NCBI GenBank assembly: GCA_007753915.1
Contig: CP036352.1
Coordinates: 930,001 to 994,000, forward strand
DNA length: 64,000 nt
Direction of reading: 5' to 3'
Source of the DNA: Phycisphaerae bacterium RAS2
GTDB taxonomy: Bacteria > Planctomycetota > Phycisphaerae > UBA1845 > UTPLA1
Below the pieces are notes generated by a model that was given only the letters and a program-made list of their open reading frames with translations, had not been told where the DNA came from and did not search any database. Within the stretch, counting starts at the first letter, position 1; each line of letters opens with the position of its first letter. Below, one piece after another: positions 1 to 64,000 of this stretch. A program made the translations under genes and the position numbers.

Positions 1-381
1 GGGGCCGTAGGCCATGTGGAAGTAATCCACCCAGTTCCAGGCGAATTCGTTGTCGGGCAGATCGCGCTCGGCATTGGCGTCGCCATAGGGCATGAAGCGA
101 TTGCCCTTGTCTTCAAACGGATCTTCGAACCACAGCGGCCAATGGGTCACGGCGCCGTTTTCATACCGTACTTCCGATTCGGGCGCCTGCCGGCGGACGG
201 GCCGGCCGAATTCGGAGTGGCCCTTCGCGTAGCTCTCGGAGCTGGTCGTCTTCATCTCGTAGTCAATCGCCGCGCCGGAGTCTTCGTACGGATTGTTCAC
301 ATGCGCGCACCCGGCGGAGCCGAGGACCCCCAACGCCACCACCGCGACCACGTTCAAACCAGACAGACGTATCATGCTCAT
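1..381 (-). CDS. Lipoprotein, C-terminus cut by window edge
   Basis: This is a partial reading frame of 127 codons running off the left edge with no stop. It begins ATG one base downstream of the guaB stop, so it probably shares the guaB transcript. The N-terminus is a short signal peptide with a hydrophobic run and a lipobox, LGSAGC, placing the acylated Cys near residue 24; the mature protein would be anchored in a membrane. The rest is polar and acidic with several Trp and Tyr residues (for example HWPLWFEDPFEDKGNRF). I do not recognise a domain and no function can be given. The lipobox is seen directly; the localisation follows from it. Confidence 0.75.
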   Translation of the reverse strand, partial: MSMIRLSGLNVVAVVALGVLGSAGCAHVNNPYEDSGAAIDYEMKTTSSESYAKGHSEFGRPVRRQAPESEVRYENGAVTHWPLWFEDPFEDKGNRFMPYGDANAERDLPDNEFAWNWVDYFHMAYGP

Positions 382-382
382 C

Positions 383-1894
383 TCAAACCTCGACAATGTG
401 TTCCACGGCGTAGTTCGGCGCTTCCTCGGTGATGACCAGGTTGTGCGGGTGCGACTCGACCATGCTCGCGCCGCTCACACGCACGAACCGCGCGTCGTGC
501 CGAAGCGCCTCGATGTTCGCCGCGCCGCAGTAACCCATGCCCGACCGAAGCCCACCGACCAACTGGTACGTCAGCTCCGCCAGGCGGCCCCGATAGGGCA
601 CGCGCCCCTCGACGCCCTCGGGCACGAGTTTGTCCCGCTGCGATTCGCCACCTTGTTTGTATCGGTCGGCGCTGCCCGAAACCATCGCCCCAAGCGACCC
701 CATCCCGCGATATTCCTTGTATCGGCGGCCTTTCCACAGCACCATGCTGCCCGGCGACTCATCCAGACCGGCAAACAGCGACCCGATCATCACGCTGTGC
801 GCCCCGGCCGCAATCGCTTTGGTGATGTCCCCGCTGAACCGGACTCCGCCGTCGGCAATCACCGGAACATGCCGATCCTGCGCGACGCTGACGACATTCA
901 TGATCGCCGATAGCTGCGGCACGCCCACGCCGGACACGATCCGCGTCGTGCAAATCGACCCCGGGCCGATGCCGACCTTGAGCGCGTCGGCCCCTGCATC
1001 GAGCAGGTCAACCGCCGCCTCGGCCGTCGCGATGTTCCCCGCGATGACGTCAATGCTGTGCTCGCGCTTGATGCGCCGCACCGTCTCAATCACGTTGTCC
1101 GAGTGGCCGTGCGCCGTATCGACCGCAACCACGTCGACCCCGGCCTCGATCAGCGCGGCCACGCGGTCGAACTCGTGCACGCCGACGGCCGCCCCGACGC
1201 GCAACCGCCCCCGCGCGTCGCGGCAACTGTTTGGAAATTGTCGATTCTTGTCGATGTCCTTGATCGTGATCAGTCCGGCCAGACGCCGGTCGGCGTGAAC
1301 CAGCAGAAGCTTTTCGACCTTGTGCTGCTGAAGAATGCGATCGGCCTCGTCGAGGCTGGTTCCCGGTGGGGCGGTGACGAGGTCGTCCTTCGTCATGATC
1401 TGCGCGATCTTCATCGCGCCGGCCGTTGAACCCTGCCGGTCAGCGTGCAGCAGAAACTTCATGTCGCGCCGTGTGACGATGCCGACCAGCACGCCCGATT
1501 CGTCGGTGATCGGCACGCCCGAAATGTTGTGCAGGCGCATCAGTTCGGCCGCGCGGTCCACCGTGTCGGTTGGGCGCAGCGTGACGGGATCGAGGATGAC
1601 GCCGTTGGCGGAACGCTTGACCTTTTCCACCTCGCGGCACTGCACCTCGGGCGGCAGATTCTTGTGAATGATGCCGATGCCGCCTTCTTGCGCGAGGGCG
1701 ATGGCCAGCCCGGCCTCGGTGACCGTGTCCATCGGCGCGGAGACGAGCGGGATGTTGATTGTGATGTTGCGCGTCAGATGCGTGCGCACGTCGGCGTCTT
1801 TGGGGACGACGCTGCTGCGCGCGGGCAGCAGCAGCACGTCATCGAAGGTGATACCGTCGCCGACAATCTTGGAAGCTGCGGGGCCGGGGTGCAT
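383..1894 (-). CDS. guaB: Inosine-5'-monophosphate dehydrogenase
   Basis: The protein catalyses NAD-dependent oxidation of IMP to XMP, the committed step of guanine nucleotide synthesis in the cytosol. It has 503 residues, the usual bacterial length. The TIM-barrel start is visible ([15 protein letters not shown], residues 17-31), followed by a CBS pair inserted at about 95-220, the catalytic loop GPGSICTTR with Cys315, the phosphate-binding [11 protein letters not shown] at about 346-356, and the flap [12 protein letters not shown] near 425-436. It stands alone with its own upstream region and is followed after one base by the lipoprotein start. Nothing is missing from the active site. Confidence 0.98.
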
Positions 1895-2026
1895 GGATGG
1901 TTGCCCTTTTGGAGGATTCTAACCGCTGGACGGGTTGCGGCAAGGCGGAACGCGGTGCTCGAAAGCACCTGACCAAAGGGTGACCGCCGTTGCGTCGTGA
2001 ACCGCTCGGATTAGGCTACCCGCACC

Positions 2027-3175
2027 ATGCTTCGGATTCTGCACATCATTCAATCGCTAGACCCGGCCTGGGGCGGGATCGCGCGCGTCGTGCCCGACCT
2101 TGCGGTGGGCTTGGTCGCCGCCGGTCACTCGTGCCGGATCGCGACGCTGGCGGGTGGGCGATTCGGCGCGCCGCCCGACATAAGCGGCGTTGAGGTCGTC
2201 GCGTTCTCCGATTCCGGCGGTTCGCGCCTGGGCCGCTCCGCGCAATTCAATAGCGAGATCGCCCGACTCGTGGCTGATTGCGATGTTGTTCACCTGCACG
2301 GGCTTTGGACGGGGCAGAATCAGGCCGTCGGCCGCGCCGCGCGCAGGGCCGGTCGCCCGTACATCATGACGCCGCACAGCATGATGATGCCGTGGGCGTG
2401 GAAACGCAGCCGGTGGAAGAAGCTGCTGGCCGGCTGGATGTTTGAACACGCCAACCTGCGCAGCGCGGCTATGCTGCACGCACTGGCCGACGGCGAGGCC
2501 GAGGCGATTCGCGCGCTGGGTTTCAACTCACGTGTGACGGTGATTCCCAACGGCCTGCACACCGCGGAGTACGCGGCGCTTCCTGCGCCCGATACCCTGC
2601 ATGCACGGTTTCCCAATGCGGCGTCCGCTAAGTGGGTGCTGATGCTGGGGCGCGTCGCGATCCAGAAGGGGATCGTGCCGGGCATGCAGGCATGTTTCGA
2701 TATTCTGGCGGCGGGCAAGGATTGGCATCTCGTGATCGCGGGGCCGGATGAATTCGGTTTGCAGCGAATGCTCGAGTCGGCGATTCGTCGGAAGGGACTG
2801 GAGTCGCGCGTAACGTTTACGGGACATCTGTCGCGCGACGAGGTGCGCGCAGCGCTGGGGCGGGCCAGCATTCTGCTTCAGCCCAGTTTGAGCGAGGGGT
2901 TGAGCATGTCGATCCTGGAATCGCTGGCGGCGGGCCTGCCCGTGGTGATTTCCGATGCCTGCAACATGCCGGAAGTGAAACAGGCTGACGCGGGGCGAAT
3001 CGTGCCGCCGAATCGTCGCGCGATCGCGGCGGCGCTCAAAGAACTCGTGACGCTGGACGACGCGGCGCGGCGCGAAATGGGCCGCCGCGGCAAGGCGCTG
3101 GCGGCGGATCGCTACGACTGGCGGGGTCTGATCCCGCGCTACGTCTCGATGTATGAGTCCGTCGCGCGGCGATGA
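2027..3175 (+). CDS. Glycosyltransferase family 4 (GT-B fold)
   Basis: This is a 382-residue retaining glycosyltransferase of the GT4/WcaI type that would transfer a nucleotide-activated sugar onto a cell-surface glycan or lipid carrier. The N-terminal Rossmann half starts at residue 1 (LRILHIIQSLDPAWGGIARV) with the glycine-rich GG acceptor loop. The C-terminal half contains the nucleotide-sugar motif PSLSEGLSMSILESLAAGLP near residue 285, with the EX7E-type glutamates. It has no membrane segment. It is divergent from guaB and not tightly linked to other glycan genes, so donor and acceptor cannot be assigned. It could belong to the large glycan locus about 14 kb downstream. Confidence 0.88.
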   Translation: MLRILHIIQSLDPAWGGIARVVPDLAVGLVAAGHSCRIATLAGGRFGAPPDISGVEVVAFSDSGGSRLGRSAQFNSEIARLVADCDVVHLHGLWTGQNQAVGRAARRAGRPYIMTPHSMMMPWAWKRSRWKKLLAGWMFEHANLRSAAMLHALADGEAEAIRALGFNSRVTVIPNGLHTAEYAALPAPDTLHARFPNAASAKWVLMLGRVAIQKGIVPGMQACFDILAAGKDWHLVIAGPDEFGLQRMLESAIRRKGLESRVTFTGHLSRDEVRAALGRASILLQPSLSEGLSMSILESLAAGLPVVISDACNMPEVKQADAGRIVPPNRRAIAAALKELVTLDDAARREMGRRGKALAADRYDWRGLIPRYVSMYESVARR

Positions 3176-3217
3176 TCGCCGCGTCCTCGGGCGACATGGA
3201 AACGTAAGTTCGCTCGC

Positions 3218-3712
3218 CTACTCAACGGGGCACAGCCGCTTGATCGTCTGAATCTGCCCGGCGTGGTAAACGTCGTGGCTGGCAATGCCGCGCAGGAGCG
3301 TCGCGTTGTTCACCCGGCTGCCGGGTGGGACGACCAACAAGTCAGCCGGAGTCAGCCCGGCGATCGCGTCCAGCAATTGCGCGTGCTCGGCGTCGAGGAG
3401 TTTCAGGTATTCCTTCCATTGTGCGGCGGCGAGCTTGGCGGGCACGGTGAACCAGTTGCTGCCCTTCAACGCGAAACTCCCGCGCTGATCACCGCGCAAT
3501 CGACGCCGCGCGGCGTACTTCCAGTACGCGGCGTGGAGCACGATTTCCGCGATGCACTTTCGCCCCCGGCCCGGTCGCCACACGGCCTGCGTCGCGGTCA
3601 CGCGCCGAACCGTGGAGCGGAGACTTGGGCCGTGCCAGCTCTTTCCGTCAAACACTTCGGCGACCAATTCGTGCAAGAGATCAATTGGGGCTAATGACTT
3701 GTCACGCGCCAT
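3218..3712 (-). CDS. DinB/YfiT-family putative metalloenzyme
   Basis: The 164-residue protein fits the DinB four-helix-bundle family, whose members bind a divalent metal through three histidines and act as thiol transferases or stress proteins. Candidate ligands are the His in LHELV near the start, the His in ILHAAYW in the middle and the His in HDVYHAGQI near the end; the last motif is the family hallmark. A longer frame extends upstream, but I chose the ATG at 3712 because AAGGAG lies just before it and the extra residues look non-coding. It is convergent with the preceding glycosyltransferase. The substrate is unknown. Confidence 0.8.
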   Translation of the reverse strand: MARDKSLAPIDLLHELVAEVFDGKSWHGPSLRSTVRRVTATQAVWRPGRGRKCIAEIVLHAAYWKYAARRRLRGDQRGSFALKGSNWFTVPAKLAAAQWKEYLKLLDAEHAQLLDAIAGLTPADLLVVPPGSRVNNATLLRGIASHDVYHAGQIQTIKRLCPVE

Positions 3713-3882
3713 GAACTTGCTCCTTGGTTGGTGCGCTGTGCTGTTGCTCCGCACGAGGTCAACGCTGCCGATTGTGGGGAATTTCTCATTCGCAGGAAGG
3801 GCACGCAACCACCGAGTCCCGCCGCTAAGCAAACGCCGTGCCAATTCCGGAAAAATCAGGCTGCGGCGACGAAAACGTAATG

Positions 3883-3888
3883 TATAAT
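3883..3888 (+). promoter_or_regulatory. Candidate -10 box upstream of rpoN
   Basis: A perfect TATAAT, preceded by TG, sits about 75 bases before the rpoN reading frame in a locally AT-rich stretch between the divergent DinB gene and rpoN. No good -35 hexamer is visible at 16-18 bases upstream. The call rests on the -10 match and position only. Confidence 0.4.
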
Positions 3889-3964
3889 CACATGGAGTCA
3901 GGCGGGCCAACGGCCGAAAACCAGATCGGGCGGCCCTTGGCTTTCGCCTGTCCCAGACGCCATC

Positions 3965-5551
3965 GTGGCCCTTCAGGAGAGGTCAGCACAGCGCGTGTCC
4001 CAGTACATGTCCATGATGCCGTCGCAGCAGATGCGGCTGGAACAGCGGCTCACGCCGCAGTTAATCCAGTCGATGGAGATTCTCACGCTGCCGCTGATGG
4101 CGCTGGAAGCGCGGGTGCGCGAGGAGCTGGAATCCAATCCCGTGCTTGAATTGCTCGAGCCGGAACCCGGCGCGGAGTCAACCGCATCCCCCAAGGAAGA
4201 CCTGCCCGCGACGGAAGCCAATCTCGCCGAGGCCGAGAGCTTCGAGCGTCTGGACCGCATGACGCGCGAGTTGGAGTTGGACCCGGGTGATCTGCCTTTC
4301 GGGCGCGCCGGGAGTTCCGCCGCCAGCGGCGAGCGCGACGCAAAGCTCGACGCGATGGCCAATACGGCCTCACGCGAGGAATCGCTCCGCGATCAATTGT
4401 CGCGCCAATGGTCGCTCATGGAAATGCCCGAAGCGCTGCGCCGGCCGGGCCAGGTGCTGATCGACTGGATGGATGACGACGGTTATCTGCGCAGCGAGGC
4501 CGAGCATCATTCAAAGGGCGGCAATGGCGACGAGCAGATGGAAGCCACGCCGCTCATCATCCAGCGCACGCCCGACGAAGCGCGGCGGCTTCTGGAGGAG
4601 ATCGGCACCGGCGCGCATCCGTCCATCGACGTGGCGGTGTTGGAGCAGGCACTGACGCTTGTGCAGACCCTGGAGCCGATGGGGGTCGGCGCACGGGACT
4701 TGACCGAGTGCCTGCTGATTCAGCTCGCCGGTCAGGAAGACGTTGATCCGCTTTGCGAAGAGATCGTGCGCAAGTATCTCGTGGAGCTGGCGAAGAACAA
4801 CTTCCCCGCCGTTGCGAAGGCCACCGGGAGGGACATCGAAGAAATCAAGGACGCCCTGCGTGTCATCGGTCGCTTGAATCACCATCCCGGCCATCTGGTG
4901 CGACAGGGCGACGTTCAGGGAATCACGCCGGACATCATCGTGGAGAACGTGGAAGAGGGCGACGGGTATGACGTTCGCCTCGCGCGGGGCAACACGCCGC
5001 GCCTGCGGATCAGCGCGCAGTATCGCGAGATGCTCCAGGATCGAGATGCGGACAAAGAGGCCCGCGAGTTCATCCGCCGGCGCATGGAAGCGGCGACGAC
5101 CATCATCGACGCCATCGCGTTCCGTCGGCAGCGGCTGCTTGAAATTGCGAAGATCATCCTCGACCGTCAGCGCGAGTTCTTCGACTTCGGGCCGCAGTTT
5201 CTCAAAGTACTGCGCATGCGCGATCTCGCCGAGGAATTGAGCTGCGATGCGTCGACGATCAGCCGGACCGTCGACGGGAAATACATCCAGACGCCGCGCG
5301 GCATTTTCCCGCTTCGCATGTTCTTCACCGGCGGCACGACCGACGGCAGCGGCGAGGCCGTCAGTTGGAACAGCATCAAGGCAAAAGTGAAGGAGATCAT
5401 CGACAAGGAGGACAAGAAGAACCCCCTGTCCGATGACGAAATCGTGAAGCTTCTCACCGAGTCAGGCGGCACACCCATCGCCCGCCGCACCGTCGCCAAG
5501 TATCGCGCGCAGCTCAACATTCCGTCGGTCCGCGAGCGGCGAGAATACTGA
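3965..5551 (+). CDS. rpoN: RNA polymerase sigma-54 factor
   Basis: This is sigma-54, which directs RNA polymerase to -24/-12 promoters and needs AAA+ activators to open them. The three regions are present: the Gln/Leu-rich activator-interacting part (QQMRLEQRLTPQLIQSMEIL, then NPVLEL), a long acidic linker, the core-binding domain, and the DNA-binding domain ending with the RpoN box ARRTVAKYR about 20 residues from the C-terminus. The start is uncertain: the frame opens with GTG at 3965, but in-frame GTG at 3995 and ATG at 4007 would also give the conserved N-terminus, and no clear ribosome site decides it. It is convergent with dxs, nine bases apart. No activator gene is nearby. Confidence 0.96.
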   Translation: MALQERSAQRVSQYMSMMPSQQMRLEQRLTPQLIQSMEILTLPLMALEARVREELESNPVLELLEPEPGAESTASPKEDLPATEANLAEAESFERLDRMTRELELDPGDLPFGRAGSSAASGERDAKLDAMANTASREESLRDQLSRQWSLMEMPEALRRPGQVLIDWMDDDGYLRSEAEHHSKGGNGDEQMEATPLIIQRTPDEARRLLEEIGTGAHPSIDVAVLEQALTLVQTLEPMGVGARDLTECLLIQLAGQEDVDPLCEEIVRKYLVELAKNNFPAVAKATGRDIEEIKDALRVIGRLNHHPGHLVRQGDVQGITPDIIVENVEEGDGYDVRLARGNTPRLRISAQYREMLQDRDADKEAREFIRRRMEAATTIIDAIAFRRQRLLEIAKIILDRQREFFDFGPQFLKVLRMRDLAEELSCDASTISRTVDGKYIQTPRGIFPLRMFFTGGTTDGSGEAVSWNSIKAKVKEIIDKEDKKNPLSDDEIVKLLTESGGTPIARRTVAKYRAQLNIPSVRERREY

Positions 5552-5560
5552 ATTGCATTT

Positions 5561-7504
5561 CTATGGCGTGACGGCGACCGATGCGGCGACGCGCGGTTCG
5601 ATGGAAGACGCCGCGCGCTCGCGTGGCGTCGGCAATGCGCGCCGCGCAGCCGTTGCGATCCCCTCGGCGTCGATGCCCGCCTGCGCGAGTTGCCCGGCTC
5701 GCGGGCCGTGCGCGATGAATGAATTCTCGGGAATGCCGAGCATCACGATGTTCGTTGTGTTCAGTCCCATCTCGACAGCCGCTTCGATGACCGCCGAACC
5801 GAACCCGCCGGCGATGGAATGATCCTCCACGGTCAGCACGGGTCCGCCGCGCGCGATCGCCTGCGCGATCATGTCGCGATCGACCGGCTTGGCGAATCGT
5901 GCGTTGACGACCTGGAAGTTCAACCCGTCTGCTGCGAGCAGGTCAGCCGCTTCCAGCGCGGCGCGACATTGCCCGCCATACGCGAGGATCGTGCCGTCCA
6001 CGCCGGGGCGCAGGACAATCGACCGCCCCAATTCGAACGGCGGCGTCGCGCCGGTTGCGTACAACGTCTGCGGCACGCTGTCGCGCGGGTAGCGAATCGC
6101 ACTGGGCTTGTCGAGTTTCAGCGCCAGTCGCAGCGCCGCTTCGATTTCGTCGCCATCGCCCGGTGCCATCAGTACGAAGCCCGGCATGACGCGCAGGTAC
6201 GCAATGTCCGCAAACCCGTGGTGGACCGGGCCGTCGCCGCCGACCAGTCCGGCGCGATCGAGGCAGAAGATGACGGGCAGCCGCTGAAGCGCGACTTCCT
6301 GAAACACCTGGTCAAACGCGCGCTGGAGGAACGTCGAGTAAATGGCGACGACCGGACGCATGCCCGCCTTGCACATGCCGGCGGCGATATCGACCGTCGC
6401 GCTCTCGGCGATGCCCACATCAAGGTAGCGATCGGGAAACGTCTTCTGAAACTTGGCCGTGCCGGTGCCGTCGGGCATGGCGGCTGTGAACGCGAAGACG
6501 CGGCGGTCATCGCGCGCGACGTTGATCAGGGCATCGGCGAACGCCGCCGTGTAGCTGCGCCCGCCCGTTTGAATTTCCACGCGGCAGCCTTCCACCTTGA
6601 ACGGCTTGGGGCTGTGGAACGTGGTCGGATCGGCACAGGCCCACTCGGCCCCGCGGCCCTTTTGGGTGTGCACGTGCAGCAGCACGGGATGATCGACGTC
6701 TTTCAATCCTTCGAGCAATTCAATCAGGTGCGGCAGGTCGTGCCCGTCGGTCGGACCGACGTACAGAAAGCCGAGCTGCTCGAAGATCTGGTGCGGCGAG
6801 ATCGTCGCCTTCAACCCTTCTTTCAGGTGATCGAGCGCGTCGAACGCCGCCTTGCCCACGAGCGGCACATTCGGCAGGTAGCGCTTCACTTTCTTTTTCA
6901 ATTCTTCGTAGATCGTGCTCGTGCGGAATTTCGCGAGGTACTCCGCCATGCCGCCCTGCGTCGGGGCGATGCCCATTGAGTTGTCGTTGAGAATCACGAG
7001 CAGTTGCCGGCGCAGCGTGCCCGCCTGGTTCAATCCCTCAAATGCCACGCCGTTGAAGATGCTCGCGTCACCGACCAACGCGACCACGCGGCGGCCGTCC
7101 TGCAGCGCGGCCGACCCGCGGGCCATGCCGACCGCCGTCGGAATGGCTGTCCCGGCGTGCCCGACATTGAACAGGTCGTATTCGCTTTCCTCGATGTTCG
7201 GAAAGCCGCTGATTCCGCCGGCCTTGCGAAGCGTATCGAAGCGCTCGTTGCGGCCTGTGAGCAGTTTGTGGACATACGCCTGATGGCCGACATCCCAGAG
7301 CAGCCGATCGCTTCGAAAGTCGAAGACGCGATGCAGTGCGATCGTAAGCTCCACGACGCCGAGGTTGCTGGCGAGGTGGCCGCCGTTGCGTCCGACGACT
7401 TCGATGATGCGTTCGCGGATCTCTCCAGCCAGTTGGGTGAGTTGCGCCGGATTCAGGTCGCGCAGCAAGGCCGGGTCATGCAGATTCGACAGGATTCGGT
7501 CCAT
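5561..7504 (-). CDS. dxs: 1-deoxy-D-xylulose-5-phosphate synthase
   Basis: DXS condenses pyruvate and glyceraldehyde 3-phosphate to DXP with thiamine diphosphate, the first step of the MEP isoprenoid pathway. The protein has 647 residues, a normal length, with the conserved start (LRDLNPAQLTQLAGEIRERI), the cofactor site GDASIFNGVAFEGLN followed by LNDNSMGI, and the C-terminal transketolase halves (YSTFLQRAFDQV, DRAGLVGGDGPVHHG). The usual GDG of the ThDP motif reads GDA here. AAGGA precedes the ATG. It is last in the xseA-xseB-ispA-dxs order, so prenyl precursor synthesis and prenyl chain elongation are co-transcribed. Confidence 0.97.
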   Translation of the reverse strand: MDRILSNLHDPALLRDLNPAQLTQLAGEIRERIIEVVGRNGGHLASNLGVVELTIALHRVFDFRSDRLLWDVGHQAYVHKLLTGRNERFDTLRKAGGISGFPNIEESEYDLFNVGHAGTAIPTAVGMARGSAALQDGRRVVALVGDASIFNGVAFEGLNQAGTLRRQLLVILNDNSMGIAPTQGGMAEYLAKFRTSTIYEELKKKVKRYLPNVPLVGKAAFDALDHLKEGLKATISPHQIFEQLGFLYVGPTDGHDLPHLIELLEGLKDVDHPVLLHVHTQKGRGAEWACADPTTFHSPKPFKVEGCRVEIQTGGRSYTAAFADALINVARDDRRVFAFTAAMPDGTGTAKFQKTFPDRYLDVGIAESATVDIAAGMCKAGMRPVVAIYSTFLQRAFDQVFQEVALQRLPVIFCLDRAGLVGGDGPVHHGFADIAYLRVMPGFVLMAPGDGDEIEAALRLALKLDKPSAIRYPRDSVPQTLYATGATPPFELGRSIVLRPGVDGTILAYGGQCRAALEAADLLAADGLNFQVVNARFAKPVDRDMIAQAIARGGPVLTVEDHSIAGGFGSAVIEAAVEMGLNTTNIVMLGIPENSFIAHGPRAGQLAQAGIDAEGIATAARRALPTPRERAASSIEPRVAASVAVTP

Positions 7505-7540
7505 TCGTTCCTTGAGTCTCCATGGGCGCGATTCGCCTCC

Positions 7541-8554
7541 CTACGAATCGCGACAGATTACGTAATCAGCCAGCGCAGCCAGGCGCGCCCCGCCGGCTCC
7601 CAGTTCCACGGCCGCCGCAGATGCTTCGCCGGCGAACCGCCGGGCCGCATCGCGCGCCGCCTCCATTCCTACGGCCCGCACGAGCGTTTGTTTGCCTGCG
7701 TCGGCGTCTTTCTGCACACGCTTGCCCAGTCGCTCGCCGTCGCCCGATGCGTCCAATAAATCGTCAGCGATCTGAAACGCCATGCCCAGCGCTCGGCCGT
7801 AGCGACTCAACGCGTCACGCTGCGCGGTGGATGCGCGGGCGGCGATTGCACCAAGCCGGCACGCCGACTCGATGAGCCGCGCGGTCTTCATTCGGGAGAT
7901 TGTAGTCGAAAGCGGCTCACTCGGGGGCTGCCGCTCGCCTTTCAGGTCGAGCGCTTCGCCGCCGATCATGCCGGCCGCGCCGGTCGCGCACGCCAGCTCG
8001 GCGACCTGCTCCACAGCGAGCCGCGCATCGCTCGTGTCGCGCGCGATCGTTTCAAAGGCCAGAGCCAGCAGGCCGTCGCCCGCGAGGATCGCCGTCGCCT
8101 CACCAAACACGCGGTGGTTCGTCGGCCGTCCGCGGCGCAGGTCGTCGTTGTCCAGCGCCGGCAGGTCGTCGTGAATCAGGCTGAACGTATGAACGAATTC
8201 AATGGCCACGGCCGCCGGCATCGCGCCGGCGATGCTGCCGCCGCAGGCTTCACAACTCCAAAGCACCAGTGCGGGGCGCAGGCGTTTGCCGCCAGCGTCG
8301 AGGCTGTATCGCATGGCGTTGAGAAGCGCTGCTGAATCGGCTGTTTCGCCGACGGCGGGAGTATGAAGATATCTGTCGAAAACTTGCGCGATGGCGCGGT
8401 CGATGTCCTTCGCGGTCGCTGCCAGCTCCCGTCGCATGTCCGGCGATTCCGACGAGCCGCCTGGGCCCGAAAGAGGTTCGTCCGATTGCAACGGCGCACC
8501 GGACGATGGAGGGTCGGCGTTGGTCGGATGGGCACCGGTTTCGGCGGAACTCAT
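7541..8554 (-). CDS. ispA: Polyprenyl diphosphate synthase (FPP/GGPP type)
   Basis: This prenyl elongating enzyme adds isopentenyl diphosphate to allylic diphosphates, feeding hopanoid, quinone or carotenoid lipids. Both Asp-rich motifs are visible: the first, DDLPALDNDDLRRGRP, and the second, DDLLDASGD. The GKRLRPALVLWS motif and the HTFSLIHDDLP context are standard. The protein is 337 residues including a polar, poorly conserved N-terminal tail of about 40 residues (Ser/Pro/Gly rich). The real start may lie further in, but no better ribosome site was seen. It lies 36 bases upstream of dxs in the same operon. Product chain length cannot be read with certainty. Confidence 0.93.
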   Translation of the reverse strand: MSSAETGAHPTNADPPSSGAPLQSDEPLSGPGGSSESPDMRRELAATAKDIDRAIAQVFDRYLHTPAVGETADSAALLNAMRYSLDAGGKRLRPALVLWSCEACGGSIAGAMPAAVAIEFVHTFSLIHDDLPALDNDDLRRGRPTNHRVFGEATAILAGDGLLALAFETIARDTSDARLAVEQVAELACATGAAGMIGGEALDLKGERQPPSEPLSTTISRMKTARLIESACRLGAIAARASTAQRDALSRYGRALGMAFQIADDLLDASGDGERLGKRVQKDADAGKQTLVRAVGMEAARDAARRFAGEASAAAVELGAGGARLAALADYVICRDS

Positions 8555-8627
8555 AGATGAAACATTGTAGTCGAAAAACGCACCTGGTCGAACGCGGGCC
8601 GCGTCGAACGACGCTGCTCGCCGCGAC

Positions 8628-8858
8628 TCATCCGGCCGCCGGTCCCGCGCGATCGGCCCCCTGCGCCTGCAGTTGTTGTATCTTCAACTCGGCACCGGTG
8701 AGCACGTCGCGGCACTGCCGGATCAGGGCCATGCCTTCTTCGTACTGCTTGATCGCGTCTTCCAGGCCGATTCGCCCCTGCTCGATCGCTTCGACGATTT
8801 TCTCCAGGCGGGCCATCGCCTGCTCAAAACTCGGTGTTGTCGGTTGCGCTTCCGCCAT
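8628..8858 (-). CDS. xseB: Exodeoxyribonuclease VII small subunit
   Basis: The 76-residue helical subunit binds the XseA C-terminal region and completes exonuclease VII, which degrades single-stranded DNA to oligonucleotides. The family pattern is clear: SFEQAMARLEKIVEAIEQG, then LEDAIKQYEEGMALIRQC. I placed the start at the ATG of MAEAQPTTP because a GGGAGC ribosome site precedes it; a longer frame reaches 8903. It lies 50 bases after xseA and 73 bases before ispA, the same order as in many bacteria where xseB-ispA-dxs form one operon. Confidence 0.93.
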   Translation of the reverse strand: MAEAQPTTPSFEQAMARLEKIVEAIEQGRIGLEDAIKQYEEGMALIRQCRDVLTGAELKIQQLQAQGADRAGPAAG

Positions 8859-8908
8859 GCGTTGCTCCCGCCCCATATTGATCCAGCTTGCCCGGCGCGC
8901 CAAGCCCG

Positions 8909-10642
8909 TTACGACTTCTCATCCGTGACGCGGCTACGGAAGCTACCCTCGGCTGTTTGCGTTTCGACCACGTCCGCCGGTCGCACGTCGTTCGCGGTCC
9001 GGATTAACTTGCCGTCGGCCGCGCGCCGCGTGAGCGAGAACCCACGCCGCAGAATGCTCTCATGGCTCGCTGCCAGCAGGCGCTTCTCCATCGCGCCCAG
9101 TGCGTCGCGCCGGCGCTCAACCAGTTGCGTCAGGCCGATCGCCAGCCGTGTTTCAATCTGCCGCGCGACCGATCGCTCGCGCGCCACGACCTGTTGCAAG
9201 CCGCACGCGGCCAGGCGCGCCGCCGCGTCACGCATGCGCCGCTCGCGCGTGCGATGGAGCCGCTCGATGGCCAGGCGCAGGCGATGCGCCGTCGCGCCAA
9301 GCGCTTCGCGCCGTGCGGCCAGCTGCGCCGCGGGCTGCACGCGCGTCAGCCGCACTTCCAGACGATGCACCTGTGATCGACGCGCATCGAGATAGCGATT
9401 CTTCGCCAGGTGCAGCCGGCTCACCGCCTCGTCGAGTTGCTGCCCGCGCTGGCGAATGCGGCTGATCGGATCACGAAACCATTCGCACCGCTCGGCCAGC
9501 GCCAGCCGGGATCGGCAGCGCTCAAGGTATTGCGAGGCCGCGCGGTCCAATCGAGCCGCCGTGTCGCTCACGCTCGTCAGCAGCTCCGCACGCACGGGTA
9601 CGACAATTTCCGCCGCGGCGGTCGGCGTCGGCGCACGGAGATCGGCGACGAAATCGGCGATGGTGAAATCGACTTCGTGGCCCACGGCGCTGACGACCGG
9701 AATGCGGCTGGCGAAGATCGCGCGAGCGACGACTTCCTCGTTGAACGCCCAGAGGTCTTCCAGCGAGCCGCCGCCTCGGCCGACAATCATCACGTCGATG
9801 CCGCCCAGGTCCGCCGACGAGCGATTCAGCCGCGCGATCGCGTCAGCGATTTCGGCGGCCGCGCCCTCGCCCTGAACACGCACGCCGAAGACGAGCACCT
9901 CGACGCCGGGAAACCGCCGCGCAAGCGTCGTGAGGATGTCGTGCAGCGCCGCGCCGGTCGGGCTGGTCACGACGGCGATGCGCCGGGGCAATCCTGGCAG
10001 GGGCTTCTTGCGCGCCGGGTCGAAGAGACCCTCGCGCTGGAGCCGCTCCTTGAGCTGTCGGAAAGCGAGTTCCAGCGCACCGACGCCGCGCGGCTCAAGG
10101 CGGCGAATGTAAAACTGGACCTGCCCGCGCGGCTCGTATACCTCGATCGTGCCCGACGCGATGACCTCCATGCCGTCTTCGAGTTTGAACTTCACGCGCG
10201 ATGCGTCGGTTCGCCACATGACGCTGCGAAGTTCGCTGGCGGCGTCCTTCAGCGTGAAGTACAGATGCCCGCCCGCGCCGCCGCGCGAGACGTTTGACAA
10301 CTCGCCGACGACGTGGAGGGTGTTGGAAAAGGCCGCGTTGATTGCCCCCTTGATGAGCCGCGTCACTTGCGAAACTGTTAGCGGAGCGCTTGCAGGCGCG
10401 TCGCCACCCTGTGTCCCGTCGGCGGGAATCGCCGGACCGGGTGGTTGCCTGTTCGGGATGGCACCTGGTGCCCGCTCGCTGGCGCTCGGGGCTCGGTCAG
10501 GCAAGGCTTCGTTGGGCGCGCTTTGGCCGGATGGCGCGTCGAGCGGCTGGCCGAACAGGCCGGCATCCTCGCTCGCGTCGGCCCCGCGCGCGCGGCGCGG
10601 GTTGAACGGCTCGCGATCCGGCTTTCGACGTGACTTGCCCAT
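8909..10642 (-). CDS. xseA: Exodeoxyribonuclease VII large subunit
   Basis: This is the catalytic subunit of exonuclease VII, acting on single-stranded DNA in repair. From the chosen ATG it has 577 residues. A disordered leader of about 100 residues (Pro/Ala/Gly rich) comes before the OB-fold (VSQVTRLIKGAINAAFSNTL). It is followed by the nuclease core with RIAVVTSPTGAALHDIL, GRGGGSLEDLWAFNEE and SAVGHEVDFTIADFVADLRA, then a long coiled-coil arm rich in Arg, Leu and Glu that binds XseB. The start MGKSRRKPDREPF was preferred over the longer frame because that extension reads through a heptamer repeat. The long N-terminal tail is unusual. Confidence 0.95.
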   Translation of the reverse strand: MGKSRRKPDREPFNPRRARGADASEDAGLFGQPLDAPSGQSAPNEALPDRAPSASERAPGAIPNRQPPGPAIPADGTQGGDAPASAPLTVSQVTRLIKGAINAAFSNTLHVVGELSNVSRGGAGGHLYFTLKDAASELRSVMWRTDASRVKFKLEDGMEVIASGTIEVYEPRGQVQFYIRRLEPRGVGALELAFRQLKERLQREGLFDPARKKPLPGLPRRIAVVTSPTGAALHDILTTLARRFPGVEVLVFGVRVQGEGAAAEIADAIARLNRSSADLGGIDVMIVGRGGGSLEDLWAFNEEVVARAIFASRIPVVSAVGHEVDFTIADFVADLRAPTPTAAAEIVVPVRAELLTSVSDTAARLDRAASQYLERCRSRLALAERCEWFRDPISRIRQRGQQLDEAVSRLHLAKNRYLDARRSQVHRLEVRLTRVQPAAQLAARREALGATAHRLRLAIERLHRTRERRMRDAAARLAACGLQQVVARERSVARQIETRLAIGLTQLVERRRDALGAMEKRLLAASHESILRRGFSLTRRAADGKLIRTANDVRPADVVETQTAEGSFRSRVTDEKS

Positions 10643-10678
10643 GCAACTAACTATCCACCACTGCCCGCGAGGAGTTGT

Positions 10679-10727
10679 CCACTGATCACTTGCTACTGCC
10701 CACTGACCACTGCCCACTGTTTACTGT
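10679..10727. repeat. Seven tandem degenerate heptamers (CCACTGN)
   Basis: Seven consecutive seven-base units (CCACTGA, TCACTTG, CTACTGC, CCACTGA, CCACTGC, CCACTGT, TTACTGT) fill the space between the GNAT stop codon and the xseA leader. A further CCACTGC lies a little to the left, before 10679. Translated in reverse they give spurious Gln-Trp-rich peptide, which falsely lengthens xseA. They resemble the short tandem heptamer repeats described in heterocystous cyanobacteria. Confidence 0.85.
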
Positions 10728-11255
10728 CTACAACGGCTCCTTCCAGAAGCCATACTCCGTCGCCTTGTCCGGGTCATCGCAGATCCGTGAGCCGCACTGC
10801 TCAAACCCCGCGTCGAGGTACATCCGGTGCGCATGCGGCAGCTTCACATCGCTCCACGCGATCATGCGCGTGCAGCCGTGCGCCCGGCCGAAATCCAGCG
10901 CCGCGTCGAGCATCTTCCGCCCCAACTTTCGGCCGCGGTACGCACTGTCCAGATACAGCCGATGCAGCTCGCAATAGCGAAAGCCCGCCGGTCGCTCGGC
11001 CGCCACGTCGCCCTGCGGATCATGTGCCGGGTTGGCGGCATCGTGCACCGTCACGCCGACGCAGCCGATCACCCGCGGCCCGTCGACCAGCACCCAGAAG
11101 GCCCCGCCCGCGCGGAGATACGCGCGATCGACTTCGTACAAGTCGCGGTGATACCCGGCCTCGTCCCACGAAAAGCCGTATTCATCGTGCACAGCCCGCA
11201 CGACGGCAATCACGCCGTCGCCGTATCGGCGGTCGTAGGGAATCAGATCGCACAT
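10728..11255 (-). CDS. GNAT-family N-acetyltransferase
   Basis: A 175-residue acetyltransferase of the GNAT fold, which transfers an acyl group from acyl-CoA to an amine. The core strands and the CoA pyrophosphate loop are visible: FWVLVDGPRVIGCVGV for beta4, LHRLYLDSAYRGRKLGRKML for motif A with the R-x-x-G-x-G/K loop, and HRMYLDAGFEQCG for motif B. The ATG at 11255 was chosen because the upstream extension looks unlike the family. Its stop codon abuts the heptamer repeat. The substrate is unknown; a small-molecule or protein N-terminal target are both possible. Confidence 0.88.
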   Translation of the reverse strand: MCDLIPYDRRYGDGVIAVVRAVHDEYGFSWDEAGYHRDLYEVDRAYLRAGGAFWVLVDGPRVIGCVGVTVHDAANPAHDPQGDVAAERPAGFRYCELHRLYLDSAYRGRKLGRKMLDAALDFGRAHGCTRMIAWSDVKLPHAHRMYLDAGFEQCGSRICDDPDKATEYGFWKEPL

Positions 11256-11354
11256 GGCGGTATGATAAGAGCAAACGAGAATCAGGTTGACTGGGGCCAG
11301 CAAAACAGCCGCGGCATTAATGAAGGCGTTATAACTTGACGCGACTCGCGGACG

Positions 11355-11765
11355 ATGGAATTCGACGACAGATTGTGGAGCAAAGAATTGATTCCCAAGC
11401 GTGCCTACTTCGAGATCCTCGATCTGGCGAGCGAAGACTACACGCCGCTCTTTGATTGCACGGCTGTCGTCAGGCCCTATTTGGCAGGCTGTGCTGAAAG
11501 CGAAGTGATTGACACTGCAAAGCGCGTGGTTCGCAATCTGCTCAAACGCGAATACCTTGAGCTATACTACGATTGTCTTGGAAAATCCAAGGGAGGTAAT
11601 CGCCACGGTGAGAAACTGACTCCTTCGCAGGCTGCGGCCGAACTTCACGCGTACGAAAACTGGCTCTATCACGAACCCAAGGAGCCGGATGATCGTTGGG
11701 TGACGGTCGCACTGACTCCTCATGGAGAAAACGCTCTTGCCTCAGGCGAATTCGCAGATTTGTAA
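11355..11765 (+). CDS. Hypothetical protein, winged-helix-like
   Basis: I do not recognise this 136-residue protein. Its secondary structure pattern resembles a winged helix: a helix (DTAKRVVRNLLKREYLELYY) followed by a basic, glycine-containing turn and a closing strand VTVALTPHGENALASGE, which recalls the LTxxGxxAL wing-end of small DNA-binding proteins. That reading is inference only. Base composition is visibly less GC-rich than neighbours, as in the next gene, suggesting recent acquisition or relaxed selection. It lies 24 bases before the next gene in the same direction. Confidence 0.6.
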   Translation: MEFDDRLWSKELIPKRAYFEILDLASEDYTPLFDCTAVVRPYLAGCAESEVIDTAKRVVRNLLKREYLELYYDCLGKSKGGNRHGEKLTPSQAAAELHAYENWLYHEPKEPDDRWVTVALTPHGENALASGEFADL

Positions 11766-11789
11766 TCGACAACGAAATCGCACGCGCTC

Positions 11790-12383
11790 ATGAAGAACAT
11801 CCCTATCTGTCTTAGCAAGTCATCTCACGGCTGTCGCGCCCGGTCTTGGAAGAGCATGGCGCTCATCCTCTTGTTTGTCGGTTCATGCATCCAACCTGCC
11901 GGGGATGATCACACAAAGAATACGATCCAGTACTCAAGTTCAGACGAATGGATTCTTCCATTGAAATGGGAAATGTGTCTTCAAGACTACGATGAGCAGT
12001 ACTCATCTAGTCAGGCTCCTGCCCTCGAGCTTGGGTCGCCGAGTGAGCTTTTGATTTCCCGCAAAGTGATTCTGAACAACGGCGTTTCGGCTCGTGGGCT
12101 CTTTGCTGGCAGCGATAAGAAGCGGCTAAAGATAATCAGATTGAGTGATGCAAGTGTATTGTTTGTGCGAGGTATTTCCGTCTTATCGACATACGAGGAA
12201 ATCGTTCACGCATTTCCAGGTGCTAGCACGATCAGCTATCGCGGCTACGCAGCGGTCGTCAAGACAAGCCCAGGGATTGAGTTTGTCTTCTACCCATGGG
12301 GCACTCCAAAGCCAACGGACAAACCCGTTTGGATTGACATACGTTGCGTGTACCGGAACCGACACGAAGATGCCACTGAGTAG
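11790..12383 (+). CDS. Hypothetical exported lipoprotein
   Basis: A 197-residue protein with a basic N-terminus, a hydrophobic run (MALILLFVGSC) ending in a lipobox-like GSC, and a soluble remainder without recognised domain. The mature part has mixed strands (KLIS/KVILNN..., RLKIIRLSDASVLFVRG) and ends in a Cys-containing segment. The first methionine gives a long n-region; the ATG before ALILLFVG would give a more typical signal, so the true start is uncertain. Codon use is AT-richer than the chromosome around it. Paired with the gene upstream, it looks like an accessory insertion of unknown role. Confidence 0.55.
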   Translation: MKNIPICLSKSSHGCRARSWKSMALILLFVGSCIQPAGDDHTKNTIQYSSSDEWILPLKWEMCLQDYDEQYSSSQAPALELGSPSELLISRKVILNNGVSARGLFAGSDKKRLKIIRLSDASVLFVRGISVLSTYEEIVHAFPGASTISYRGYAAVVKTSPGIEFVFYPWGTPKPTDKPVWIDIRCVYRNRHEDATE

Positions 12384-12643
12384 CAAATTGGGAATGACGA
12401 CAATTGTATTGACATGCCCCCAGCCCATGTGGGGCAGTGTTGCGGCGGATCAACACCCCCTCATATTCCATTGAGCTTCGGTCGCAAGCTCCATTCCGAT
12501 ATTTATCGGGGTCGCACTCAACGCCTTGCTTACCACCCGCCAGTAACGTCCGTATACCCTCACGACTGCTCTTGTGGCCTGCTTCATGCCACTCAGGCCT
12601 TGAAGCGGGGGTACAGTGGAAGCGCGACGAATTGGAGGCGGGC

Positions 12644-13192
12644 GTGGCGAGTGCATCGATTGAGTTCAGAGCTCTGCGGAGTTGGGTCTTTCTTTCGACG
12701 GCCTTGGTCATCGCCGGCGTACTGGTCTGCACGCTCTGGCCGATGCCCTATCACCGCCGACCGCCGGCGGCGTCTTTCCTAGACGGATATCGATATTTCA
12801 GTTGGCGCCTGTCGAACCCGCGAGACATGCTGAACAACCTGCTGCTGTTCATTCCCGTGGGGGCGGCGCTGTGGGCGTCGGCGGCACTGGTCGTTCGTCG
12901 CGGATTGGCTCTGCCGATTGCCGCAACGCTGGGCGCGCTATTGAGCGTCGCCATCGAATGGACGCAGGTGTTCGTGCCGGGCCGCTTTCCCGGTGTGAGC
13001 GACGTGTGCATGAACAGCATCGGTTCGGCCGCGGGCGCCTTGGCGGCGATGGTTGCCGTTGCAGCGGCGCGCACGGTCCTGCATCGCGTCGGGAGTCAGG
13101 AGTCGGTGCTCGGCGGGCGATGGACAGTAAGGGAACTGTATTCTTTCCGAGCCGCGACCGTCAGGGAGCGCCGAGAAACGATTCCAAATTGA
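12644..13192 (+). CDS. VanZ-like membrane protein
   Basis: This 182-residue membrane protein carries the VanZ domain, named for a teicoplanin-resistance accessory protein of unknown biochemical role. Four hydrophobic helices are seen: WVFLSTALVIAGVLVCTLWP, MLNNLLLFIPVGAALWASAAL, ALPIAATLGALLSVAIEWTQ and MNSIGSAAGALAAMVAVAAA. The family signature N-x-LLFIPVG and IEWTQVFVPGRFPGVSDVCMNSIG is intact. I start at GTG 12644 because GGAGG lies five bases before it; the open frame extends to 12437 but that part has no helix and poor coding character. The tail after residue 145 is polar. Confidence 0.8.
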   Translation: MASASIEFRALRSWVFLSTALVIAGVLVCTLWPMPYHRRPPAASFLDGYRYFSWRLSNPRDMLNNLLLFIPVGAALWASAALVVRRGLALPIAATLGALLSVAIEWTQVFVPGRFPGVSDVCMNSIGSAAGALAAMVAVAAARTVLHRVGSQESVLGGRWTVRELYSFRAATVRERRETIPN

Positions 13193-13290
13193 GCCGGCTT
13201 TCGCACGCGCACAATTGCGCCGTCAGGTGTCTACTCATGAACGGGAACATCACTGCATCGCGCGACTCTTCCTGACGGTCGCGGCTCGGA
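13146..13290. repeat. Inverted pair of a 20-bp REP-like element
   Basis: A 20-base sequence at 13146-13165 (TCCGAGCCGCGACCGTCAGG) recurs as its exact reverse complement at 13271-13290, with 105 bases between. The first copy overlaps the 3' end of the VanZ gene; the second is between VanZ and the convergent phosphodiesterase. The arms could fold into a long cruciform or mark the ends of a small non-coding element. Confidence 0.8.
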
Positions 13291-13314
13291 TCGGCCGCCA
13301 ATGAACGACTTCGA

Positions 13315-14148
13315 TCAATCCCGCTCGTCGCCTTCTTCCGGTTCGAGATGCGCGCCTTCCGGGCCGTGAATGCAGACGCGCTCGATGTGCGTTGCCTTGC
13401 CCGTGTCAGAATCGACTTTCACCAGGATGCCGCACATCCGCGCGTCGCCCGTTGCCACGTCGAACGGGCACGGCAGCCCCGTAATCATCGACCGCATCAC
13501 GCGATCCTTCCGCCGGCCCAGCACGCTGTCAAACGGCCCGCTCATTCCCAAGTCGGTGATGTACGCCGTGCCGCCGTCTAGAATTCGCTCGTCGGCCGTC
13601 GGTACATGCGTGTGTGTCCCGAACACGGCGCTCGTCCGGCCCGCGAGGTGCCACCCCATCGCCACCTTCTCGCTCGTCGCTTCGGCGTGCATGTCGGCGA
13701 CGATGATTTTGACATCCGGCGGAATCCGAGCCAACACCCGATCGGCCGCATGAAACGCACAATCGCACGGCGGCTTCATGAAGAGCCGGCCCATCAGCGA
13801 GAACACCGCGACGCGCGGCCCCTTCGCCGTCTCGAAGATCGCCACTTCGTGCCCGACCGACTCGGCGGGGTAATTCGCCGGTCGCACGATGTTCTCGGAG
13901 CGCTCCAGCACGGGGAGAATCTCCGCGCGGCGGTAGATGTGATCTCCGACGGTCATCAGGTGTACGCCGTAGCGCACGAACTTGTGATAGAGCACTTCGG
14001 TCAGGCCCGACCCGGCCGCGGCATTTTCCACATTCGCAATGACGCAATCGACGCCGCGCTCCTTCACCAGGCGCGGAATCGCCTGCGAGACAACAGACCG
14101 GCCCGGCCGGCCGACCACGTCGCCGATGCACAAGAGGGTGATTTCCAA
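13315..14148 (-). CDS. YmdB-type metallophosphoesterase (TIGR00282)
   Basis: A 277-residue cytosolic phosphodiesterase of the YmdB family, whose Bacillus member hydrolyses 2',3' and 3',5' cyclic nucleotides and alters the switch between motility and biofilm. Metal ligands are visible in order: the D of CIGDVVGRPG, the N of NVENAAAGSG, the D of TVGDHIYRR, the D-H of ADMHAEATSEK and the H-x-H of GTHTHVPTADE. The length and the tail match the family. It is convergent with VanZ. The opposite strand starts a lipoprotein about 165 bases away. Confidence 0.93.
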   Translation of the reverse strand: MEITLLCIGDVVGRPGRSVVSQAIPRLVKERGVDCVIANVENAAAGSGLTEVLYHKFVRYGVHLMTVGDHIYRRAEILPVLERSENIVRPANYPAESVGHEVAIFETAKGPRVAVFSLMGRLFMKPPCDCAFHAADRVLARIPPDVKIIVADMHAEATSEKVAMGWHLAGRTSAVFGTHTHVPTADERILDGGTAYITDLGMSGPFDSVLGRRKDRVMRSMITGLPCPFDVATGDARMCGILVKVDSDTGKATHIERVCIHGPEGAHLEPEEGDERD

Positions 14149-14312
14149 GCGACCGCCAACTTCCTAGCCGCGCCCAGCGCGGAAAACCTGCTTGTGAAGT
14201 CAGGCATGAGGGGTGCCATGAGCCTGCTTCACGGCGGCCAGTCTAGTCGGCGCTGCGTTCGAATTCAATTGCGAACCCGCTATACTGCCGAACCTGCACA
14301 GGGGATTGTGTG

Positions 14313-15371
14313 ATGCGAATGCGTGACTTGACCGTTTGTATTCTTTGCGTCGCGGCGGCAGCCGGGTGCGGCCCGTCGGGTTACGAGCTTCTCGTCGATG
14401 CGACGCCGGAGGCGCAGTGGGATGATGCCGAGTCGAAGATTCTCACGAATGTCCGGCAGCTTACCGACGAGAAAATGAACATCGGCGACTCGGGCGAGGC
14501 CTATTTTTCGCCCGACGGCCGGCGAATCATTTTTCAATCGTATCCGCCCGGTGAGAGCGAGTACCAGATGTACACGCTCGAATTGACGGAGCAATTCACC
14601 GCGAAGCGCGACACGATCCGGCGCGTTAGCCCGCCCGGCGGGGCCTGCACCTGCGGCTTCTTTCGACCCGACGGCGTTGGCATCCTCTACGCGTCGAGTT
14701 ATCTCAATCCTTCGCTGCCGAATCCGAACTTCTACCACCGCACCGGCAGCAACTACACCTGGAACATGCCCGGCGGCATGGACATCCTTACGGCCGATCT
14801 GAACGGCGACAACCCCCGGCAACTCACGACGACCGTCGGCTACGACGCCGAAGGCTCCTACTCTCACGACGGCAAGCAGATCGTGTTCACGTCGGATCGC
14901 GGCGGCAATCCCGACCTGTATGTGATGAACGCCGACGGCTCGGGCGTGCGCCAACTGACGAACAAGCCCGGCTACGACGGCGGGCCGTTCTTCTCGCCCG
15001 ACGGCAAGCGCGTGATCTTCCGCGCCGACCGCCTCCAGGACGATCATCTGCAATTGTTCGTGATCAACGCCGACGGCAGCGGCGAGCGGCAACTCACCGC
15101 GCACAGCACCGTCGTCAACTGGGCGCCGTTCTGGCATCCCAATGGCCAGTCGATTGTTTTCACGACCAGCCTGCACGGGCATCGCAATTACGAGGCGTAT
15201 CTGCTTAATATCGAGACGGGGCGACAGCAGCGCGTGACCCATCGGGCGCGATTCGATGGATTGCCGGTCTTCAATGCCGATGGCTCAAAGATGATGTGGA
15301 CTAGCCAGCGCGGCCCGAGCGGTCGCAGCCAGGTCTTCGTGGCGGATTTCAAGCTGCCCGAGGGATTCTGA
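14313..15371 (+). CDS. PD40/TolB-like beta-propeller lipoprotein
   Basis: This 352-residue exported protein has a short signal peptide ending in a lipobox (CVAAAAGC, Cys near residue 17), so it is a predicted lipoprotein. The mature part is a six-bladed WD40-like propeller as in TolB: repeated blades of the form SPDGRRIIFQS, SHDGKQIVFTSDRGGNPDLYVMN, SPDGKRVIFRADR and HPNGQSIVFTTS, each followed by GS-type RQLT. Such proteins bind peptides or surface partners. The frame opens with GTG at 14310 directly before ATG 14313; I chose the ATG. A long open frame on the opposite strand is its shadow. Confidence 0.9.
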   Translation: MRMRDLTVCILCVAAAAGCGPSGYELLVDATPEAQWDDAESKILTNVRQLTDEKMNIGDSGEAYFSPDGRRIIFQSYPPGESEYQMYTLELTEQFTAKRDTIRRVSPPGGACTCGFFRPDGVGILYASSYLNPSLPNPNFYHRTGSNYTWNMPGGMDILTADLNGDNPRQLTTTVGYDAEGSYSHDGKQIVFTSDRGGNPDLYVMNADGSGVRQLTNKPGYDGGPFFSPDGKRVIFRADRLQDDHLQLFVINADGSGERQLTAHSTVVNWAPFWHPNGQSIVFTTSLHGHRNYEAYLLNIETGRQQRVTHRARFDGLPVFNADGSKMMWTSQRGPSGRSQVFVADFKLPEGF

Positions 15372-15395
15372 ACCTTCGACCACGACCGCGCGAGG

Positions 15396-15926
15396 TCAGT
15401 CCGCGGAGGGTTTCAACGGCGGGAGATGAGCTGCCTTTCGCAGATCGTTCACGGCGTTCAGGATTTTCCCGTCCGAGGTCAGAAACCGCGACAACTGGCT
15501 GGTTGTAATCCCTAGGTGCTGGGCAGCTTCGCGCACTTGTCCGCCGGCATGCGCCACAAGATCGAGCACATCGGCGACAACAAGCGGGTATTGGTCGTTT
15601 CGTGCGCTGATTTCGATGCGTCCGGCGCTCGTAACGAACTGGCGGACAGTCTCCGTCGCGTTATCGGTCGATAATTCGCACCGCGCGTAAAGGGCCAGCG
15701 CGAGCCGTAACCTTCGCAGGGCACGAGCTTTGTTCTCGTGTTGAGAGCGGCTTTCCTCGGCGATAACGATTTGACCGGTTTCGAGGTGGCGCAATCTGAC
15801 GGCGGAGCTGGTCTTGTTTCGCTTCTGGCCTCCGGGGCCGCTTGCTCGGTAGGTATCAACCTCGCACTGGGCGAGCAATTGGAGGTCGTTCGCTGCGAGA
15901 ATTGCGTTTCGGTGTGAGCGTGTCAT
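15396..15926 (-). CDS. Release-factor-like GGQ protein with C-terminal HTH-like segment
   Basis: A 176-residue protein with the peptidyl-hydrolase domain of class I release factors and ArfB/YaeJ. The catalytic loop reads [20 protein letters not shown], with GGQ at residues 32-34, followed by [24 protein letters not shown]. It lacks the codon-recognition domains of RF1/RF2. It also lacks the Lys/Arg-rich tail that ArfB uses to sense empty ribosomal mRNA channels. Instead, residues about 120-165 ([30 protein letters not shown]) look like a helix-turn-helix. Start ATG 15926 fits the family; the longer frame adds an unlikely Cys-rich leader. It may rescue stalled ribosomes or hydrolyse another ester; the role is inferred. 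Confidence 0.85.
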
Positions 15927-16268
15927 GAATCTTAAGGATGACCTTGCGCTACATGTAGGACGGTCACATCGATTGTTACACGAAATACAGAATAGGCAAT
16001 AGTGCGCAATTCTGCCTCGTAGCAGAAGGGCGTCGCCTGTCAAGGGGAGGGGTTGTGATTTTACTAAGTTTTACTGGATTGTGACTCGGCAAGAAAAATT
16101 TTTTGCCGGAGCGCTTCCCTTGTCTGGTTTGATCCCTTATGCTCCCCTGCTCGAAAGAGTAAAACGTGGACTTTCGAGCGACGCGTGTCAAAAAGGCGCG
16201 TGATCGAGGATCAGGAGAATCTGATCCGCGGATTCTTTTCCACACCAACCAGAGAGGGTAGTAAACAC
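15927..16268. other. 342-bp divergent intergenic region
   Basis: The region separates the GGQ gene (leftward) from the BlaI-like regulator (rightward). Besides the CTACATGTAG palindrome it holds a near-palindrome GGCAAGAAAAATTTTTTGCC at about 16088-16107 and a perfect nine-base inverted repeat, GCTCGAAAG at 16149-16157 and CTTTCGAGC at 16171-16179 with a 13-base spacer. It is distinctly AT-richer than the genes. No convincing -35/-10 pair was found by eye. Confidence 0.6.
15949..15958. promoter_or_regulatory. Candidate BlaI-type operator (CTACATGTAG)
   Basis: A perfect ten-base palindrome lies 22 bases upstream of the GGQ gene start and in the shared divergent region with the BlaI/MecI regulator. 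BlaI and MecI bind dyads built from TACA and TGTA half-sites, usually with two or so central bases; here the half-sites abut. Assignment as the operator of the neighbouring repressor is inference. Confidence 0.4.
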
Positions 16269-16613
16269 ATGGCTAGGAAGAAATCATCGAACGCAAAGGG
16301 AACGTTGCCGCCGGCCGAGCTGGACGTGCTGGCCTGCATCTGGAAGCTGGGCCCGACCACGGCGCGCCAGATTCGCCAGATGATGCTCAAGTATCGCCCG
16401 ATGGCGCACGGATCGGTCGTGACGCTCCTCACGCGCCTCGAGCACAAGAACTACGTCACCCGCGAGAAGGGCCCCGTCGGCAAGGCCTTCATCTACAAGA
16501 CCAAGGACAAGGCCGAGGTCGTCCACAAGAAGCTCGTCAAGGACATGCTGACCCGCGTCTTCAACGGCAACGTGAACGCGATGATCAGCACCGTTCGCAG
16601 CGCCGCCCGCTAA
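16269..16613 (+). CDS. BlaI/MecI/CopY-family transcriptional repressor
   Basis: A 114-residue winged-helix repressor. In this family the N-terminal wHTH binds TACA/TGTA dyads, and the C-terminal helices dimerise and are cleaved by a sensor protease (BlaR/MecR) or controlled by a metal. Visible are the wHTH (LPPAELDVLACIWKLGPTTA, then HGSVVTLLTRLEHKNYVTREK, then GKAFIYKTK) and the C-terminal helix with VVHKKLVKDMLTRVFNGNVN. The ATG at 16269 is preceded by GAGGG; a longer upstream frame looks spurious. No BlaR-type M56 peptidase gene is next to it, which is unusual for a drug-responsive pair. A small basic N-tail (ARKKSSNAK) is present. Confidence 0.9.
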   Translation: MARKKSSNAKGTLPPAELDVLACIWKLGPTTARQIRQMMLKYRPMAHGSVVTLLTRLEHKNYVTREKGPVGKAFIYKTKDKAEVVHKKLVKDMLTRVFNGNVNAMISTVRSAAR

Positions 16614-16626
16614 GCGGGTTCGGCGA

Positions 16627-18105
16627 TCAGGCAGGGGATCTCGCCTGATGCCGGCGCGCGATCGCTCCGAGCGAGCGTGTCGCGTGGTGCCCAGGCCCCG
16701 CAGCCAGCGAGTCGAACCAGTCCAGGTACCTTTGGGCCTGGTCGGCCAGCCGGTAACGCGAGGCAACTTGTTTCACGCAATTGACTGCTAACCGGCGGCG
16801 AAGCGCGTCGTCGGTTAGCAGTTTTTTTATTCCCCGCGCCATCGCATCGGCGTCTCCCGGCGGCGAAAGCAATCCGGTCGCGCGCTCCACCGGGCTGCCC
16901 GTGATTCCGGGCAGGACTGTCAGCGACTCGATTTGTTCAACAAGGCCCCCGACTGCGGTCGCGACGACCGGTGTCCCGCAGGCCTGCGCCTCCAGCACCG
17001 TATTGGGAAACGTGTCGGCGTGCGCCGCATGAACGTACACGTCAGCCGCGCGGTACCAAAGCGCTACGCGACTGGGCTCGTGCTCCGGCGGGACGCATTG
17101 AATCGTGGCGCCCGCGATCGGGTCGAGGGCGTTTCGCTCGCCCAGCACGATGAGCCGAATCGGTCGCGTCGATGGCTCGGACCTCTGCGTATCGTGCGAC
17201 GCGAGCATCGCGACGAGTCTTTCGGCCGCCGCACGAAGCGTTGCCACATCTTTGAAACGATTGGTCGTTGCGCCGAGTCCGGCAAAGAGCAGGACGTGCG
17301 CATCGCGCGGGAGGTCCAGCGCCTCGCGCGCGGCGACGCGATCACCGGGAGCAAACACGTCGGTATCCACGCCGTTCGGAATGACCCGCGCCTCTGCGAC
17401 CGCCGGCCACAACATTGACCGCTCGACCTGTCGCATCAACCAGCGCGACGGCGTCGCGAGGTACAGCGTGCACCGCGAGAAAGTGTCACGCTTGCGCCGC
17501 CAGTTCTCGGCTGTCGCGTCGCGGCGGATCGCGGGGTAAATCGAAAGATCGGGGCAGGCGCCGCAACCGGTCTGCCAGCGCTCGCACCCCAGCGAATGCG
17601 CGCAGTGCCCGGCCAGCAGCCACGCATCGTGCAAGGTGAGCACAAGCCTCGCGCGCGAGGAAAGCATCGGCAGCGCACGAAGGTCGAAGTACCCGCCGTG
17701 CAGATTGTGCAGTTGGATGACATCCGGCAGCGCGGGCAGGCGATTCAGGAGATTCCAGATTCCCGGGTAGTCGAAGTTCTCCAGCCCTTCGGCCTCGTCG
17801 CGCTTTCCCTGCGGCGCGGCCAGTTGGTGCGACGAGCGTGCCAGTCGCCGCGCGATGGAGGATCGCCCATAGTACGGTTGCATCGCGTGATGGACCCGCC
17901 ACATCGAGCGGCGCCACATCGAACCGGCGACATCGTGCCGGATCTCCATCACATTCGGCTCATCGGTGTAACGCCGGCCCACGGCCAACGTGGCGCCGGC
18001 TCCGGCCGAGCGATAAGCACGATGAAGGTTGAGCGCGATGCGCTCCGCCCCGCCGAGCCGATCGGCCGTGCTGATCTGAAGGATGTCGAGCGACCTTTGG
18101 CTCAT
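16627..18105 (-). CDS. Glycosyltransferase family 4, surface glycan
   Basis: A 492-residue GT-B enzyme, last gene of a tight minus-strand glycan operon. The N-terminal donor/acceptor half begins with LDILQISTADRLGGAERIALNLH, with the GGAE acceptor loop. The C-terminal half has RVIPNGVDTDVFAPGDR, then LFAGLGATTNRFKDVATL and the nucleotide-sugar motif HAADTFPNTVLEAQACGTPVVATAVGGL. The middle segment containing CAHSLGCERWQTGCGACP is Cys-rich and is known in related planctomycete and cyanobacterial enzymes. No membrane helix is seen, so it acts at the inner face of the membrane on a lipid-linked acceptor. Donor sugar unknown. Confidence 0.88.
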   Translation of the reverse strand: MSQRSLDILQISTADRLGGAERIALNLHRAYRSAGAGATLAVGRRYTDEPNVMEIRHDVAGSMWRRSMWRVHHAMQPYYGRSSIARRLARSSHQLAAPQGKRDEAEGLENFDYPGIWNLLNRLPALPDVIQLHNLHGGYFDLRALPMLSSRARLVLTLHDAWLLAGHCAHSLGCERWQTGCGACPDLSIYPAIRRDATAENWRRKRDTFSRCTLYLATPSRWLMRQVERSMLWPAVAEARVIPNGVDTDVFAPGDRVAAREALDLPRDAHVLLFAGLGATTNRFKDVATLRAAAERLVAMLASHDTQRSEPSTRPIRLIVLGERNALDPIAGATIQCVPPEHEPSRVALWYRAADVYVHAAHADTFPNTVLEAQACGTPVVATAVGGLVEQIESLTVLPGITGSPVERATGLLSPPGDADAMARGIKKLLTDDALRRRLAVNCVKQVASRYRLADQAQRYLDWFDSLAAGPGHHATRSLGAIARRHQARSPA

Positions 18106-18126
18106 GGTTTCGTGTTCCGCGTCGGC

Positions 18127-19215
18127 TCATGACGCAGCGCAGGGCGATTCAATGCGCGCGGGCTTCGCACCGTGCAGAGTGCCTGGGCGTGCCTCGGCAC
18201 GGGCGTTGCCGCGCGCCGGGTCGGCTGGAGACTGTTCCAAGACATGGGCCAGTTGCCGTGCGAGTTCATCGCCGCCGACATTTCTCACAATCGCCCGCGG
18301 CAACCGGTGCAAATTGCTCGCGGTTGTTAACAGCGAGTGGGATGACGGCTCGCGCCCCGAGTTCGCACACGCGAATTCGTAGCCCGCCTCGCGGGCCAGA
18401 TCGACCGTTACATCGTTGAAATCCATCCGGCAGCCAAATGGATAAGCGAGCGACGTCACCGGGCGGCCGATCACGGCTTCCAGTCGCCGGCGACTTTCCT
18501 CCAGTTCGAATCGCTGCTCGTCACGCGACAGATTCGCAAGCACGGGATGGGTCACCGTGTGCGCGCCGATTTCGACCAGTCCATCGGAGGATAACTGAAG
18601 AAGCTGCGCATCGGTCAGCGTCGCATGGCTCGGCCGGCCGTCGACCGGCAGGTTGGCCCATGTCGCGAGTGACTGAAGTACCGCCCGGCGGCGCACTTCA
18701 CAGAGTGGTCGGAGCAATTTCGACAGGAACAGATAGAGCGCCTTGCGCGGTCGCGGCGGCCGGTCACACAGGACATTCCACGCCGAATCGAAACGGGGCA
18801 ACTGATTGATATCAGGCAGCGACCAGGCGTGTTCGTGTCCGTCAACGTGAAGCGACAGCTCGGTGGGCAGCGGTGCATCATGCAACAGCAGGCGCTCGAG
18901 ATCGTCCCACCAGAACTCGTGCCGTACGCGCTCGCCGCGCGCGGTCACAAAAACCGTCGCGGGCGCATCGTGCTTCTGCAGCAGCGGCGCGGCGTGTGTC
19001 AGGTTGTCGGCATATCCATCGTCAAACGTGATCGCCACGGCACGATCGGGGACGATTCCCTCTCGAACGCCGCGAACCAACTCGCCCAACGGGACGACTC
19101 GCGCGATGCGGCGCAGCGCATGCAGCTGCTCGTCAAATCGCTGCGGCGTCACGGCGAGCAGTTGCGGGTCGGCCGCCAGCTCCGCCACGCGGTGATAAAG
19201 CAGCACGACAGCCAT
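18127..19215 (-). CDS. Polysaccharide deacetylase (CE4/NodB family)
   Basis: A 362-residue enzyme predicted to remove N-acetyl groups from a glycan. The metal-dependent CE4 core is visible: the AITFDDGYADN motif with two Asp (motif 1), then GAHTVTHPVLANLS (motif 2, the H-x3-5-H metal ligands), and the later SLAYPFG motif. The N-terminus (AVVLLYHRV) is the usual first strand with no signal peptide, suggesting cytosolic action on precursors. It overlaps the upstream methyltransferase by one base (TGATG) and sits 21 bases before the GT4. The acetylated sugar is not known. Confidence 0.9.
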   Translation of the reverse strand: MAVVLLYHRVAELAADPQLLAVTPQRFDEQLHALRRIARVVPLGELVRGVREGIVPDRAVAITFDDGYADNLTHAAPLLQKHDAPATVFVTARGERVRHEFWWDDLERLLLHDAPLPTELSLHVDGHEHAWSLPDINQLPRFDSAWNVLCDRPPRPRKALYLFLSKLLRPLCEVRRRAVLQSLATWANLPVDGRPSHATLTDAQLLQLSSDGLVEIGAHTVTHPVLANLSRDEQRFELEESRRRLEAVIGRPVTSLAYPFGCRMDFNDVTVDLAREAGYEFACANSGREPSSHSLLTTASNLHRLPRAIVRNVGGDELARQLAHVLEQSPADPARGNARAEARPGTLHGAKPARIESPCAAS

Positions 19216-20741
19216 CAGGCGCCTTTCTCCGCGCGAACGGTGATGAGCAGCTCGTAGTCAGGATCGACGTGATCGAGTTCAAACGGGTCAAGTTCCTCGG
19301 TGCACAGGCCGTGCAGAAAGGCCGTCGCGGTGAGGGCGTTGCCGTGTGCGGCGACCTGCACGCGCGTTGGGCCGAAGGCGTCGCCAATGAGGCGCCGGGC
19401 CGAGGCGGTCGTGAGCCGCCAAAAATCGCCCCAGCGGTCCATGTCGTAGCGACTGATCTGGCTGATGCCGGGCAGGGTGGCGAGCAGAACACCGCCGGGC
19501 CGCAGGGCACGGAGACAGTTCTTGACGGCGGTCTGAATGTCATAAATGCAGTGCAGCGTTTGCGTCAGGATCATGCAGTCGAACGCATCGGCCGGCAGCG
19601 CCCGCGGGGCGCCGAGGTCGGCGATGTACGTCGCACGGCGATGGCCGGGCGGGGCGAAGAGAGTCTCTCGCTGCGTGACCCGTTCGCCGCCGAAGCGCCG
19701 CGTGTACGCATCGTCGGCGACTTCCAGCACGGTGCCGCGAATGTCCCCTGCCTGCGACGCGAGGAATTGTTCAATGTAGTAGCGATCGATCGGCGTGCCG
19801 CGATCCAGACCGAAGACGCGGCTGATCGGCGCGACGCGTCGCAGATCGCCGAATTGCACGCTCGCGTCACGTGCCGGTGCATGTGTTCGCTCGGCGTACA
19901 CGAGGCAGAACCACGGCGCAGGGCGAAGGCGAAACGGCGGCTTCGTGGCGGGATTGGTCGCCCGGTCAAAGTCGTGGACGAGATAGCGAAAGCCCTGCCG
20001 CGCCAACATGTCGAGAATCTGCCCCAGTCCCTGCGGCGATCCGGGCCAGCCGTGATACTCGAGAATGATGCGTTCGACGTGCTGCAGTTTCGACGCCGCC
20101 TCCATCTCGCGCAGCACGGGCAGCTCCTGACCCTCCACGTTCAGCTTGAGCAGATCCACCGGCCCGTCGATGTAGCGGCTCAATCGCGTCGTTGTGATCG
20201 CGACGTTGCCGGAGGTCGGTCGCGCTGCCGGGTCAGGCGACATGCGGCCGCCGTCGGCGCCATCCGATTGAAACGTCGCCGTGCCGTCGTGATCCGACAA
20301 CCCGGCTTCGACGATCGTGACATCAGCGTGGCCATTGGCCGCGAGGTTCCGCCGAAGGAGGGCCAGCGCGTCTTGGTCCGGCTCGAAGCAGAGAACGCGC
20401 GCCGCGGGAATGGCGCGCTTCCACGCAAGCGTTGCCACGCCGATCGACGCGCCGCCGTCGATGATGAAGGGGTCGGGCCTGCGGGGCGTGAAGTCGTAGA
20501 TTCGTTGCCCCAGGATGTCCTTCAACTGCGTATCGAGCGAGGGGCGGTCGGCGTAGTGGATCGTGAACCCGTCGTATTTGAGTACGTGCGTCGCGTCGTT
20601 TCGGCTGCTCGATTCCGAATCCGGCGTCGCGCGGATGAGCGGCTTGTCAGGCCACGCAGCGCGGCCGCCAGCGCGCTCGGGAGGCCGGGCGCTGGCCCTG
20701 CGAAGTCGATTCAGTTCGGCGGCCACGTTTGAAAATGACAT
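19215..20741 (-). CDS. FkbM methyltransferase fused to a second SAM methyltransferase
   Basis: A 508-residue fusion. After about 50 variable residues comes an FkbM domain: FIIDGGASIGVATLAWKRAI for the SAM loop, then LCFEPDQDALALLRRNL and VDLLKLNVEGQELPVLREME, ending near residue 280. The second part carries the signature FGLDRGTPIDRYYIEQFL, VLEVADDAYTRRFGG, then LPADAFDCMILTQTLHCIYD, a class I methyltransferase type common in glycan loci. Two methyl transfers on one sugar chain, such as chain-end capping, are the likely role. It is three bases after the sulfotransferase and overlaps the deacetylase by one base, so all are translated together. Confidence 0.88.
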   Translation of the reverse strand: MSFSNVAAELNRLRRASARPPERAGGRAAWPDKPLIRATPDSESSSRNDATHVLKYDGFTIHYADRPSLDTQLKDILGQRIYDFTPRRPDPFIIDGGASIGVATLAWKRAIPAARVLCFEPDQDALALLRRNLAANGHADVTIVEAGLSDHDGTATFQSDGADGGRMSPDPAARPTSGNVAITTTRLSRYIDGPVDLLKLNVEGQELPVLREMEAASKLQHVERIILEYHGWPGSPQGLGQILDMLARQGFRYLVHDFDRATNPATKPPFRLRPAPWFCLVYAERTHAPARDASVQFGDLRRVAPISRVFGLDRGTPIDRYYIEQFLASQAGDIRGTVLEVADDAYTRRFGGERVTQRETLFAPPGHRRATYIADLGAPRALPADAFDCMILTQTLHCIYDIQTAVKNCLRALRPGGVLLATLPGISQISRYDMDRWGDFWRLTTASARRLIGDAFGPTRVQVAAHGNALTATAFLHGLCTEELDPFELDHVDPDYELLITVRAEKGA

Positions 20742-20744
20742 TCA

Positions 20745-21530
20745 TCAACCTGCGTCGGCAGCACTCGGCCCGCATTCGTAGCCCAGTTTTACAAGCGTCT
20801 CAAGCAGCGCGTCGGTCAGCCGCCGCTGCTGCGCGAGCGTGAATTGATGGCGATAGTCGCCGATCGCGCCGCGACGAGCCGATTCGCCGGCGCGAACCGT
20901 GCCGGTGGCCGGCATCAGGCCCGGCAGGACGTGCCGCGCGGCGACGCGGCGAATCTCGTTCAACGAGACATCCAGGTTCAGAAACACCGCGACGCGCGCC
21001 AGTTCGCGCTGCACGTCGCTCAAGAGGTCTTCATACCGCACGGTCAGCAGCATCGGGTGCGCGGCGCCGGCCCAGCGCGGCAGCAGGCGATGGTACACGT
21101 CGCCGTGATTCGCCAGTTCCCAGTCCAGGATCTCGTCGAGCGGCATGTCGGGAAAGGGCGGCAGCCCCGGCCGATAGCCCTCGCGGTGCTTTCGCATGTT
21201 GACCTGTGACGCAATCACGTCACGCGGGTCGCGAAAAAGCAGGATGACGGGGATGTTCAGCGCCTCGGTGTGTCGCAACAGCCGGTCCGGCGAGGCGCAG
21301 AGATGGCGGATCAGCACCGTGTTCTCGCGATGCTGGTTGATCTGCTCCAGCGTCTCATCGGCGTAAGGCGCGCCCTCTTCGGCGTGATAAAAACTCGGCA
21401 ATCCGGTCAGGTCGGACACCATCTCGCTTAACCAGTGCGTGCCCGAACGCCACAGCGCGTAGATCAGGATCGTGGGCTGCACAGCCAGGCCCAGGCCGCC
21501 ATCGCGAATCATCGTCTGGTAGGTCGTCAC
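20745..21530 (-). CDS. Sulfotransferase
   Basis: A 261-residue PAPS-dependent sulfotransferase that would add sulfate to a sugar hydroxyl of the surface glycan. The 5'-phosphosulfate loop is IYALWRSGTHWLSEM near residue 24 and the 3'-phosphate motif is LLFRDPRDVIASQVNMRK near residue 95. The start is GTG, overlapping the stop of the upstream capsule-type gene as GTGA, so the two are translationally coupled. The cluster has no sulfate activation genes of its own, so PAPS must come from elsewhere on the chromosome. The alternative of protein tyrosine sulfation is unlikely given the glycan context. Confidence 0.9.
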   Translation of the reverse strand: MTTYQTMIRDGGLGLAVQPTILIYALWRSGTHWLSEMVSDLTGLPSFYHAEEGAPYADETLEQINQHRENTVLIRHLCASPDRLLRHTEALNIPVILLFRDPRDVIASQVNMRKHREGYRPGLPPFPDMPLDEILDWELANHGDVYHRLLPRWAGAAHPMLLTVRYEDLLSDVQRELARVAVFLNLDVSLNEIRRVAARHVLPGLMPATGTVRAGESARRGAIGDYRHQFTLAQQRRLTDALLETLVKLGYECGPSAADAG

Positions 21531-23209
21531 GTCGTCAGCACGCTTCCTTCGGCGATTGGGTGAGCTCTGCGAATCGGTGCGGGGGCGCGACGCTTCGTCG
21601 AGTGTTGCGGCGATGCGCTGCCTGTTTCGGTTACTGCGTCGTCCAGATGAATGAAGCTGCCGCCCGCGAGGATGTCATCCACGATCCGGTTGAAGACCGG
21701 CATGGACTCGGGCCACCCTTCGAATGAATCGATTCGAATGCGCGGTTGCTGCGGCGAGTGGTGAATGCCGTCGAAGAACTCCGGCCGCTTCACGAGCCGG
21801 AACAGCACCAGGTGCATGAAGCGGCGCAGCAGGACCGGATCGCTGCCCTGCGGCGCGGAGTCGGTCAGAAGCCAGCGGGCGTATTGCTCGCGGCTGGTCA
21901 CGTCGTTGGTGAAGCCCTTGCGCGCGTAGTACGGCAGTCCGCAGACGAGCGGTTGCAGCCCCATCAAAGCGAACTCGATGCCGAGGGTGGATGTGTAAAC
22001 GGCGCACCGTCGGCTGTGCCGCGCGATTTCGTAGGAGCTGAACTGCGACGCGCCGTCGACGACCCGCACGTGCGCGGGAATGCCGCCGTACCGCTGCTCG
22101 ATCAGCGCGCGGACTGTCGTTCGGGTTTGGAACGGCAGCCGCGTTTCACCAGGGTGCGCGCGGACAATCAGAACGCCGTTGGGCTGCCGGGCGACGTCGT
22201 CGATGGTCACAAAGACCCAATCCATCATGTTTTCAAATGCGTCGTCTTTGTCGAGGGCGTTGGTGTCCCAGACGATGTTCGTGTAGATGGACGTGACGAC
22301 GGCGGACGGCGAGAGATCCAGCGCCGCGCGAATGCGACCGATGTCGCGCTCCTCGGCGTCGTAGTACGTGTAGGTCGTGGCCGCCTGCCCGCGCCACCGC
22401 GCGAAGTAATCATCCACCGCGCTGGATTCAGCCGGCGACAAGGGCTTCTGCCGCGCCGCCTGCCAGACGGCGTCATCCACGGGGAAATCAATCGCCCGCG
22501 CGTTGGTGGCGAGGATGATGCCCGTGTTGAAATAGACGCCTTCCTCCCACGTCGTCACCTGCACGCCGGCCGCGCGACACACCTCAAACATGTACGAGTA
22601 CATCACGCTCTTGCCGTTCACCAGGACGACGAGGTCGGGTCGTTCGGCGGCCAGCACGGCCCGCGCGAGGTCCACGCTCATGATCGCGTGAACGAGATGG
22701 CGGCGCAGCATCGACCAGTCGTCGCCCGTCTGCGGGTCGAACAGACCGAGCGTGTATTGGGTCAGGTCGCGCCGTGCGATGCGGCCGACGGCGATTCCCT
22801 CGTGCATCAGGCTGGTTAGATCACGGTCCGCCGTGGCCTCGACGATGGATTCGGCACGGTGGCGCGCGACGGTGCCGTCCAGATACCCGCTGATCCCGCG
22901 CGCGGCGATATCGAAGCAGTCGTACATGAATTCGAATCGGCGTGCGATGACCTCGGCGGAGGGGGCCGCAACCTGCGCGTTCTCCCAGGCGCAAAGCGGC
23001 AGAAGCCCGTCGTAATAGACGCTGACGGGCTGGTGGCCGCGGCGTTGCATCGCGAGATGCAGGAACTGCTCAAAGACGCCGATCTGCCACGGGTCCATCG
23101 AATAGAGCAGCACGCGGCGCGCATGCGGAATCGCGGGCGGCGTTGCGTCGAACAGATGCGACTGTTTGCGTCGCAGCTCGCGCACAGTGTGAAGATCGTT
23201 CAAGGACAT
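21527..23209 (-). CDS. Capsule polysaccharide biosynthesis-type protein
   Basis: A 560-residue cytosolic protein resembling the Capsule_synth (KpsS/KpsC/LipB) group, whose members build the Kdo linker of capsules, and also related UDP-sugar epimerase-like folds. Features are RVLLYSMDPWQIGVFEQFLHLAM at the start, a central strand RPDLVVLVNGKSVMYSYMFEVCRAAGVQVTTWEEGVYF, and SIYTNIVWD followed by a late Rossmann half (VLIVRAHPGETR, then ARHSRRCAVYTSTLGIEFALMGLQPLVCGLPYY). The start is the ATG at 23209 (MSLNDLH); the longer frame overlaps the preceding gene without need. Exact chemistry is unassigned; a Kdo-transferase or other glycosyltransferase role is most likely. Confidence 0.75.
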   Translation of the reverse strand: MSLNDLHTVRELRRKQSHLFDATPPAIPHARRVLLYSMDPWQIGVFEQFLHLAMQRRGHQPVSVYYDGLLPLCAWENAQVAAPSAEVIARRFEFMYDCFDIAARGISGYLDGTVARHRAESIVEATADRDLTSLMHEGIAVGRIARRDLTQYTLGLFDPQTGDDWSMLRRHLVHAIMSVDLARAVLAAERPDLVVLVNGKSVMYSYMFEVCRAAGVQVTTWEEGVYFNTGIILATNARAIDFPVDDAVWQAARQKPLSPAESSAVDDYFARWRGQAATTYTYYDAEERDIGRIRAALDLSPSAVVTSIYTNIVWDTNALDKDDAFENMMDWVFVTIDDVARQPNGVLIVRAHPGETRLPFQTRTTVRALIEQRYGGIPAHVRVVDGASQFSSYEIARHSRRCAVYTSTLGIEFALMGLQPLVCGLPYYARKGFTNDVTSREQYARWLLTDSAPQGSDPVLLRRFMHLVLFRLVKRPEFFDGIHHSPQQPRIRIDSFEGWPESMPVFNRIVDDILAGGSFIHLDDAVTETGSASPQHSTKRRAPAPIRRAHPIAEGSVLTT

Positions 23210-23264
23210 TTCGTGTTTCCCGTCTGGACGTTGCTCGGATCGCGCGCCGCGCGACGATGGGCTG

Positions 23265-24050
23265 TTACTTTTCGGAGATTCTCCGCGGCGGTTCGACCAC
23301 GCCGCTCGCCGCACCAACGTATGCCTCTTCGTCGGCGCCGATCTGGTCGCGCGCGATGAACTCCGCAAGGCGCAGGTCCCACGGTGTATCGATCTGATGC
23401 GACCGATTCGGCGGCATCACGTAGCCGATCGCGCCCTGCGGTTCAAATGTCTTCTTGTTGCACAGAATCTCGCGGCGCACGAGGTAGATCGCGCCGTTCA
23501 GCGAATAAGCCGCCGGCAGGTCCTGTCGCCGCGCGTAGCCGATCGGGCATGGCATGAACGCCGCCATGGTTCCATCGGCGCCGAGGGACCGCGCCAGGTA
23601 CGGGTGCGCGTGCGTCTCGCACACGCTCACGACGGCCGGCGCGCCGCTCGAGTTCGCCAGTTCAATCGCCTCGCGAATGTCCGCAACCGTTCGAAACGGC
23701 GAGGTCGGCTGGAGCAGCATGACCCATTCCGGAACGTAACTCTCGTGCCGGCGCAGCCACTCCAGGGCATGCAGCACGACATCGATGTGCGGCGATTCGT
23801 CGCGCGACAGGTCGGCAGGGCGGCAGAACGGCACGTCCGCGTCATATTGACGACAAATGTCTGACATTTGCTCGCTGTCGGTCGAGACGACCACGCGATC
23901 CAGGCAGCCGGGGCCGCTCCCCGTCGACTCCTGCGCCGCCTCGAGCGTCCACGCGATCAGCGGTTTGCCCGTTAACGGCCGAATGTTCTTGTCGGGAATG
24001 CCCTTCGATCCGCCCCGCGCCGTCACCAGCCCCAGAACTTTTCCCATCAT
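23265..24050 (-). CDS. CMP-sugar (acylneuraminate/Kdo-type) cytidylyltransferase
   Basis: A 261-residue nucleotidyltransferase of the NeuA/KdsB/LegF group that activates a nine-carbon or eight-carbon acidic sugar with CTP. Motifs in order: TARGGSKGIPDKNIRPLTGKPLI at the start (nucleotide and triphosphate loop), VVVSTDSEQMSDIC, then WVMLLQPTSPFRTVADI, and the metal-binding segment near the end with IDTPWDLRLAEFI. It starts the tight glycan operon. No sialic or legionaminic acid synthase (NeuB) is in the window, so the sugar itself is made elsewhere; the name NeuA is therefore not used. A second in-frame ATG follows immediately. Confidence 0.9.
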   Translation of the reverse strand: MMGKVLGLVTARGGSKGIPDKNIRPLTGKPLIAWTLEAAQESTGSGPGCLDRVVVSTDSEQMSDICRQYDADVPFCRPADLSRDESPHIDVVLHALEWLRRHESYVPEWVMLLQPTSPFRTVADIREAIELANSSGAPAVVSVCETHAHPYLARSLGADGTMAAFMPCPIGYARRQDLPAAYSLNGAIYLVRREILCNKKTFEPQGAIGYVMPPNRSHQIDTPWDLRLAEFIARDQIGADEEAYVGAASGVVEPPRRISEK

Positions 24051-24105
24051 CGTCTCGACCTCATGCCGGCGCGCTATGCCCCGGCCCTTGTAACTTGTTT
24101 AATTC

Positions 24106-24111
24106 ACTATA
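24106..24111 (-). promoter_or_regulatory. Candidate -10 box for the glycan operon
   Basis: On the minus strand TATAGT occurs about 55 bases before the cytidylyltransferase start, inside an unusually AT-rich 115-base gap after the large glycosyltransferase gene. No strong -35 element accompanies it. It may separate the downstream operon from the upstream gene. Confidence 0.35.
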
Positions 24112-24165
24112 GTTATCGGGAGAAAAAGAGGGTGACTTGATGTGCCGACTGCTGTGTATTGATGA

Positions 24166-26592
24166 TCAGTCCGCAACGAAATGCCGCGCAAGCTTGCCCA
24201 ACAGCGCATCAACCAGACTGTCGTAGGTGAAGCGCTGCAAGACTGCTTCGCGCATGCGCGCCGCGATTGGTGCGCGGGCCATTGGGTTTTCCAAATAGCG
24301 ATCGAGCCGCGCGTGAAGTTCTTCGCGGTTGGAGAAACTCACTGCCGCGTAATCCGCAAAAACTGCGCCCGCGGATCGGCGATATTCTGACGAAGCCAGA
24401 TCACGATAGTGGGCCAGCTCCTCCGACGAGACTCGCGAGGCACCCGACGAAATGGAGCCGCTGGTGGTCGGCGCGTGGGCCAGGCCGCGCAAATACCGCG
24501 CTTCCGCCAACGCGGCCGCGAGGCGAGGATGCTCCGTTGGCGAGATTGTCATGTCTGTTGAGCCACCGAGGCGATCCATTTCGCCCAGCACCGCCGACAC
24601 CGGTTCGTGCAGGCGATCGAGCGGGCATGCTCGAATCAGGAAGAAACCTCCGGCGGCCACGCCGTCGAGCAGTCGCTGGTGCACCGCACCGGATCCGATC
24701 ACCTGAAGGTTCACGCGCGACGCCTGGTAAACCGCGCGCAACATGACGCCATTCTTCGCGACGCCGCGAGCGTAACGCCCCAGCCGCGGGTGCGACTCCC
24801 AACCCAGTCCATACAGATGGAGCGTTCGGCCGGTTCGCTCGCAGTACTCGGCAACCCACTCGAGCGTGGATTGGCGGAAGATGAGTTCACTCAACGGATG
24901 AATGAATGTTCGCGCCAGCAGGTCCGCCGCGGCCGGGTCGCCGGGCGCGATGCCGGTCGCATCGCGCGCCTCCGGCAGCAGCAGCGTCGCGGAGAGCGGC
25001 GATTCGCCGTCGCGCACGCGCGACTCGATGCGCCGCCACAACCACTCGCACAAGACGCGCCCCTTTTCATGATTCATCGAGCGTGCGAGGTAGTCCGCGA
25101 CAAAATCCTCCGGCGTCTGCGATTGATTCGATACATACGACACATCGCAGCGGTGCGGCGCGAGCTCGGCTTCGGGCATCGGATCGGCCGAATAGAGTGT
25201 CGAATCAGTCGCCAGCGTCCACGCCAGCCCGCGATCCGCCGGATAGCGATACGTTTGCACAAACTGGTGCAACTCGGGCGCGATGAAAAACTCCAGGTCG
25301 TTCATCGACTCCCCGGCCCGCGGCGACATCAGATGCGGCAACGCGTCCTGCGCCCAGCAGACGAACGGCACACGGTCGGGGATCAAGCCGTTCTGCCCGG
25401 TACGGGTGTGATCGATGGCGATGACGAGATCAGGCCGGAATTCATTGACCGTTCGCGCGATGTGGAGCGGGGTCAGCAGATCGTGGTCGGACGGCTCGAT
25501 GAGCGTGTGGAACCGATGGCCCTTGCGCTCGAAGGCCGCGCGGAGGTCGCGCATGACGAATTGCAGGACGGTCGTGAAGCGACTCGTCAGCCCCAGCACG
25601 CGCAGCGGCTCGCGGCGGTCCGGGGCGAACCGCGCCGCCCAGTTGAGTGTCGTTTGACTGGCATACCATTGCCGCGCGTCAACAACGTGCGACGTGGCGG
25701 CGGTCGCGCGGTGGGAGGCGGTGTCGCCCAGCGCTGCGAGGACCCGTGCCTGCAAGTCGCCCGTCGCGGGAAGCCCCAGAACGTGTCGCGGAAGATCACG
25801 TTCGGGCGCGCCGTCAAGCAAGGCCTTGAAGCGTTCGACGCAGGCCGGCCCCATCAGCAGTTCGACGCGCTCGTGACAAAGCGGCTCGATGTCATCGAGG
25901 AGATGCAGCGCAGCGCCCATCGCGTCCGCATCCTGCTCGAGGGCATACAGGCGCGGCGCGAAGCCGTGCAGCATCCGCCGTGTCAAATCGAAGACGCGCG
26001 TGAGCAGCAATCCGAAGCGATCGTCACACAGGGCATACGGCGGGCAGGTGTGCGCGTGCGGCCCGTGCGGCAACTTCAGGTCGAGAAGGATGCCGCGCGT
26101 GTCAACCAGCGATGAAAGGCCGCGCGGGACGCCGTCATCACCACGCGTCAGAAGGTGGTGATTGCCATCCAGCGAGCGAAACAACGCCGAGCGGGCCGGC
26201 AGCTCGCGCCACGCCGGCTCGAATTCCCCAAGCTGCGGCCGCGCCGCGAGAAGCTGTCGGCAGTTCCGCTCGAAGCGGCTCGCAAGAGCGCTCCACTCGA
26301 CTCGACCGGACGGTGCATGCTCGATCTGTTTCAAGAGAGCGCGGTACTCTTCGCGCTGCAACAGACCCCACCGGGCATCGGTCACAAGGTCGCGCGCCGG
26401 GCCATAAAGCCCGATTCGAGCGAACGATAGCACTGCCTGATGCACCGCGTCGGGTTGGGCCGGCAGCGCCGCCAGCGCGTCGTTCAGCAGTACGTACTCC
26501 TGGCTTCGAACGGTTGACGCAGTGGAAGGGGAAGGTGTCACCAATACGGCTCCATGGATCGGTTCGCGCAAATTCTGCGCCCGGGCGCGCAT
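24166..26592 (-). CDS. Large CgeB-like glycosyltransferase family protein
   Basis: An 808-residue protein of uncertain function in the glycan locus. The C-terminal third has the glycosyl transferase group 1_2 (CgeB-like) pattern: VNLQVIGSGAVHQRLLDGVAAGGFFLIRAC, then a Ser/His-rich segment, EELHARLDRYLENP and RFTYDSLVDALLGKL. A middle Rossmann half is visible as LRVLGLTSRFTTVLQFVMRDL with VIAIDHTRTGQNGLIPDRVPFVCWAQDALPHL. The first 300 residues are mostly helical with no recognised motif and could be a protein-interaction region. It precedes the CMP-sugar operon. Start choice is uncertain within the first about 30 residues. Confidence 0.7.
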   Translation of the reverse strand: MRARAQNLREPIHGAVLVTPSPSTASTVRSQEYVLLNDALAALPAQPDAVHQAVLSFARIGLYGPARDLVTDARWGLLQREEYRALLKQIEHAPSGRVEWSALASRFERNCRQLLAARPQLGEFEPAWRELPARSALFRSLDGNHHLLTRGDDGVPRGLSSLVDTRGILLDLKLPHGPHAHTCPPYALCDDRFGLLLTRVFDLTRRMLHGFAPRLYALEQDADAMGAALHLLDDIEPLCHERVELLMGPACVERFKALLDGAPERDLPRHVLGLPATGDLQARVLAALGDTASHRATAATSHVVDARQWYASQTTLNWAARFAPDRREPLRVLGLTSRFTTVLQFVMRDLRAAFERKGHRFHTLIEPSDHDLLTPLHIARTVNEFRPDLVIAIDHTRTGQNGLIPDRVPFVCWAQDALPHLMSPRAGESMNDLEFFIAPELHQFVQTYRYPADRGLAWTLATDSTLYSADPMPEAELAPHRCDVSYVSNQSQTPEDFVADYLARSMNHEKGRVLCEWLWRRIESRVRDGESPLSATLLLPEARDATGIAPGDPAAADLLARTFIHPLSELIFRQSTLEWVAEYCERTGRTLHLYGLGWESHPRLGRYARGVAKNGVMLRAVYQASRVNLQVIGSGAVHQRLLDGVAAGGFFLIRACPLDRLHEPVSAVLGEMDRLGGSTDMTISPTEHPRLAAALAEARYLRGLAHAPTTSGSISSGASRVSSEELAHYRDLASSEYRRSAGAVFADYAAVSFSNREELHARLDRYLENPMARAPIAARMREAVLQRFTYDSLVDALLGKLARHFVAD

Positions 26593-26667
26593 CGCACGGT
26601 TGTTTATCGACCGACCCGACCGCCGTTCGCCGCCGGAACCTGCCCGTTGCGTCGATAACTCTCAAAT

Positions 26668-27429
26668 ATGAACACACATGCTCCGCTCCTCGACATCGTG
26701 ATCGCTTCCTACAACCGGTTGTCGCACCTTCAAGGCGCGATCGAAGCCGTCCGCGCGACGGTCGCCGCGCCGCATCGACTCATTGTCGTCGATGGCGACT
26801 CGCCCGACGGCACGTCGAACTGGTGCATGGCCCATCGCGACATTCATCTTATTCGCGAGGAGCGGCGTGAGGGTGCCACGCGCGCGTACAACAAGGGCTT
26901 TCGCGCCGCGACGGCCCCCTTCGTGATGTGGCTCAACGACGACGCGCGGCCGCTGCCCGGCGCGGTCGACGCGGCCCTGGCGATGTTCGGTCGCGCCGAC
27001 CTGTTCGACCTGGGAATGGTCGCGTTCTATCACAACGAGCGCCGCCCGTGGAACAAGCTCGACACCGTTATTCATGATGGCGCGGCGTACAGCATCTACA
27101 ACGTGCGCGGGTGGCCCTATGCCAATTTCGGCTTGCTTCCGACCGGGCTGATGGGGCGGCTGGGTTTCCTCGATGAGCGGTATCGTTTCTGCGCGTGGGA
27201 CCCGGACCTGTCGCTGAAGGTGCAGCGCGAGGCGGGCTTGCGCGTACTGGGTTGCCGCGGCGCGTTGATCCATCACGACGAACTGCACGACGAGCGCAAG
27301 GTGGCTGACCTGGCGGTCATCGACGCCGACAACGCGAAGTTGTTTGAGAAATGGAAGCTGCCGCCGAAGAACAGTTACGCTGATCCCGCGCCGGCCTATC
27401 AGCATCTGGCCCGGGCGCTGGCGTTGTGA
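26668..27429 (+). CDS. Glycosyltransferase family 2
   Basis: A 253-residue inverting GT-A enzyme. The first nucleotide-binding strand is APLLDIVIASYNRLSHLQGAIEAV, followed by IVVDGDSPDGTSNW and VMWLNDDARPLPGAVDAAL, in which NDD supplies the DxD metal motif. The C-terminal acceptor domain has FGLLPTGLMGRLGFLDERYRFCAWDPDLSLKVQ, with Asp residues likely near the catalytic base. It is divergent from the large CgeB-like gene, and both likely serve the same glycan. Donor and product are unknown. Confidence 0.9.
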   Translation: MNTHAPLLDIVIASYNRLSHLQGAIEAVRATVAAPHRLIVVDGDSPDGTSNWCMAHRDIHLIREERREGATRAYNKGFRAATAPFVMWLNDDARPLPGAVDAALAMFGRADLFDLGMVAFYHNERRPWNKLDTVIHDGAAYSIYNVRGWPYANFGLLPTGLMGRLGFLDERYRFCAWDPDLSLKVQREAGLRVLGCRGALIHHDELHDERKVADLAVIDADNAKLFEKWKLPPKNSYADPAPAYQHLARALAL

Positions 27430-27435
27430 GTCAGG

Positions 27436-29481
27436 TTACTTTCGCCCGATGGCTTCGTTCAGGATCAGGTCCATCGCGGGTTTGTCGCCGAGCATCCACC
27501 GCTGAACGTGGCGATCGTTCACGAAGATGAATGGGATGCTTTGCAGCCCCAGCGAGCGGGCCGTTTTCGCATCCTCTGCGATGGCGTTCTTGACTTCCTG
27601 CGTTTCCATCTGCGCGAAGAGCGCGTCGGGGTCCAGCCCCATGCCCGTCGCCGCGTCGCGCAATCCTGCGTCATTGAAGGTCTGCTGGCTCGTCATCAGC
27701 CAGTCGTGCATGTGCCAGTACGCCTCGGCGCCGCCGAGCATGCCCGCCGCTTCCGCCGCAGCCGCCGCGCGGCAGGCCAGCGGGTGCTTGGTCGTGTTGC
27801 CGGCCGGGTTGCACAACTGGTTCACCGGGTAATGTCGAAACTCGTAGTAACTCTTCGGCTGCGTCGCGAGAAACTTCTGGATCATCGCGTCGGCCTTGGC
27901 CGTGTACGGCTCCTGATAGTCGCCCCACAGCACAATGCGCAGCGGCGCGGTCGCGTCACCCTTCGGCCAGCTCTGCGGATCGGGCGGCAGCATGCGAGGC
28001 ACTCCCTCGCGCCAATCGGCAACCGCCTTCTCCAACGCCGGCGGCGGCTGATCCTGATCGCACGTCATCGGCGGCAGGTTCTGCATCACGAGGTCTGCCA
28101 CCGCGCGCGTGACCGCGTTGTGCGCGAACACGCCCTTCAGCTCAACGCCGTTGATGAAAATCATCGGCGTGTAGTACAGGCCGAGCCACATGCCTTCGTT
28201 GATGTCCGACGTGACGCGCTGAAGCGTCTCCTCGCTCTTCATCGTTTGGATGAACTTCGGGCGATCAAACCCCAGCGCCGCCAGTCCCTCGCTCAAATCG
28301 TGATCGGTGAAGGCCCCCTTGCGCTCGAAGAGCCAGTCGTGCATCTTCCAGAAGCCTTCGTTGCCGTAGAGGATGCCCGCAGCCTCGGCGGCGCGCGCGG
28401 CCCAGCAGGCGTTGGGGTGCAAATTGCGCGAGGCGAAGCCGGGGTTGCAATCAGCGCACATCGGGAAGTGTTTCACCGAGAGCGACACGTCCTGGCGCTG
28501 CTGCATGAGCTGCTTCACCTGCGTCGTCTCGATCCGCTGGCAGTCGATGCACTGGTAATCGAACAGCATCACGATGCGGATCGACGCCTTCTCCGGGCCG
28601 CGAAGCCAGCGACCAGTGAACCCGCCGGTCCACGGGCGATCGGCCCCGGGATCCCCCGGCTCGAATGTCACTTTTTGTGTATTTTCTGCCGCCCTCGGCT
28701 GGGCCGAGGCCGTGTTCGTCGGCGCGGGCGGTGTCGAGGACGGCTGCTTTGGCGGCGCGGTCGTCGCGCCGTTTGCGGAGTTCATCGTTGCACTGCCGTT
28801 CGTGGCTGCCGGTGGCTGGGTCGGCGTCGGCGTTGGTGCCTGCGCGATCTGCGCGGCCTTCTCCTTGCTCGCGGCGGCGATGGCGGCCGTGGACTCGGCG
28901 AGGTTCGCTTCCTGCTTCTTGTCTTCCTGTTTCTTGACGACGAGGTGCGCGCCCTGCAGACCGGCGGCCAGCACGACGAACGCGACCGCGACTTTGCTCA
29001 TGACTCCGCGTACGGAGGCTTTTGACGCCGAAGTGATCTCCACCATCAGCCAGAAGACAACGTTCGCCGCATGGGACAGCACGCAATACCAGCACAAGTG
29101 CCCCTCGCGGATGAGCATCGCCACGAAGAAGATCGACGCCGCGACGCCCAGCCGCGCCGCGTTGCGATAGCCCTTCGTCACGCCGTGCTGCGCCGCCAAC
29201 AGCCAGCCCAGCAGCATCGAGAGAAAGTATGCCAGCCCGACATACGATACCGGCATCTGAAGGCCCGGCACTTTTCCATACACGCTCGCTGCTGCGGCCG
29301 CGCACGCGCTGTTGATCCCGCAGCCCGGCAGACCCAGACCGATCAGGCTTTCGGCCGTGAGCAGGGCGGTCAGCACGACGGCCAAGTCCAGCGCGACGAA
29401 CCCGGCCAGCCACAGAGGCATGGCGACGGCGAATCGAGCGGCGGGTGCTTGCTCCGCCGATGGGGGCTTCTTGGATGGCAT
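27436..29481 (-). CDS. VKOR fused to two DsbA-like thioredoxin domains
   Basis: A 681-residue integral membrane fusion for disulfide bond formation outside the cytosol. Residues 1-150 are a vitamin K epoxide reductase bundle with the paired Cys of GLPGCGINSAC (54 and 60) and the catalytic CxxC of GHLCWYC (130, 133). After a fifth membrane segment near 160-182 and an Ala/Pro/Thr-rich linker (about 185-275) comes a DsbA-like thioredoxin domain with CIDC at 311-314. A second thioredoxin domain follows (from about 510) in which the redox motif reads EPYT with no cysteines. VKOR would oxidise the first domain with quinone; the second may bind substrates only. Confidence 0.9.
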   Translation of the reverse strand: MPSKKPPSAEQAPAARFAVAMPLWLAGFVALDLAVVLTALLTAESLIGLGLPGCGINSACAAAAASVYGKVPGLQMPVSYVGLAYFLSMLLGWLLAAQHGVTKGYRNAARLGVAASIFFVAMLIREGHLCWYCVLSHAANVVFWLMVEITSASKASVRGVMSKVAVAFVVLAAGLQGAHLVVKKQEDKKQEANLAESTAAIAAASKEKAAQIAQAPTPTPTQPPAATNGSATMNSANGATTAPPKQPSSTPPAPTNTASAQPRAAENTQKVTFEPGDPGADRPWTGGFTGRWLRGPEKASIRIVMLFDYQCIDCQRIETTQVKQLMQQRQDVSLSVKHFPMCADCNPGFASRNLHPNACWAARAAEAAGILYGNEGFWKMHDWLFERKGAFTDHDLSEGLAALGFDRPKFIQTMKSEETLQRVTSDINEGMWLGLYYTPMIFINGVELKGVFAHNAVTRAVADLVMQNLPPMTCDQDQPPPALEKAVADWREGVPRMLPPDPQSWPKGDATAPLRIVLWGDYQEPYTAKADAMIQKFLATQPKSYYEFRHYPVNQLCNPAGNTTKHPLACRAAAAAEAAGMLGGAEAYWHMHDWLMTSQQTFNDAGLRDAATGMGLDPDALFAQMETQEVKNAIAEDAKTARSLGLQSIPFIFVNDRHVQRWMLGDKPAMDLILNEAIGRK

Positions 29482-29664
29482 GCGATTTCTACCTCACGAA
29501 ATTGCGAAGCGGCTCGCGCCGCAGAAACCACCCAAGATATGCCAGATTCGCAGTGCGGGCCAGCGCGCGGGTATGACCTGCTGGTTCTTCTTGGATGATT
29601 TAGCGAGTCAGCGGCTCTATAATGGCGGTCCGTCGAGACGGCGACCGATAACGGGATACGCTCC

Positions 29665-30882
29665 ATGAGTCCGATCACATTGGTGTCTGAGGCGGTGTTG
29701 AGCCTCGGCAAGAACAAAGTGCGAACGGCCTTGTCGATGCTGGGGATCATCATCGGCGTGGGCGCGGTGATCACGCTGGTGGCGATGGCCCAGGCGACGA
29801 AGATGCGCGTCGAAGAAGAAATCGCGCGCATGGGCGATGACTGGATGTTCATCGGCAACTGGGGCATCCCGCGCAGCGGCGTGCGCAAGGGCGACGTCGA
29901 GAAGAAAAAGTTCCAGACCAAGGACGACGCCGACGCGATTGTGCGCGAGTGCCCGGCTGTGCGCGCGGCGACGCCGTCAAACCGCATCACGCTTCAGGTC
30001 CGCAGCAGTTACAGCAACTATCAGACGAACGTCATCGGCGTGTATCCGAACTATCACGACATCCGTCGATGGGGTGTCATTGCCGGCCGGTCGATGGAAG
30101 ACGCCGACGAACTGATGAAGCGGCCCATCTGCCTGATCGGCCAGACGGCGTGGCGCGAGTTGTTCGGGTCGATCAATCCGGTGGGGGAAGAGATCACCGT
30201 CAAGAACGGGCGATTCCGGATCGTGGGCGTGCTGGACTTCAAGGGCAAGAGCGACCAGCGCGACAACGACGACATCATCATCTTTCCGTTCTCGACGTTC
30301 ACCAGCAAGATCGCCGGCGAGGAAATTTCTGGCACGATCCTCGCGGCCGCGGCGCGTGACGCCGACCCGGCCGTCGCGGAGGATCAGATCCGCCGGCTGC
30401 TTCGCCAGCGGCACAACGTTCGCGACACCGAGCCGGATGATTTCCGCATCTTCGCCACGAGCGAGTCGGCCGCGGTGAAGGAGGAATCGAGCGAGTCGTT
30501 CGGCTGGCTGCTGGGCATGATCGCATCGGTTTCGCTGGTGGTCGGCGGCATCGGCATCATGAACATCATGCTGGTGAGCGTGACCGAGCGGACGCGCGAG
30601 ATCGGCCTGCGCATGGCGATCGGGGCGTCCAACGGCGAGATCATGTCGCAGTTTCTTATCGAAGCGATCGTGCTTTGCGCGATGGGCGGGGTGATCGGCA
30701 TGTTCGCCGGCTGGGGCTTCTCGCTTCTGCTCACGTCGTGGAAGGGCTACGAGACGTACGTGTCCTACTGGATCGCGGCCATCGCCCTGGGGTTCGCTTT
30801 TGCTACTGGCGTCTTTTTCGGATTCTACCCGGCGTGGCGCGCCAGCCGGCTCGACCCGATCGAGGCCCTCCGCTACGAGTGA
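29665..30882 (+). CDS. MacB/FtsX-type ABC transporter permease
   Basis: A 405-residue inner-membrane permease of the MacB group, which moves lipoproteins, peptides or drugs across the envelope using a periplasmic core domain. The first helix is ALSMLGIIIGVGAVITLVAMA, the MacB periplasmic domain covers about 60-270, and the three C-terminal helices follow with LLGMIASVSLVVGGIGIMNIMLVSV, IGLRMAIGASNGEIMSQFLIEAIV and GLGFAFATGVFFGFYPAWRASRLDP. The ATPase and membrane-fusion partners are not adjacent, so a separate locus must supply them. A SnoaL-like lipoprotein follows 19 bases later and may share the transcript. Confidence 0.93.
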   Translation: MSPITLVSEAVLSLGKNKVRTALSMLGIIIGVGAVITLVAMAQATKMRVEEEIARMGDDWMFIGNWGIPRSGVRKGDVEKKKFQTKDDADAIVRECPAVRAATPSNRITLQVRSSYSNYQTNVIGVYPNYHDIRRWGVIAGRSMEDADELMKRPICLIGQTAWRELFGSINPVGEEITVKNGRFRIVGVLDFKGKSDQRDNDDIIIFPFSTFTSKIAGEEISGTILAAAARDADPAVAEDQIRRLLRQRHNVRDTEPDDFRIFATSESAAVKEESSESFGWLLGMIASVSLVVGGIGIMNIMLVSVTERTREIGLRMAIGASNGEIMSQFLIEAIVLCAMGGVIGMFAGWGFSLLLTSWKGYETYVSYWIAAIALGFAFATGVFFGFYPAWRASRLDPIEALRYE

Positions 30883-30901
30883 CGCCTGACCGGGCCGAAC
30901 C

Positions 30902-31357
30902 ATGAACGCAATCCTCTTCAAATGCAACCGACTCGTTCGTGCCGCTGCCTTGCTCGCGCTCGTCTTCCTCGGTGCCTGCAACGCACGGCAGGCCCACCCG
31001 GAAATCGCCGTCGTGCTCGATGATCAGGTCGCGGCGTGGAATCGCGGCGACCTCGACGGATTCATGGCCGGCTATTGGAAGAATGACGATCTGACATTCG
31101 AAACAGCCAACGGCGTGACGAAGGGCTGGCAGGCTGTTTTGGAACGCTACCGAAAGCGCTATGCGACACGGGAGCAGATGGGAACGCTGCGATTCCGCGA
31201 CCTGGTCATCTCCCGCACCGGGCCGGACGCGGCCGAAGCATCGGGCCGGTGGGAAGTCCGCGCGGCCGACGGCCGATCCTCCGGCCATTTCTACCTCACG
31301 ATGCGGCAGATTGATGGCGCGTGGGTCATTGTGAAGGACCGCACAACGAGCGACTAG
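30902..31357 (+). CDS. SnoaL/NTF2-like lipoprotein
   Basis: A 151-residue exported protein with a signal peptide ending LALVFLGAC (Cys near 26), so a predicted lipoprotein. The mature part is an NTF2-like cone (DUF4440 type): EIAVVLDDQVAAWNRGDLDGFMAGYWKND, then FETANGVTKGWQAVLERYRKRY and the closing strands FYLTMRQIDGAWVIVKDRTT. Family members are small enzymes or ligand binders with unclear function; no catalytic residue can be fixed. It lies 19 bases after the MacB-like permease in the same direction and may serve with it. Confidence 0.85.
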   Translation: MNAILFKCNRLVRAAALLALVFLGACNARQAHPEIAVVLDDQVAAWNRGDLDGFMAGYWKNDDLTFETANGVTKGWQAVLERYRKRYATREQMGTLRFRDLVISRTGPDAAEASGRWEVRAADGRSSGHFYLTMRQIDGAWVIVKDRTTSD

Positions 31358-31443
31358 GCTGCGTTTGAACGACAATGCGCAGCTGCATCCATAGGATGGC
31401 TTCGCTCAGGTCATCGTCGGAGTGGCGCGCGTCAAAGGCGTGA

Positions 31444-32937
31444 TCACGCCTCGTTGAAAATTTCCTGCTCGATCAGGTCGGTGAATCGAAGGGCGAGCTC
31501 ATCGCTGATCGCGGGGCGATTGAACGCCAGCCCGAGATTCAGTTTACCCTGATATTTGTTGAAAATCGGGTTCATGCCCGGCGGCGTGCCGAGCGGGGCG
31601 GTGCCCCAGAGATTGGTCGTCTTCGCTCCGCAGATGCGCCGCACCGGCCGCGGAATCTGCCCGTAATAGGAGAAGCCCGATGCGAGCGGTTCGACGCCGA
31701 TTCCTCGTTTGAAGACAAAATCATACATCCCGACGCGCAGCCATGAAGCGAAGTACACCATCGCCCATTGCGAGAGGTGCCCGCGCCGCGCGTAATATCG
31801 CTCCAGTTGATCCAACAAGTCACGCCCCAGTGCGGCGCGATCGCTGACAAGCTCGCGCCGGCCGTAAAGCGTCGGGGCCACGAGGTAATTGCCCGGCATC
31901 GGCCGCGAGGCTGACTGCCCGGCGCCGCGTCGAGAAGGCCCGTCGCCGGAAGACTCTCCCGTTTGGATTGTTTCGTCGCCTGCGCCGGGGTCATCGAAGA
32001 TTCCCAGCGGCAGCGAGACCGGGTAGGCGTCGGCATGCAGCCCGCGCTCGGCGTATAGCGCGTGCAACGCGCGAATGATGCATGCCGCGAGGTAACGAGC
32101 GTGTGACGCGGGGCCGGCCGGAGCGAAACGATCCGCGTTGATGCGCATCTGTCTCACCTTCGCCGCCGGCCACGATCGGTACAGGATGCCCTGCGATTCC
32201 AACGGCGGCGCAGGAGTCGGCGCGAGCGGTGCAAAGCGCATTCCGCGATTCGAGCTTCCGAGCTTGAAACCACCCAGGCACAACTTGATCCGCTCGAGCA
32301 GGGAGTGATTTTGCAGCGGCGCCAGGGGCCGATCATCCGGCGCCAGTCCGTCCGGCAGCGCGCGCGGCGCATGGGAGAAGGCGACTTCGGGGGTCGAAGG
32401 TTGCCCATCGGCCGGCGCGGCCGGTGGCGAATATCGCCCAAGTTCTGCGAGAAACCATTGCCCGCCGCCTGCGTCCATGAGTGCATGCGGAAACCGGATG
32501 CAGAAACAAGTCTTGCCTTCGGGAAGCGTGTACTGTTCCAGACGCAATTGCGGCCCATTGGCGAGATCCCAGTCCGGCTGGAACCGTTGCTCAAGCAGGT
32601 TGTGAAGAGCCCGTGTCGCGTCGGGGGCATCGCGCAGATCGTCGTGTACAAAGCACTTGTCCGCCGCGCGGCATGCAATTTGCGAGAGGTCTTTGGGGTC
32701 GGGCAGTTGCCAAAAGGGCCTGCCGAGAATGACGCCGACGCGGGCTTTGGCCAGGATGACCGGATGGGCAAGGTAGGCCTCGATCAAGGCCGCGCGCACC
32801 TGTTCCGGTGGGGCATGTCCCTCGCACTCGAGAACTAGAAAACCCACCGCCCCGCCCGCCCGGGTCCGGCGCATGTGCCGGTGATGGGCAAAATAAAGAT
32901 AGTCGCACGGATTTAACCGAATTCGTCGCGTTGTCAT
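31444..32937 (-). CDS. Condensation-superfamily acyltransferase (WS/DGAT- or alcohol acetyltransferase-like)
   Basis: A 497-residue protein of the CoA-dependent acyltransferase superfamily that includes wax ester synthase/DGAT, PapA and condensation domains. The HxxxDxG catalytic motif is seen in RFPHALMDAGGGQWFLAEL near residue 152. An N-terminal half with LNPCDYLYFAHHRHMR and FLVLECEGHAPPEQVRAALIEAYLAHPVI matches the family start, and the C-terminal half has the second chloramphenicol-acetyltransferase-like lobe with GFSYYGQIPRP. The substrate is not determinable. A neutral lipid or polyketide ester is most likely; peptide bond formation is less likely because no carrier domain is nearby. 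Confidence 0.75.
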   Translation of the reverse strand: MTTRRIRLNPCDYLYFAHHRHMRRTRAGGAVGFLVLECEGHAPPEQVRAALIEAYLAHPVILAKARVGVILGRPFWQLPDPKDLSQIACRAADKCFVHDDLRDAPDATRALHNLLEQRFQPDWDLANGPQLRLEQYTLPEGKTCFCIRFPHALMDAGGGQWFLAELGRYSPPAAPADGQPSTPEVAFSHAPRALPDGLAPDDRPLAPLQNHSLLERIKLCLGGFKLGSSNRGMRFAPLAPTPAPPLESQGILYRSWPAAKVRQMRINADRFAPAGPASHARYLAACIIRALHALYAERGLHADAYPVSLPLGIFDDPGAGDETIQTGESSGDGPSRRGAGQSASRPMPGNYLVAPTLYGRRELVSDRAALGRDLLDQLERYYARRGHLSQWAMVYFASWLRVGMYDFVFKRGIGVEPLASGFSYYGQIPRPVRRICGAKTTNLWGTAPLGTPPGMNPIFNKYQGKLNLGLAFNRPAISDELALRFTDLIEQEIFNEA

Positions 32938-33173
32938 AGTGTGGCCAGATGGTAACGCGGCAAAGGAAGCACCCAGCCGAATGATTAGGCAGTACCCGCC
33001 GCCACGCGAGATACGGCATCTGGCGGCAGTATTCGGGAGTCGCAGGCGTTCGGCAAGTGATGTGGGGTGATCGGGGTTTCGGCGAGTTGCGATTGGGTGG
33101 CCGTATGGCCGATAATCAGGAAACGGGAGGTCGCGAATGAAGTCTTCGCGGCGATCCGTAAAGGAGACGTAGC

Positions 33174-34388
33174 TTGGAATTCACACTCTGGACGTTGTTC
33201 GCCATCCAGATCGTGATTGTCTTCATGTGGGGATGGGGGCTTGGATGGGTCCGCCGCCTGCGCGACGACTCGGAGATGACGCTTGCGCCGCAGCCGGGCG
33301 AGACCAATGAAACGGGTCCACGGCTGACGGTGGTGATCGCGGCGCACAACGAACAGGAGCGGATTGAGCCGTGCCTGCGCCGGCTGCTCGCCCAGAATTA
33401 CGGCAACCTGCGCGTCACGGTGGTCAATGATCGCAGCGATGATCGAACGCGTGAGCGCGTGCTGGGCGTCATGGCCCAGGACCCGCGCGTCAGCCTGGTT
33501 GATATCACCGACTTGCCGGCGGGCTGGACCGGCAAGACGCATGCCCTCGCGCGCGGTGTTCGAGAGGCCGACGGCGAATACCTGCTCTTCACTGACTGCG
33601 ATTGTCGATTTGTGCCCGGAGCGCTGGCTGCCGTGATGCAGAAGGTCACGCGCGAGCAGCTGGAGTTCGTATCGCTTTGGCCGCGGCTGGACCTGGTCAG
33701 TCCGTGGGAGCAATCGGTGTCTCCGGCGGCCAGCTGGTTGCTGGGCTTGTGGGGTCTGTGGCTTTCGGCGCGAGGGTCGAGCAACTCGCAGGTCGAGCTG
33801 GGCAACGGCCAGTTCATGCTGTTTTCGCGCGCGGCGTACGAGCGCGTCGGCGGCCATGCGAGTGTGCGAGCCGAATTGGCCGAGGACATTATCCTCGCGA
33901 AGAAGGTCGCGGCGCTGGGGATTCGCCGATGGGCCGGATTGGGCAAGGGCTTGTATGTCACCTCGCGCGACAATTCCTTCGCCGCGATGTGCAATTCGTT
34001 GACGCGTGTCTTGATCGGCAGTTTGGTGCGCCCCTGGCGCATCGCCGTCAGCACGCAGCTTCTCATGGGCGGGGTCTGCTCACCTCTCCTGTTCATCCCG
34101 CTTGGGGTCTATCTCGGCATCACGCAGGAACTGACCATCGGCTGGCTTCACGCCGCCGTCTGCACCGTTCAACTGATGGCCATGCAGCAGGTTACGGGGC
34201 GGCTCTTCGCGATCACGCTTGAGCAGCAGCCGTCGTTCTGGTCGTTCCTGCGCGGCGCGGTGGTGTGCATGGGCATCGTTTTCTGGGCGCTGGCCGTCAT
34301 CTGCGGCTTGGGCCACGTTCGCTGGGGGAAGACCAGCTATCGTGTCCGTGGCTCGCGCATCATCGATGTCATCCCGGCTACGCACTAG
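33174..34388 (+). CDS. Membrane glycosyltransferase family 2 (HpnB-like)
   Basis: A 404-residue GT2 with membrane segments, similar to the hopanoid-associated HpnB and carotenoid glycosyltransferases. The GT-A core has TVVIAAHNEQERIEPCLRRLL, VVNDRSDDRTRERV, LLFTDCDCRFVPGAL for the metal motif (DCD), and AELAEDIILAKKV for the ED base. Flanking helices are at 1-22 (FTLWTLFAIQIVIVFMWGWG) and after residue 280 (LLMGGVCSPLLFIPLGVYLG, then FLRGAVVCMGIVFWALAVICGL). The start codon is TTG 33174 with AAGGAG eight bases before. It is divergent from the acyltransferase. Hopanoid or carotenoid glycosylation is likely but inferred. Confidence 0.88.
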   Translation: MEFTLWTLFAIQIVIVFMWGWGLGWVRRLRDDSEMTLAPQPGETNETGPRLTVVIAAHNEQERIEPCLRRLLAQNYGNLRVTVVNDRSDDRTRERVLGVMAQDPRVSLVDITDLPAGWTGKTHALARGVREADGEYLLFTDCDCRFVPGALAAVMQKVTREQLEFVSLWPRLDLVSPWEQSVSPAASWLLGLWGLWLSARGSSNSQVELGNGQFMLFSRAAYERVGGHASVRAELAEDIILAKKVAALGIRRWAGLGKGLYVTSRDNSFAAMCNSLTRVLIGSLVRPWRIAVSTQLLMGGVCSPLLFIPLGVYLGITQELTIGWLHAAVCTVQLMAMQQVTGRLFAITLEQQPSFWSFLRGAVVCMGIVFWALAVICGLGHVRWGKTSYRVRGSRIIDVIPATH

Positions 34389-34577
34389 GCCGGCGTTTGG
34401 CGTCACCCTCCCTGTTTCGTTAGAATGCTTTTCTCGATCGTGGGCGATTCCGCTCGCGTCGGGGCGGCTTCGTGTCCGTCGTTTGATGGTTGTCGGATGC
34501 GTTGCGTCTCTGGACGTTCATGGGTATCTGGACGGACGACGGCTTCTTGAGATTCTTCATTACGGTCAGGACGGGTC

Positions 34578-35438
34578 ATGGCAATTGAATCGGCGGTGGT
34601 GATCGGTTCGGGGACGATGGGCCGCGGCATCGCGCAGGTCTGCGCGACCGCGGGCCTGAAGACATGGGTCTATGACGCAAACGCGAAGCAGGTCGAGGCG
34701 GCGAAGGCCGAGATCGAAAAGAGCCTCGGCAAGCTCGTGGAGAAGGGCAAGCTTCCGGCGGACACGGCCGCGGCAGCCAAGGCAAACCTCAAGACCTGCG
34801 CCGCGCTCGGCGACATCGAATGGGCGAAGGTCGGCATCGTCATCGAGGCCATCTTCGAGCAGTTTGACGCCAAGGTCGCGTTGTACAAACAGGTTCAGCC
34901 GAACTTGAAACCCGACGCCATTCTCGCCAGCAACACCAGCAGCATCAGCATCACCAAACTGGCGGCGGCGACGGACCGGCCGGCGAAGTTCATCGGCATG
35001 CATTTCTTCAATCCGGTGCCGCTGATGAGCCTGGTTGAAGTGATCCGCGGCCTGGCGACGGACGACGCGACGGTGGAGACGGTCGAGGCGCTGGCGAAGC
35101 GCATGGGCAAGAACCCGCTGCGCTGCAACGACATGCCCGGCTTCGTCAGCAATCGCGTGTTGATGCCCCTGATCAACGAGGCGGCGTTCACCCTGATGGA
35201 GGGCGTGGCCGACGCGAAGACGATCGACGAGATCATGAAGCAGGGGTGCAACTTCCCGATGGGCCCGCTGACGCTGGCGGATTTCATCGGTGTTGACGTA
35301 TGTCTTAATATTCTCGACGTGCTGCACCGAGACCTGGGCGATCCGAAGTTCCGCCCGTGCCCGCTGCTGCGAAAAATGGTCGACGCCGGGCGAATGGGCC
35401 GCAAATCCGGCCGGGGGTTCCACGATTATTCAAATTGA
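34578..35438 (+). CDS. 3-hydroxybutyryl-CoA dehydrogenase
   Basis: A 286-residue NAD(P)-dependent dehydrogenase that interconverts 3-hydroxyacyl-CoA and acetoacetyl-CoA in butyrate or fatty-acid metabolism. The Rossmann loop is [20 protein letters not shown], the central motif is [21 protein letters not shown], and the catalytic pair appears in [17 protein letters not shown] (His) and [18 protein letters not shown] (Asn). The C-terminal dimerisation part ends with [13 protein letters not shown]. It is followed about 140 bases later by an enoyl-CoA hydratase, its pathway partner. Full length, nothing missing. Confidence 0.95.
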
Positions 35439-35470
35439 TTGCGGAGCCGACGCGTGTCCTCTGACGGCCG

Positions 35471-35488
35471 CGCGGGCTGAAGCCCGCG
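35471..35488. repeat. REP-like hairpin between beta-oxidation genes
   Basis: CGCGGGCT at 35471-35478 pairs with AGCCCGCG at 35481-35488 over a two-base loop, and a related GAAGCCCGCGACTC follows about 25 bases on. It lies in the 142-base gap between the dehydrogenase and hydratase genes. It looks like a repetitive extragenic palindrome that may stabilise or end the first transcript. Confidence 0.7.
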
Positions 35489-35580
35489 GCTCGTTGGAAG
35501 CTAATCCGAAGCCCGCGACTCTTTGCGAGGCTCGATGATCGGAGCACGAGAGATCGTTTGACGCTGGAGGATGAAACGGC

Positions 35581-36375
35581 ATGAGCACCGAAGTGCTGTA
35601 TCAGCAGGAAGGCCCGATCGGGCGGATCACGTTCAACACCAGCGGGGGGATCAACCTTCTCTCCATGCCGACGATGGCGGCACTGGAGTCGCGGCTGGAC
35701 GAAGTGGCGTGCAACCCGCAGGTGCGCGTGTTGATTCTCACCGGCGAGGGCCGGACGTTCATGGCCGGTGCGGACATCGCGGAGATGAACACGGCCCCGG
35801 GCGATGCGGGGCGGGCGTTCAGCCAGCGCGGTCAGCGGTGCATGGCGCGGCTGGCGCGATTCGAGCAGGCGGTGACGATCGCGGCGATTAATGGGCCGGC
35901 GCTGGGCGGCGGCTGCGAGGTGGCGCTGGCGTGCGACCTTCGGATCATGTCGAGCGAGGCGACGATTGGATTCCCGGAAGTGAAGCTGGGGCTGATCCCC
36001 GGTTGGGGCGGCACGCAGCGAACGTTCGCACTGGTCGGCGGGGCGATGGCGCGGCGGCTGCTGTTCACCGGTCAGGCGTTGAACGGGCCGGAGGCGGTGG
36101 CGGCGGGGCTGGTGAGCGAGTCGGTCGCGCCGAATGAATTGATGACAAATGTCGAGACTTTGGTGAAGCAGATTCTGGCGAACGGGCCGAGTGCCGTGCG
36201 GCTGCTCAAGCGCGTGGTTTGCTCGGGCGAGGCGGCGTGGCTGGAAAAGGGCCTGCATTGCGAGGCCGACGCGTTCGGCGAGGCGTTCCTGGGTGAAGAG
36301 GGCCGCGAGGGCCTGCGGGCATTCATGGAGAAGCGCCCGCCGAAGTGGGCAGATAAGGGTTCGGCTATGGAATAG
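35581..36375 (+). CDS. Enoyl-CoA hydratase/isomerase
   Basis: A 264-residue crotonase-fold enzyme that hydrates trans-2-enoyl-CoA to 3-hydroxyacyl-CoA. The oxyanion and CoA loop is VLILTGEGRTFMAGADIAEM, the second oxyanion glycine is in AINGPALGGGCEVALACDLRI, and the catalytic glutamates are in FPEVKLGLIPGWGGTQR. Together with the dehydrogenase upstream it covers two successive steps of beta-oxidation or butyrate formation; no thiolase or acyl-CoA dehydrogenase is adjacent. GGAGG precedes the start, at about 35567. Confidence 0.95.
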   Translation: MSTEVLYQQEGPIGRITFNTSGGINLLSMPTMAALESRLDEVACNPQVRVLILTGEGRTFMAGADIAEMNTAPGDAGRAFSQRGQRCMARLARFEQAVTIAAINGPALGGGCEVALACDLRIMSSEATIGFPEVKLGLIPGWGGTQRTFALVGGAMARRLLFTGQALNGPEAVAAGLVSESVAPNELMTNVETLVKQILANGPSAVRLLKRVVCSGEAAWLEKGLHCEADAFGEAFLGEEGREGLRAFMEKRPPKWADKGSAME

Positions 36376-36440
36376 TCAACGCGCGGCTTGCGAGGGTTGA
36401 GTCGTAATCTTATTGCACGGTGATCACCGCTGGCGTTGAT

Positions 36441-36770
36441 ATGCTTCCTAACAGCCATGTAGCAATTGTCGATATCCAGAAGCTTCGTGATTACTGCCTG
36501 AATGCAGAACATCCGACCGGCAAGCACAAGGCTCGCGTGTTTGCTTCCGCCCTCGGCTTGACAGCCGATAATGCCGATGAACTTCGTGACGCGATACTCG
36601 AAGCGGCACGCTCGTTGCCCGCCACGCCGACCGAATCCGATAGATTCGGGCAGCGGTATGTGCTAGACTTTCATTGGCAAGGGAGTTCGGACGGGCCTGT
36701 AATCCGAACCGCGTGGATTATCCGATCCGATGATGGGATTCCACGGCTGACGACGTGTTTTGTGCTTTGA
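36441..36770 (+). CDS. DUF6883 family protein
   Basis: A 109-residue protein matching the DUF6883 pattern: LPNSHVAIVDIQKLRDYCLN, then HPTGKHKARVFASALGLTADNADELRDAIL and the closing FHWQGSSDGPVIRTAWII with FVL. Small members of this family occur beside DUF4926 proteins in cyanobacteria and other bacteria, which is also the case here, 18 bases downstream. The function is not known to me; a toxin-antitoxin or toxin-immunity-like pair has been suggested by arrangement only. An in-frame GTG at 36420 is an alternative start. Confidence 0.75.
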   Translation: MLPNSHVAIVDIQKLRDYCLNAEHPTGKHKARVFASALGLTADNADELRDAILEAARSLPATPTESDRFGQRYVLDFHWQGSSDGPVIRTAWIIRSDDGIPRLTTCFVL

Positions 36771-36788
36771 ACGGAAAACCGGGTCATC

Positions 36789-37007
36789 GTGAAAGAATCG
36801 ATCCATCTGCTTGACGTGGTCGCTTTGATCGAAGACTTCGCCGCGCGCGGGCTGGTCCGTGGCCAGGTCGGCACGGTCGTGGAAGTCCTCGCGCCCGACA
36901 CGTTCGAGGTTGAGTTCGCTGACGGACATGGCCGCGCATACGCCATGGCGGCCCTGAAAGCGAATCAACTGATGGTGCTGCATCACCAGCCGGTTTCCGC
37001 GGCCTAG
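36789..37007 (+). CDS. DUF4926 family protein
   Basis: A 72-residue SH3-like small protein with the DUF4926 pattern: HLLDVVALIEDFAARGLVRGQVGTVVEVL, then FEVEFADGHGRAYAMAAL. The start is GTG. It lies 18 bases after the DUF6883 gene in the same direction, so the two almost certainly form one transcript. Family members are widespread beside DUF6883 genes and lack an assigned activity; a partner or antidote role is inference. Confidence 0.8.
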   Translation: MKESIHLLDVVALIEDFAARGLVRGQVGTVVEVLAPDTFEVEFADGHGRAYAMAALKANQLMVLHHQPVSAA

Positions 37008-37073
37008 GCATTTGGCTTCGGTATCCAACTTTGGTTCGTGCCGGTTCGCCATTCGCTGCTCAATCAAGAAAAT

Positions 37074-37108
37074 CGGGGCAGGACAGATTCAAACTCTGCC
37101 CTGCCCCG
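37074..37108. terminator. Strong intergenic hairpin
   Basis: A 13-base stem (CGGGGCAGGACAG at 37074-37086, CTGCCCTGCCCCG at 37096-37108, one mismatch) encloses a nine-base loop, between convergent DUF4926 and DUF1264 genes. It lacks a good T-run on either side, so it may act as a weak bidirectional terminator or as a repeated hairpin element. Confidence 0.55.
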
Positions 37109-37159
37109 TGTTCATTTCATGCCTGGCGAAATTGAACTCGCCTGACGCGACGGATCGCC

Positions 37160-37960
37160 TTATCCCCCCGCGCCCTTCAGCTTCGTCGGCTCATCCTTGC
37201 CGCTCGCCGTCCAGCGGCGGCCGATTTCGCTCATCGACTTGGCCGGCGGCACTTGCGGCACTTCAAAGCCCATGAACTTGCGCCGCGCGCGAATCTCATC
37301 GGTCTTGATGTTGAACTGCGCATCGCGCTTGGCAATCAGCTTGTTATCAATTTGTCCGTCGCCGTTGGCCGACCACATCAGCAGCGGCTCGCCGGTGGGG
37401 TAGTCGGTCGTCGGGTCGGGCCAGGTGTGCCACGTCTTGCCCCAGGTGTTGATGAGGCCGGGGAAGATGTCGTCGCCCATCTTGGGCATGTCGGGGGCCA
37501 CGAGCTGACCGGAGAGGATTTCGTACGCGTGCGGGTGCCAGAAGCGCTTCTCCTCGGCGGGCAGCTTCTGATACGCCTCGTCGGTGATGATGTACTCGGT
37601 GCCGAGCAGCTTGGGGTTCGGTCCGCGCGTGTCGTAGATCACGCACTGGTGCAGATCGCCGCTCTTGGACTGCGGCGAGCAGTAGTGGTGCGCCTCGACC
37701 TGAAAGCCGGGCTTCTCCTTGGCGACGTGAAACGCGCACAGGTACAGGTGCATCTTGTTGACCGGTGCCCAGTTCTCGGCGTTGCGAGCCGATGCGCCGT
37801 GATCGTGAGCGTCTTTCTGGTCGCCGTGATTGTGCCCGGCGTGCTCGTCTTTCTGCTGCGCGCTCAAGAACGCGGGCGAAACAAGCGCCCAGAGAAACGC
37901 GCCGCAGACCAGGCTGCACAACGCGACACCGGTGGTGCGTACGGGAGTCGTGGCGGACAT
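37160..37960 (-). CDS. Exported DUF1264 (OBAP-like) protein
   Basis: A 266-residue protein with a Sec-type signal peptide (LCSLVCGAFLWALVSPAFLSAQQ) and a His-rich start of the mature part (HAGHNHGDQKDAHDHG, a likely metal-binding tail). The remainder is the DUF1264 domain, the same family as plant oil body-associated proteins: MHLYLCAFHVAKEKPGFQVEAHHYC, IYDTRGPNPKLLGTEYIIT, and WHPHAYEILSGQLVAPDMP. Its molecular function is unknown. The start ATG at 37960 has GGAGG before it. It stands alone and is convergent with the DUF6883/DUF4926 pair. Confidence 0.82.
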   Translation of the reverse strand: MSATTPVRTTGVALCSLVCGAFLWALVSPAFLSAQQKDEHAGHNHGDQKDAHDHGASARNAENWAPVNKMHLYLCAFHVAKEKPGFQVEAHHYCSPQSKSGDLHQCVIYDTRGPNPKLLGTEYIITDEAYQKLPAEEKRFWHPHAYEILSGQLVAPDMPKMGDDIFPGLINTWGKTWHTWPDPTTDYPTGEPLLMWSANGDGQIDNKLIAKRDAQFNIKTDEIRARRKFMGFEVPQVPPAKSMSEIGRRWTASGKDEPTKLKGAGG

Positions 37961-38219
37961 GGATTTCCTCCGTTGAAGTCGATTGCACGCGGAGAACCGA
38001 TCCTTCGCGTGCGTCGTTTGGGGGAATGTTACCGCCGCCGTTTGAAAATGCGAGCGTGGCATCGAAGGCATCATGCCTTGTTACAGGCAGCCAAAGCCCG
38101 GCGATCATAGCCCCGAGCGCCAGTCGCAGATTCGCCGTGGCGGACGAGTGGGCACCGAATTGCTGCCCAACACTCAACCCTACATAGGATGAAACTCGGA
38201 TTTCAACAGTGCAATGGCA

Positions 38220-38717
38220 TTAGATCGGCTGTCCCGTATCGATCCGCAGAACCGTCAGCTTGTCCGTCGATAGATCCAGCGTTGCCACCGTATGCGGCCG
38301 AGCGCGGTGCAGCGCGCCGGGGTTGATCACGCGGGTGCGACCGACCCGCGTGTCAGCATATCGATGGGTGTGGCCGTGCAGGATATAGTCGTACCGACCC
38401 GATTCGACCGCCGAGTGGAAACCGTCTTCGTGCCCGTGAAACACGGCGAAGGCTTTTCCGTCAAGCGCGAACGTGAGATCGCCTTCCGGCAAAGGGAGGC
38501 CGATGTCGCGGACGTACTTTCTCATTGCGGCGTCGGGATGATCGCAGTTGCCCCAGATAAAGCGACAGTTCAACCCGGCCAGCACATCGAGCACGCCGGT
38601 GCCGCAGAGGTCGCCGCAGTGGATGAACAGCTCCGCGCCGCGCCCGCGCAGGAGCTCCACCGCGCGTGAGGTGGCATCGGCGTCACCGTGGCTGTCGGAG
38701 AGGATTCCCAGAATCAT
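38220..38717 (-). CDS. YfcE-type metallophosphodiesterase
   Basis: A 165-residue calcineurin-like phosphodiesterase of the MJ0936/YfcE group, active on small phosphodiesters in vitro in studied members. Metal ligands are visible: the D and H of GILSDSHGD, the D of IHCGDLC, the N of WGNCD, then HGHEDG and HGHTHRYAD. Length is normal for the family. I placed the start at the ATG of MILGILSDSHG, since the upstream extension is not typical. It is divergent from the GTPase gene. The in vivo substrate is not known. Confidence 0.92.
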   Translation of the reverse strand: MILGILSDSHGDADATSRAVELLRGRGAELFIHCGDLCGTGVLDVLAGLNCRFIWGNCDHPDAAMRKYVRDIGLPLPEGDLTFALDGKAFAVFHGHEDGFHSAVESGRYDYILHGHTHRYADTRVGRTRVINPGALHRARPHTVATLDLSTDKLTVLRIDTGQPI

Positions 38718-38827
38718 GTCGTCGCTGCTTCTCCCCGGTAGATAGATCGGCAATGAAGCGGGTGCATCCATTCTACCTGCGCGGGGCGTGCTTTTGTACG
38801 CACGCGGCGCGGGTTAGGATGCCGTTC

Positions 38828-39841
38828 ATGGCTGTCAATCAATCACCGATGTACAACAAGGCCGAGGAGCGGTATCGCAACGCATCCTCGCCGGCGGAGA
38901 AGGTCGCGGCGCTCGAAGAGATGCTTCGGCTGGTGCCCAAACACAAGGCGAGCGAAAAGCTCCAATCGGCACTGAAGCAGAAACTCTCCGCGGCGCGTGA
39001 GACGGCTGCATCGGCGGCCGCACACAAACAACGATCCGGCGGCGGGCAGCACGACGCATTCAGCATCCCTCGGCAAGGGGCGGGTCAGGTCGTGCTGATG
39101 GGGGCGGCCAACGTCGGCAAGAGTTCGATCGTCGGCGCGCTGACCAGTGCAAAGGTGGAAATCGCCGAATACCCGTTCTCGACGCACGCGGCCGTGCCGG
39201 GCATGGCGCTGCATGAAGATGTGCCGATCCAGCTGGTGGACATGCCACCGATCATGGCGGGGCACGTGCAACCGGGGATGCTCGGAGCTTTTCGCGCGGC
39301 GGATGTGCTGCTGCTTACGGTGGACCTGTCCGCGATTGAATTGCTCGATCAATACGAACAGTGCATGGCGTTGCTTGCGGAACACGGCGTACGGCCCGTA
39401 TCGCAAGCGATTCTGGAGTTCGACGAAGACGAGTCGGCGGCCGTGCCGAAGCGCGCATTGCTTGTGGCGAACAAGTTGGACACGGCGGGGGCGAAGGACA
39501 ATCTAGACGGGTTTCGCGAATTGACGGGCTGCCCGCTGACGATCGTGCCGGTCTCGGCGACGAGCGGCGAGGGGCTGGCGCAGCTGATGGCTGCGGTGTT
39601 CGAAATGCTCAACGTGATCCGCGTGTATGCGAAGAAGCCCGGCAAGCCAGTCGATAAGTCGTCGCCGTTCATTCTTCCGGTTGGTGCAACGATCCACGAT
39701 ATGGCGGTGCACATTCACAAGGACCTCGCGGAGAAATTGAGCGGCGCGCGGATCTGGGGCGGAACCGTTCACGACGGGCAATTGGTGACGGGCACGCACG
39801 TGCTGACGGACAAGAACGTGGTAGAATTGCACGAGAAGTAG
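38828..39841 (+). CDS. OBG/DRG-like GTPase with TGS domain
   Basis: A 337-residue P-loop GTPase. An N-terminal helical part (MYNKAEERYRNASSPAEK) leads to G1 GAANVGKSSIVGAL, a switch region PFSTHAAVPGMA, then G3 as VDMPPIMAG, where the usual DTPG reads DMPP, G4 as VANKLDTAGA, G5 as PVSATSGEGLA, and a C-terminal TGS domain (VYAKKPGKPVDKSSPFILPVGATIHDMAVHIH, RIWGGTVHDGQ). DRG-type GTPases with TGS associate with ribosomes or RNA. ATG 38828 was chosen over upstream starts because AGGA lies nine bases before it. The altered G3 may slow GTP hydrolysis. Confidence 0.92.
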   Translation: MAVNQSPMYNKAEERYRNASSPAEKVAALEEMLRLVPKHKASEKLQSALKQKLSAARETAASAAAHKQRSGGGQHDAFSIPRQGAGQVVLMGAANVGKSSIVGALTSAKVEIAEYPFSTHAAVPGMALHEDVPIQLVDMPPIMAGHVQPGMLGAFRAADVLLLTVDLSAIELLDQYEQCMALLAEHGVRPVSQAILEFDEDESAAVPKRALLVANKLDTAGAKDNLDGFRELTGCPLTIVPVSATSGEGLAQLMAAVFEMLNVIRVYAKKPGKPVDKSSPFILPVGATIHDMAVHIHKDLAEKLSGARIWGGTVHDGQLVTGTHVLTDKNVVELHEK

Positions 39842-39913
39842 GGTGGGCACTGCCCGCCAATGGTCTGCGGGATGCGTCCAGAACGCACCCTTCGACTCAT
39901 CCGGAGTGGCATC

Positions 39914-40579
39914 ATGAAAAGAATCGCGGTCTGCTTGAGCGGCTGCGGCGTGTTTGACGGCGCCGAGATTCACGAGTCCGTGTTGACGTTGCTGGCCCTC
40001 GATCAGGCCGGGGCGAAAGCCGTGTGCTGCGCGCCCGACGTGCCGCAGGCCGGCATCGTCAATCACCTGACGAACGAGCCGGGCGAGGGATCGCGCAACG
40101 TACTGATTGAATCGGCCCGCATCGCCCGTGGAGAAATTCAGGACCTGAAGGAGGTCAACGCTGTCGACGTTGATGCGTTGATTTTCCCCGGCGGCTTTGG
40201 CGCGGCGAAGAACCTGTGCACGTTCGCCGTCGACGGCCCGAAATGCCGCGTCAATTCCGAAGTCGAGCGCCTCGTCACTGAAATGCTCACGGCAGGAAAG
40301 CCGATCGGCGCAATCTGCATCGCTCCGGCCATGCTGGCGCGATTCCTCGGAAGCAAGGGCATCCGCGCGAAACTCACGATCGGCGCGGACGCGGGCACGG
40401 CCGCCGCCATCGGCGAGATGGGCTGCGAACACGTTCGCTGCGCCGCGCGGGACATCGTGGTGGACGAAAAACATAAGATCGTGAGCACGCCCGCTTACAT
40501 GCTCGGCAAGGGCCCGGCCGAGGTCTTCGAGGGCATTCGCAAAACGGTGAATGAAGTGCTGCGCCTGTGTGGCGCATGA
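39914..40579 (+). CDS. elbB: ElbB-type glyoxalase / DJ-1 family
   Basis: A 221-residue DJ-1/PfpI-superfamily protein like E. coli ElbB, which has weak glyoxalase III activity and was linked to isoprenoid synthesis genetically. Seen are IAVCLSGCGVFDGAEIHESVLTLLALDQAGAKAVCCAPD at the start, the nucleophile elbow AICIAPAMLARFL with the catalytic-type Cys, and LIFPGGFGAAKNLCTFAVDG. I used ATG 39914 (MKRIAVCLSG), as the upstream extension is not family-like. It sits between the GTPase and a rhodanese gene on the same strand with short gaps. The in vivo substrate is uncertain. Confidence 0.9.
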   Translation: MKRIAVCLSGCGVFDGAEIHESVLTLLALDQAGAKAVCCAPDVPQAGIVNHLTNEPGEGSRNVLIESARIARGEIQDLKEVNAVDVDALIFPGGFGAAKNLCTFAVDGPKCRVNSEVERLVTEMLTAGKPIGAICIAPAMLARFLGSKGIRAKLTIGADAGTAAAIGEMGCEHVRCAARDIVVDEKHKIVSTPAYMLGKGPAEVFEGIRKTVNEVLRLCGA

Positions 40580-40637
40580 CGAGCAGGTCATCGGGCACGC
40601 CGCGACATCTTCGCGCGTGCTGAAGGGAGGAGATTGA

Positions 40638-40982
40638 ATGGGCGGAATCAACGCGGAGTGGGAGGTCAGCGTTCAGCAAACCCGTCAGATGCTGAATGAT
40701 CGCGACGGATTTGTGCTGCTCGACGTGCGCAATCCTGATGAGCATTCGACGTGCCGGATCGAGGGCGCTTTGCTGTTTCCGTTGTCGGACCTGGCGAATC
40801 GACTCGATGAGCTGCGCGACCTCGCCGAGGGAAAGACGGTCGTCGCGCATTGCCACCACGGAGGGCGAAGCCTCAAGGCCGCCGCGCTATTGCGTGAGGC
40901 CGGACTGGGGCCGGTGAAGAGCATGGCCGGCGGCATCGATGCCTGGTCGTTGGAGATTGATCCGTCGGTGCCGCGATACTGA
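40638..40982 (+). CDS. Rhodanese-domain sulfurtransferase
   Basis: A 114-residue single-domain rhodanese that transfers sulfur from thiosulfate or persulfide to acceptors. The active-site loop is VVAHCHHGGRSLKAAALLRE with the nucleophilic Cys, and the family start is WEVSVQQTRQMLNDRDGFVLLDVRNPDEH. It is preceded by GGAGG and lies about 60 bases after elbB. It has no signal peptide or membrane segment. It is convergent with the following radical SAM gene, five bases apart. Confidence 0.93.
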   Translation: MGGINAEWEVSVQQTRQMLNDRDGFVLLDVRNPDEHSTCRIEGALLFPLSDLANRLDELRDLAEGKTVVAHCHHGGRSLKAAALLREAGLGPVKSMAGGIDAWSLEIDPSVPRY

Positions 40983-40986
40983 CGCG

Positions 40987-42309
40987 CTAGACCGACGCCA
41001 TGTCGCCATTGGGCAGGCCCACCTGCGTGACCGAAGCGGGCCGGAAGTGCGGATTCTTGGGAATGGGTCGCCCGTCGGCGCCCAACTCGTAATGCTCTTC
41101 CCATTTCAGGTGGTTCGCCATCTTGAACGGCGTGTCGGACGTGGTTTCAAAAATGGCCGGGCAGCCGTAGCAGAAGTGCTCCTTCAGCGCCGGGTCGTGC
41201 AGGATGGATTGCGGATTGGAAACCATCCTCCGAGCCTGACGATACTTCTCGTTGTTCCAGACCTCGCGCACGCTGGTCTGAAAGACGTTGCCCAGGACCC
41301 GCGCGTCGTCGCTCGCCGTGTATTGCTGGCCGATGCGATACGTGCAACAGGGGATCACGTCACCGTTGTACTTGATGACGATGTTTCCGTGCGGCCAGTA
41401 GCACTGCGGGACACGCTTGTTCTCGCGCGGCTTGATGACGCGGAACGTGCCGGGGTCGCGATCGACGTAATTGCCCAGGTCGCCCCAGAAATCGGTGAAC
41501 TGGTCGATGCCCCAGCCAAGCAGCAAATCGCGTGCCTGTTCCAGCTCATCCACATTATGCTGGAACTTGATGTATTGCACTTCAATCTTGGGATAAGTGC
41601 GGCCCAGCTCGCGCCGGAACTTGCACATGCGGTCTAGATTGTTGAGGACGCGCTCGATCCGCCCGCCGACGCGCGTCATCTCGTACTTTTTCTGCGATAG
41701 GCCGTCCACGCAGACTGTCAGGTGAGTGAGGCCGCTGTCGATCATGCGCTTCAACCGTGCGTCGGTCAGTGAGAAACTGAAGTTCGTGCTGATGTGCACG
41801 TTCAACTTCGCGTCGCGAGCGATCGAGCACATCTCGTCCATGTCCGGGTGAACGAGCGGATCGCCTACATAGTAGAGCGAAACGGCCGACGCCTTGCCGC
41901 GGATCTCGTCGATGATGCGCCGGAACTGCTCGACGCTCATGCGATGCTGCGGCTTGAACTCCTGTTTTTCGAGCTGTGAATCACCGTGCGGATCGGCGTG
42001 GACGCACGTCGTGCAGCTCAAGTTGCACATCGGCGAAATGTCGATCTTGACGATGACCGGCATGGCGCGCATCCGCTCGCTCTTGAGAAAGAATTGCACG
42101 CCGGTGGTCGCCATGTTCATGAAACGGCGAAACGTAAGTTGCTCGACAAACCAACCGCTGCGCCGAAGGGCGCCGCCGATCATCTGGTGGATGTACGAGC
42201 CGCGCCGGGCAAGCCGCTGCACGAGGCGGATCGGACTAAGCCGGGACGCGAGGCTCGGACGCGCCCCTGCGCCGGTCCCCGCTCCGATGTCATCCTTGTG
42301 CGCAATCAT
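40987..42309 (-). CDS. Radical SAM protein with SPASM domain
   Basis: A 440-residue radical SAM enzyme. The AdoMet cluster motif CNLSCTTC is at residues 95-102, within VIVKIDISPMCNLSCTTCVHADPHG, followed by GKASAVSLYYVGDPLVHPDMDEM. The C-terminal SPASM part carries further cysteines: CYWPHGNIVIKYNGDVIPCCTYRIGQQY and HFCYGCPAIF, which would hold auxiliary iron-sulfur clusters. SPASM proteins modify peptides or sugars. No RiPP precursor peptide is next to it in the 600 bases upstream, so the substrate is unknown. A membrane-affine helical N-terminus of about 80 residues is present. Confidence 0.9.
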   Translation of the reverse strand: MIAHKDDIGAGTGAGARPSLASRLSPIRLVQRLARRGSYIHQMIGGALRRSGWFVEQLTFRRFMNMATTGVQFFLKSERMRAMPVIVKIDISPMCNLSCTTCVHADPHGDSQLEKQEFKPQHRMSVEQFRRIIDEIRGKASAVSLYYVGDPLVHPDMDEMCSIARDAKLNVHISTNFSFSLTDARLKRMIDSGLTHLTVCVDGLSQKKYEMTRVGGRIERVLNNLDRMCKFRRELGRTYPKIEVQYIKFQHNVDELEQARDLLLGWGIDQFTDFWGDLGNYVDRDPGTFRVIKPRENKRVPQCYWPHGNIVIKYNGDVIPCCTYRIGQQYTASDDARVLGNVFQTSVREVWNNEKYRQARRMVSNPQSILHDPALKEHFCYGCPAIFETTSDTPFKMANHLKWEEHYELGADGRPIPKNPHFRPASVTQVGLPNGDMASV

Positions 42310-42928
42310 GCCGCCTGCCTCTTTCCTCTGCCGAGCCGCGACGCCCCTCCATGACCGTCTTCTCGGAATTCACAACGGGTCGCCTGGAACGGGACCCGGC
42401 TGACAGGTAACCAAATCGACCAGCGGGAGGTAGGCACTTCGACGCAATACGGCTGAAATTCTCGCAGCGGCTTCGCGGATCAATCCGCTCGGCCGGCGAC
42501 GCCTCTCCCCGCTCATAACCTGCTTCAATTCTACGACTTGCCACACGGCGCGGCAAGGAACCTCCCGCACGAATATCGGCTTGCGTTCGCAGGAATGGCT
42601 TTCGCACAATGCCCACAGAGGTCGCCGAGTTAGGTTTTCGGAGGCATCACAGGCCGCAAGCACCGGAGCTTCATAGGCTCTTTTCCGATCTGGGCGTCAT
42701 AACTGGGTGCAAAATAAGTACTTGACTTGAAGGGGCATGGATAGGATTCTTTTGCGTCCCGTTTTCGGGCGACTACACTCTCGGACCCTCAGGGGTCGGG
42801 TGATGGCAAGAGCAAGATGAGTCACCCGGGGTACGGAATTGGGCAGGTTGATCAGTTGATGGGGGCATGGATGGACAGGTGTCTTCCTCCCGCCGATGTG
42901 GGCCGGGAAAGCGGAATCGAGCGGTAGC
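42310..42928. other. 619-bp gap with no supported gene
   Basis: No open frame here has coding character or conserved motifs. A GC stem with GACCC and GGGTC arms around TCAG lies at about 42774-42788 and a lone TTGACT at 42722 lacks a matching -10 at 16-18 bases. SRP RNA, tmRNA and RNase P cores were looked for and not found. It probably holds the promoters of the divergent radical SAM and DksA-like genes. Confidence 0.6.
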
Positions 42929-43669
42929 ATGGCAACAAAGAAGTCAGCGACAAAGAAAACGGCGGCGAAAACTGCCAAGCCTGCGGCACGCGCGAAGCCC
43001 GCGGACTCCAAGTCCGCTTCCAAGGCAAAGCCCGCCAAGGCTGCGAAGCCGGCGAAAGTCTCGGCCAAACCGAAACCCGAGCCGCGCGCCGAGTCGAAAC
43101 CGGCGCCAAAAGTGGTTGCAACGGAGAAGGCAGCGCCCGCGCCCAAGGCGCGCAAATCGGAGTCGCCGCGCCGCCTCGTCGCTGCGCAATACGGTCCGGA
43201 TGACATACGGACGCCGTCGCGCGCGTCGGTTGCCGCGGAGGTCGCGCTGGACGAAGGACCGGCCAAGCCCCAGAAGCCCGCGGTGGATGCCGAATGGATG
43301 GCAACGATTCGCGATGCCATGGTCCAGCAGCGACACGAGTTGTTGTCGGTTGTGTCGTCCACGCAGGCGCAGATGGCGGAAAAGGCCGGCGACCTTCCCG
43401 ACGTGAGCGATCGGGCCTCGGAAGGGTTCGAAGATGAACTGGCGGTCGGGTTGATCGCCATTGAAGCCGCGAAGCTTGATGACATCGAGGCCGCGATCAA
43501 GCGAATCGACGACGGCAGTTACGGGCTTTGTCTCGATTGCGGCAAAGCGATTCCACGAAAGCGGCTCGAAGTGCTGCCGTTCGCGCGGCGGTGCCTGGCC
43601 TGTGCAGGCGAGTCCGAGCGGCGCGTGCGCGAAGTGGACGAAATCGAAGTCGAAGACGACAGCGACTAG
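42929..43669 (+). CDS. DksA/TraR-type zinc-finger protein with histone-H1-like tail
   Basis: A 246-residue protein in two parts. Residues 1-80 are dominated by Lys, Ala and Pro (MATKKSATKKTAAKTAKPAA and similar), like bacterial histone H1/HctB tails. Residues 120-246 are DksA-like: a coiled coil with the acidic tip DxxDxA (D158, D161, A163 in DLPDVSDRASEGFEDE), IDDGSYGLCLDCGKAI and FARRCLACAGE, giving a four-Cys zinc site at 201, 204, 222, 225. DksA proteins enter the secondary channel of RNA polymerase and act with ppGpp. The tail suggests added DNA binding. ATG 42929 was chosen; an earlier ATG at 42896 is possible. Confidence 0.85.
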   Translation: MATKKSATKKTAAKTAKPAARAKPADSKSASKAKPAKAAKPAKVSAKPKPEPRAESKPAPKVVATEKAAPAPKARKSESPRRLVAAQYGPDDIRTPSRASVAAEVALDEGPAKPQKPAVDAEWMATIRDAMVQQRHELLSVVSSTQAQMAEKAGDLPDVSDRASEGFEDELAVGLIAIEAAKLDDIEAAIKRIDDGSYGLCLDCGKAIPRKRLEVLPFARRCLACAGESERRVREVDEIEVEDDSD

Positions 43670-43708
43670 CGCATCGCCTGATTCAGCGGGGCTGTTCGGT
43701 CGCGCGGG

Positions 43709-44071
43709 CTACTGCTTCTTCATCGTCATCTTTTTGCCGTCCTGGCGCAGCTCCAGGGTTGGCCCCATCATCATGTACGTCGCGCCGTACTTTCGTTCCG
43801 GTTTGCCCGGCGTGACGAGCTTCAGGTTCATGCCGTCGAATTGATACGTCCCGGCGAGGCGCACATTCTCATCGCCTTGCTTGGCGACCGCGGTGTAGCT
43901 GCCGTCGTCCTTGAACTGGGCATTGGTGATGTAAAACGCTTCGTCCTTCGGCTCGGGGTCGGTCTTCCAGGTTCCGACGATCGCCTGGCTGCAACCGCAG
44001 GCAAGGACGAGGAACCCCAGCGCCGGCATCGCACCTTTCATCCATCCTTTGATGATTCGTGAACTCGACAT
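43709..44071 (-). CDS. Small lipocalin-like lipoprotein
   Basis: A 120-residue exported protein with a signal peptide and lipobox (LGFLVLACGC, Cys 27) and a short beta-rich mature part beginning VGTWKTDPEPKDE, with repeated strands (AQFKDDGSYTAVAKQ, VRLAGTYQFDGMNLKLVTPGK, PTLELRQDGKKMTMKK). The G-x-W start and alternating strands resemble small lipocalin-like domains. No ligand or reaction can be assigned. It is alone between the DksA-like gene and infA on the opposite strand. Confidence 0.8.
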   Translation of the reverse strand: MSSSRIIKGWMKGAMPALGFLVLACGCSQAIVGTWKTDPEPKDEAFYITNAQFKDDGSYTAVAKQGDENVRLAGTYQFDGMNLKLVTPGKPERKYGATYMMMGPTLELRQDGKKMTMKKQ

Positions 44072-44260
44072 GTCAGGACCCTCGCATGAAAAAAGGCCGT
44101 CAAGCGGACCACTCGCCGCACTTCATCAAGCTAGCCCCCGCGCCGCAGCTTGTCAAAAGCCGATCGACTTGTCGCCGCCGGCGGGGGCGGTTAGCATGGC
44201 CGCCCACGGATTAAGTACACACCGGCGAGCGGACGCCCGCTGCGGATGCCAAAGGAGTTT

Positions 44261-44485
44261 ATGTCCAAGTCGGAAGTGATCGAAGTCGAGGCCCAGGTCG
44301 TGCAGGCGCTGCCGAACACCATGTTCCGCTGCGAATTCGAACTGGGCGGCAAGAAGCACATGGTGCTGACCCACATCGCGGGCCGGCTCCGAAAGAATTT
44401 CATTCGCATCCTTCCGGGCGACAACGTTCGCCTGGAGCTAAGCCCCTACGACCTCACCCGCGGCCGCATCACCCGGCGGCTTTGA
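44261..44485 (+). CDS. infA: Translation initiation factor IF-1
   Basis: A 74-residue OB-fold protein that binds the 30S A site with IF-2 and IF-3. The fold is clear: [75 protein letters not shown] ends three bases before ATG 44261, which gives the usual N-terminus; an in-frame ATG lies at 44246. It is alone here, without the ribosomal protein genes often beside it. Confidence 0.94.
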
Positions 44486-44565
44486 TTCGCCTCTTTCATT
44501 CAGGCGCAATTATGCAAGCCCTCTGACGACGGGCGACCATCTGCCGTGCTTGTTGGGCTGGATCG

Positions 44566-46521
44566 CTAATCAGGCAATCCGTAGAACTCGAGCCGGGCGG
44601 GCGTGTCCGGCCGGGCGACGATGAGCTGGTTTCTAACCGTATCGAATTCAAGGAAGGCCGACGATGCGTTGGTGTTGTCGGCGGCGCGAGGCAGCGAGAT
44701 GGGAGAAAATGGTTCCTCCACGTAGGTGTCCATGTCAAAGATTCGCACGACCATGTCGAACTGGGTTGAGACGCGGCAGATGACCGCGATGCGGTTTCGC
44801 ACCGGATCAAAGGCCATGTTGAACAACTGTGGCCCGTCGCCACAGAGGTTGTTGATTACCTGAAGCGTGTCGAGGTTGTAGGTTCGAATCGCGCCACAGT
44901 TGGCCGGGCCGCCGAACTGCATGTTTACGTGCAACCTCCGCCGAGCGGAATCGACAATGACGCCTTCCGGGTTGTCATTGGCGCCGTCGTCGATCAGGAC
45001 ACTGTTCCCGCTGGCCAAGTCGACTTGATACAACTCAAAGTCACCTGCAAGGAAAAGCGCTCCGGTTTGCGCATCAATGCCTGAATCGGGCTGGCGTGGG
45101 ATACTGTAGAAGCCCGACGCCGGTCGATACTGAATCTGGTTGGTGACGCCAGTCTGCCCCGGCTCGAATTCATATACCTTGCCGGAAAGCCCGTCGCGCA
45201 CGTACGCGCGGTCGCCCCCTTGGTTCAGCACGATGCGCTTGAAGTCCGCGAGCCCTGCCACGCCGATTCCACTCGGAAAGTACTCAAAATCGGGATCAAA
45301 GCCGTACACACCGTCTCCAGCGGCAGCCATGAGTCCGTGAACCGGGTCGATCGCAAGGGCATCAATACTTTGAAAAGTCGGAACCGTCTGGTCCGGTGCG
45401 GCATTCGGCGCGAAACACAAGCTATTGATCCCCTGAAACAATGTTTGCGGCCCGAATTGAACGCCAAGTTCAAGCGTCGGAAATTCGAGCAGCGTCGCCG
45501 GGTTGGTCGAGCAGTCGATTCGATAGAGGTAATCCGTAAACATGACCGAGTCGTGCACGCCGATCAGGTTGACACCCCAAAGCGTTCCGTCGGGCATGCT
45601 GGCCAGGCTCCCGCCGCCCCTTCCCAGCGGCAATTCGCAAACCAGCGCTGCGGCTCCGGTGGACGTATTTATGGAGACAATTTGGGACGGTGCGGTGTGA
45701 TTTAATCCATACAGATGTCCATCAACCTGCGAGAAGGTCAGCCCCTGTACGTTTGAGAATTCGGTCGGATTGGGGCTAAGCGGGCCGATGAGGGAAGCTG
45801 TCCCCGTATTCGGGTCGATCGACCACAAGATGTCGGTGACATCGACCGTGTAAAGCAAACCCGTGGCCGGGTCGCGCGCCAAGCTGAAAACCATGCTCAA
45901 CGGGCCGTCTGTTCCCTCTAACCCGGTGGCTCCGATCTGCGTTCGTTCGCCGGTGTTTGGGTCGAACTCAAAGAGCGTCGCGAGGCGGCCCAGCGCGAAG
46001 ATATCCATGATGTAGAGTTTTCCACTGACTGGGTTGTAGTCCATCCCGACGACAAACCCCGCGTTCGAGCTGGGAGTGATTGGGAAACTCTCTGGGTAAC
46101 TGATTATGCGCGTGATCTGACCGGTCGCCGTATTGATTTGACCGAGAAAGTCGTCGTCGTGGTCCAACCCGTAAAAAACGCCGCCGGGAGCCGTGAGCGG
46201 GGCCCAGCTCCGTGTAGCGGGGTTGAATCGTCGAATTCGATTGCCGGCCGCCACGTACCCGAGCGTATGCGTCAGGTCCAGGGCGATGTTGCCGGGGGCC
46301 CCCCCAAGAAGCAATTCGCCTAACTTCTGAACTGCGCCGGGCGGGCTCGATTCGTCGGGCGAATCGCCTTCGTTGTCGCCATTCGGGCTTGGGTCGTCTT
46401 CGCCCTGGGGATCAGGTTGTGGTGCGCCGTTGTTGGAGTCACCCATGGGGCCGCACATCACACCCATCACCACAAACAGAGCAATCGCTGGGATGAGAAG
46501 TCGCATCAGGAAAGGTTTCAT
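44566..46521 (-). CDS. Large propeller-type lipoprotein of unknown role
   Basis: A 651-residue exported protein. A hydrophobic signal is followed by MGVMCGPMG, a likely lipobox, and then an acidic Asp/Pro/Gly/Ser linker (about residues 24-70), typical of surface lipoproteins. The remainder has repeated short segments of the form NxxTGxxTxI, DPxTGxLYxVD, SINTSTGAAALVCELP, as in SMP-30/NHL-like or other beta-propellers. No catalytic motif is visible. It was started at ATG 46521 (MKPFLMRLL) where AGGAGG precedes it. It could bind a surface polymer or protein; that is inference. Confidence 0.8.
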   Translation of the reverse strand: MKPFLMRLLIPAIALFVVMGVMCGPMGDSNNGAPQPDPQGEDDPSPNGDNEGDSPDESSPPGAVQKLGELLLGGAPGNIALDLTHTLGYVAAGNRIRRFNPATRSWAPLTAPGGVFYGLDHDDDFLGQINTATGQITRIISYPESFPITPSSNAGFVVGMDYNPVSGKLYIMDIFALGRLATLFEFDPNTGERTQIGATGLEGTDGPLSMVFSLARDPATGLLYTVDVTDILWSIDPNTGTASLIGPLSPNPTEFSNVQGLTFSQVDGHLYGLNHTAPSQIVSINTSTGAAALVCELPLGRGGGSLASMPDGTLWGVNLIGVHDSVMFTDYLYRIDCSTNPATLLEFPTLELGVQFGPQTLFQGINSLCFAPNAAPDQTVPTFQSIDALAIDPVHGLMAAAGDGVYGFDPDFEYFPSGIGVAGLADFKRIVLNQGGDRAYVRDGLSGKVYEFEPGQTGVTNQIQYRPASGFYSIPRQPDSGIDAQTGALFLAGDFELYQVDLASGNSVLIDDGANDNPEGVIVDSARRRLHVNMQFGGPANCGAIRTYNLDTLQVINNLCGDGPQLFNMAFDPVRNRIAVICRVSTQFDMVVRIFDMDTYVEEPFSPISLPRAADNTNASSAFLEFDTVRNQLIVARPDTPARLEFYGLPD

Positions 46522-46821
46522 GGTTCCTCCTGCTTTGGAGAAGCGTTGCGGTCGACGTTCGCCAGCAGAATCGCAGCGGCGTCGATGAGTCATCGATGCG
46601 CGGTACATCGGACCGGCTATCAACAAGAGACTCTCGCGATTTTCTCATTAATTGCTGACATGAGTCAATCGTCACAGAGCGATTTTGGTATCGAATCCCC
46701 GATTCGGCGCTCTCAAGGGCGGTTCGAGACGAAATAGACCCTGCCTGTCGCACGGGAATGGCGGTTCGAGTCCACGGAAGGCCGAATGAAACGGTACTTG
46801 CGGCCGACGTTGCGGCGCCGA
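46522..46821. other. 300-bp intergenic region
   Basis: The gap lies between the minus-strand PhoH gene's end and the start of the large lipoprotein. It would carry the lipoprotein promoter, but no convincing -35/-10 pair was found. A GGTTCGAGTCC near 46763 resembles a tRNA T-arm but cannot fold, so it was not called. Confidence 0.5.
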
Positions 46822-47781
<960 letters not shown>

Positions 47782-47807
47782 GCGGGGGGCGACTCCTCCT
47801 GTGGGGA

Positions 47808-48713
47808 TTATCTTAACAGCATCCAGCAGGCCGCGGGAGCCGACAGAATCAACGAATCAATCAGATCCAGCACGCCGCCGAACGCGGGAATCGCCGCTGC
47901 CGAGTCCTTCGCCTGCGCGTCGCGCTTGATGAGCGATTCGAGCAGGTCGCCGGCCTGACCCAGCAAGGCCATGATCGCGCCGAATGCGACGATCGGGCCG
48001 ACCTGGAGCGAGCCATCGTCAGCCACAACAAACGGCCCGAGCGATTCGCGCATGAAATGGGCGATCAGGAACGCCGTGCCAATTGAGAAACCGATGCCGC
48101 CGATCAGACCTTCGTAGGTTTTCTTGGGGCTAAGCCAGGGGATGAGCTTCGTGCGGCCGATGGCCAGCCCCGTGAAATAGGCGCCGATGTCGCAGGCCTT
48201 GGCCGTGGCGACGAAGTACACCAGAGGCCAGACCGATCCGTCGGGCGACTCGACGCGCAGCCGCACAAGGAATGCGGGGAAGAGCCCGAGGTACAACACG
48301 ACGAACGTTGTCGCGGCGAGATCGGCCGCCGCCCGTTCGGTGCGGCGACGGTGGCCGATGAAAAGAAACGCGCCGGCGAACGCGGCCACAAGAAGGCCGA
48401 CCGTGAGTTGATAATCGATGGTCGCGGGCGCGCTTTCCAGGTTGAGCCAGCGGTTGTGCGCGGCGAGCGGCGCGAGGACGATTGCCACACACATGGCAAT
48501 CGGCCAGGCGCGGCGGGGGTCCAGACCCGCGCCACGGAGCAGGGCGGTCAGTTCGATGCCGCCGACAACGGCGATCGCCGCGACGATGAGCATGACGATG
48601 AGGCCGTCCGCGCGCGGCAGGGCGGCCGACGCGCTCACTCGGGCGTCGGCGATGAAGAGGCCGACCAGGGCCGCAATGAGCAGGGCGCCGAAAAACAATC
48701 GGTGGCGAAGCAT
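47808..48713 (-). CDS. cdsA: Phosphatidate cytidylyltransferase
   Basis: A 301-residue membrane enzyme that makes CDP-diacylglycerol from phosphatidate and CTP, the branch point of phospholipid synthesis. It has eight or so hydrophobic helices, beginning with HRLFFGALLIAALVGLFIADA and including ATAKACDIGAYFTGLAIGRTKLIPWLSPKKTYEGL. The C-terminal signature reads SLIKRDAQAKDSAAAIPAFGGVLDLIDSLIL. Compared with the consensus K-D...PGHGGxxDRxD, the His is Phe and the Arg is Leu, a variant I have seen in planctomycete homologues. It precedes phoH in a minus-strand series. Confidence 0.92.
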   Translation of the reverse strand: MLRHRLFFGALLIAALVGLFIADARVSASAALPRADGLIVMLIVAAIAVVGGIELTALLRGAGLDPRRAWPIAMCVAIVLAPLAAHNRWLNLESAPATIDYQLTVGLLVAAFAGAFLFIGHRRRTERAAADLAATTFVVLYLGLFPAFLVRLRVESPDGSVWPLVYFVATAKACDIGAYFTGLAIGRTKLIPWLSPKKTYEGLIGGIGFSIGTAFLIAHFMRESLGPFVVADDGSLQVGPIVAFGAIMALLGQAGDLLESLIKRDAQAKDSAAAIPAFGGVLDLIDSLILSAPAACWMLLR

Positions 48714-48722
48714 TCGGGCAAG

Positions 48723-50141
48723 TTAGGGGGAAGCGGCGGGCTTGGCCAGTCCGCGGGCGGTCAGCGCATCCACGTTGAACGAAACGGGCTTGCAGGCCGG
48801 GGCGGGTTTGCCGTCCTTCGCGAAGGCGACGTGCAGGCGGCGGCGGTTCGGCTCGAAGACGACGCTGTGATGCGTCTCCAGCCGCGACCCATCGCAGGCG
48901 ACGCTGCGAAGCAACTCCCACGCGCGCGACGGATCCACCGGGATGCCCCGCTGTGAGCACGTGACCAACTGATCCTGGAGCTTCTCATACCGGTCGCAGG
49001 ATTGCGGCGCGGCCCGCAGGCAGTAGTGGTTGGTGCAGATGAGGAACTCCTGCTTCGAATACGTCTCCGTTCGCTGGGCCGGCTTGTCGGAGTAGCGCGG
49101 CGGCGGATCGATCATCGTCTTGCGCGAGTGGCGCTTCATGGTGGCGCGATTGGCTTCGCCGTCGGCCGGGGGGTATTCGTCCTGCCGCACCGTGACGCCG
49201 CGATCCATGGCGAGGTTGCCGTCGTACTCGATCACGGCGAAGGGCTTGCCGCCGTCGGGCTTGTGGGGCCAGGCCACGGGAATGTTGTTGCCGACGAGGA
49301 CGATTCGCTTCTTGAAGACGGCTGTAAACTTCTCAATCGCCGTGTCGTCGCCGGCCGCCTCCAGCGCCTCGCGCAGCGCCATCGCCCGCGGCGTGAAGCC
49401 AAAGGGCATGGTCGGCCGCAGCGCCGGCACGTCGTGCAGGCTGCCGCAGACGCCGGCGTCGTTCATCGCCGTGAGCGCGCCGGCGAATCCCGGCCACGTC
49501 ACCGAGACCCATCCGCGCGACCGCGTCGAATCATCCGGCAGGTGCGCGATGATCAACTCCGTGCCGTGCAGGGCCTTAATGCCGTGCCAGTCGAGATTTC
49601 GCCCGCAGACCGTGCCGCCGTCGCCCGTGAGACTGCCCCAAGCGGCGAACGATGAACACGCGAGCCGGGACAGTTCGGGAATGCACGCGACGGTGAACAA
49701 GTCGTCGTAGGTGATCGCGCGATCGAGCGACGAAATGCGGGCCGTGTCCCCCAGGCGCTTCTGGATGCCCTCCAGCATCCCGCGAACTTCGTCCTGATAC
49801 CGCGGCAGCAGGCTCATCATCCGCAGGAACGCCTGCGCGCGCTGCTCGAACTCCGCCGTGTCGGTCACTGTCTCGCGCAGATAGCCATCCAGCAGGGCGA
49901 CGATGTCGGGCGCGAGCAGATAACCGTGCGCGAAGCCGCGCTCGTGGGGCTTGCCCCAGACGGTTAGCACTCGCGCGCCGTCGATCGACTCCAGTTTGCC
50001 GGTGACTTCGACGCCGTCGCGATTGGCCGTCTTCGTCGCGGTATCGTCCGCGCGAAGCGGCATTGTGCAAACCACCGCGACCAGCGCGAAAGCCGACAGC
50101 GATCGGAACCCGAGCGTGCGATTCAGGAATTGCGTAGCCAT
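48723..50141 (-). CDS. C45-type Ntn hydrolase/acyltransferase, exported
   Basis: A 472-residue exported enzyme of the C45/AAT group (acyl-CoA:6-aminopenicillanate acyltransferase-like, phospholipase-B-like). A signal peptide ends near residue 31 (LSAFALVAVVCTMPLRADD). The pro-region covers to about 161; the predicted nucleophile is the Cys of RLACSSFAAWGSLTGDG (Cys162), with the GGTVCGRNLDWHG motif next. N-terminal processing just before Cys162 is expected, as in the family. Such enzymes cleave or form amide bonds in peptides or N-acyl compounds. The neighbour on each side is unrelated. Substrate unknown. Confidence 0.85.
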   Translation of the reverse strand: MATQFLNRTLGFRSLSAFALVAVVCTMPLRADDTATKTANRDGVEVTGKLESIDGARVLTVWGKPHERGFAHGYLLAPDIVALLDGYLRETVTDTAEFEQRAQAFLRMMSLLPRYQDEVRGMLEGIQKRLGDTARISSLDRAITYDDLFTVACIPELSRLACSSFAAWGSLTGDGGTVCGRNLDWHGIKALHGTELIIAHLPDDSTRSRGWVSVTWPGFAGALTAMNDAGVCGSLHDVPALRPTMPFGFTPRAMALREALEAAGDDTAIEKFTAVFKKRIVLVGNNIPVAWPHKPDGGKPFAVIEYDGNLAMDRGVTVRQDEYPPADGEANRATMKRHSRKTMIDPPPRYSDKPAQRTETYSKQEFLICTNHYCLRAAPQSCDRYEKLQDQLVTCSQRGIPVDPSRAWELLRSVACDGSRLETHHSVVFEPNRRRLHVAFAKDGKPAPACKPVSFNVDALTARGLAKPAASP

Positions 50142-50178
50142 GCGGCTATTGTAGGCGAAATCGCAGCAGCCGATCCGT

Positions 50179-51384
<1,206 letters not shown>

Positions 51385-51721
51385 CGGTCGTTTCTCCGGT
51401 CGTGGGTCGATGCGGCACGGGCCGCGGGGTCTGATTCGTCCATTCGCCGCGCGGCCCTGCATCCATGGCCGAAGCATCGCGCGACGGCCATATCATGGGC
51501 GCGCTTCCGGCGGTTGGCAAGGGGAATTTTCGGAAAAAGTTAGGGCCTGTTCGGGGCGGGCCTTGGGGGCGAAAGCGAGGGGTGGCGGCGGTTCGGGCCG
51601 GGGCTTGCGTTCAGCCAACAGGATGATTCCAAACTCCCTCTGGCGGTCTCGTGCGCCGCGCCGTACGCCAGGGTGAGAATTTCCGCGTCATTAGTCCGCT
51701 GCGATAGCCCGGCCAGCGTGG
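51385..51721. other. 337-bp gap: recA leader and flank
   Basis: The gap holds the recA promoter (minus strand) and, further right, only weak short frames with no coding character. It is GC-rich near recA and becomes AT-richer to the right, where the zinc-ribbon array begins. Confidence 0.55.
51492..51520 (-). promoter_or_regulatory. Candidate recA promoter
   Basis: On the minus strand TTGCCA (51515-51520) and CATGAT (51492-51497) are 17 bases apart, five of six and four of six matches to sigma-70 hexamers, about 110 bases before the recA start. No SOS-box palindrome (GAAC..GTTC or CTGT..ACAG) overlaps it. Confidence 0.5.
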
Positions 51722-52291
51722 TCATCCGATTGGCCTTGTCGAGTCATCGAGAGTTTTGCTTATTGCATTCCCCATCAGCGCGCGCTGATCTTCGGGAATC
51801 ACCATTCCGCATTCGGGGCAGCAACCGAAAGTGTTTCTATGCAAGTCGTAACCACAACCATGGCAATTGCCCGGCTTGCGGTAGCTGGCCCTCGCTGAAT
51901 GCCGCAAATAGATGATTAGGCAGACAAGAAATCCAAGCGGTAGCCAGCAAGGCACCTGCAGCCCAACGACATTCTTCGGCTTATGCAAACTACAGTGGAA
52001 TCTCCAAGTTTCAGTTGTTGCCCGCTTTGATAGCTCGTCCGAGAGCATGGAGAAAGATTTAATGCCAACTGGATACACTTGGTCAAAGTATTTGTTTGTA
52101 GGATTTCTATAATGAATAATGGCTATGCTGAACGGAGACAAAGCTAGACTGATCGACTGTATGCGGATATTGATGTATGATCGCGACAAGCCAAGGTATA
52201 GATGAACACAAAGGCTAGACAGTATGAGGAGCCAAGCGTTTGCTCTCATAATGCGGTTACAAGTAATAGGATTTCCCCTGTAGAGTGTCAT
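51722..52291 (-). CDS. Zinc-ribbon membrane protein 1
   Basis: A 189-residue protein of the planctomycete small membrane type: a hydrophobic helix near the start (AWLLILSSLCVHLYLGLS), a lumenal middle, a second helix (VPCWLPLGFLVCLIIYLRH) and a C-terminal zinc ribbon NCHGCGYDLHRN...CCPECG, with two CxxC pairs. I know of no function for these ribbon-ended proteins, which occur many times per genome in planctomycetes. It is AT-richer than flanking genes and is the first of three such genes in one direction here. Confidence 0.7.
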   Translation of the reverse strand: MTLYRGNPITCNRIMRANAWLLILSSLCVHLYLGLSRSYINIRIQSISLALSPFSIAIIHYRNPTNKYFDQVYPVGIKSFSMLSDELSKRATTETWRFHCSLHKPKNVVGLQVPCWLPLGFLVCLIIYLRHSARASYRKPGNCHGCGYDLHRNTFGCCPECGMVIPEDQRALMGNAISKTLDDSTRPIG

Positions 52292-52330
52292 TGTCTATTA
52301 CCACAAGTAACCCAAAGACGAGAAAAGGGG

Positions 52331-52404
52331 AAGGCCGAGTGGCCCATCCTTTGCGAAGCAAAGCGTGGGGTTGCGATGATGACCCATCCGTCCGAATCGT
52401 TCGG
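52331..52404. repeat. Degenerate hairpin repeat, copy A
   Basis: A roughly 70-base element with the core TGGCCCATCCTTTGCGAAGC followed by AAAGCGTGGGG. CCCATCCTTTGC pairs with GCAAAGCGTGGG over a GAA loop with two mismatches. It lies between the first and second zinc-ribbon genes and is visibly related to copies B and C. Confidence 0.75.
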
Positions 52405-52467
52405 ATTATCTCCGATCAAAATCTCCTTCCGAAGCTGAAAGGGAAGCCCTCCGACATTTTGGACCCG

Positions 52468-53049
52468 CTATGGTGGACCCGCGCGCACGCCACCATCGGC
52501 GTTAGCTGCCGACCTTAGACGCATGAGTTGCTCCCCAGGAATAACCGTGCCACACTCAGGGCACATCCCGCTCTTGTTTGTTCGCAGGTCATAACTACAG
52601 ACTACGCATTCACTTCCCATTCCAATACGTTGGGACCTAGCGACGAGCCAAACGAGAATTAGTACGCACGGTAGTGTTAGGACCCAAAGCGGAATCCATA
52701 GAATACTATAGTGTATTTGCGCCGCTGATATGATGCGTTCCGAGCGAGGAAGAACAAGACCTGCTCTGATCCTCCAGTCCCACATCGCAGTTTCGGGAGT
52801 TTTCTTAAACTTCCATCCCAAGCGAAGGGAGCCTGCCTTACCGGCTTGGATGGCAGCCTGAATCTTCTCCTTCCCTCCCGTTGGATAGGTAGCGCTATAA
52901 ACCTGAACGATTCCATTCTGCACATTGAGCGATCCGCCAATCCAATAATAGCCTGCCTCATGGTTGAAGCTCACTACATGGATAAGTGCGCCAGTCGAAG
53001 CACATAATGCTGCGCTTCCGATTAACACTCGGTATCGCGTTTTTCGCAA
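52468..53049 (-). CDS. Zinc-ribbon membrane protein 2
   Basis: A 193-residue protein built like its neighbours: an N-terminal helix (VLIGSAALCASTGALIHVV), a soluble middle with strands (YYWIGGSLNVQNGIVQVYSAT), a long second helix (ILWIPLWVLTLPCVLILVWLVA) and the ribbon ECVVCSYDLRTNKSGMCPECG. The ribbon would sit on the cytosolic side. No enzymatic motif is seen. It is separated from gene 1 by hairpin repeat copy A. Confidence 0.75.
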   Translation of the reverse strand: MRKTRYRVLIGSAALCASTGALIHVVSFNHEAGYYWIGGSLNVQNGIVQVYSATYPTGGKEKIQAAIQAGKAGSLRLGWKFKKTPETAMWDWRIRAGLVLPRSERIISAAQIHYSILWIPLWVLTLPCVLILVWLVARSQRIGMGSECVVCSYDLRTNKSGMCPECGTVIPGEQLMRLRSAANADGGVRAGPP

Positions 53050-53073
53050 GATCGTACTAACCCCTTGGATTCA

Positions 53074-53223
53074 TTACGGGCCGTCGGCTGGAAGAGAAAA
53101 GGAAGAGAAAAGGGGACGGAAGAGAAAAGGGACGGGAAGAGAAAAGGGACGCAGCTTTTTTCTCGAGCCTGTCGCCATTCCTGCCGCGTAGTTTTCATTG
53201 TCCAACCACCGCTGCACGCTCAT
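53074..53223 (-). pseudogene. Possible remnant open frame (49 codons)
   Basis: A frame from ATG 53223 begins with plausible coding text (MSVQRWLDNENYAAGMATG) and then runs directly into the purine-rich tandem repeat, giving Ser/Phe/Leu/Pro-rich nonsense to its stop. A -10 like TACAAT and -35 like TTGCAG lie just before the ATG. It may be a gene whose body was replaced by repeat sequence; this is inference and weakly supported. Confidence 0.2.
53090..53150. repeat. Four tandem 16-17-bp purine-rich units
   Basis: The unit GGAAGAGAAAAGGGAC occurs four times with small length differences (the first truncated), between the second and third zinc-ribbon genes, and is followed by GCAGCTTTTTTCTCGAG. 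It is all-purine on one strand, so it could form unusual DNA structure. It is not a CRISPR: units are adjacent with no spacers. Confidence 0.85.
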
Positions 53224-53547
53224 CGCCCCCCATTGTACGTCGGCGGCTGGCCGGGCTGCAATGCGACGGGTTGCTCTATCGTGGCTCGCAGTCTTTCGTC
53301 CGCACGCCCGTGATAAACGTTCAGCCGATTAAATCGATCCCCGCCCACTCACCGACTGGTGAATCGATACGGCCGACCCACCCTACGAAACTTAATTCGC
53401 CCTGCAGCGACGTCAAGATTCGATGCGTCGAGCGGCTGGGTGGCCCATCCGTCCATCGTATGAACTGCATTGCAGGAGTGCAGCAAGAGGGGACAAGTTA
53501 ATAAATGGGAGCATTCTGCTTTATCGAGCGTGAATTAGAATGTCTCT

Positions 53548-53991
53548 TCAATCCCCCTGAAGGTCACCTTTAGTTCTTGTTTCACCGACTGCAGACCGGT
53601 CTATCGCGCCACACTCCGAACAAGTCTCCCCCGTCGCGGCCCGAAGGTCATACCCGCAGTTGAAACAGAGGCGAATTCCAAATTTGCGCAATTCGATCCG
53701 GAGTTTCCGTCGGGTTCTGGAACGGAGTGTGTAATGTGCAACGAAGAGCAGGCCTACGGCGATTCCCCCGACAAACATACCGCTCGCAATTGGACCGTAT
53801 CGGGTAAACCAATTCGGAAAGCCCTTTGCTGCAGCGTAACACATCAAAATCGGCAACAACACTAGAAGTACAAGCAGACAGACTCCCAATTCGACGGTGC
53901 TTCGGCGCAGGGCGGCTTTCGCATCGTTCCGCGCCGGGAATCGGGTAAGCTCTGGATACATCATTTCCTGAATGGGATTCATGAAACTCAA
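53548..53991 (-). CDS. Zinc-ribbon membrane protein 3
   Basis: A 147-residue protein with two hydrophobic helices (VELGVCLLVLLVLLPILMCYAA and GPIASGMFVGGIAVGLLFVAHY) and the C-terminal ribbon LCFNCGYDLRAATGETCSECG. It is shorter than the other two, lacking the lumenal middle. No function is known to me. It is the third of the same-direction set, and hairpin repeat copy C lies beyond its start. Confidence 0.75.
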   Translation of the reverse strand: MSFMNPIQEMMYPELTRFPARNDAKAALRRSTVELGVCLLVLLVLLPILMCYAAAKGFPNWFTRYGPIASGMFVGGIAVGLLFVAHYTLRSRTRRKLRIELRKFGIRLCFNCGYDLRAATGETCSECGAIDRSAVGETRTKGDLQGD

Positions 53992-54076
53992 CGCGCGCCA
54001 ATGGATGGATGCCTTCAGAACTTATTGTACGCCGTCGATGGCCGACCCTGCAACGCGACTAATTACTGGATAACGA

Positions 54077-54146
54077 GCAGGGTGGCCGACTCATTGCCGA
54101 GCAAAGGGTGGGGTCGCGATGGGCGGGCCAGCCGAACGATTAGCAC
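54077..54146. repeat. Degenerate hairpin repeat, copy C
   Basis: About 70 bases aligned with copy A: GGTGGCCGACTCATTGCCGAGC then AAAGGGTGGGGTCGCGATGG. The hairpin arms are less perfect than in copy A, but the shared AAAG.GTGGGGT.GCGATG block is clear. It lies about 85 bases upstream of the third zinc-ribbon gene start. Confidence 0.7.
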
Positions 54147-54318
54147 AGAAGAACCGGCGTCGTTCGTCCTCCGGACGAAAGGGTTGATGGGGTGGCGCTG
54201 TCCGGCAGCTGAAGCCGCCGGCAACGTGTGCGCGCCTGCGGGCGAGAGGCCTTCCGTGGCTTCGCTCGCATGCAGCGTGCGTCAGAAGGGCGGCCGGTCG
54301 GTCACGGTGACGAACAGG

Positions 54319-54343
54319 GTGTCACTGCTTGAAGCAGTGACAC
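54319..54343. repeat. Perfect 25-bp palindrome
   Basis: GTGTCACTGCTT and AAGCAGTGACAC flank a single G, so the whole 25 bases read as an inverted repeat with at most a five-base loop. There is no T-run, so it is not a classical terminator. It looks like a repeated extragenic hairpin. Confidence 0.85.
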
Positions 54344-54511
54344 GCGGGCGGCGAAATGGGGACCAATGCTTGCAGGCGTGCCGAGCGCAGAAAAATGCCG
54401 CCGGGTTCCCCTCCTGCCCCGACGGCTGTGCGGGTTGGTCAAATGACTGCAATGAGTGCAATCGCGCCGATCGTCGGCGAATCGCCGACAAGAACGCGCT
54501 AGCTTAAGCAA

Positions 54512-54536
54512 TTCATGACCTTAGAGTCAAGGTCAA
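54512..54536 (-). promoter_or_regulatory. Candidate MerR-type operator/promoter
   Basis: On the minus strand TTGACC is followed by a dyad GACCTT-six bases-AAGGTC (54517-54534 on the plus strand reading), the arrangement of MerR-family promoters where the regulator binds between -35 and -10. No clear -10 follows and no MerR gene or metal gene is adjacent; the site appears orphaned. Confidence 0.4.
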
Positions 54537-54576
54537 GCCCGCGCCGCCCCTGTGAATTGACCACGCCGCAAGGCCC

Positions 54577-55752
54577 ATGTTAGCGTCTGGCCGTCGTCCG
54601 GCGGAGCGCGGCCCCGCGCAACGTCTTGCATCGGCCGGACCTTGGGTGACAGGTCGCTACGTGGACTCGAACGAACTCCTCGCAGCACGCCCGTTTCAGC
54701 GTCGCTCGACGCGGGGCAATCGGCTGCGCGCCCGCATCTGGCGCGAGTGGTGTTTTCTCAAGGCGACGATCGGGCATCTGGGGGTGCGGCTGGGGCTGAT
54801 GGTCGCGATCGTCATCCTGGGCGGCATCAGCTTCAAAGTCTTTGAGCCCGACCGGCAGCACAGTTTCATCCGTGCGTGTTATCTCACGTGGGCCCTGGTC
54901 TTCGGCGAGTCGCCCGAGGATTTTCCCGATCATCTCTTCCTGCAGTCGCTTTTCTTTATCGTGCCGGTGCTGGGGCTGACGGTCATCATTGAGGGAATTG
55001 TCGATTTATCAATGCTCGTCGGCGACCGGCGGCGGTCGGAGAGGAGATGGTGCGCGATCATGGCGGCGGCCTACAAGGATCACATCGTGCTGGTCGGCTT
55101 CGGCAAGCTCGGCTTCCGAACCTACAAGCTCCTGCATCAACTCAACGAGTCGGTCGTGATCATCGAGTGCAACACCGGCTGCCAGTTCCTGGAAGAGGCG
55201 CGGCGCGAAGGCGCGCCCGTGCTGATCGGCGATGCCCGGCGTGAGTCGCTTCTGGCGGATGCGAACGTGGCTCACGCCCGCAGCATCATCCTCGCCACCG
55301 ACAACGACCTGGCGAATCTGGAAATTGCCCTCGACGCCCGCAAGATCAATCCGAGCATCCGTGTCGTCCTGCGCATGTTCGATCAGAACATGGCCGACAA
55401 GATCCGCGAGGGCTTCAACATTCCCATGGCCATGTCGCAGTCCGCCATGTCGGCGCCGGCCTTCGCCACGGCGGCCATCGGAGCGGAGATCGTGAACAGC
55501 TTCGCCGTCGGCGATCAGCTCGTGGTGATGCAGCGGTGGAAGGTTGACGCGGCCGGCGGGCTGGCCGGGCGGACGGTCGGGCAGATCATCAGTCAGCGCG
55601 GCGTGGGGGTCGTGGAGCATCGAGCGCGCGGCGGGGCGGTGACGTTGTTCCCGCCGGTCGAGACAAAAATCGAGAACGGAGACGAGTTGCTCGTGCAGGG
55701 TGTGTTTGAAACGCTGCACGAAGGGGCGACCGGTCGATTACAATCCCCCTGA
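54577..55752 (+). CDS. TrkA-N/RCK membrane protein (channel-like)
   Basis: A 391-residue protein like two-helix potassium channels with a cytosolic RCK domain. After a basic N-terminal region come a helix (LGVRLGLMVAIVILGGISFKVF), a pore-like segment RACYLTWALVFGESPEDFP and a second helix (LFLQSLFFIVPVLGLTVIIEGIVDLS). The RCK/TrkA-N part has HIVLVGFGKLGFRTYKLLHQL, the NAD-type loop, and GDARRESLLADANVAHARSIILATDND, then a TrkA-C domain near 310-390. The usual TxGYG filter is absent; VFGES occupies that place. The first 60 residues are doubtful and the start could be later. Regulated ion flux is inferred; the ion is uncertain. Confidence 0.85.
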   Translation: MLASGRRPAERGPAQRLASAGPWVTGRYVDSNELLAARPFQRRSTRGNRLRARIWREWCFLKATIGHLGVRLGLMVAIVILGGISFKVFEPDRQHSFIRACYLTWALVFGESPEDFPDHLFLQSLFFIVPVLGLTVIIEGIVDLSMLVGDRRRSERRWCAIMAAAYKDHIVLVGFGKLGFRTYKLLHQLNESVVIIECNTGCQFLEEARREGAPVLIGDARRESLLADANVAHARSIILATDNDLANLEIALDARKINPSIRVVLRMFDQNMADKIREGFNIPMAMSQSAMSAPAFATAAIGAEIVNSFAVGDQLVVMQRWKVDAAGGLAGRTVGQIISQRGVGVVEHRARGGAVTLFPPVETKIENGDELLVQGVFETLHEGATGRLQSP

Positions 55753-56895
55753 ATGGACGCCGCGATCCTGCGAATTCTGGATGCCAATCTCAACCGCGCC
55801 CGCGAGGGTCTGCGCGTGATGGAGGAACACGCGCGGATGGTTCTGAACGATGCTCGGCTGTCGGCGGAGATCAAGCAACTGCGGCATGATCTCGCGGACG
55901 CGGCCAAGACGATCGAACCGCACGCCTTGCTTTCGTCGCGCGACACACTCGGCGACGTCGGCACGTCGATTTCCACCGACAGCGAGGGCGCCCGCGACGG
56001 CGCGGAGGCGGTCGCGACCGCTGCGTGCAAGCGCGTGGCAGAGTCACTCCGCTGCATTGAGGAATACGGGAAAACGCTTGCCGCGGACATGGCGTCGTGC
56101 GTTGAGGCGATTCGCTATCGCGTCTATACAGCGGAGCAGTCGCTGCTCGTGACAGGCCCGCGCCGGCGGAAGCTTGCGGATGCGAGATTGCATGTGTTGT
56201 TGACGGAGTCGCTTTGTAGGCTGCCGTGGCGCGACGTGGCGGCGGCTGTGCTGGAGGCCGGTGCGGGGGCGATTCAGCTTCGTGAGAAAGGCATGCCCGA
56301 TGCGGCGCTGCTGGAGCGGGCGCGCGAACTACGTGAAATGACGCGGGCGCGCGGCGCATTGTTGATTGTCAACGATCGGCCGGACATCGCGCGATTGTGC
56401 GAGGCCGACGGGGTGCATCTCGGACGGGACGATTTGCCGTTGCGAGCGGCACGATCCATTGCCGGGCCGACGGTGTTGATCGGTGCGACCGCTCACAACG
56501 AGGCGGAGATTCTCGCCGCGCTGGCCGACGAGGCGGATTACATCGGTGTGGGGCCGATGTTCGCCTCGCCGACGAAGCCAGATGTCGCGATAAACGGTGC
56601 GGCCTTGTTGATGGCGGCCACGAGGTTGACTGGCCGCGGTGTCGGCGGGGAGGGGGATGTGGGTCGGTTGAACGTGCCGGTCGTGGCCATCGGCGGCATC
56701 AGTGCAACAAACGCCACGTTTTTGGTTGAGTCGTGCGGCCCCAGCAGCAGATTCAGCGTAGCAGTTTGCCAGGGTGTGATAGGCACGGCGGACCCGGCAG
56801 GTCAGGTTCGCGCCATACTGCGGGTGTTTTCCGGCGAACGGACTTCGGATGACGGAGTCGCGTGGACTTCGGCGAACGGAATCACGACGTCTTGA
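55753..56895 (+). CDS. thiE: Thiamine-phosphate synthase with N-terminal ThiD2 domain
   Basis: A 380-residue protein starting directly after the TrkA-like stop. Residues 1-135 are the ThiD2-type domain (ILRILDANLNRAREGLRVMEEHARMVLNDARLS...), found fused to ThiE in various bacteria and proposed to supply HMP phosphate. Residues 150-380 are ThiE, which joins HMP-PP and THZ-P: LHVLLTESLCRLP, QLREKGMPDAAL, LLIVNDRPDIARLCEADGVHLGRDDLPL, DYIGVGPMFASPTKPD, and VVAIGGISATNA. All ThiE substrate loops are present. The C-terminal 40 residues are less conserved. Other thi genes are not in the window. Confidence 0.93.
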   Translation: MDAAILRILDANLNRAREGLRVMEEHARMVLNDARLSAEIKQLRHDLADAAKTIEPHALLSSRDTLGDVGTSISTDSEGARDGAEAVATAACKRVAESLRCIEEYGKTLAADMASCVEAIRYRVYTAEQSLLVTGPRRRKLADARLHVLLTESLCRLPWRDVAAAVLEAGAGAIQLREKGMPDAALLERARELREMTRARGALLIVNDRPDIARLCEADGVHLGRDDLPLRAARSIAGPTVLIGATAHNEAEILAALADEADYIGVGPMFASPTKPDVAINGAALLMAATRLTGRGVGGEGDVGRLNVPVVAIGGISATNATFLVESCGPSSRFSVAVCQGVIGTADPAGQVRAILRVFSGERTSDDGVAWTSANGITTS

Positions 56896-56991
56896 CAATC
56901 GGGCCTCTTCGAGGATAAATGCAGGGGTTCCGGTGCCGCCGTTCCCAAGGGAGGGCGGTCGCCGGGGCGACAGGTCGAGACAATTTATTTC

Positions 56992-57064
<73 letters not shown>

Positions 57065-57424
57065 GTTTGATGAAGTTGCGTTGACGGCGGTCGCCCTAGC
57101 TGCAAGCGGATACGGCGACTGAAGATGGTTAGTGGCCGGAAGTCGCGACAAGTCCATTTCTCAAAAGAAGTTATCGCGTAAAGGCATGTCCCGAATCTCC
57201 GCCCACACGGGAAGGCTCTGACTTGGAGGAGCCAGTGCGTAAAAAAACAAAACGGAACCGTGCAAACCCTTGACATGGAGTCGTGATTTCGGTTAGCATG
57301 ACCTCAAGTTGCGGTGCTGTAGCCCCCAAACGGGGCGTGCTATGCGTGCCGTTGGAGCGAGGAAATACAGGCGGCGGAGGGTCAAATCGACTTGGCCGCC
57401 TCAAGGAAATCAGGAGGAAGAGAC
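57065..57424. other. 360-bp gap: promoter and leader of PEP-CTERM gene
   Basis: The first part, after the tRNA, has no recognisable element. The second part contains a sigma-70-like promoter and about 120 bases of leader with two GC-rich short stems (GCCCC around CAAAC, and GGCGGC...GCCGCC near 57371-57402) before a strong AGGAGG site. No riboswitch of known class was recognised. Confidence 0.55.
57270..57299 (+). promoter_or_regulatory. Sigma-70-type promoter for the PEP-CTERM gene
   Basis: TTGACA (57270-57275) is a perfect -35; TAGCAT (57294-57299) matches -10 at four of six positions with an 18-base spacer. It lies about 125 bases before the PEP-CTERM start, leaving a leader of some 120 bases. 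Confidence 0.6.
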
Positions 57425-58126
57425 ATGCGGAAGTTTTCACTTGTAGTAGCGTTCGTTCTGGCCGCGGCCGTGTCGGTCAACGCCCAGAACATCAACATCG
57501 ACTTTGATACGGCTGCGGTCGGCGGTGCTGGCGACGGCGCACCGGCCAATAACTACGGCGCGGCTGCCGGCCTCGCCGGTCAGGGTTGCTGGAACCTGTT
57601 CGACGGCATCGCTCAGACCCAGATCCTGAACGCTGGTACGGGTATTGCTTGTGCGGCGACGCCGGTCACGGTCACACGCAGCACGGCGGCCGGCGGTAAC
57701 TTCGCGTTTAACAATGCGAACACGCTCGGTGACCAGCAGCTCCTTCTCGACGATGGTCAGGACCTCAGTGCGGTCACTGGCCCGCTGACGATCACGTTCA
57801 CGGGTTTGACGAACGGTCTGTACAATGTTTACACGTACGCGGTTGCTCCGGACTTCACGGGCACTGACACGACCGAAGTCACCATCAATGGTGTCGCCCT
57901 GACCTCGACTGGCCCCATTCCGGCCGGTAACGTTTTCGTCGCTGGACAGACGCACACGCTGCACACGAATGTTGCGGTCGTCGCTGGCACGCTGACCATC
58001 AGCGCCAATGAGATCGCACCGAGCTTCGGAACGATCAACGGCGTTCAGCTGGTCCTGATCCCCGAGCCGTCGTCGCTGGCCCTCCTCGGCCTCGGTGCCC
58101 TCGGCCTGATCCGCCGCCGACGCTAA
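57425..58126 (+). CDS. PEP-CTERM secreted protein
   Basis: A 233-residue exported protein with a signal peptide (KFSLVVAFVLAAAVSVNAQ) and the C-terminal PEP-CTERM tripartite tail PEPSSLALLGLGALGLIRRRR: Pro-Glu-Pro, a hydrophobic run and an Arg cluster. An exosortase removes the tail and the protein is anchored at or released from the surface. The mature part is Gly/Ala/Thr-rich with beta-like repeats and only two Cys (in the QGCWN and GIACA segments); it likely contributes to extracellular matrix. AGGAGG is eight bases before the ATG. No exosortase gene is in the window. Confidence 0.93.
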   Translation: MRKFSLVVAFVLAAAVSVNAQNINIDFDTAAVGGAGDGAPANNYGAAAGLAGQGCWNLFDGIAQTQILNAGTGIACAATPVTVTRSTAAGGNFAFNNANTLGDQQLLLDDGQDLSAVTGPLTITFTGLTNGLYNVYTYAVAPDFTGTDTTEVTINGVALTSTGPIPAGNVFVAGQTHTLHTNVAVVAGTLTISANEIAPSFGTINGVQLVLIPEPSSLALLGLGALGLIRRRR

Positions 58127-58172
58127 GCCTTGCCGTCGCTCGCCTCTTGGAGCGGGCGAAATGCAGAGTAAT

Positions 58173-58214
58173 CCAAACCGCCGGTCAGAAATGGCCGGCG
58201 GTTTTCTTTTTACT
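58173..58214 (+). terminator. Rho-independent terminator with GAAA loop
   Basis: A stem of about 13 base pairs (AAACCGCCGG, one T-G, CA, then GAAA, then the complement) is followed by TTTTCTTTTT. The fold is compact with a GNRA-type tetraloop. It lies about 50 bases after the PEP-CTERM stop and ends that transcript. Confidence 0.85.
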
Positions 58215-58333
58215 TCCCGATGACCGATGCCATGGGCCTCTGGGAGGAACTTGCGCGAAGCTCGGCTCGCGGATAGGATGCTGCTTCGATTCCGGCGGAC
58301 GGTTGGACGACCCCTCACCCTGCGCAGCACGCC

Positions 58334-59410
58334 ATGAGACGGACCTCGCGGCCGAAGAAAGCAGCCCTTACTTACAAATCGGCTGGCGTCGATATTTCCG
58401 CCAACGATGAGATGGTGGATCGCATCCGTCGCGCGCTGCGTCGGACCTACGGCCCGCGCGTGCTCTCGCGCCACAACGCCTTCGCCGGGCTGATGCTGCT
58501 GGACTTCGCCGAGCCGATCCTCCGGCGAAACTACAAGCAGCCGGTGCTCGTCGCCGGGGCCGACGGCGTCGGCTCGAAACTGCTGCTGGGTTTGCAACAC
58601 AATCGCATCGCCGGCCTGGGCATCGACCTCGTCGCGATGAACGTCAATGACGTGCTCACCTGCGGTGCCGAGCCGCTCTTCTTCCTCGACTACGTCGCCT
58701 GCCACAAACTCGAGCCGGCCCGCGTCGCCGAAATCGTCGGCGGAATCTCCGACGGGTGTCTTCAAGCCGGCTGCGCCCTGCTCGGCGGCGAGACGGCCGA
58801 GCTGCCCGATCTCTACGAGCCGGACCATTTCGACCTCGCCGGCTTCTGCGTCGGCGTCGTCGAGCGACGGCGAATCATTGACGGTTCGACGGTCCAGCCG
58901 GGCGACGTGATCCTCGGCCTGGCGTCCAGCGGCATTCACTCGAATGGGTACGCGCTCGCCCGCAAGGCGGTCGCGCGATTGCCCAAGCGCGGCAAACTGC
59001 CGGTGGAACTGGGCGAGCCGCTCGTGGATGCGCTGCTTCGGCCGACTCGAATCTACGCCCAGTCCATTACGGCGCTGCTGAAGAAATACCGGCGCAAACG
59101 CGTTGTCGGCGCGATGGCGCACATCACAGGCGGCGGGCTGGAGGGCAACCTTCCCCGTGTGATCCCCAGGTCATGCGACGTGGAGATTGATCGAAAGAGC
59201 TGGCCGGTGCCGCCGATCTTCCGGCTGTTGGCATCGACGGGGATCGACCGGCGCGAGATGTTCCGCGTGTTCAACATGGGCATTGGGTACGTGCTGGTGG
59301 TGCGCGCGGCCTTCGCGCGAAGCGTCGCGGCGTTCCTGAAGGCCCGCGGCGAGACGGTGCATCGAATGGGCGTCGTTCGCCGCGGCACCGGGCGTCTGCG
59401 CTGGCGTTGA
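58334..59410 (+). CDS. purM: Phosphoribosylformylglycinamidine cyclo-ligase
   Basis: A 358-residue AIR synthetase that closes the imidazole ring in de novo purine synthesis with ATP. The family motifs are YKSAGVDISANDEMVDRI, VLVAGADGVGSKLLLGL, GIDLVAMNVNDVLTCGAEPLFFLDY, LLGGETAELPDLY and LASSGIHSNGYALARK, then AHITGGGLEGNLPRVIP. The protein is complete, with a short basic extension at the N-terminus. It is followed 40 bases later by lysC in the same direction; no other pur gene is adjacent. Confidence 0.97.
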   Translation: MRRTSRPKKAALTYKSAGVDISANDEMVDRIRRALRRTYGPRVLSRHNAFAGLMLLDFAEPILRRNYKQPVLVAGADGVGSKLLLGLQHNRIAGLGIDLVAMNVNDVLTCGAEPLFFLDYVACHKLEPARVAEIVGGISDGCLQAGCALLGGETAELPDLYEPDHFDLAGFCVGVVERRRIIDGSTVQPGDVILGLASSGIHSNGYALARKAVARLPKRGKLPVELGEPLVDALLRPTRIYAQSITALLKKYRRKRVVGAMAHITGGGLEGNLPRVIPRSCDVEIDRKSWPVPPIFRLLASTGIDRREMFRVFNMGIGYVLVVRAAFARSVAAFLKARGETVHRMGVVRRGTGRLRWR

Positions 59411-59450
59411 GGCGCGGACCGCACGAGGCAATAATCGGCGCAGGGAAACC

Positions 59451-60716
59451 ATGTCCATTGTGGTGCAAAAGTTCGGGGGAACGAGCCTGGCCAACGCGGA
59501 GAAGTTTCACCGCGCGGCGCGCCGCGCCATTCAGGCAAAGCTCGCAGGGAATCAGGTCGTCGTCGTGGTGTCGGCGATGGATCAAACCACCGACGAACTG
59601 GTCGGCCTCGCGTACGAAGTGACCGATCGCCCCAGCCGCCGCGAGATGGATCAGTTGCTGGCGACCGGTGAGCAGGTGTCGATCGCGCTGATGGCGATGG
59701 CGATTCATCACGCAGGGCACGATGCGATCAGCATGACCGGCGCGCAGATCGGCATCAAGACGGATCGCTCGCACGGGCGCGCGCGGATTCGCGAGATCAC
59801 GGGTCGGACGCAGTTGATGTCCCTGCTGAATCAGGGCAGCATCGTGATCGTGGCCGGTTTTCAGGGCGTGGACGAGCAGTTCAACGTGACGACGCTCGGC
59901 CGGGGCGGGTCGGACACGACGGCCGTGGCGCTGGCGGCGTCGTTGCAGGCGGATGTTTGCGAGATTTATACCGACGTCGATGGCATTTACTCGGCCGACC
60001 CGCGGATCGTGCCTGCAGCGCGGAAGCTGGACTACATCTTCTACGACGAGATGCTGGAGCTTGCATCGCTCGGGGCACAGGTGATGCACTCGCGCAGCAT
60101 CGAACTGGGCAAGAATTACGGCGTGCGCCTTTGTGTGCGCAGCAGCCTGACCGACGCGAAGGGGACCGACATCGTGAACGTATCAAGCGACTTGCAGCAG
60201 GTGATCGTGCGCGGGGCGGCGCTGAAAAAGGGGCTGGCCCGGGTGGAACTGGTGCGCGTGCCGAACCGTCCGGGCATCGCGAGCGAAATCTTCCGGCGCG
60301 TGGCCGAACGTGAGGTCATGGTCGATGACATCATCCAGGTGATTCACGCGGGCGGCACGACGGCGGACTTGAGCTTCACGGTCGACAAGGGTGACGTCGA
60401 GGCGTGCCGCAATCTGGGGCTGGAGCTGGGGCAGGAGATGCCGGGCCTGGCCGTCGAGATTCGCGACAAACTGGCGAAGGTGTCGGTGGTCGGCGTCGGC
60501 ATGCGGACACATACCGGCGTGGCCAGCCGCATGTTCGAAGCGTTGCATCAGTCAAATGTCAACATCGAAAACATCGCCACGAGCGAGATCGTGATTTCGT
60601 GCGTGATCCGCGAGGAAGACGGCGAGCGCGCGCTTCGCGCGGTTCACGAGGTCTTTGAACTGGATCGCGCGGCCGGCGGCGGTCAGGCCGTTGCAGGCAC
60701 TCTGCAGAAACCGTGA
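59451..60716 (+). CDS. lysC: Aspartate kinase
   Basis: A 421-residue enzyme that phosphorylates aspartate at the head of lysine, methionine, threonine and diaminopimelate synthesis. The kinase domain has VQKFGGTSLANAEKFH, FQGVDEQFNVTTLGRGGSDTTAVALAASL and IYTDVDGIYSADPRI. Two ACT domains follow (about 270-405, with VPNRPGIASEIFRRVAEREV and VSVVGVGMRTHTGVASRMFEAL), which bind Lys or Thr for feedback. Its stop overlaps the GTG start of the next gene (GTGA), so a secreted nuclease is translationally coupled to it, an odd pairing. Confidence 0.97.
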   Translation: MSIVVQKFGGTSLANAEKFHRAARRAIQAKLAGNQVVVVVSAMDQTTDELVGLAYEVTDRPSRREMDQLLATGEQVSIALMAMAIHHAGHDAISMTGAQIGIKTDRSHGRARIREITGRTQLMSLLNQGSIVIVAGFQGVDEQFNVTTLGRGGSDTTAVALAASLQADVCEIYTDVDGIYSADPRIVPAARKLDYIFYDEMLELASLGAQVMHSRSIELGKNYGVRLCVRSSLTDAKGTDIVNVSSDLQQVIVRGAALKKGLARVELVRVPNRPGIASEIFRRVAEREVMVDDIIQVIHAGGTTADLSFTVDKGDVEACRNLGLELGQEMPGLAVEIRDKLAKVSVVGVGMRTHTGVASRMFEALHQSNVNIENIATSEIVISCVIREEDGERALRAVHEVFELDRAAGGGQAVAGTLQKP

Positions 60717-61351
60717 AAACAGAGCCGGTCAAACAGTGGCGGCGACGTGCACGATGGCGCGTGGCGGCCGCGCTGGGCGTTGTCGTGCTGCTTTCGGCGC
60801 TGGATCATGCGCGGGCTCCTGGCCGCCGGGCCGCAAAGCAGCAGGATTATCACGGCCGCGTCGCAAGGGTGATCTACGCTGCTGACGGCGATACGCTGGA
60901 CATTGATCTGCCTGACGTCGGCCGTCCGACTACTCGGGTGAGACTCTGGGGGGTCGATTGCCCGGAGATCGCGCACGCACCAGGTGAGTCCGACGCGCAT
61001 TTTGGTCGTGAGGCGGCGGACTTTGTGCGGAGGGAATTGATCGGTCGGCGCGTCCGGGTCGAACTGGATCGCAACCGGAGCAGTCGCGATCGGTACGGCC
61101 GCCTGCTGGCATACCTCACCGTGCTGGCCGATGGGTTCGGCGATCGCGAAGGCGAATCGCTGAATCGTGTATTGATTGATCGCGGCCTGGCGTATGCGGA
61201 TCGGCGATTCGATCACGTTCGCAAACGCGAGTATCTGGCGGCTGAGCAACGAGCGGAGAAGGCAAAGGCCGGGCTTTGGGCGACGGTCCGGCCCGAACAG
61301 ATGCCATCATGGCGGCAAGAAGCCGCACGGACGAGCGACAGCAAGCGGTAA
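60713..61351 (+). CDS. Exported thermonuclease-family nuclease
   Basis: A 212-residue staphylococcal-nuclease-like enzyme with an N-terminal membrane anchor or signal (VAAALGVVVLLSALDHARA). The catalytic set is visible: the calcium Asp of YAADGDTLDIDL, the Arg and Glu of VRLWGVDCPEIAHAPGES, and the second Arg in DRYGRLLAYLT, then AYADRRFDHVRKREYLAAEQRA. It would cut DNA or RNA outside the cytosol for nutrient use. It starts with GTG and overlaps lysC by four bases. The last 40 residues are polar and variable. Confidence 0.88.
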   Translation: MKTEPVKQWRRRARWRVAAALGVVVLLSALDHARAPGRRAAKQQDYHGRVARVIYAADGDTLDIDLPDVGRPTTRVRLWGVDCPEIAHAPGESDAHFGREAADFVRRELIGRRVRVELDRNRSSRDRYGRLLAYLTVLADGFGDREGESLNRVLIDRGLAYADRRFDHVRKREYLAAEQRAEKAKAGLWATVRPEQMPSWRQEAARTSDSKR

Positions 61352-61356
61352 GGCCG

Positions 61357-61872
61357 ATGTCGATAATCAGACCCACCAGCGAATTGAGGAATCGCCTTTC
61401 AGCCTGGGCCGGACTGGCCGCGTGCCTCCTGGTCGGCGGGATAAGTTCGATCGCCTCGGGCCAATCCGCTGGGGTATCGCGATCCGACGCGCCGAAAGTT
61501 TCGACGGCAATCGAGGATGAAGTGCTGGAGAACCTGCGCGGTCAGGAACTCGGCCCGGCGACCGTGCGCGATCTGAAACTTTCGGAGCCGTTCCTGCGAC
61601 GCGTGGCCGATCGGGTCATTCGCACGACTTTCCGCGAACGGTATCGCTTGGTCGTCGCGCGGCCGAACCTACCGGCCCAGGGGGCGCAGTCAGCCCCGGC
61701 GGGAGAGTCAACCGGGTTAAGCGCAATTGGCCAGGCCGCGGGCTCGAAGGAGGTAGAGACGTCAGGGGATCGCGCGAGCGTGGGGTCAAGGCTGGCGTGG
61801 GTTGCGGGCGGATTCGTGGTCGGCTTGGCAGTGGTTTATGTAGCGTTGTTGCGTCGAGGGAGGCGAGCATGA
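61357..61872 (+). CDS. Hypothetical exported protein with C-terminal membrane helix
   Basis: A 171-residue protein with a signal-like N-terminus (WAGLAACLLVGGISSIASGQ) and a C-terminal helix (LAWVAGGFVVGLAVVYVALLRRGRR), so it is held in the membrane with the middle outside. A segment LRGQELGPATVRDLKLSEPFLRRVADRVIRTTFRERYRLVV is the only ordered part. I do not recognise the family. Its stop overlaps the next gene's ATG (ATGA) and it follows the nuclease by five bases; it likely serves with the pentein protein downstream. Confidence 0.7.
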   Translation: MSIIRPTSELRNRLSAWAGLAACLLVGGISSIASGQSAGVSRSDAPKVSTAIEDEVLENLRGQELGPATVRDLKLSEPFLRRVADRVIRTTFRERYRLVVARPNLPAQGAQSAPAGESTGLSAIGQAAGSKEVETSGDRASVGSRLAWVAGGFVVGLAVVYVALLRRGRRA

Positions 61873-63923
61873 CTCGACGTCCCGCGCATGCGATTGCGAT
61901 TGCCGGAGTGCTGATTGGCGCGCACGGGATGGTTGGCGTGTCAACGCTCGCCGTGGCGCAACAGGCAGACGCGCCGGGCGAAGTGCGTGTCATCGACGCA
62001 AGCGAAGCAGTTCCAGGGTATCGCGATCGGCTGGAGCTTCGGCGGTCGTATCCCGAGGCGCGGCCCGGCGCGCGCGGTTTTCGCGCGATGGTCTTTTCAC
62101 CGGCGGCGAGTGGTTCCGAGCCGGTGGGCGGCAGGTGGTCGTTTGACGTGACGCGTGACGGAGAAACCGCGGCAAGAAAGCACGTTGCCGACCTGATCGC
62201 CAAGCGCCTTGCGGCAGATGGACTCCCGACGACATTCGCGCGAGTCGAGTTCTGGCTGGCGGCGCGCGACTCGAAATATCTCACCCTCCCGTTCCATGAG
62301 CGCGAAACGCTGCTTCGCCGTGTCGGCCTTCCCACGGACCTTTTCCCATTCTTCGTTGCCGATCCCGCTTCGGAGCGTGAATCCGTTGCAGCGCGCATCG
62401 CTGGCGAACCTCCTCCGTTGGTGCGCGTCGTGGATGAAGCGGTTGCCGCCGGGCGCTCGGAGAATGAAGTCGTCGCCGCGGCCCGCGCACTGCGTTTCGA
62501 GTTTCGACCGACGCAGCCGGGCTATCGCGCCGCGACGGAGTCGGGCGAGAACGAGATCGGCTGGGTACGGCTTCAGGCGTCGGCCGGGAGTTTCTACGAC
62601 GGTCCCGGCGACGGCGGCTGCCTCGATGTATTTCAACAACTGCTCGGGGCGATCCCCGATGCACGATTCGTGATCAGTGTTGAACGCAAACACGCCGACG
62701 GGCTGCTCGAAGCGCTGCGCGGCTGGAGGGCGCCGCGCAGAAACGATACATGCGTAATAATAGAGGACCTTGCCCTGTCGCAATGGGCACAGGACAACGG
62801 CAAACCGGGGACGGTCCATTTGCCGGGCAAGCCTGATTCGGCCGCCACGCTGGTCACGCTGGTGCCGCGTTACGCCAGCCGCGGCGAGGAGGGGTCGATT
62901 TTCGTCGCGGGTGACTCGTTCGCCTGCGAAGGCGTTGCCGAGGCGGGGATTCCCTTTGTGCAGTCGCCGCTCTTGTTTCAAGGCGGCAATCTGCTGGCGG
63001 TGTGGGATGCGGCGCGGCAGAAGCGTGTGCTGTTGACGGGCGAGGCGGAGATTCATCGCAATGCGGCACTGGGGCTGACCGCACCGCAAGTCGAGGCGGC
63101 GCTAGCGATTGAGTTCGGCTGCGACGAGGTCGTCGTCCTGCCCGCGGTGTCGTATCACATCGACTACGAAGTTGCGGTTCGCAGCGCAGGGGGGCGGACC
63201 ATCGCGTTGATAAACGATGAAATGATCGCGGCGCGGGAGATCGTTCGCCTCGGACTCCAACGGATCGACTCGACGGATTCGCCGAACGCGCTGCCGCCTG
63301 GTGCGCAATCGGCGATAAGCAAAGCGAACGTTATGTTGCATCGGGGCGGTAACCGCGAAGTGGGGGCCGCGGCATGGGAGTGCCTTGAGCACCTTGCGGT
63401 CCAGCCCGGGCAATGGCCGCTCGACCTGGTTCGTCGATTCGCTTTGGGGCCGGGCGAGTCGGCGGTGGGCAACTTCAATCTGTTTATGACAGCGGTGGAC
63501 ATTCTTCGCTCGGCCGCTGCGACGGAAGCCATGTACCCGGGCGAGGATCACTCGTCGGCGTACTTCCGGTCGTTGATCCGGCGACGCGCGCAGCGCCAGG
63601 AGATCGTGCAGGCGCTCAAGCGCCTGGGTTGGGAGATCGTCACGGTGCCAAGTCTCGCTGACTCGGAACAAAGCTTGTGTTATCTCAATGGCATTCAGTC
63701 GCGTTCGCACTATTTCATGCCGGCCTACGGTGGCATATTCGAGTCAATGGATTCAAATGTGAAAGCAGTCATCGTGCGAGCCTGGGGCGATGGCGTGAAG
63801 GTCGTGCCGATTCGCTCCGGGGAGAGCCTGCGTCGCGATGGGGGCGTCCATTGCTCGGCCTCCGTTTACCCGACGATTGGTTCGCCGGTATTGCCTAGCC
63901 CGAATGGATTGAATCGTAACTAA
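61869..63923 (+). CDS. Exported pentein (agmatine/peptidylarginine deiminase-fold) protein
   Basis: A 684-residue secreted protein (signal peptide IAIAGVLIGAHGMVGVSTLAVA). The first 290 residues are unrecognised and mostly helical. The rest has the guanidine-modifying (pentein) pattern of agmatine deiminase: WAQDNGKP at 306-313 (usual WARDxGP), LLFQGGNLLAVW (370-374 FQGGN), YHIDYEVAV (His430, Asp432) and DGGVHCSASVYP with catalytic-type Cys662. The Arg of the WARDxGP motif is replaced by Gln, so substrate or activity may differ. It is coupled (ATGA) to the small membrane protein upstream. Activity on a guanidine group outside the cell is the best inference. Confidence 0.8.
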   Translation: MTRRPAHAIAIAGVLIGAHGMVGVSTLAVAQQADAPGEVRVIDASEAVPGYRDRLELRRSYPEARPGARGFRAMVFSPAASGSEPVGGRWSFDVTRDGETAARKHVADLIAKRLAADGLPTTFARVEFWLAARDSKYLTLPFHERETLLRRVGLPTDLFPFFVADPASERESVAARIAGEPPPLVRVVDEAVAAGRSENEVVAAARALRFEFRPTQPGYRAATESGENEIGWVRLQASAGSFYDGPGDGGCLDVFQQLLGAIPDARFVISVERKHADGLLEALRGWRAPRRNDTCVIIEDLALSQWAQDNGKPGTVHLPGKPDSAATLVTLVPRYASRGEEGSIFVAGDSFACEGVAEAGIPFVQSPLLFQGGNLLAVWDAARQKRVLLTGEAEIHRNAALGLTAPQVEAALAIEFGCDEVVVLPAVSYHIDYEVAVRSAGGRTIALINDEMIAAREIVRLGLQRIDSTDSPNALPPGAQSAISKANVMLHRGGNREVGAAAWECLEHLAVQPGQWPLDLVRRFALGPGESAVGNFNLFMTAVDILRSAAATEAMYPGEDHSSAYFRSLIRRRAQRQEIVQALKRLGWEIVTVPSLADSEQSLCYLNGIQSRSHYFMPAYGGIFESMDSNVKAVIVRAWGDGVKVVPIRSGESLRRDGGVHCSASVYPTIGSPVLPSPNGLNRN

Positions 63924-64000
63924 CGAATCTGTTTATGGTTACGGCAGGTCTAACATGGCGTGCACTAGTGCCCAGGGGCGATTAATTATCTGTTCTGACG

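Follow-up and report, generated by a model that had tools for sequence, protein, structure and literature searches.

Mobile insertion cassettes (MICs) carry a passenger gene between repeat ends, while a transposase of their own is absent. The locus studied here is like them in that a passenger gene without its own transposase lies between repeat ends, but differs in that neither terminal inverted repeats nor a repeated passenger were found. Integron gene cassettes share with it a set of unrelated AT-rich orphan genes, each with a near-identical element at its stop codon and sometimes in tandem. Here, however, attC boxes are lacking, no match to IntI passes the cut-off, the copies are dispersed, and a promoter-like module (the 5' module below) is found in addition.

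A third group of described systems are the GTAG REP/REPIN/RAYT systems (PMC3733652, PMC3116915, PMC6006769). Common features are the GTAG hairpin, inverted pairs of it, a Y1 (HUH) gene between copies of the same REP, and an intergenic location near the 3' ends of genes. In contrast to these systems, the REP heads a 270-bp module that recurs before unrelated single genes with a separate 3' element. A location beside gene 3' ends is common for REPs in general (PMC3733652), so the position of a repeat just after a stop codon needs no cassette mechanism. TIRtrons are RAYT genes between long terminal inverted repeats (PMC3733652); one RAYT of the RAS2 genome has such inverted ends (GGGGACGCAGCT), and the 5' module contains AAAAAGCTGCGTCCC, but it comprises one side only and no transposase gene inside.

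A lineage-specific block between recA and trkA

The window, i.e., the whole stretch of DNA analysed, comprises 64 kb (bases 930001-994000 of CP036352.1) of a genome that is a single contig of 4.32 Mb. Three genes for small, membrane-type proteins are found on its minus strand between recA (50179-51477, minus) and the TrkA-domain gene trkA (54577-55752, plus). Their products share a C-terminal ribbon (C-x2-C-x-YDL ... CxECG), namely CHGCGYDL..CCPECG in gene 1 (51722-52291), CVVCSYDL..CPECG in gene 2 (52468-53049) and CFNCGYDL..CSECG in gene 3 (53548-53991). Both the ribbon genes and their AT-richness had been proposed in an earlier note; ORF calls and the ribbon pattern confirm the former, and GC contents of 0.47, 0.52 and 0.53 (genes 1 to 3) compared to 0.632 +/- 0.038 across 570-nt stretches of the window confirm the latter. 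None of the three proteins matches a Pfam or NCBIfam family over the cut-off, and an Rfam search of the window returned a tRNA and no other family.

Homology to a same-genus genome, which is about 87% identical at the nucleotide level outside, ends at 51554 and restarts at 54381, leaving a 2.8-kb block (51555-54380) between recA and trkA. In the same-genus genome, this slot holds an unrelated, CxxC-rich gene of 463 aa without DNA similarity to the ribbon genes (stretch positions 2681-4072), while recA and trkA are nearly adjacent in three other genomes (spacing at most about 0.4 kb). The block is lineage-specific at this locus and absent from these relatives, and the cluster is a recent gain between two conserved genes.

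Two minor features lie towards and beyond the downstream edge of the block. A perfect palindrome GTGTCACTGCTTGAAGCAGTGACAC (window 54319-54343) has the repeat copy C (see below) on one side and trkA on the other, with similar strings elsewhere in the genome. An ORF at window 57392-58126 has the C-terminal sequence PEPSSLALLGLGALGLIRRRR, which resembles a PEP-CTERM sorting signal.

Three repeat families

The genes had further been described as alternating with related hairpin repeats. The repeats are indeed beyond chance and two of the named copies, A and C, are alike (80% over 40 nt, E 1e-4), but we find three distinct families rather than one: a 90-nt 3' element, a REP-like tail (REP-A), and a 5' module of ~270 bp headed by a GTAG-type REP (REP-B). 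A fragment near 53437 is related to copy A as stated (53434-53450, 17 nt, 88% match), whereas the supposed fragment at 53373 is a different repeat, the GTAG-type REP GTAGGGTGGGTC that heads the 270-bp module. A short 13-mer test is by itself uninformative here (3 matches vs. 2.5 expected).

A longer repeat of 154 bp (52333-52486), for which the genome has 13 further matches with E values as low as 1.7e-45, contains copy A as its distal half. The other part of this repeat is the 3' element (52397-52486, minus strand), which shares 19 nt with the end of gene 2 and reads GCGCGCGGGTCCACCA..GCGGGTCCAAAATGTCGGAGG... in sense direction, i.e., on the minus strand of the window. With a covariance model of it (R1), 15 copies are detected at about ten dispersed loci of the 4.3-Mb genome. 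Copy A itself (52333-52396, minus) is the REP-A tail of the element, and such a tail stands behind 5/15 3' elements. REP-A is a GC-rich repeat with three members in the block: the distal part of copy A, copy C (54061-54135, minus; about 81-83% identical to copies elsewhere in the genome), and the 53437 fragment. These three pieces, the 3' element and the 5' module are all inside the 2.8-kb block; a single REP-A-like string, a loose match at 18540, is found in the rest of the window.

As a hairpin, the 3' element itself is not convincing: the fold z-score of the window copy is +0.76, and covariation is no better than in shuffles. We also rejected it as a conserved structured RNA, since the 22 pairs proposed by RNAalifold are opposed by pair counts that do not exceed those of shuffles and by a window copy that folds like its shuffles. 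Nor does it qualify as a REP; it has no GTAG foot, and no RAYT was found flanked by a pair of 3' elements.

The 5' module (53124-53393, minus) consists of a GTAG REP and about 200 nt with a TACAAT box. It is 72-83% identical to copies at 3197106, 3198188 and 3470794, and has weaker relatives at 1828616, 1829735 and 1829988. Given its conservation, we call the TACAAT box promoter-like; several copies also have TTGMAT 18 nt upstream of it. The modules (window 53124-53210; others) share a short open frame after TACAAT, which reads MSLQRWLDNESYAAEKATGSRK.. (window MSVQRWLDNENYAAGMATGSRKK) and may be non-coding, given a stop in the 3470794 copy.

At the head of the module, REP-B forms a hairpin (53358-53386, minus; GTAGGGTGGGTC..GATTCACC; fold z -1.97) with GTAG at its foot, where this class of REPs carries GTAG or GTRG. 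The same sequence occurs in inverted pairs, as known from REPINs (1667807/1667914, 2950344/2950451, 1828622/1828834, 1829994/1830206), and on both sides of a RAYT, i.e., a Y1_Tnp gene at 2307437-2307796 with REP-B at 2307322 and 2307983. The RAYT transposase that the earlier note suggested looking for elsewhere in the genome is thus present and flanked by GTAG REPs of the window's family.

The respective region (2307300-2308010) is a textbook REPtron with a 190-aa RAYT between inverted TCGTAGGGTGGGTCAGCCTCATCGACCCACC. A second RAYT of about 262 aa (2948477-2949257) has inverted ends GGGGACGCAGCTC..GAGCTGCGTCCCC of the TIRtron type, and a 3' element is found about 2.5 kb off. A further Y1_Tnp match (1897307-1897531) is within an open frame of 861 aa, i.e., far longer than a usual RAYT.

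Constant ends around unrelated genes

A 5' module, a gene, a 3' element and REP-A follow one another in this order and in one orientation in four units at three loci: the unit of gene 2, two units in tandem at 3197106-3199251, and a unit at 3470794-3472370 with two overlapping ORFs between its ends. Comparisons between units give identities of 72-93% for the 5' modules and of 82-97% for the 3' elements, while the enclosed DNA of all four units yields no nucleotide similarity (best E 0.2). This is most pronounced within the tandem pair, in which identity reaches 93% between the 5' modules and 97% between the 3' elements, but the cargo proteins share 29% over 135 aa. Since point mutation cannot yield 93-97% identical ends around unrelated cargo, ends and content have different histories. 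Anti-phage defence as a role of the cargo was rejected, with zero PADLOC matches among eight proteins.

With regard to the proposed mobile, cassette-like units, the recurrent repeat-gene-repeat order with unrelated cargo speaks in favour. Cassettes of the integron type are not supported (see below), and neither is the movement of whole units, as no cargo gene with both flanks was seen at two sites. As far as sequence comparison goes, a cassette-like architecture is supported and integron membership is not.

We prefer a reading in which lineage-specific orphan genes came to lie in insertion-tolerant slots, acquired RAYT-type repeats and a new, order-specific 3' repeat at their borders, and were swapped by recombination between repeats; we consider its chances of being right about even. 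The gap between recA and trkA would be such an insertion-tolerant slot, where AT-rich orphan genes that encode small membrane proteins have gathered in this lineage. The GTAG REPs, including REP-A-like relatives and the 5' module, would most likely have been spread by the genome's RAYT (HUH Y1) transposases, a role that we infer. The second border would be given by the order-specific 3' element just after stop codons. Recombination between shared repeats, either RecA-type or at RAYT-made single-strand breaks, could then add, remove and exchange the enclosed genes, such that the net effect would be that of a cassette system without integrase. Such an exchange is suggested because nearly identical 5' modules and 3' elements enclose unrelated genes at several loci. 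It is also in line with presence/absence differences to the same-genus genome, which are seen for the window block and at two empty sites identified by BLAST, where 3470728-3472449 and 2798998-2800854 of RAS2 correspond to about 22 nt and about 25 nt, respectively. Further points in its favour are the REPtron and the inverted pairs formed by REP-B, the start of ten 3' elements close to stop codons, and the ribbon genes behind 5' modules (the latter two below). Against this reading, none of the junctions has an exact crossover, no cargo gene with both flanks was seen twice, the place after a stop is usual for REPs, no enzyme was found that would act on the 3' element, and the sole copy of this element found in the same-genus genome is itself RAYT-interrupted.

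The empty sites bear also on a transposition of whole units, in which a non-autonomous, IS200/IS605-like element would extend from the 5' module to the 3' element, include the passenger gene and, as in mobile insertion cassettes, depend on a transposase in trans, here a RAYT. Complete units begin with a GTAG REP and close with a REP-like tail, the unit 3470799-3472370 is missing as a whole from the same-genus genome, and a REPtron with the same REP exists in the genome. Of the two ends, the one with REP-B matches the REPtron and the other does not: the REP-A tail is unlike REP-B, and none of the RAYTs found is bordered by REP-A. Furthermore, the insertion edges are some 70 nt beyond the REPs, the same passenger was not found twice, and REPtrons are not believed to be transposed as whole units (PMC6006769). 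Altogether, we regard this explanation as improbable. The edges of the empty sites are blurred at base level; even at the best-resolved one (3470728-3472449), about 70 nt on either side of the unit are unalignable, and no exact crossover was seen at the junctions.

Another account is independent accretion. That is, ordinary REP/RAYT-type and other miniature elements insert or survive behind stops and in accessory regions, orphan genes turn over in other ways, and any resemblance to cassettes is incidental. Most 3' elements are indeed without a complete 5' module upstream. What accretion explains poorly is that 5' module and 3' element are paired in fixed order round one short gene stretch in four units at three loci, for which we compute a chance of about 0.003 per 5' module (own arithmetic, given 15 3' elements in 4.3 Mb). 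With the observations on ribbon genes and relatives given below, we consider accretion a possible but rather doubtful explanation.

The 3' element within and beyond the genome

Ten of the 15 3' elements have their start near the end of a sense ORF, at most 37 nt after or 19 nt before its stop codon. These ten ORFs encode 103-339 aa, have a GC content of 0.43-0.52 and are mutually dissimilar; the types ahead of 3' elements comprise ribbon proteins (3 copies), DUF2092, TPR, an FGE-sulfatase domain, a putative lipoprotein and unknowns. Tandem gene-element arrays are found at 1838917/1839957 and 3198054/3199099.

The claim that the repeat units belong to ribbon genes is not supported on this scale. 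A pattern search identified 25 ribbon genes in the genome, of which 18 are without any of these repeats nearby, as expected under accretion, and a ribbon gene precedes 3/15 3' elements but not the other 12. In the proposed check for repeats at ribbon genes beyond chance, 4/6 5' modules with a following gene precede ribbon genes, which amounts to 3/4 independent loci (p about 1e-6, 3,600 genes assumed). Ribbon genes are enriched at the repeats and not required, i.e., this is an enrichment and not a definition.

The profile search in related genomes, likewise suggested earlier, detects the 3' element by model R1 in 9/60 relatives at 1-4 copies each. An exact pattern of its head matches 7/397 genomes of the class, all of one order, with 0 control matches; carriers include MAGs labelled Phycisphaerae. 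Copies in relatives are mostly past 3' ends, with neighbouring genes that are convergent or co-directional and ordinary in composition, and often 40-185 nt from the stop, which fits accretion. Since this is the usual position of REPs, the cassette reading is weaker outside the RAS2 genome.

The position just past the stop codon of unrelated orphan genes and the tandem arrays could also point to a site-specific cassette system, in which the 3' element is an attC-like site for some recombinase and a cassette is a gene plus its 3' element. In addition, the copies are homogeneous inside a genome and diverged between genomes, and cross-genus conservation, limited to 36-40 nt, is strong in the 36-nt head with its doubled GGGTCC. 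On the other hand, no copy has the attC boxes R'' (RYYYAAC) and R' (GTTRRRY) as a pair in the required order. The integron integrase TIGR02249 yields 7 sub-threshold matches in the genome (best 87.9 bits vs. a cut-off of 265). The 15 copies are scattered over their loci and do not form a single array beside attI, and the head of the element has no match in viral contigs. Integron gene cassettes were therefore rejected based on attC boxes and integrase, as was a virus as carrier based on the viral contigs, and we consider a site-specific system of this kind very improbable.

Returning to exchange by recombination, a more far-reaching version of it would be a gene-cassette system of a single planctomycete order that has not been described before and does not depend on an integrase. 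In it, single orphan genes with a promoter module derived from a REP in front and a conserved 3' element behind would be exchanged among chromosomal slots. We think this unlikely. More generally, gene exchange between these repeats would give RAYT/REP repeats a role in gene turnover, beyond that of selfish intergenic repeats. The questions addressed are how new gene cassettes originate and how orphan genes gain regulatory ends and spread without an integrase. Loci with 93-97% identical flanks and unrelated genes are a place to watch gene exchange between constant ends by strain comparison.

Two observations concern individual copies of the 3' element. In the same-genus genome, the sole copy found (1208348) is interrupted after about 40 nt: a sequence with AAAGGGGACATTC follows there and, right behind it, a RAYT gene that is 54% identical to the one at 2948477-2949257. 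At 3084121-3090925 of the RAS2 genome, three 3' elements are found amid fragments resembling Rhs/YD-repeat genes, and two of them lie beside related fragments of 0.5 kb, an arrangement reminiscent of displaced C-terminal cassettes.
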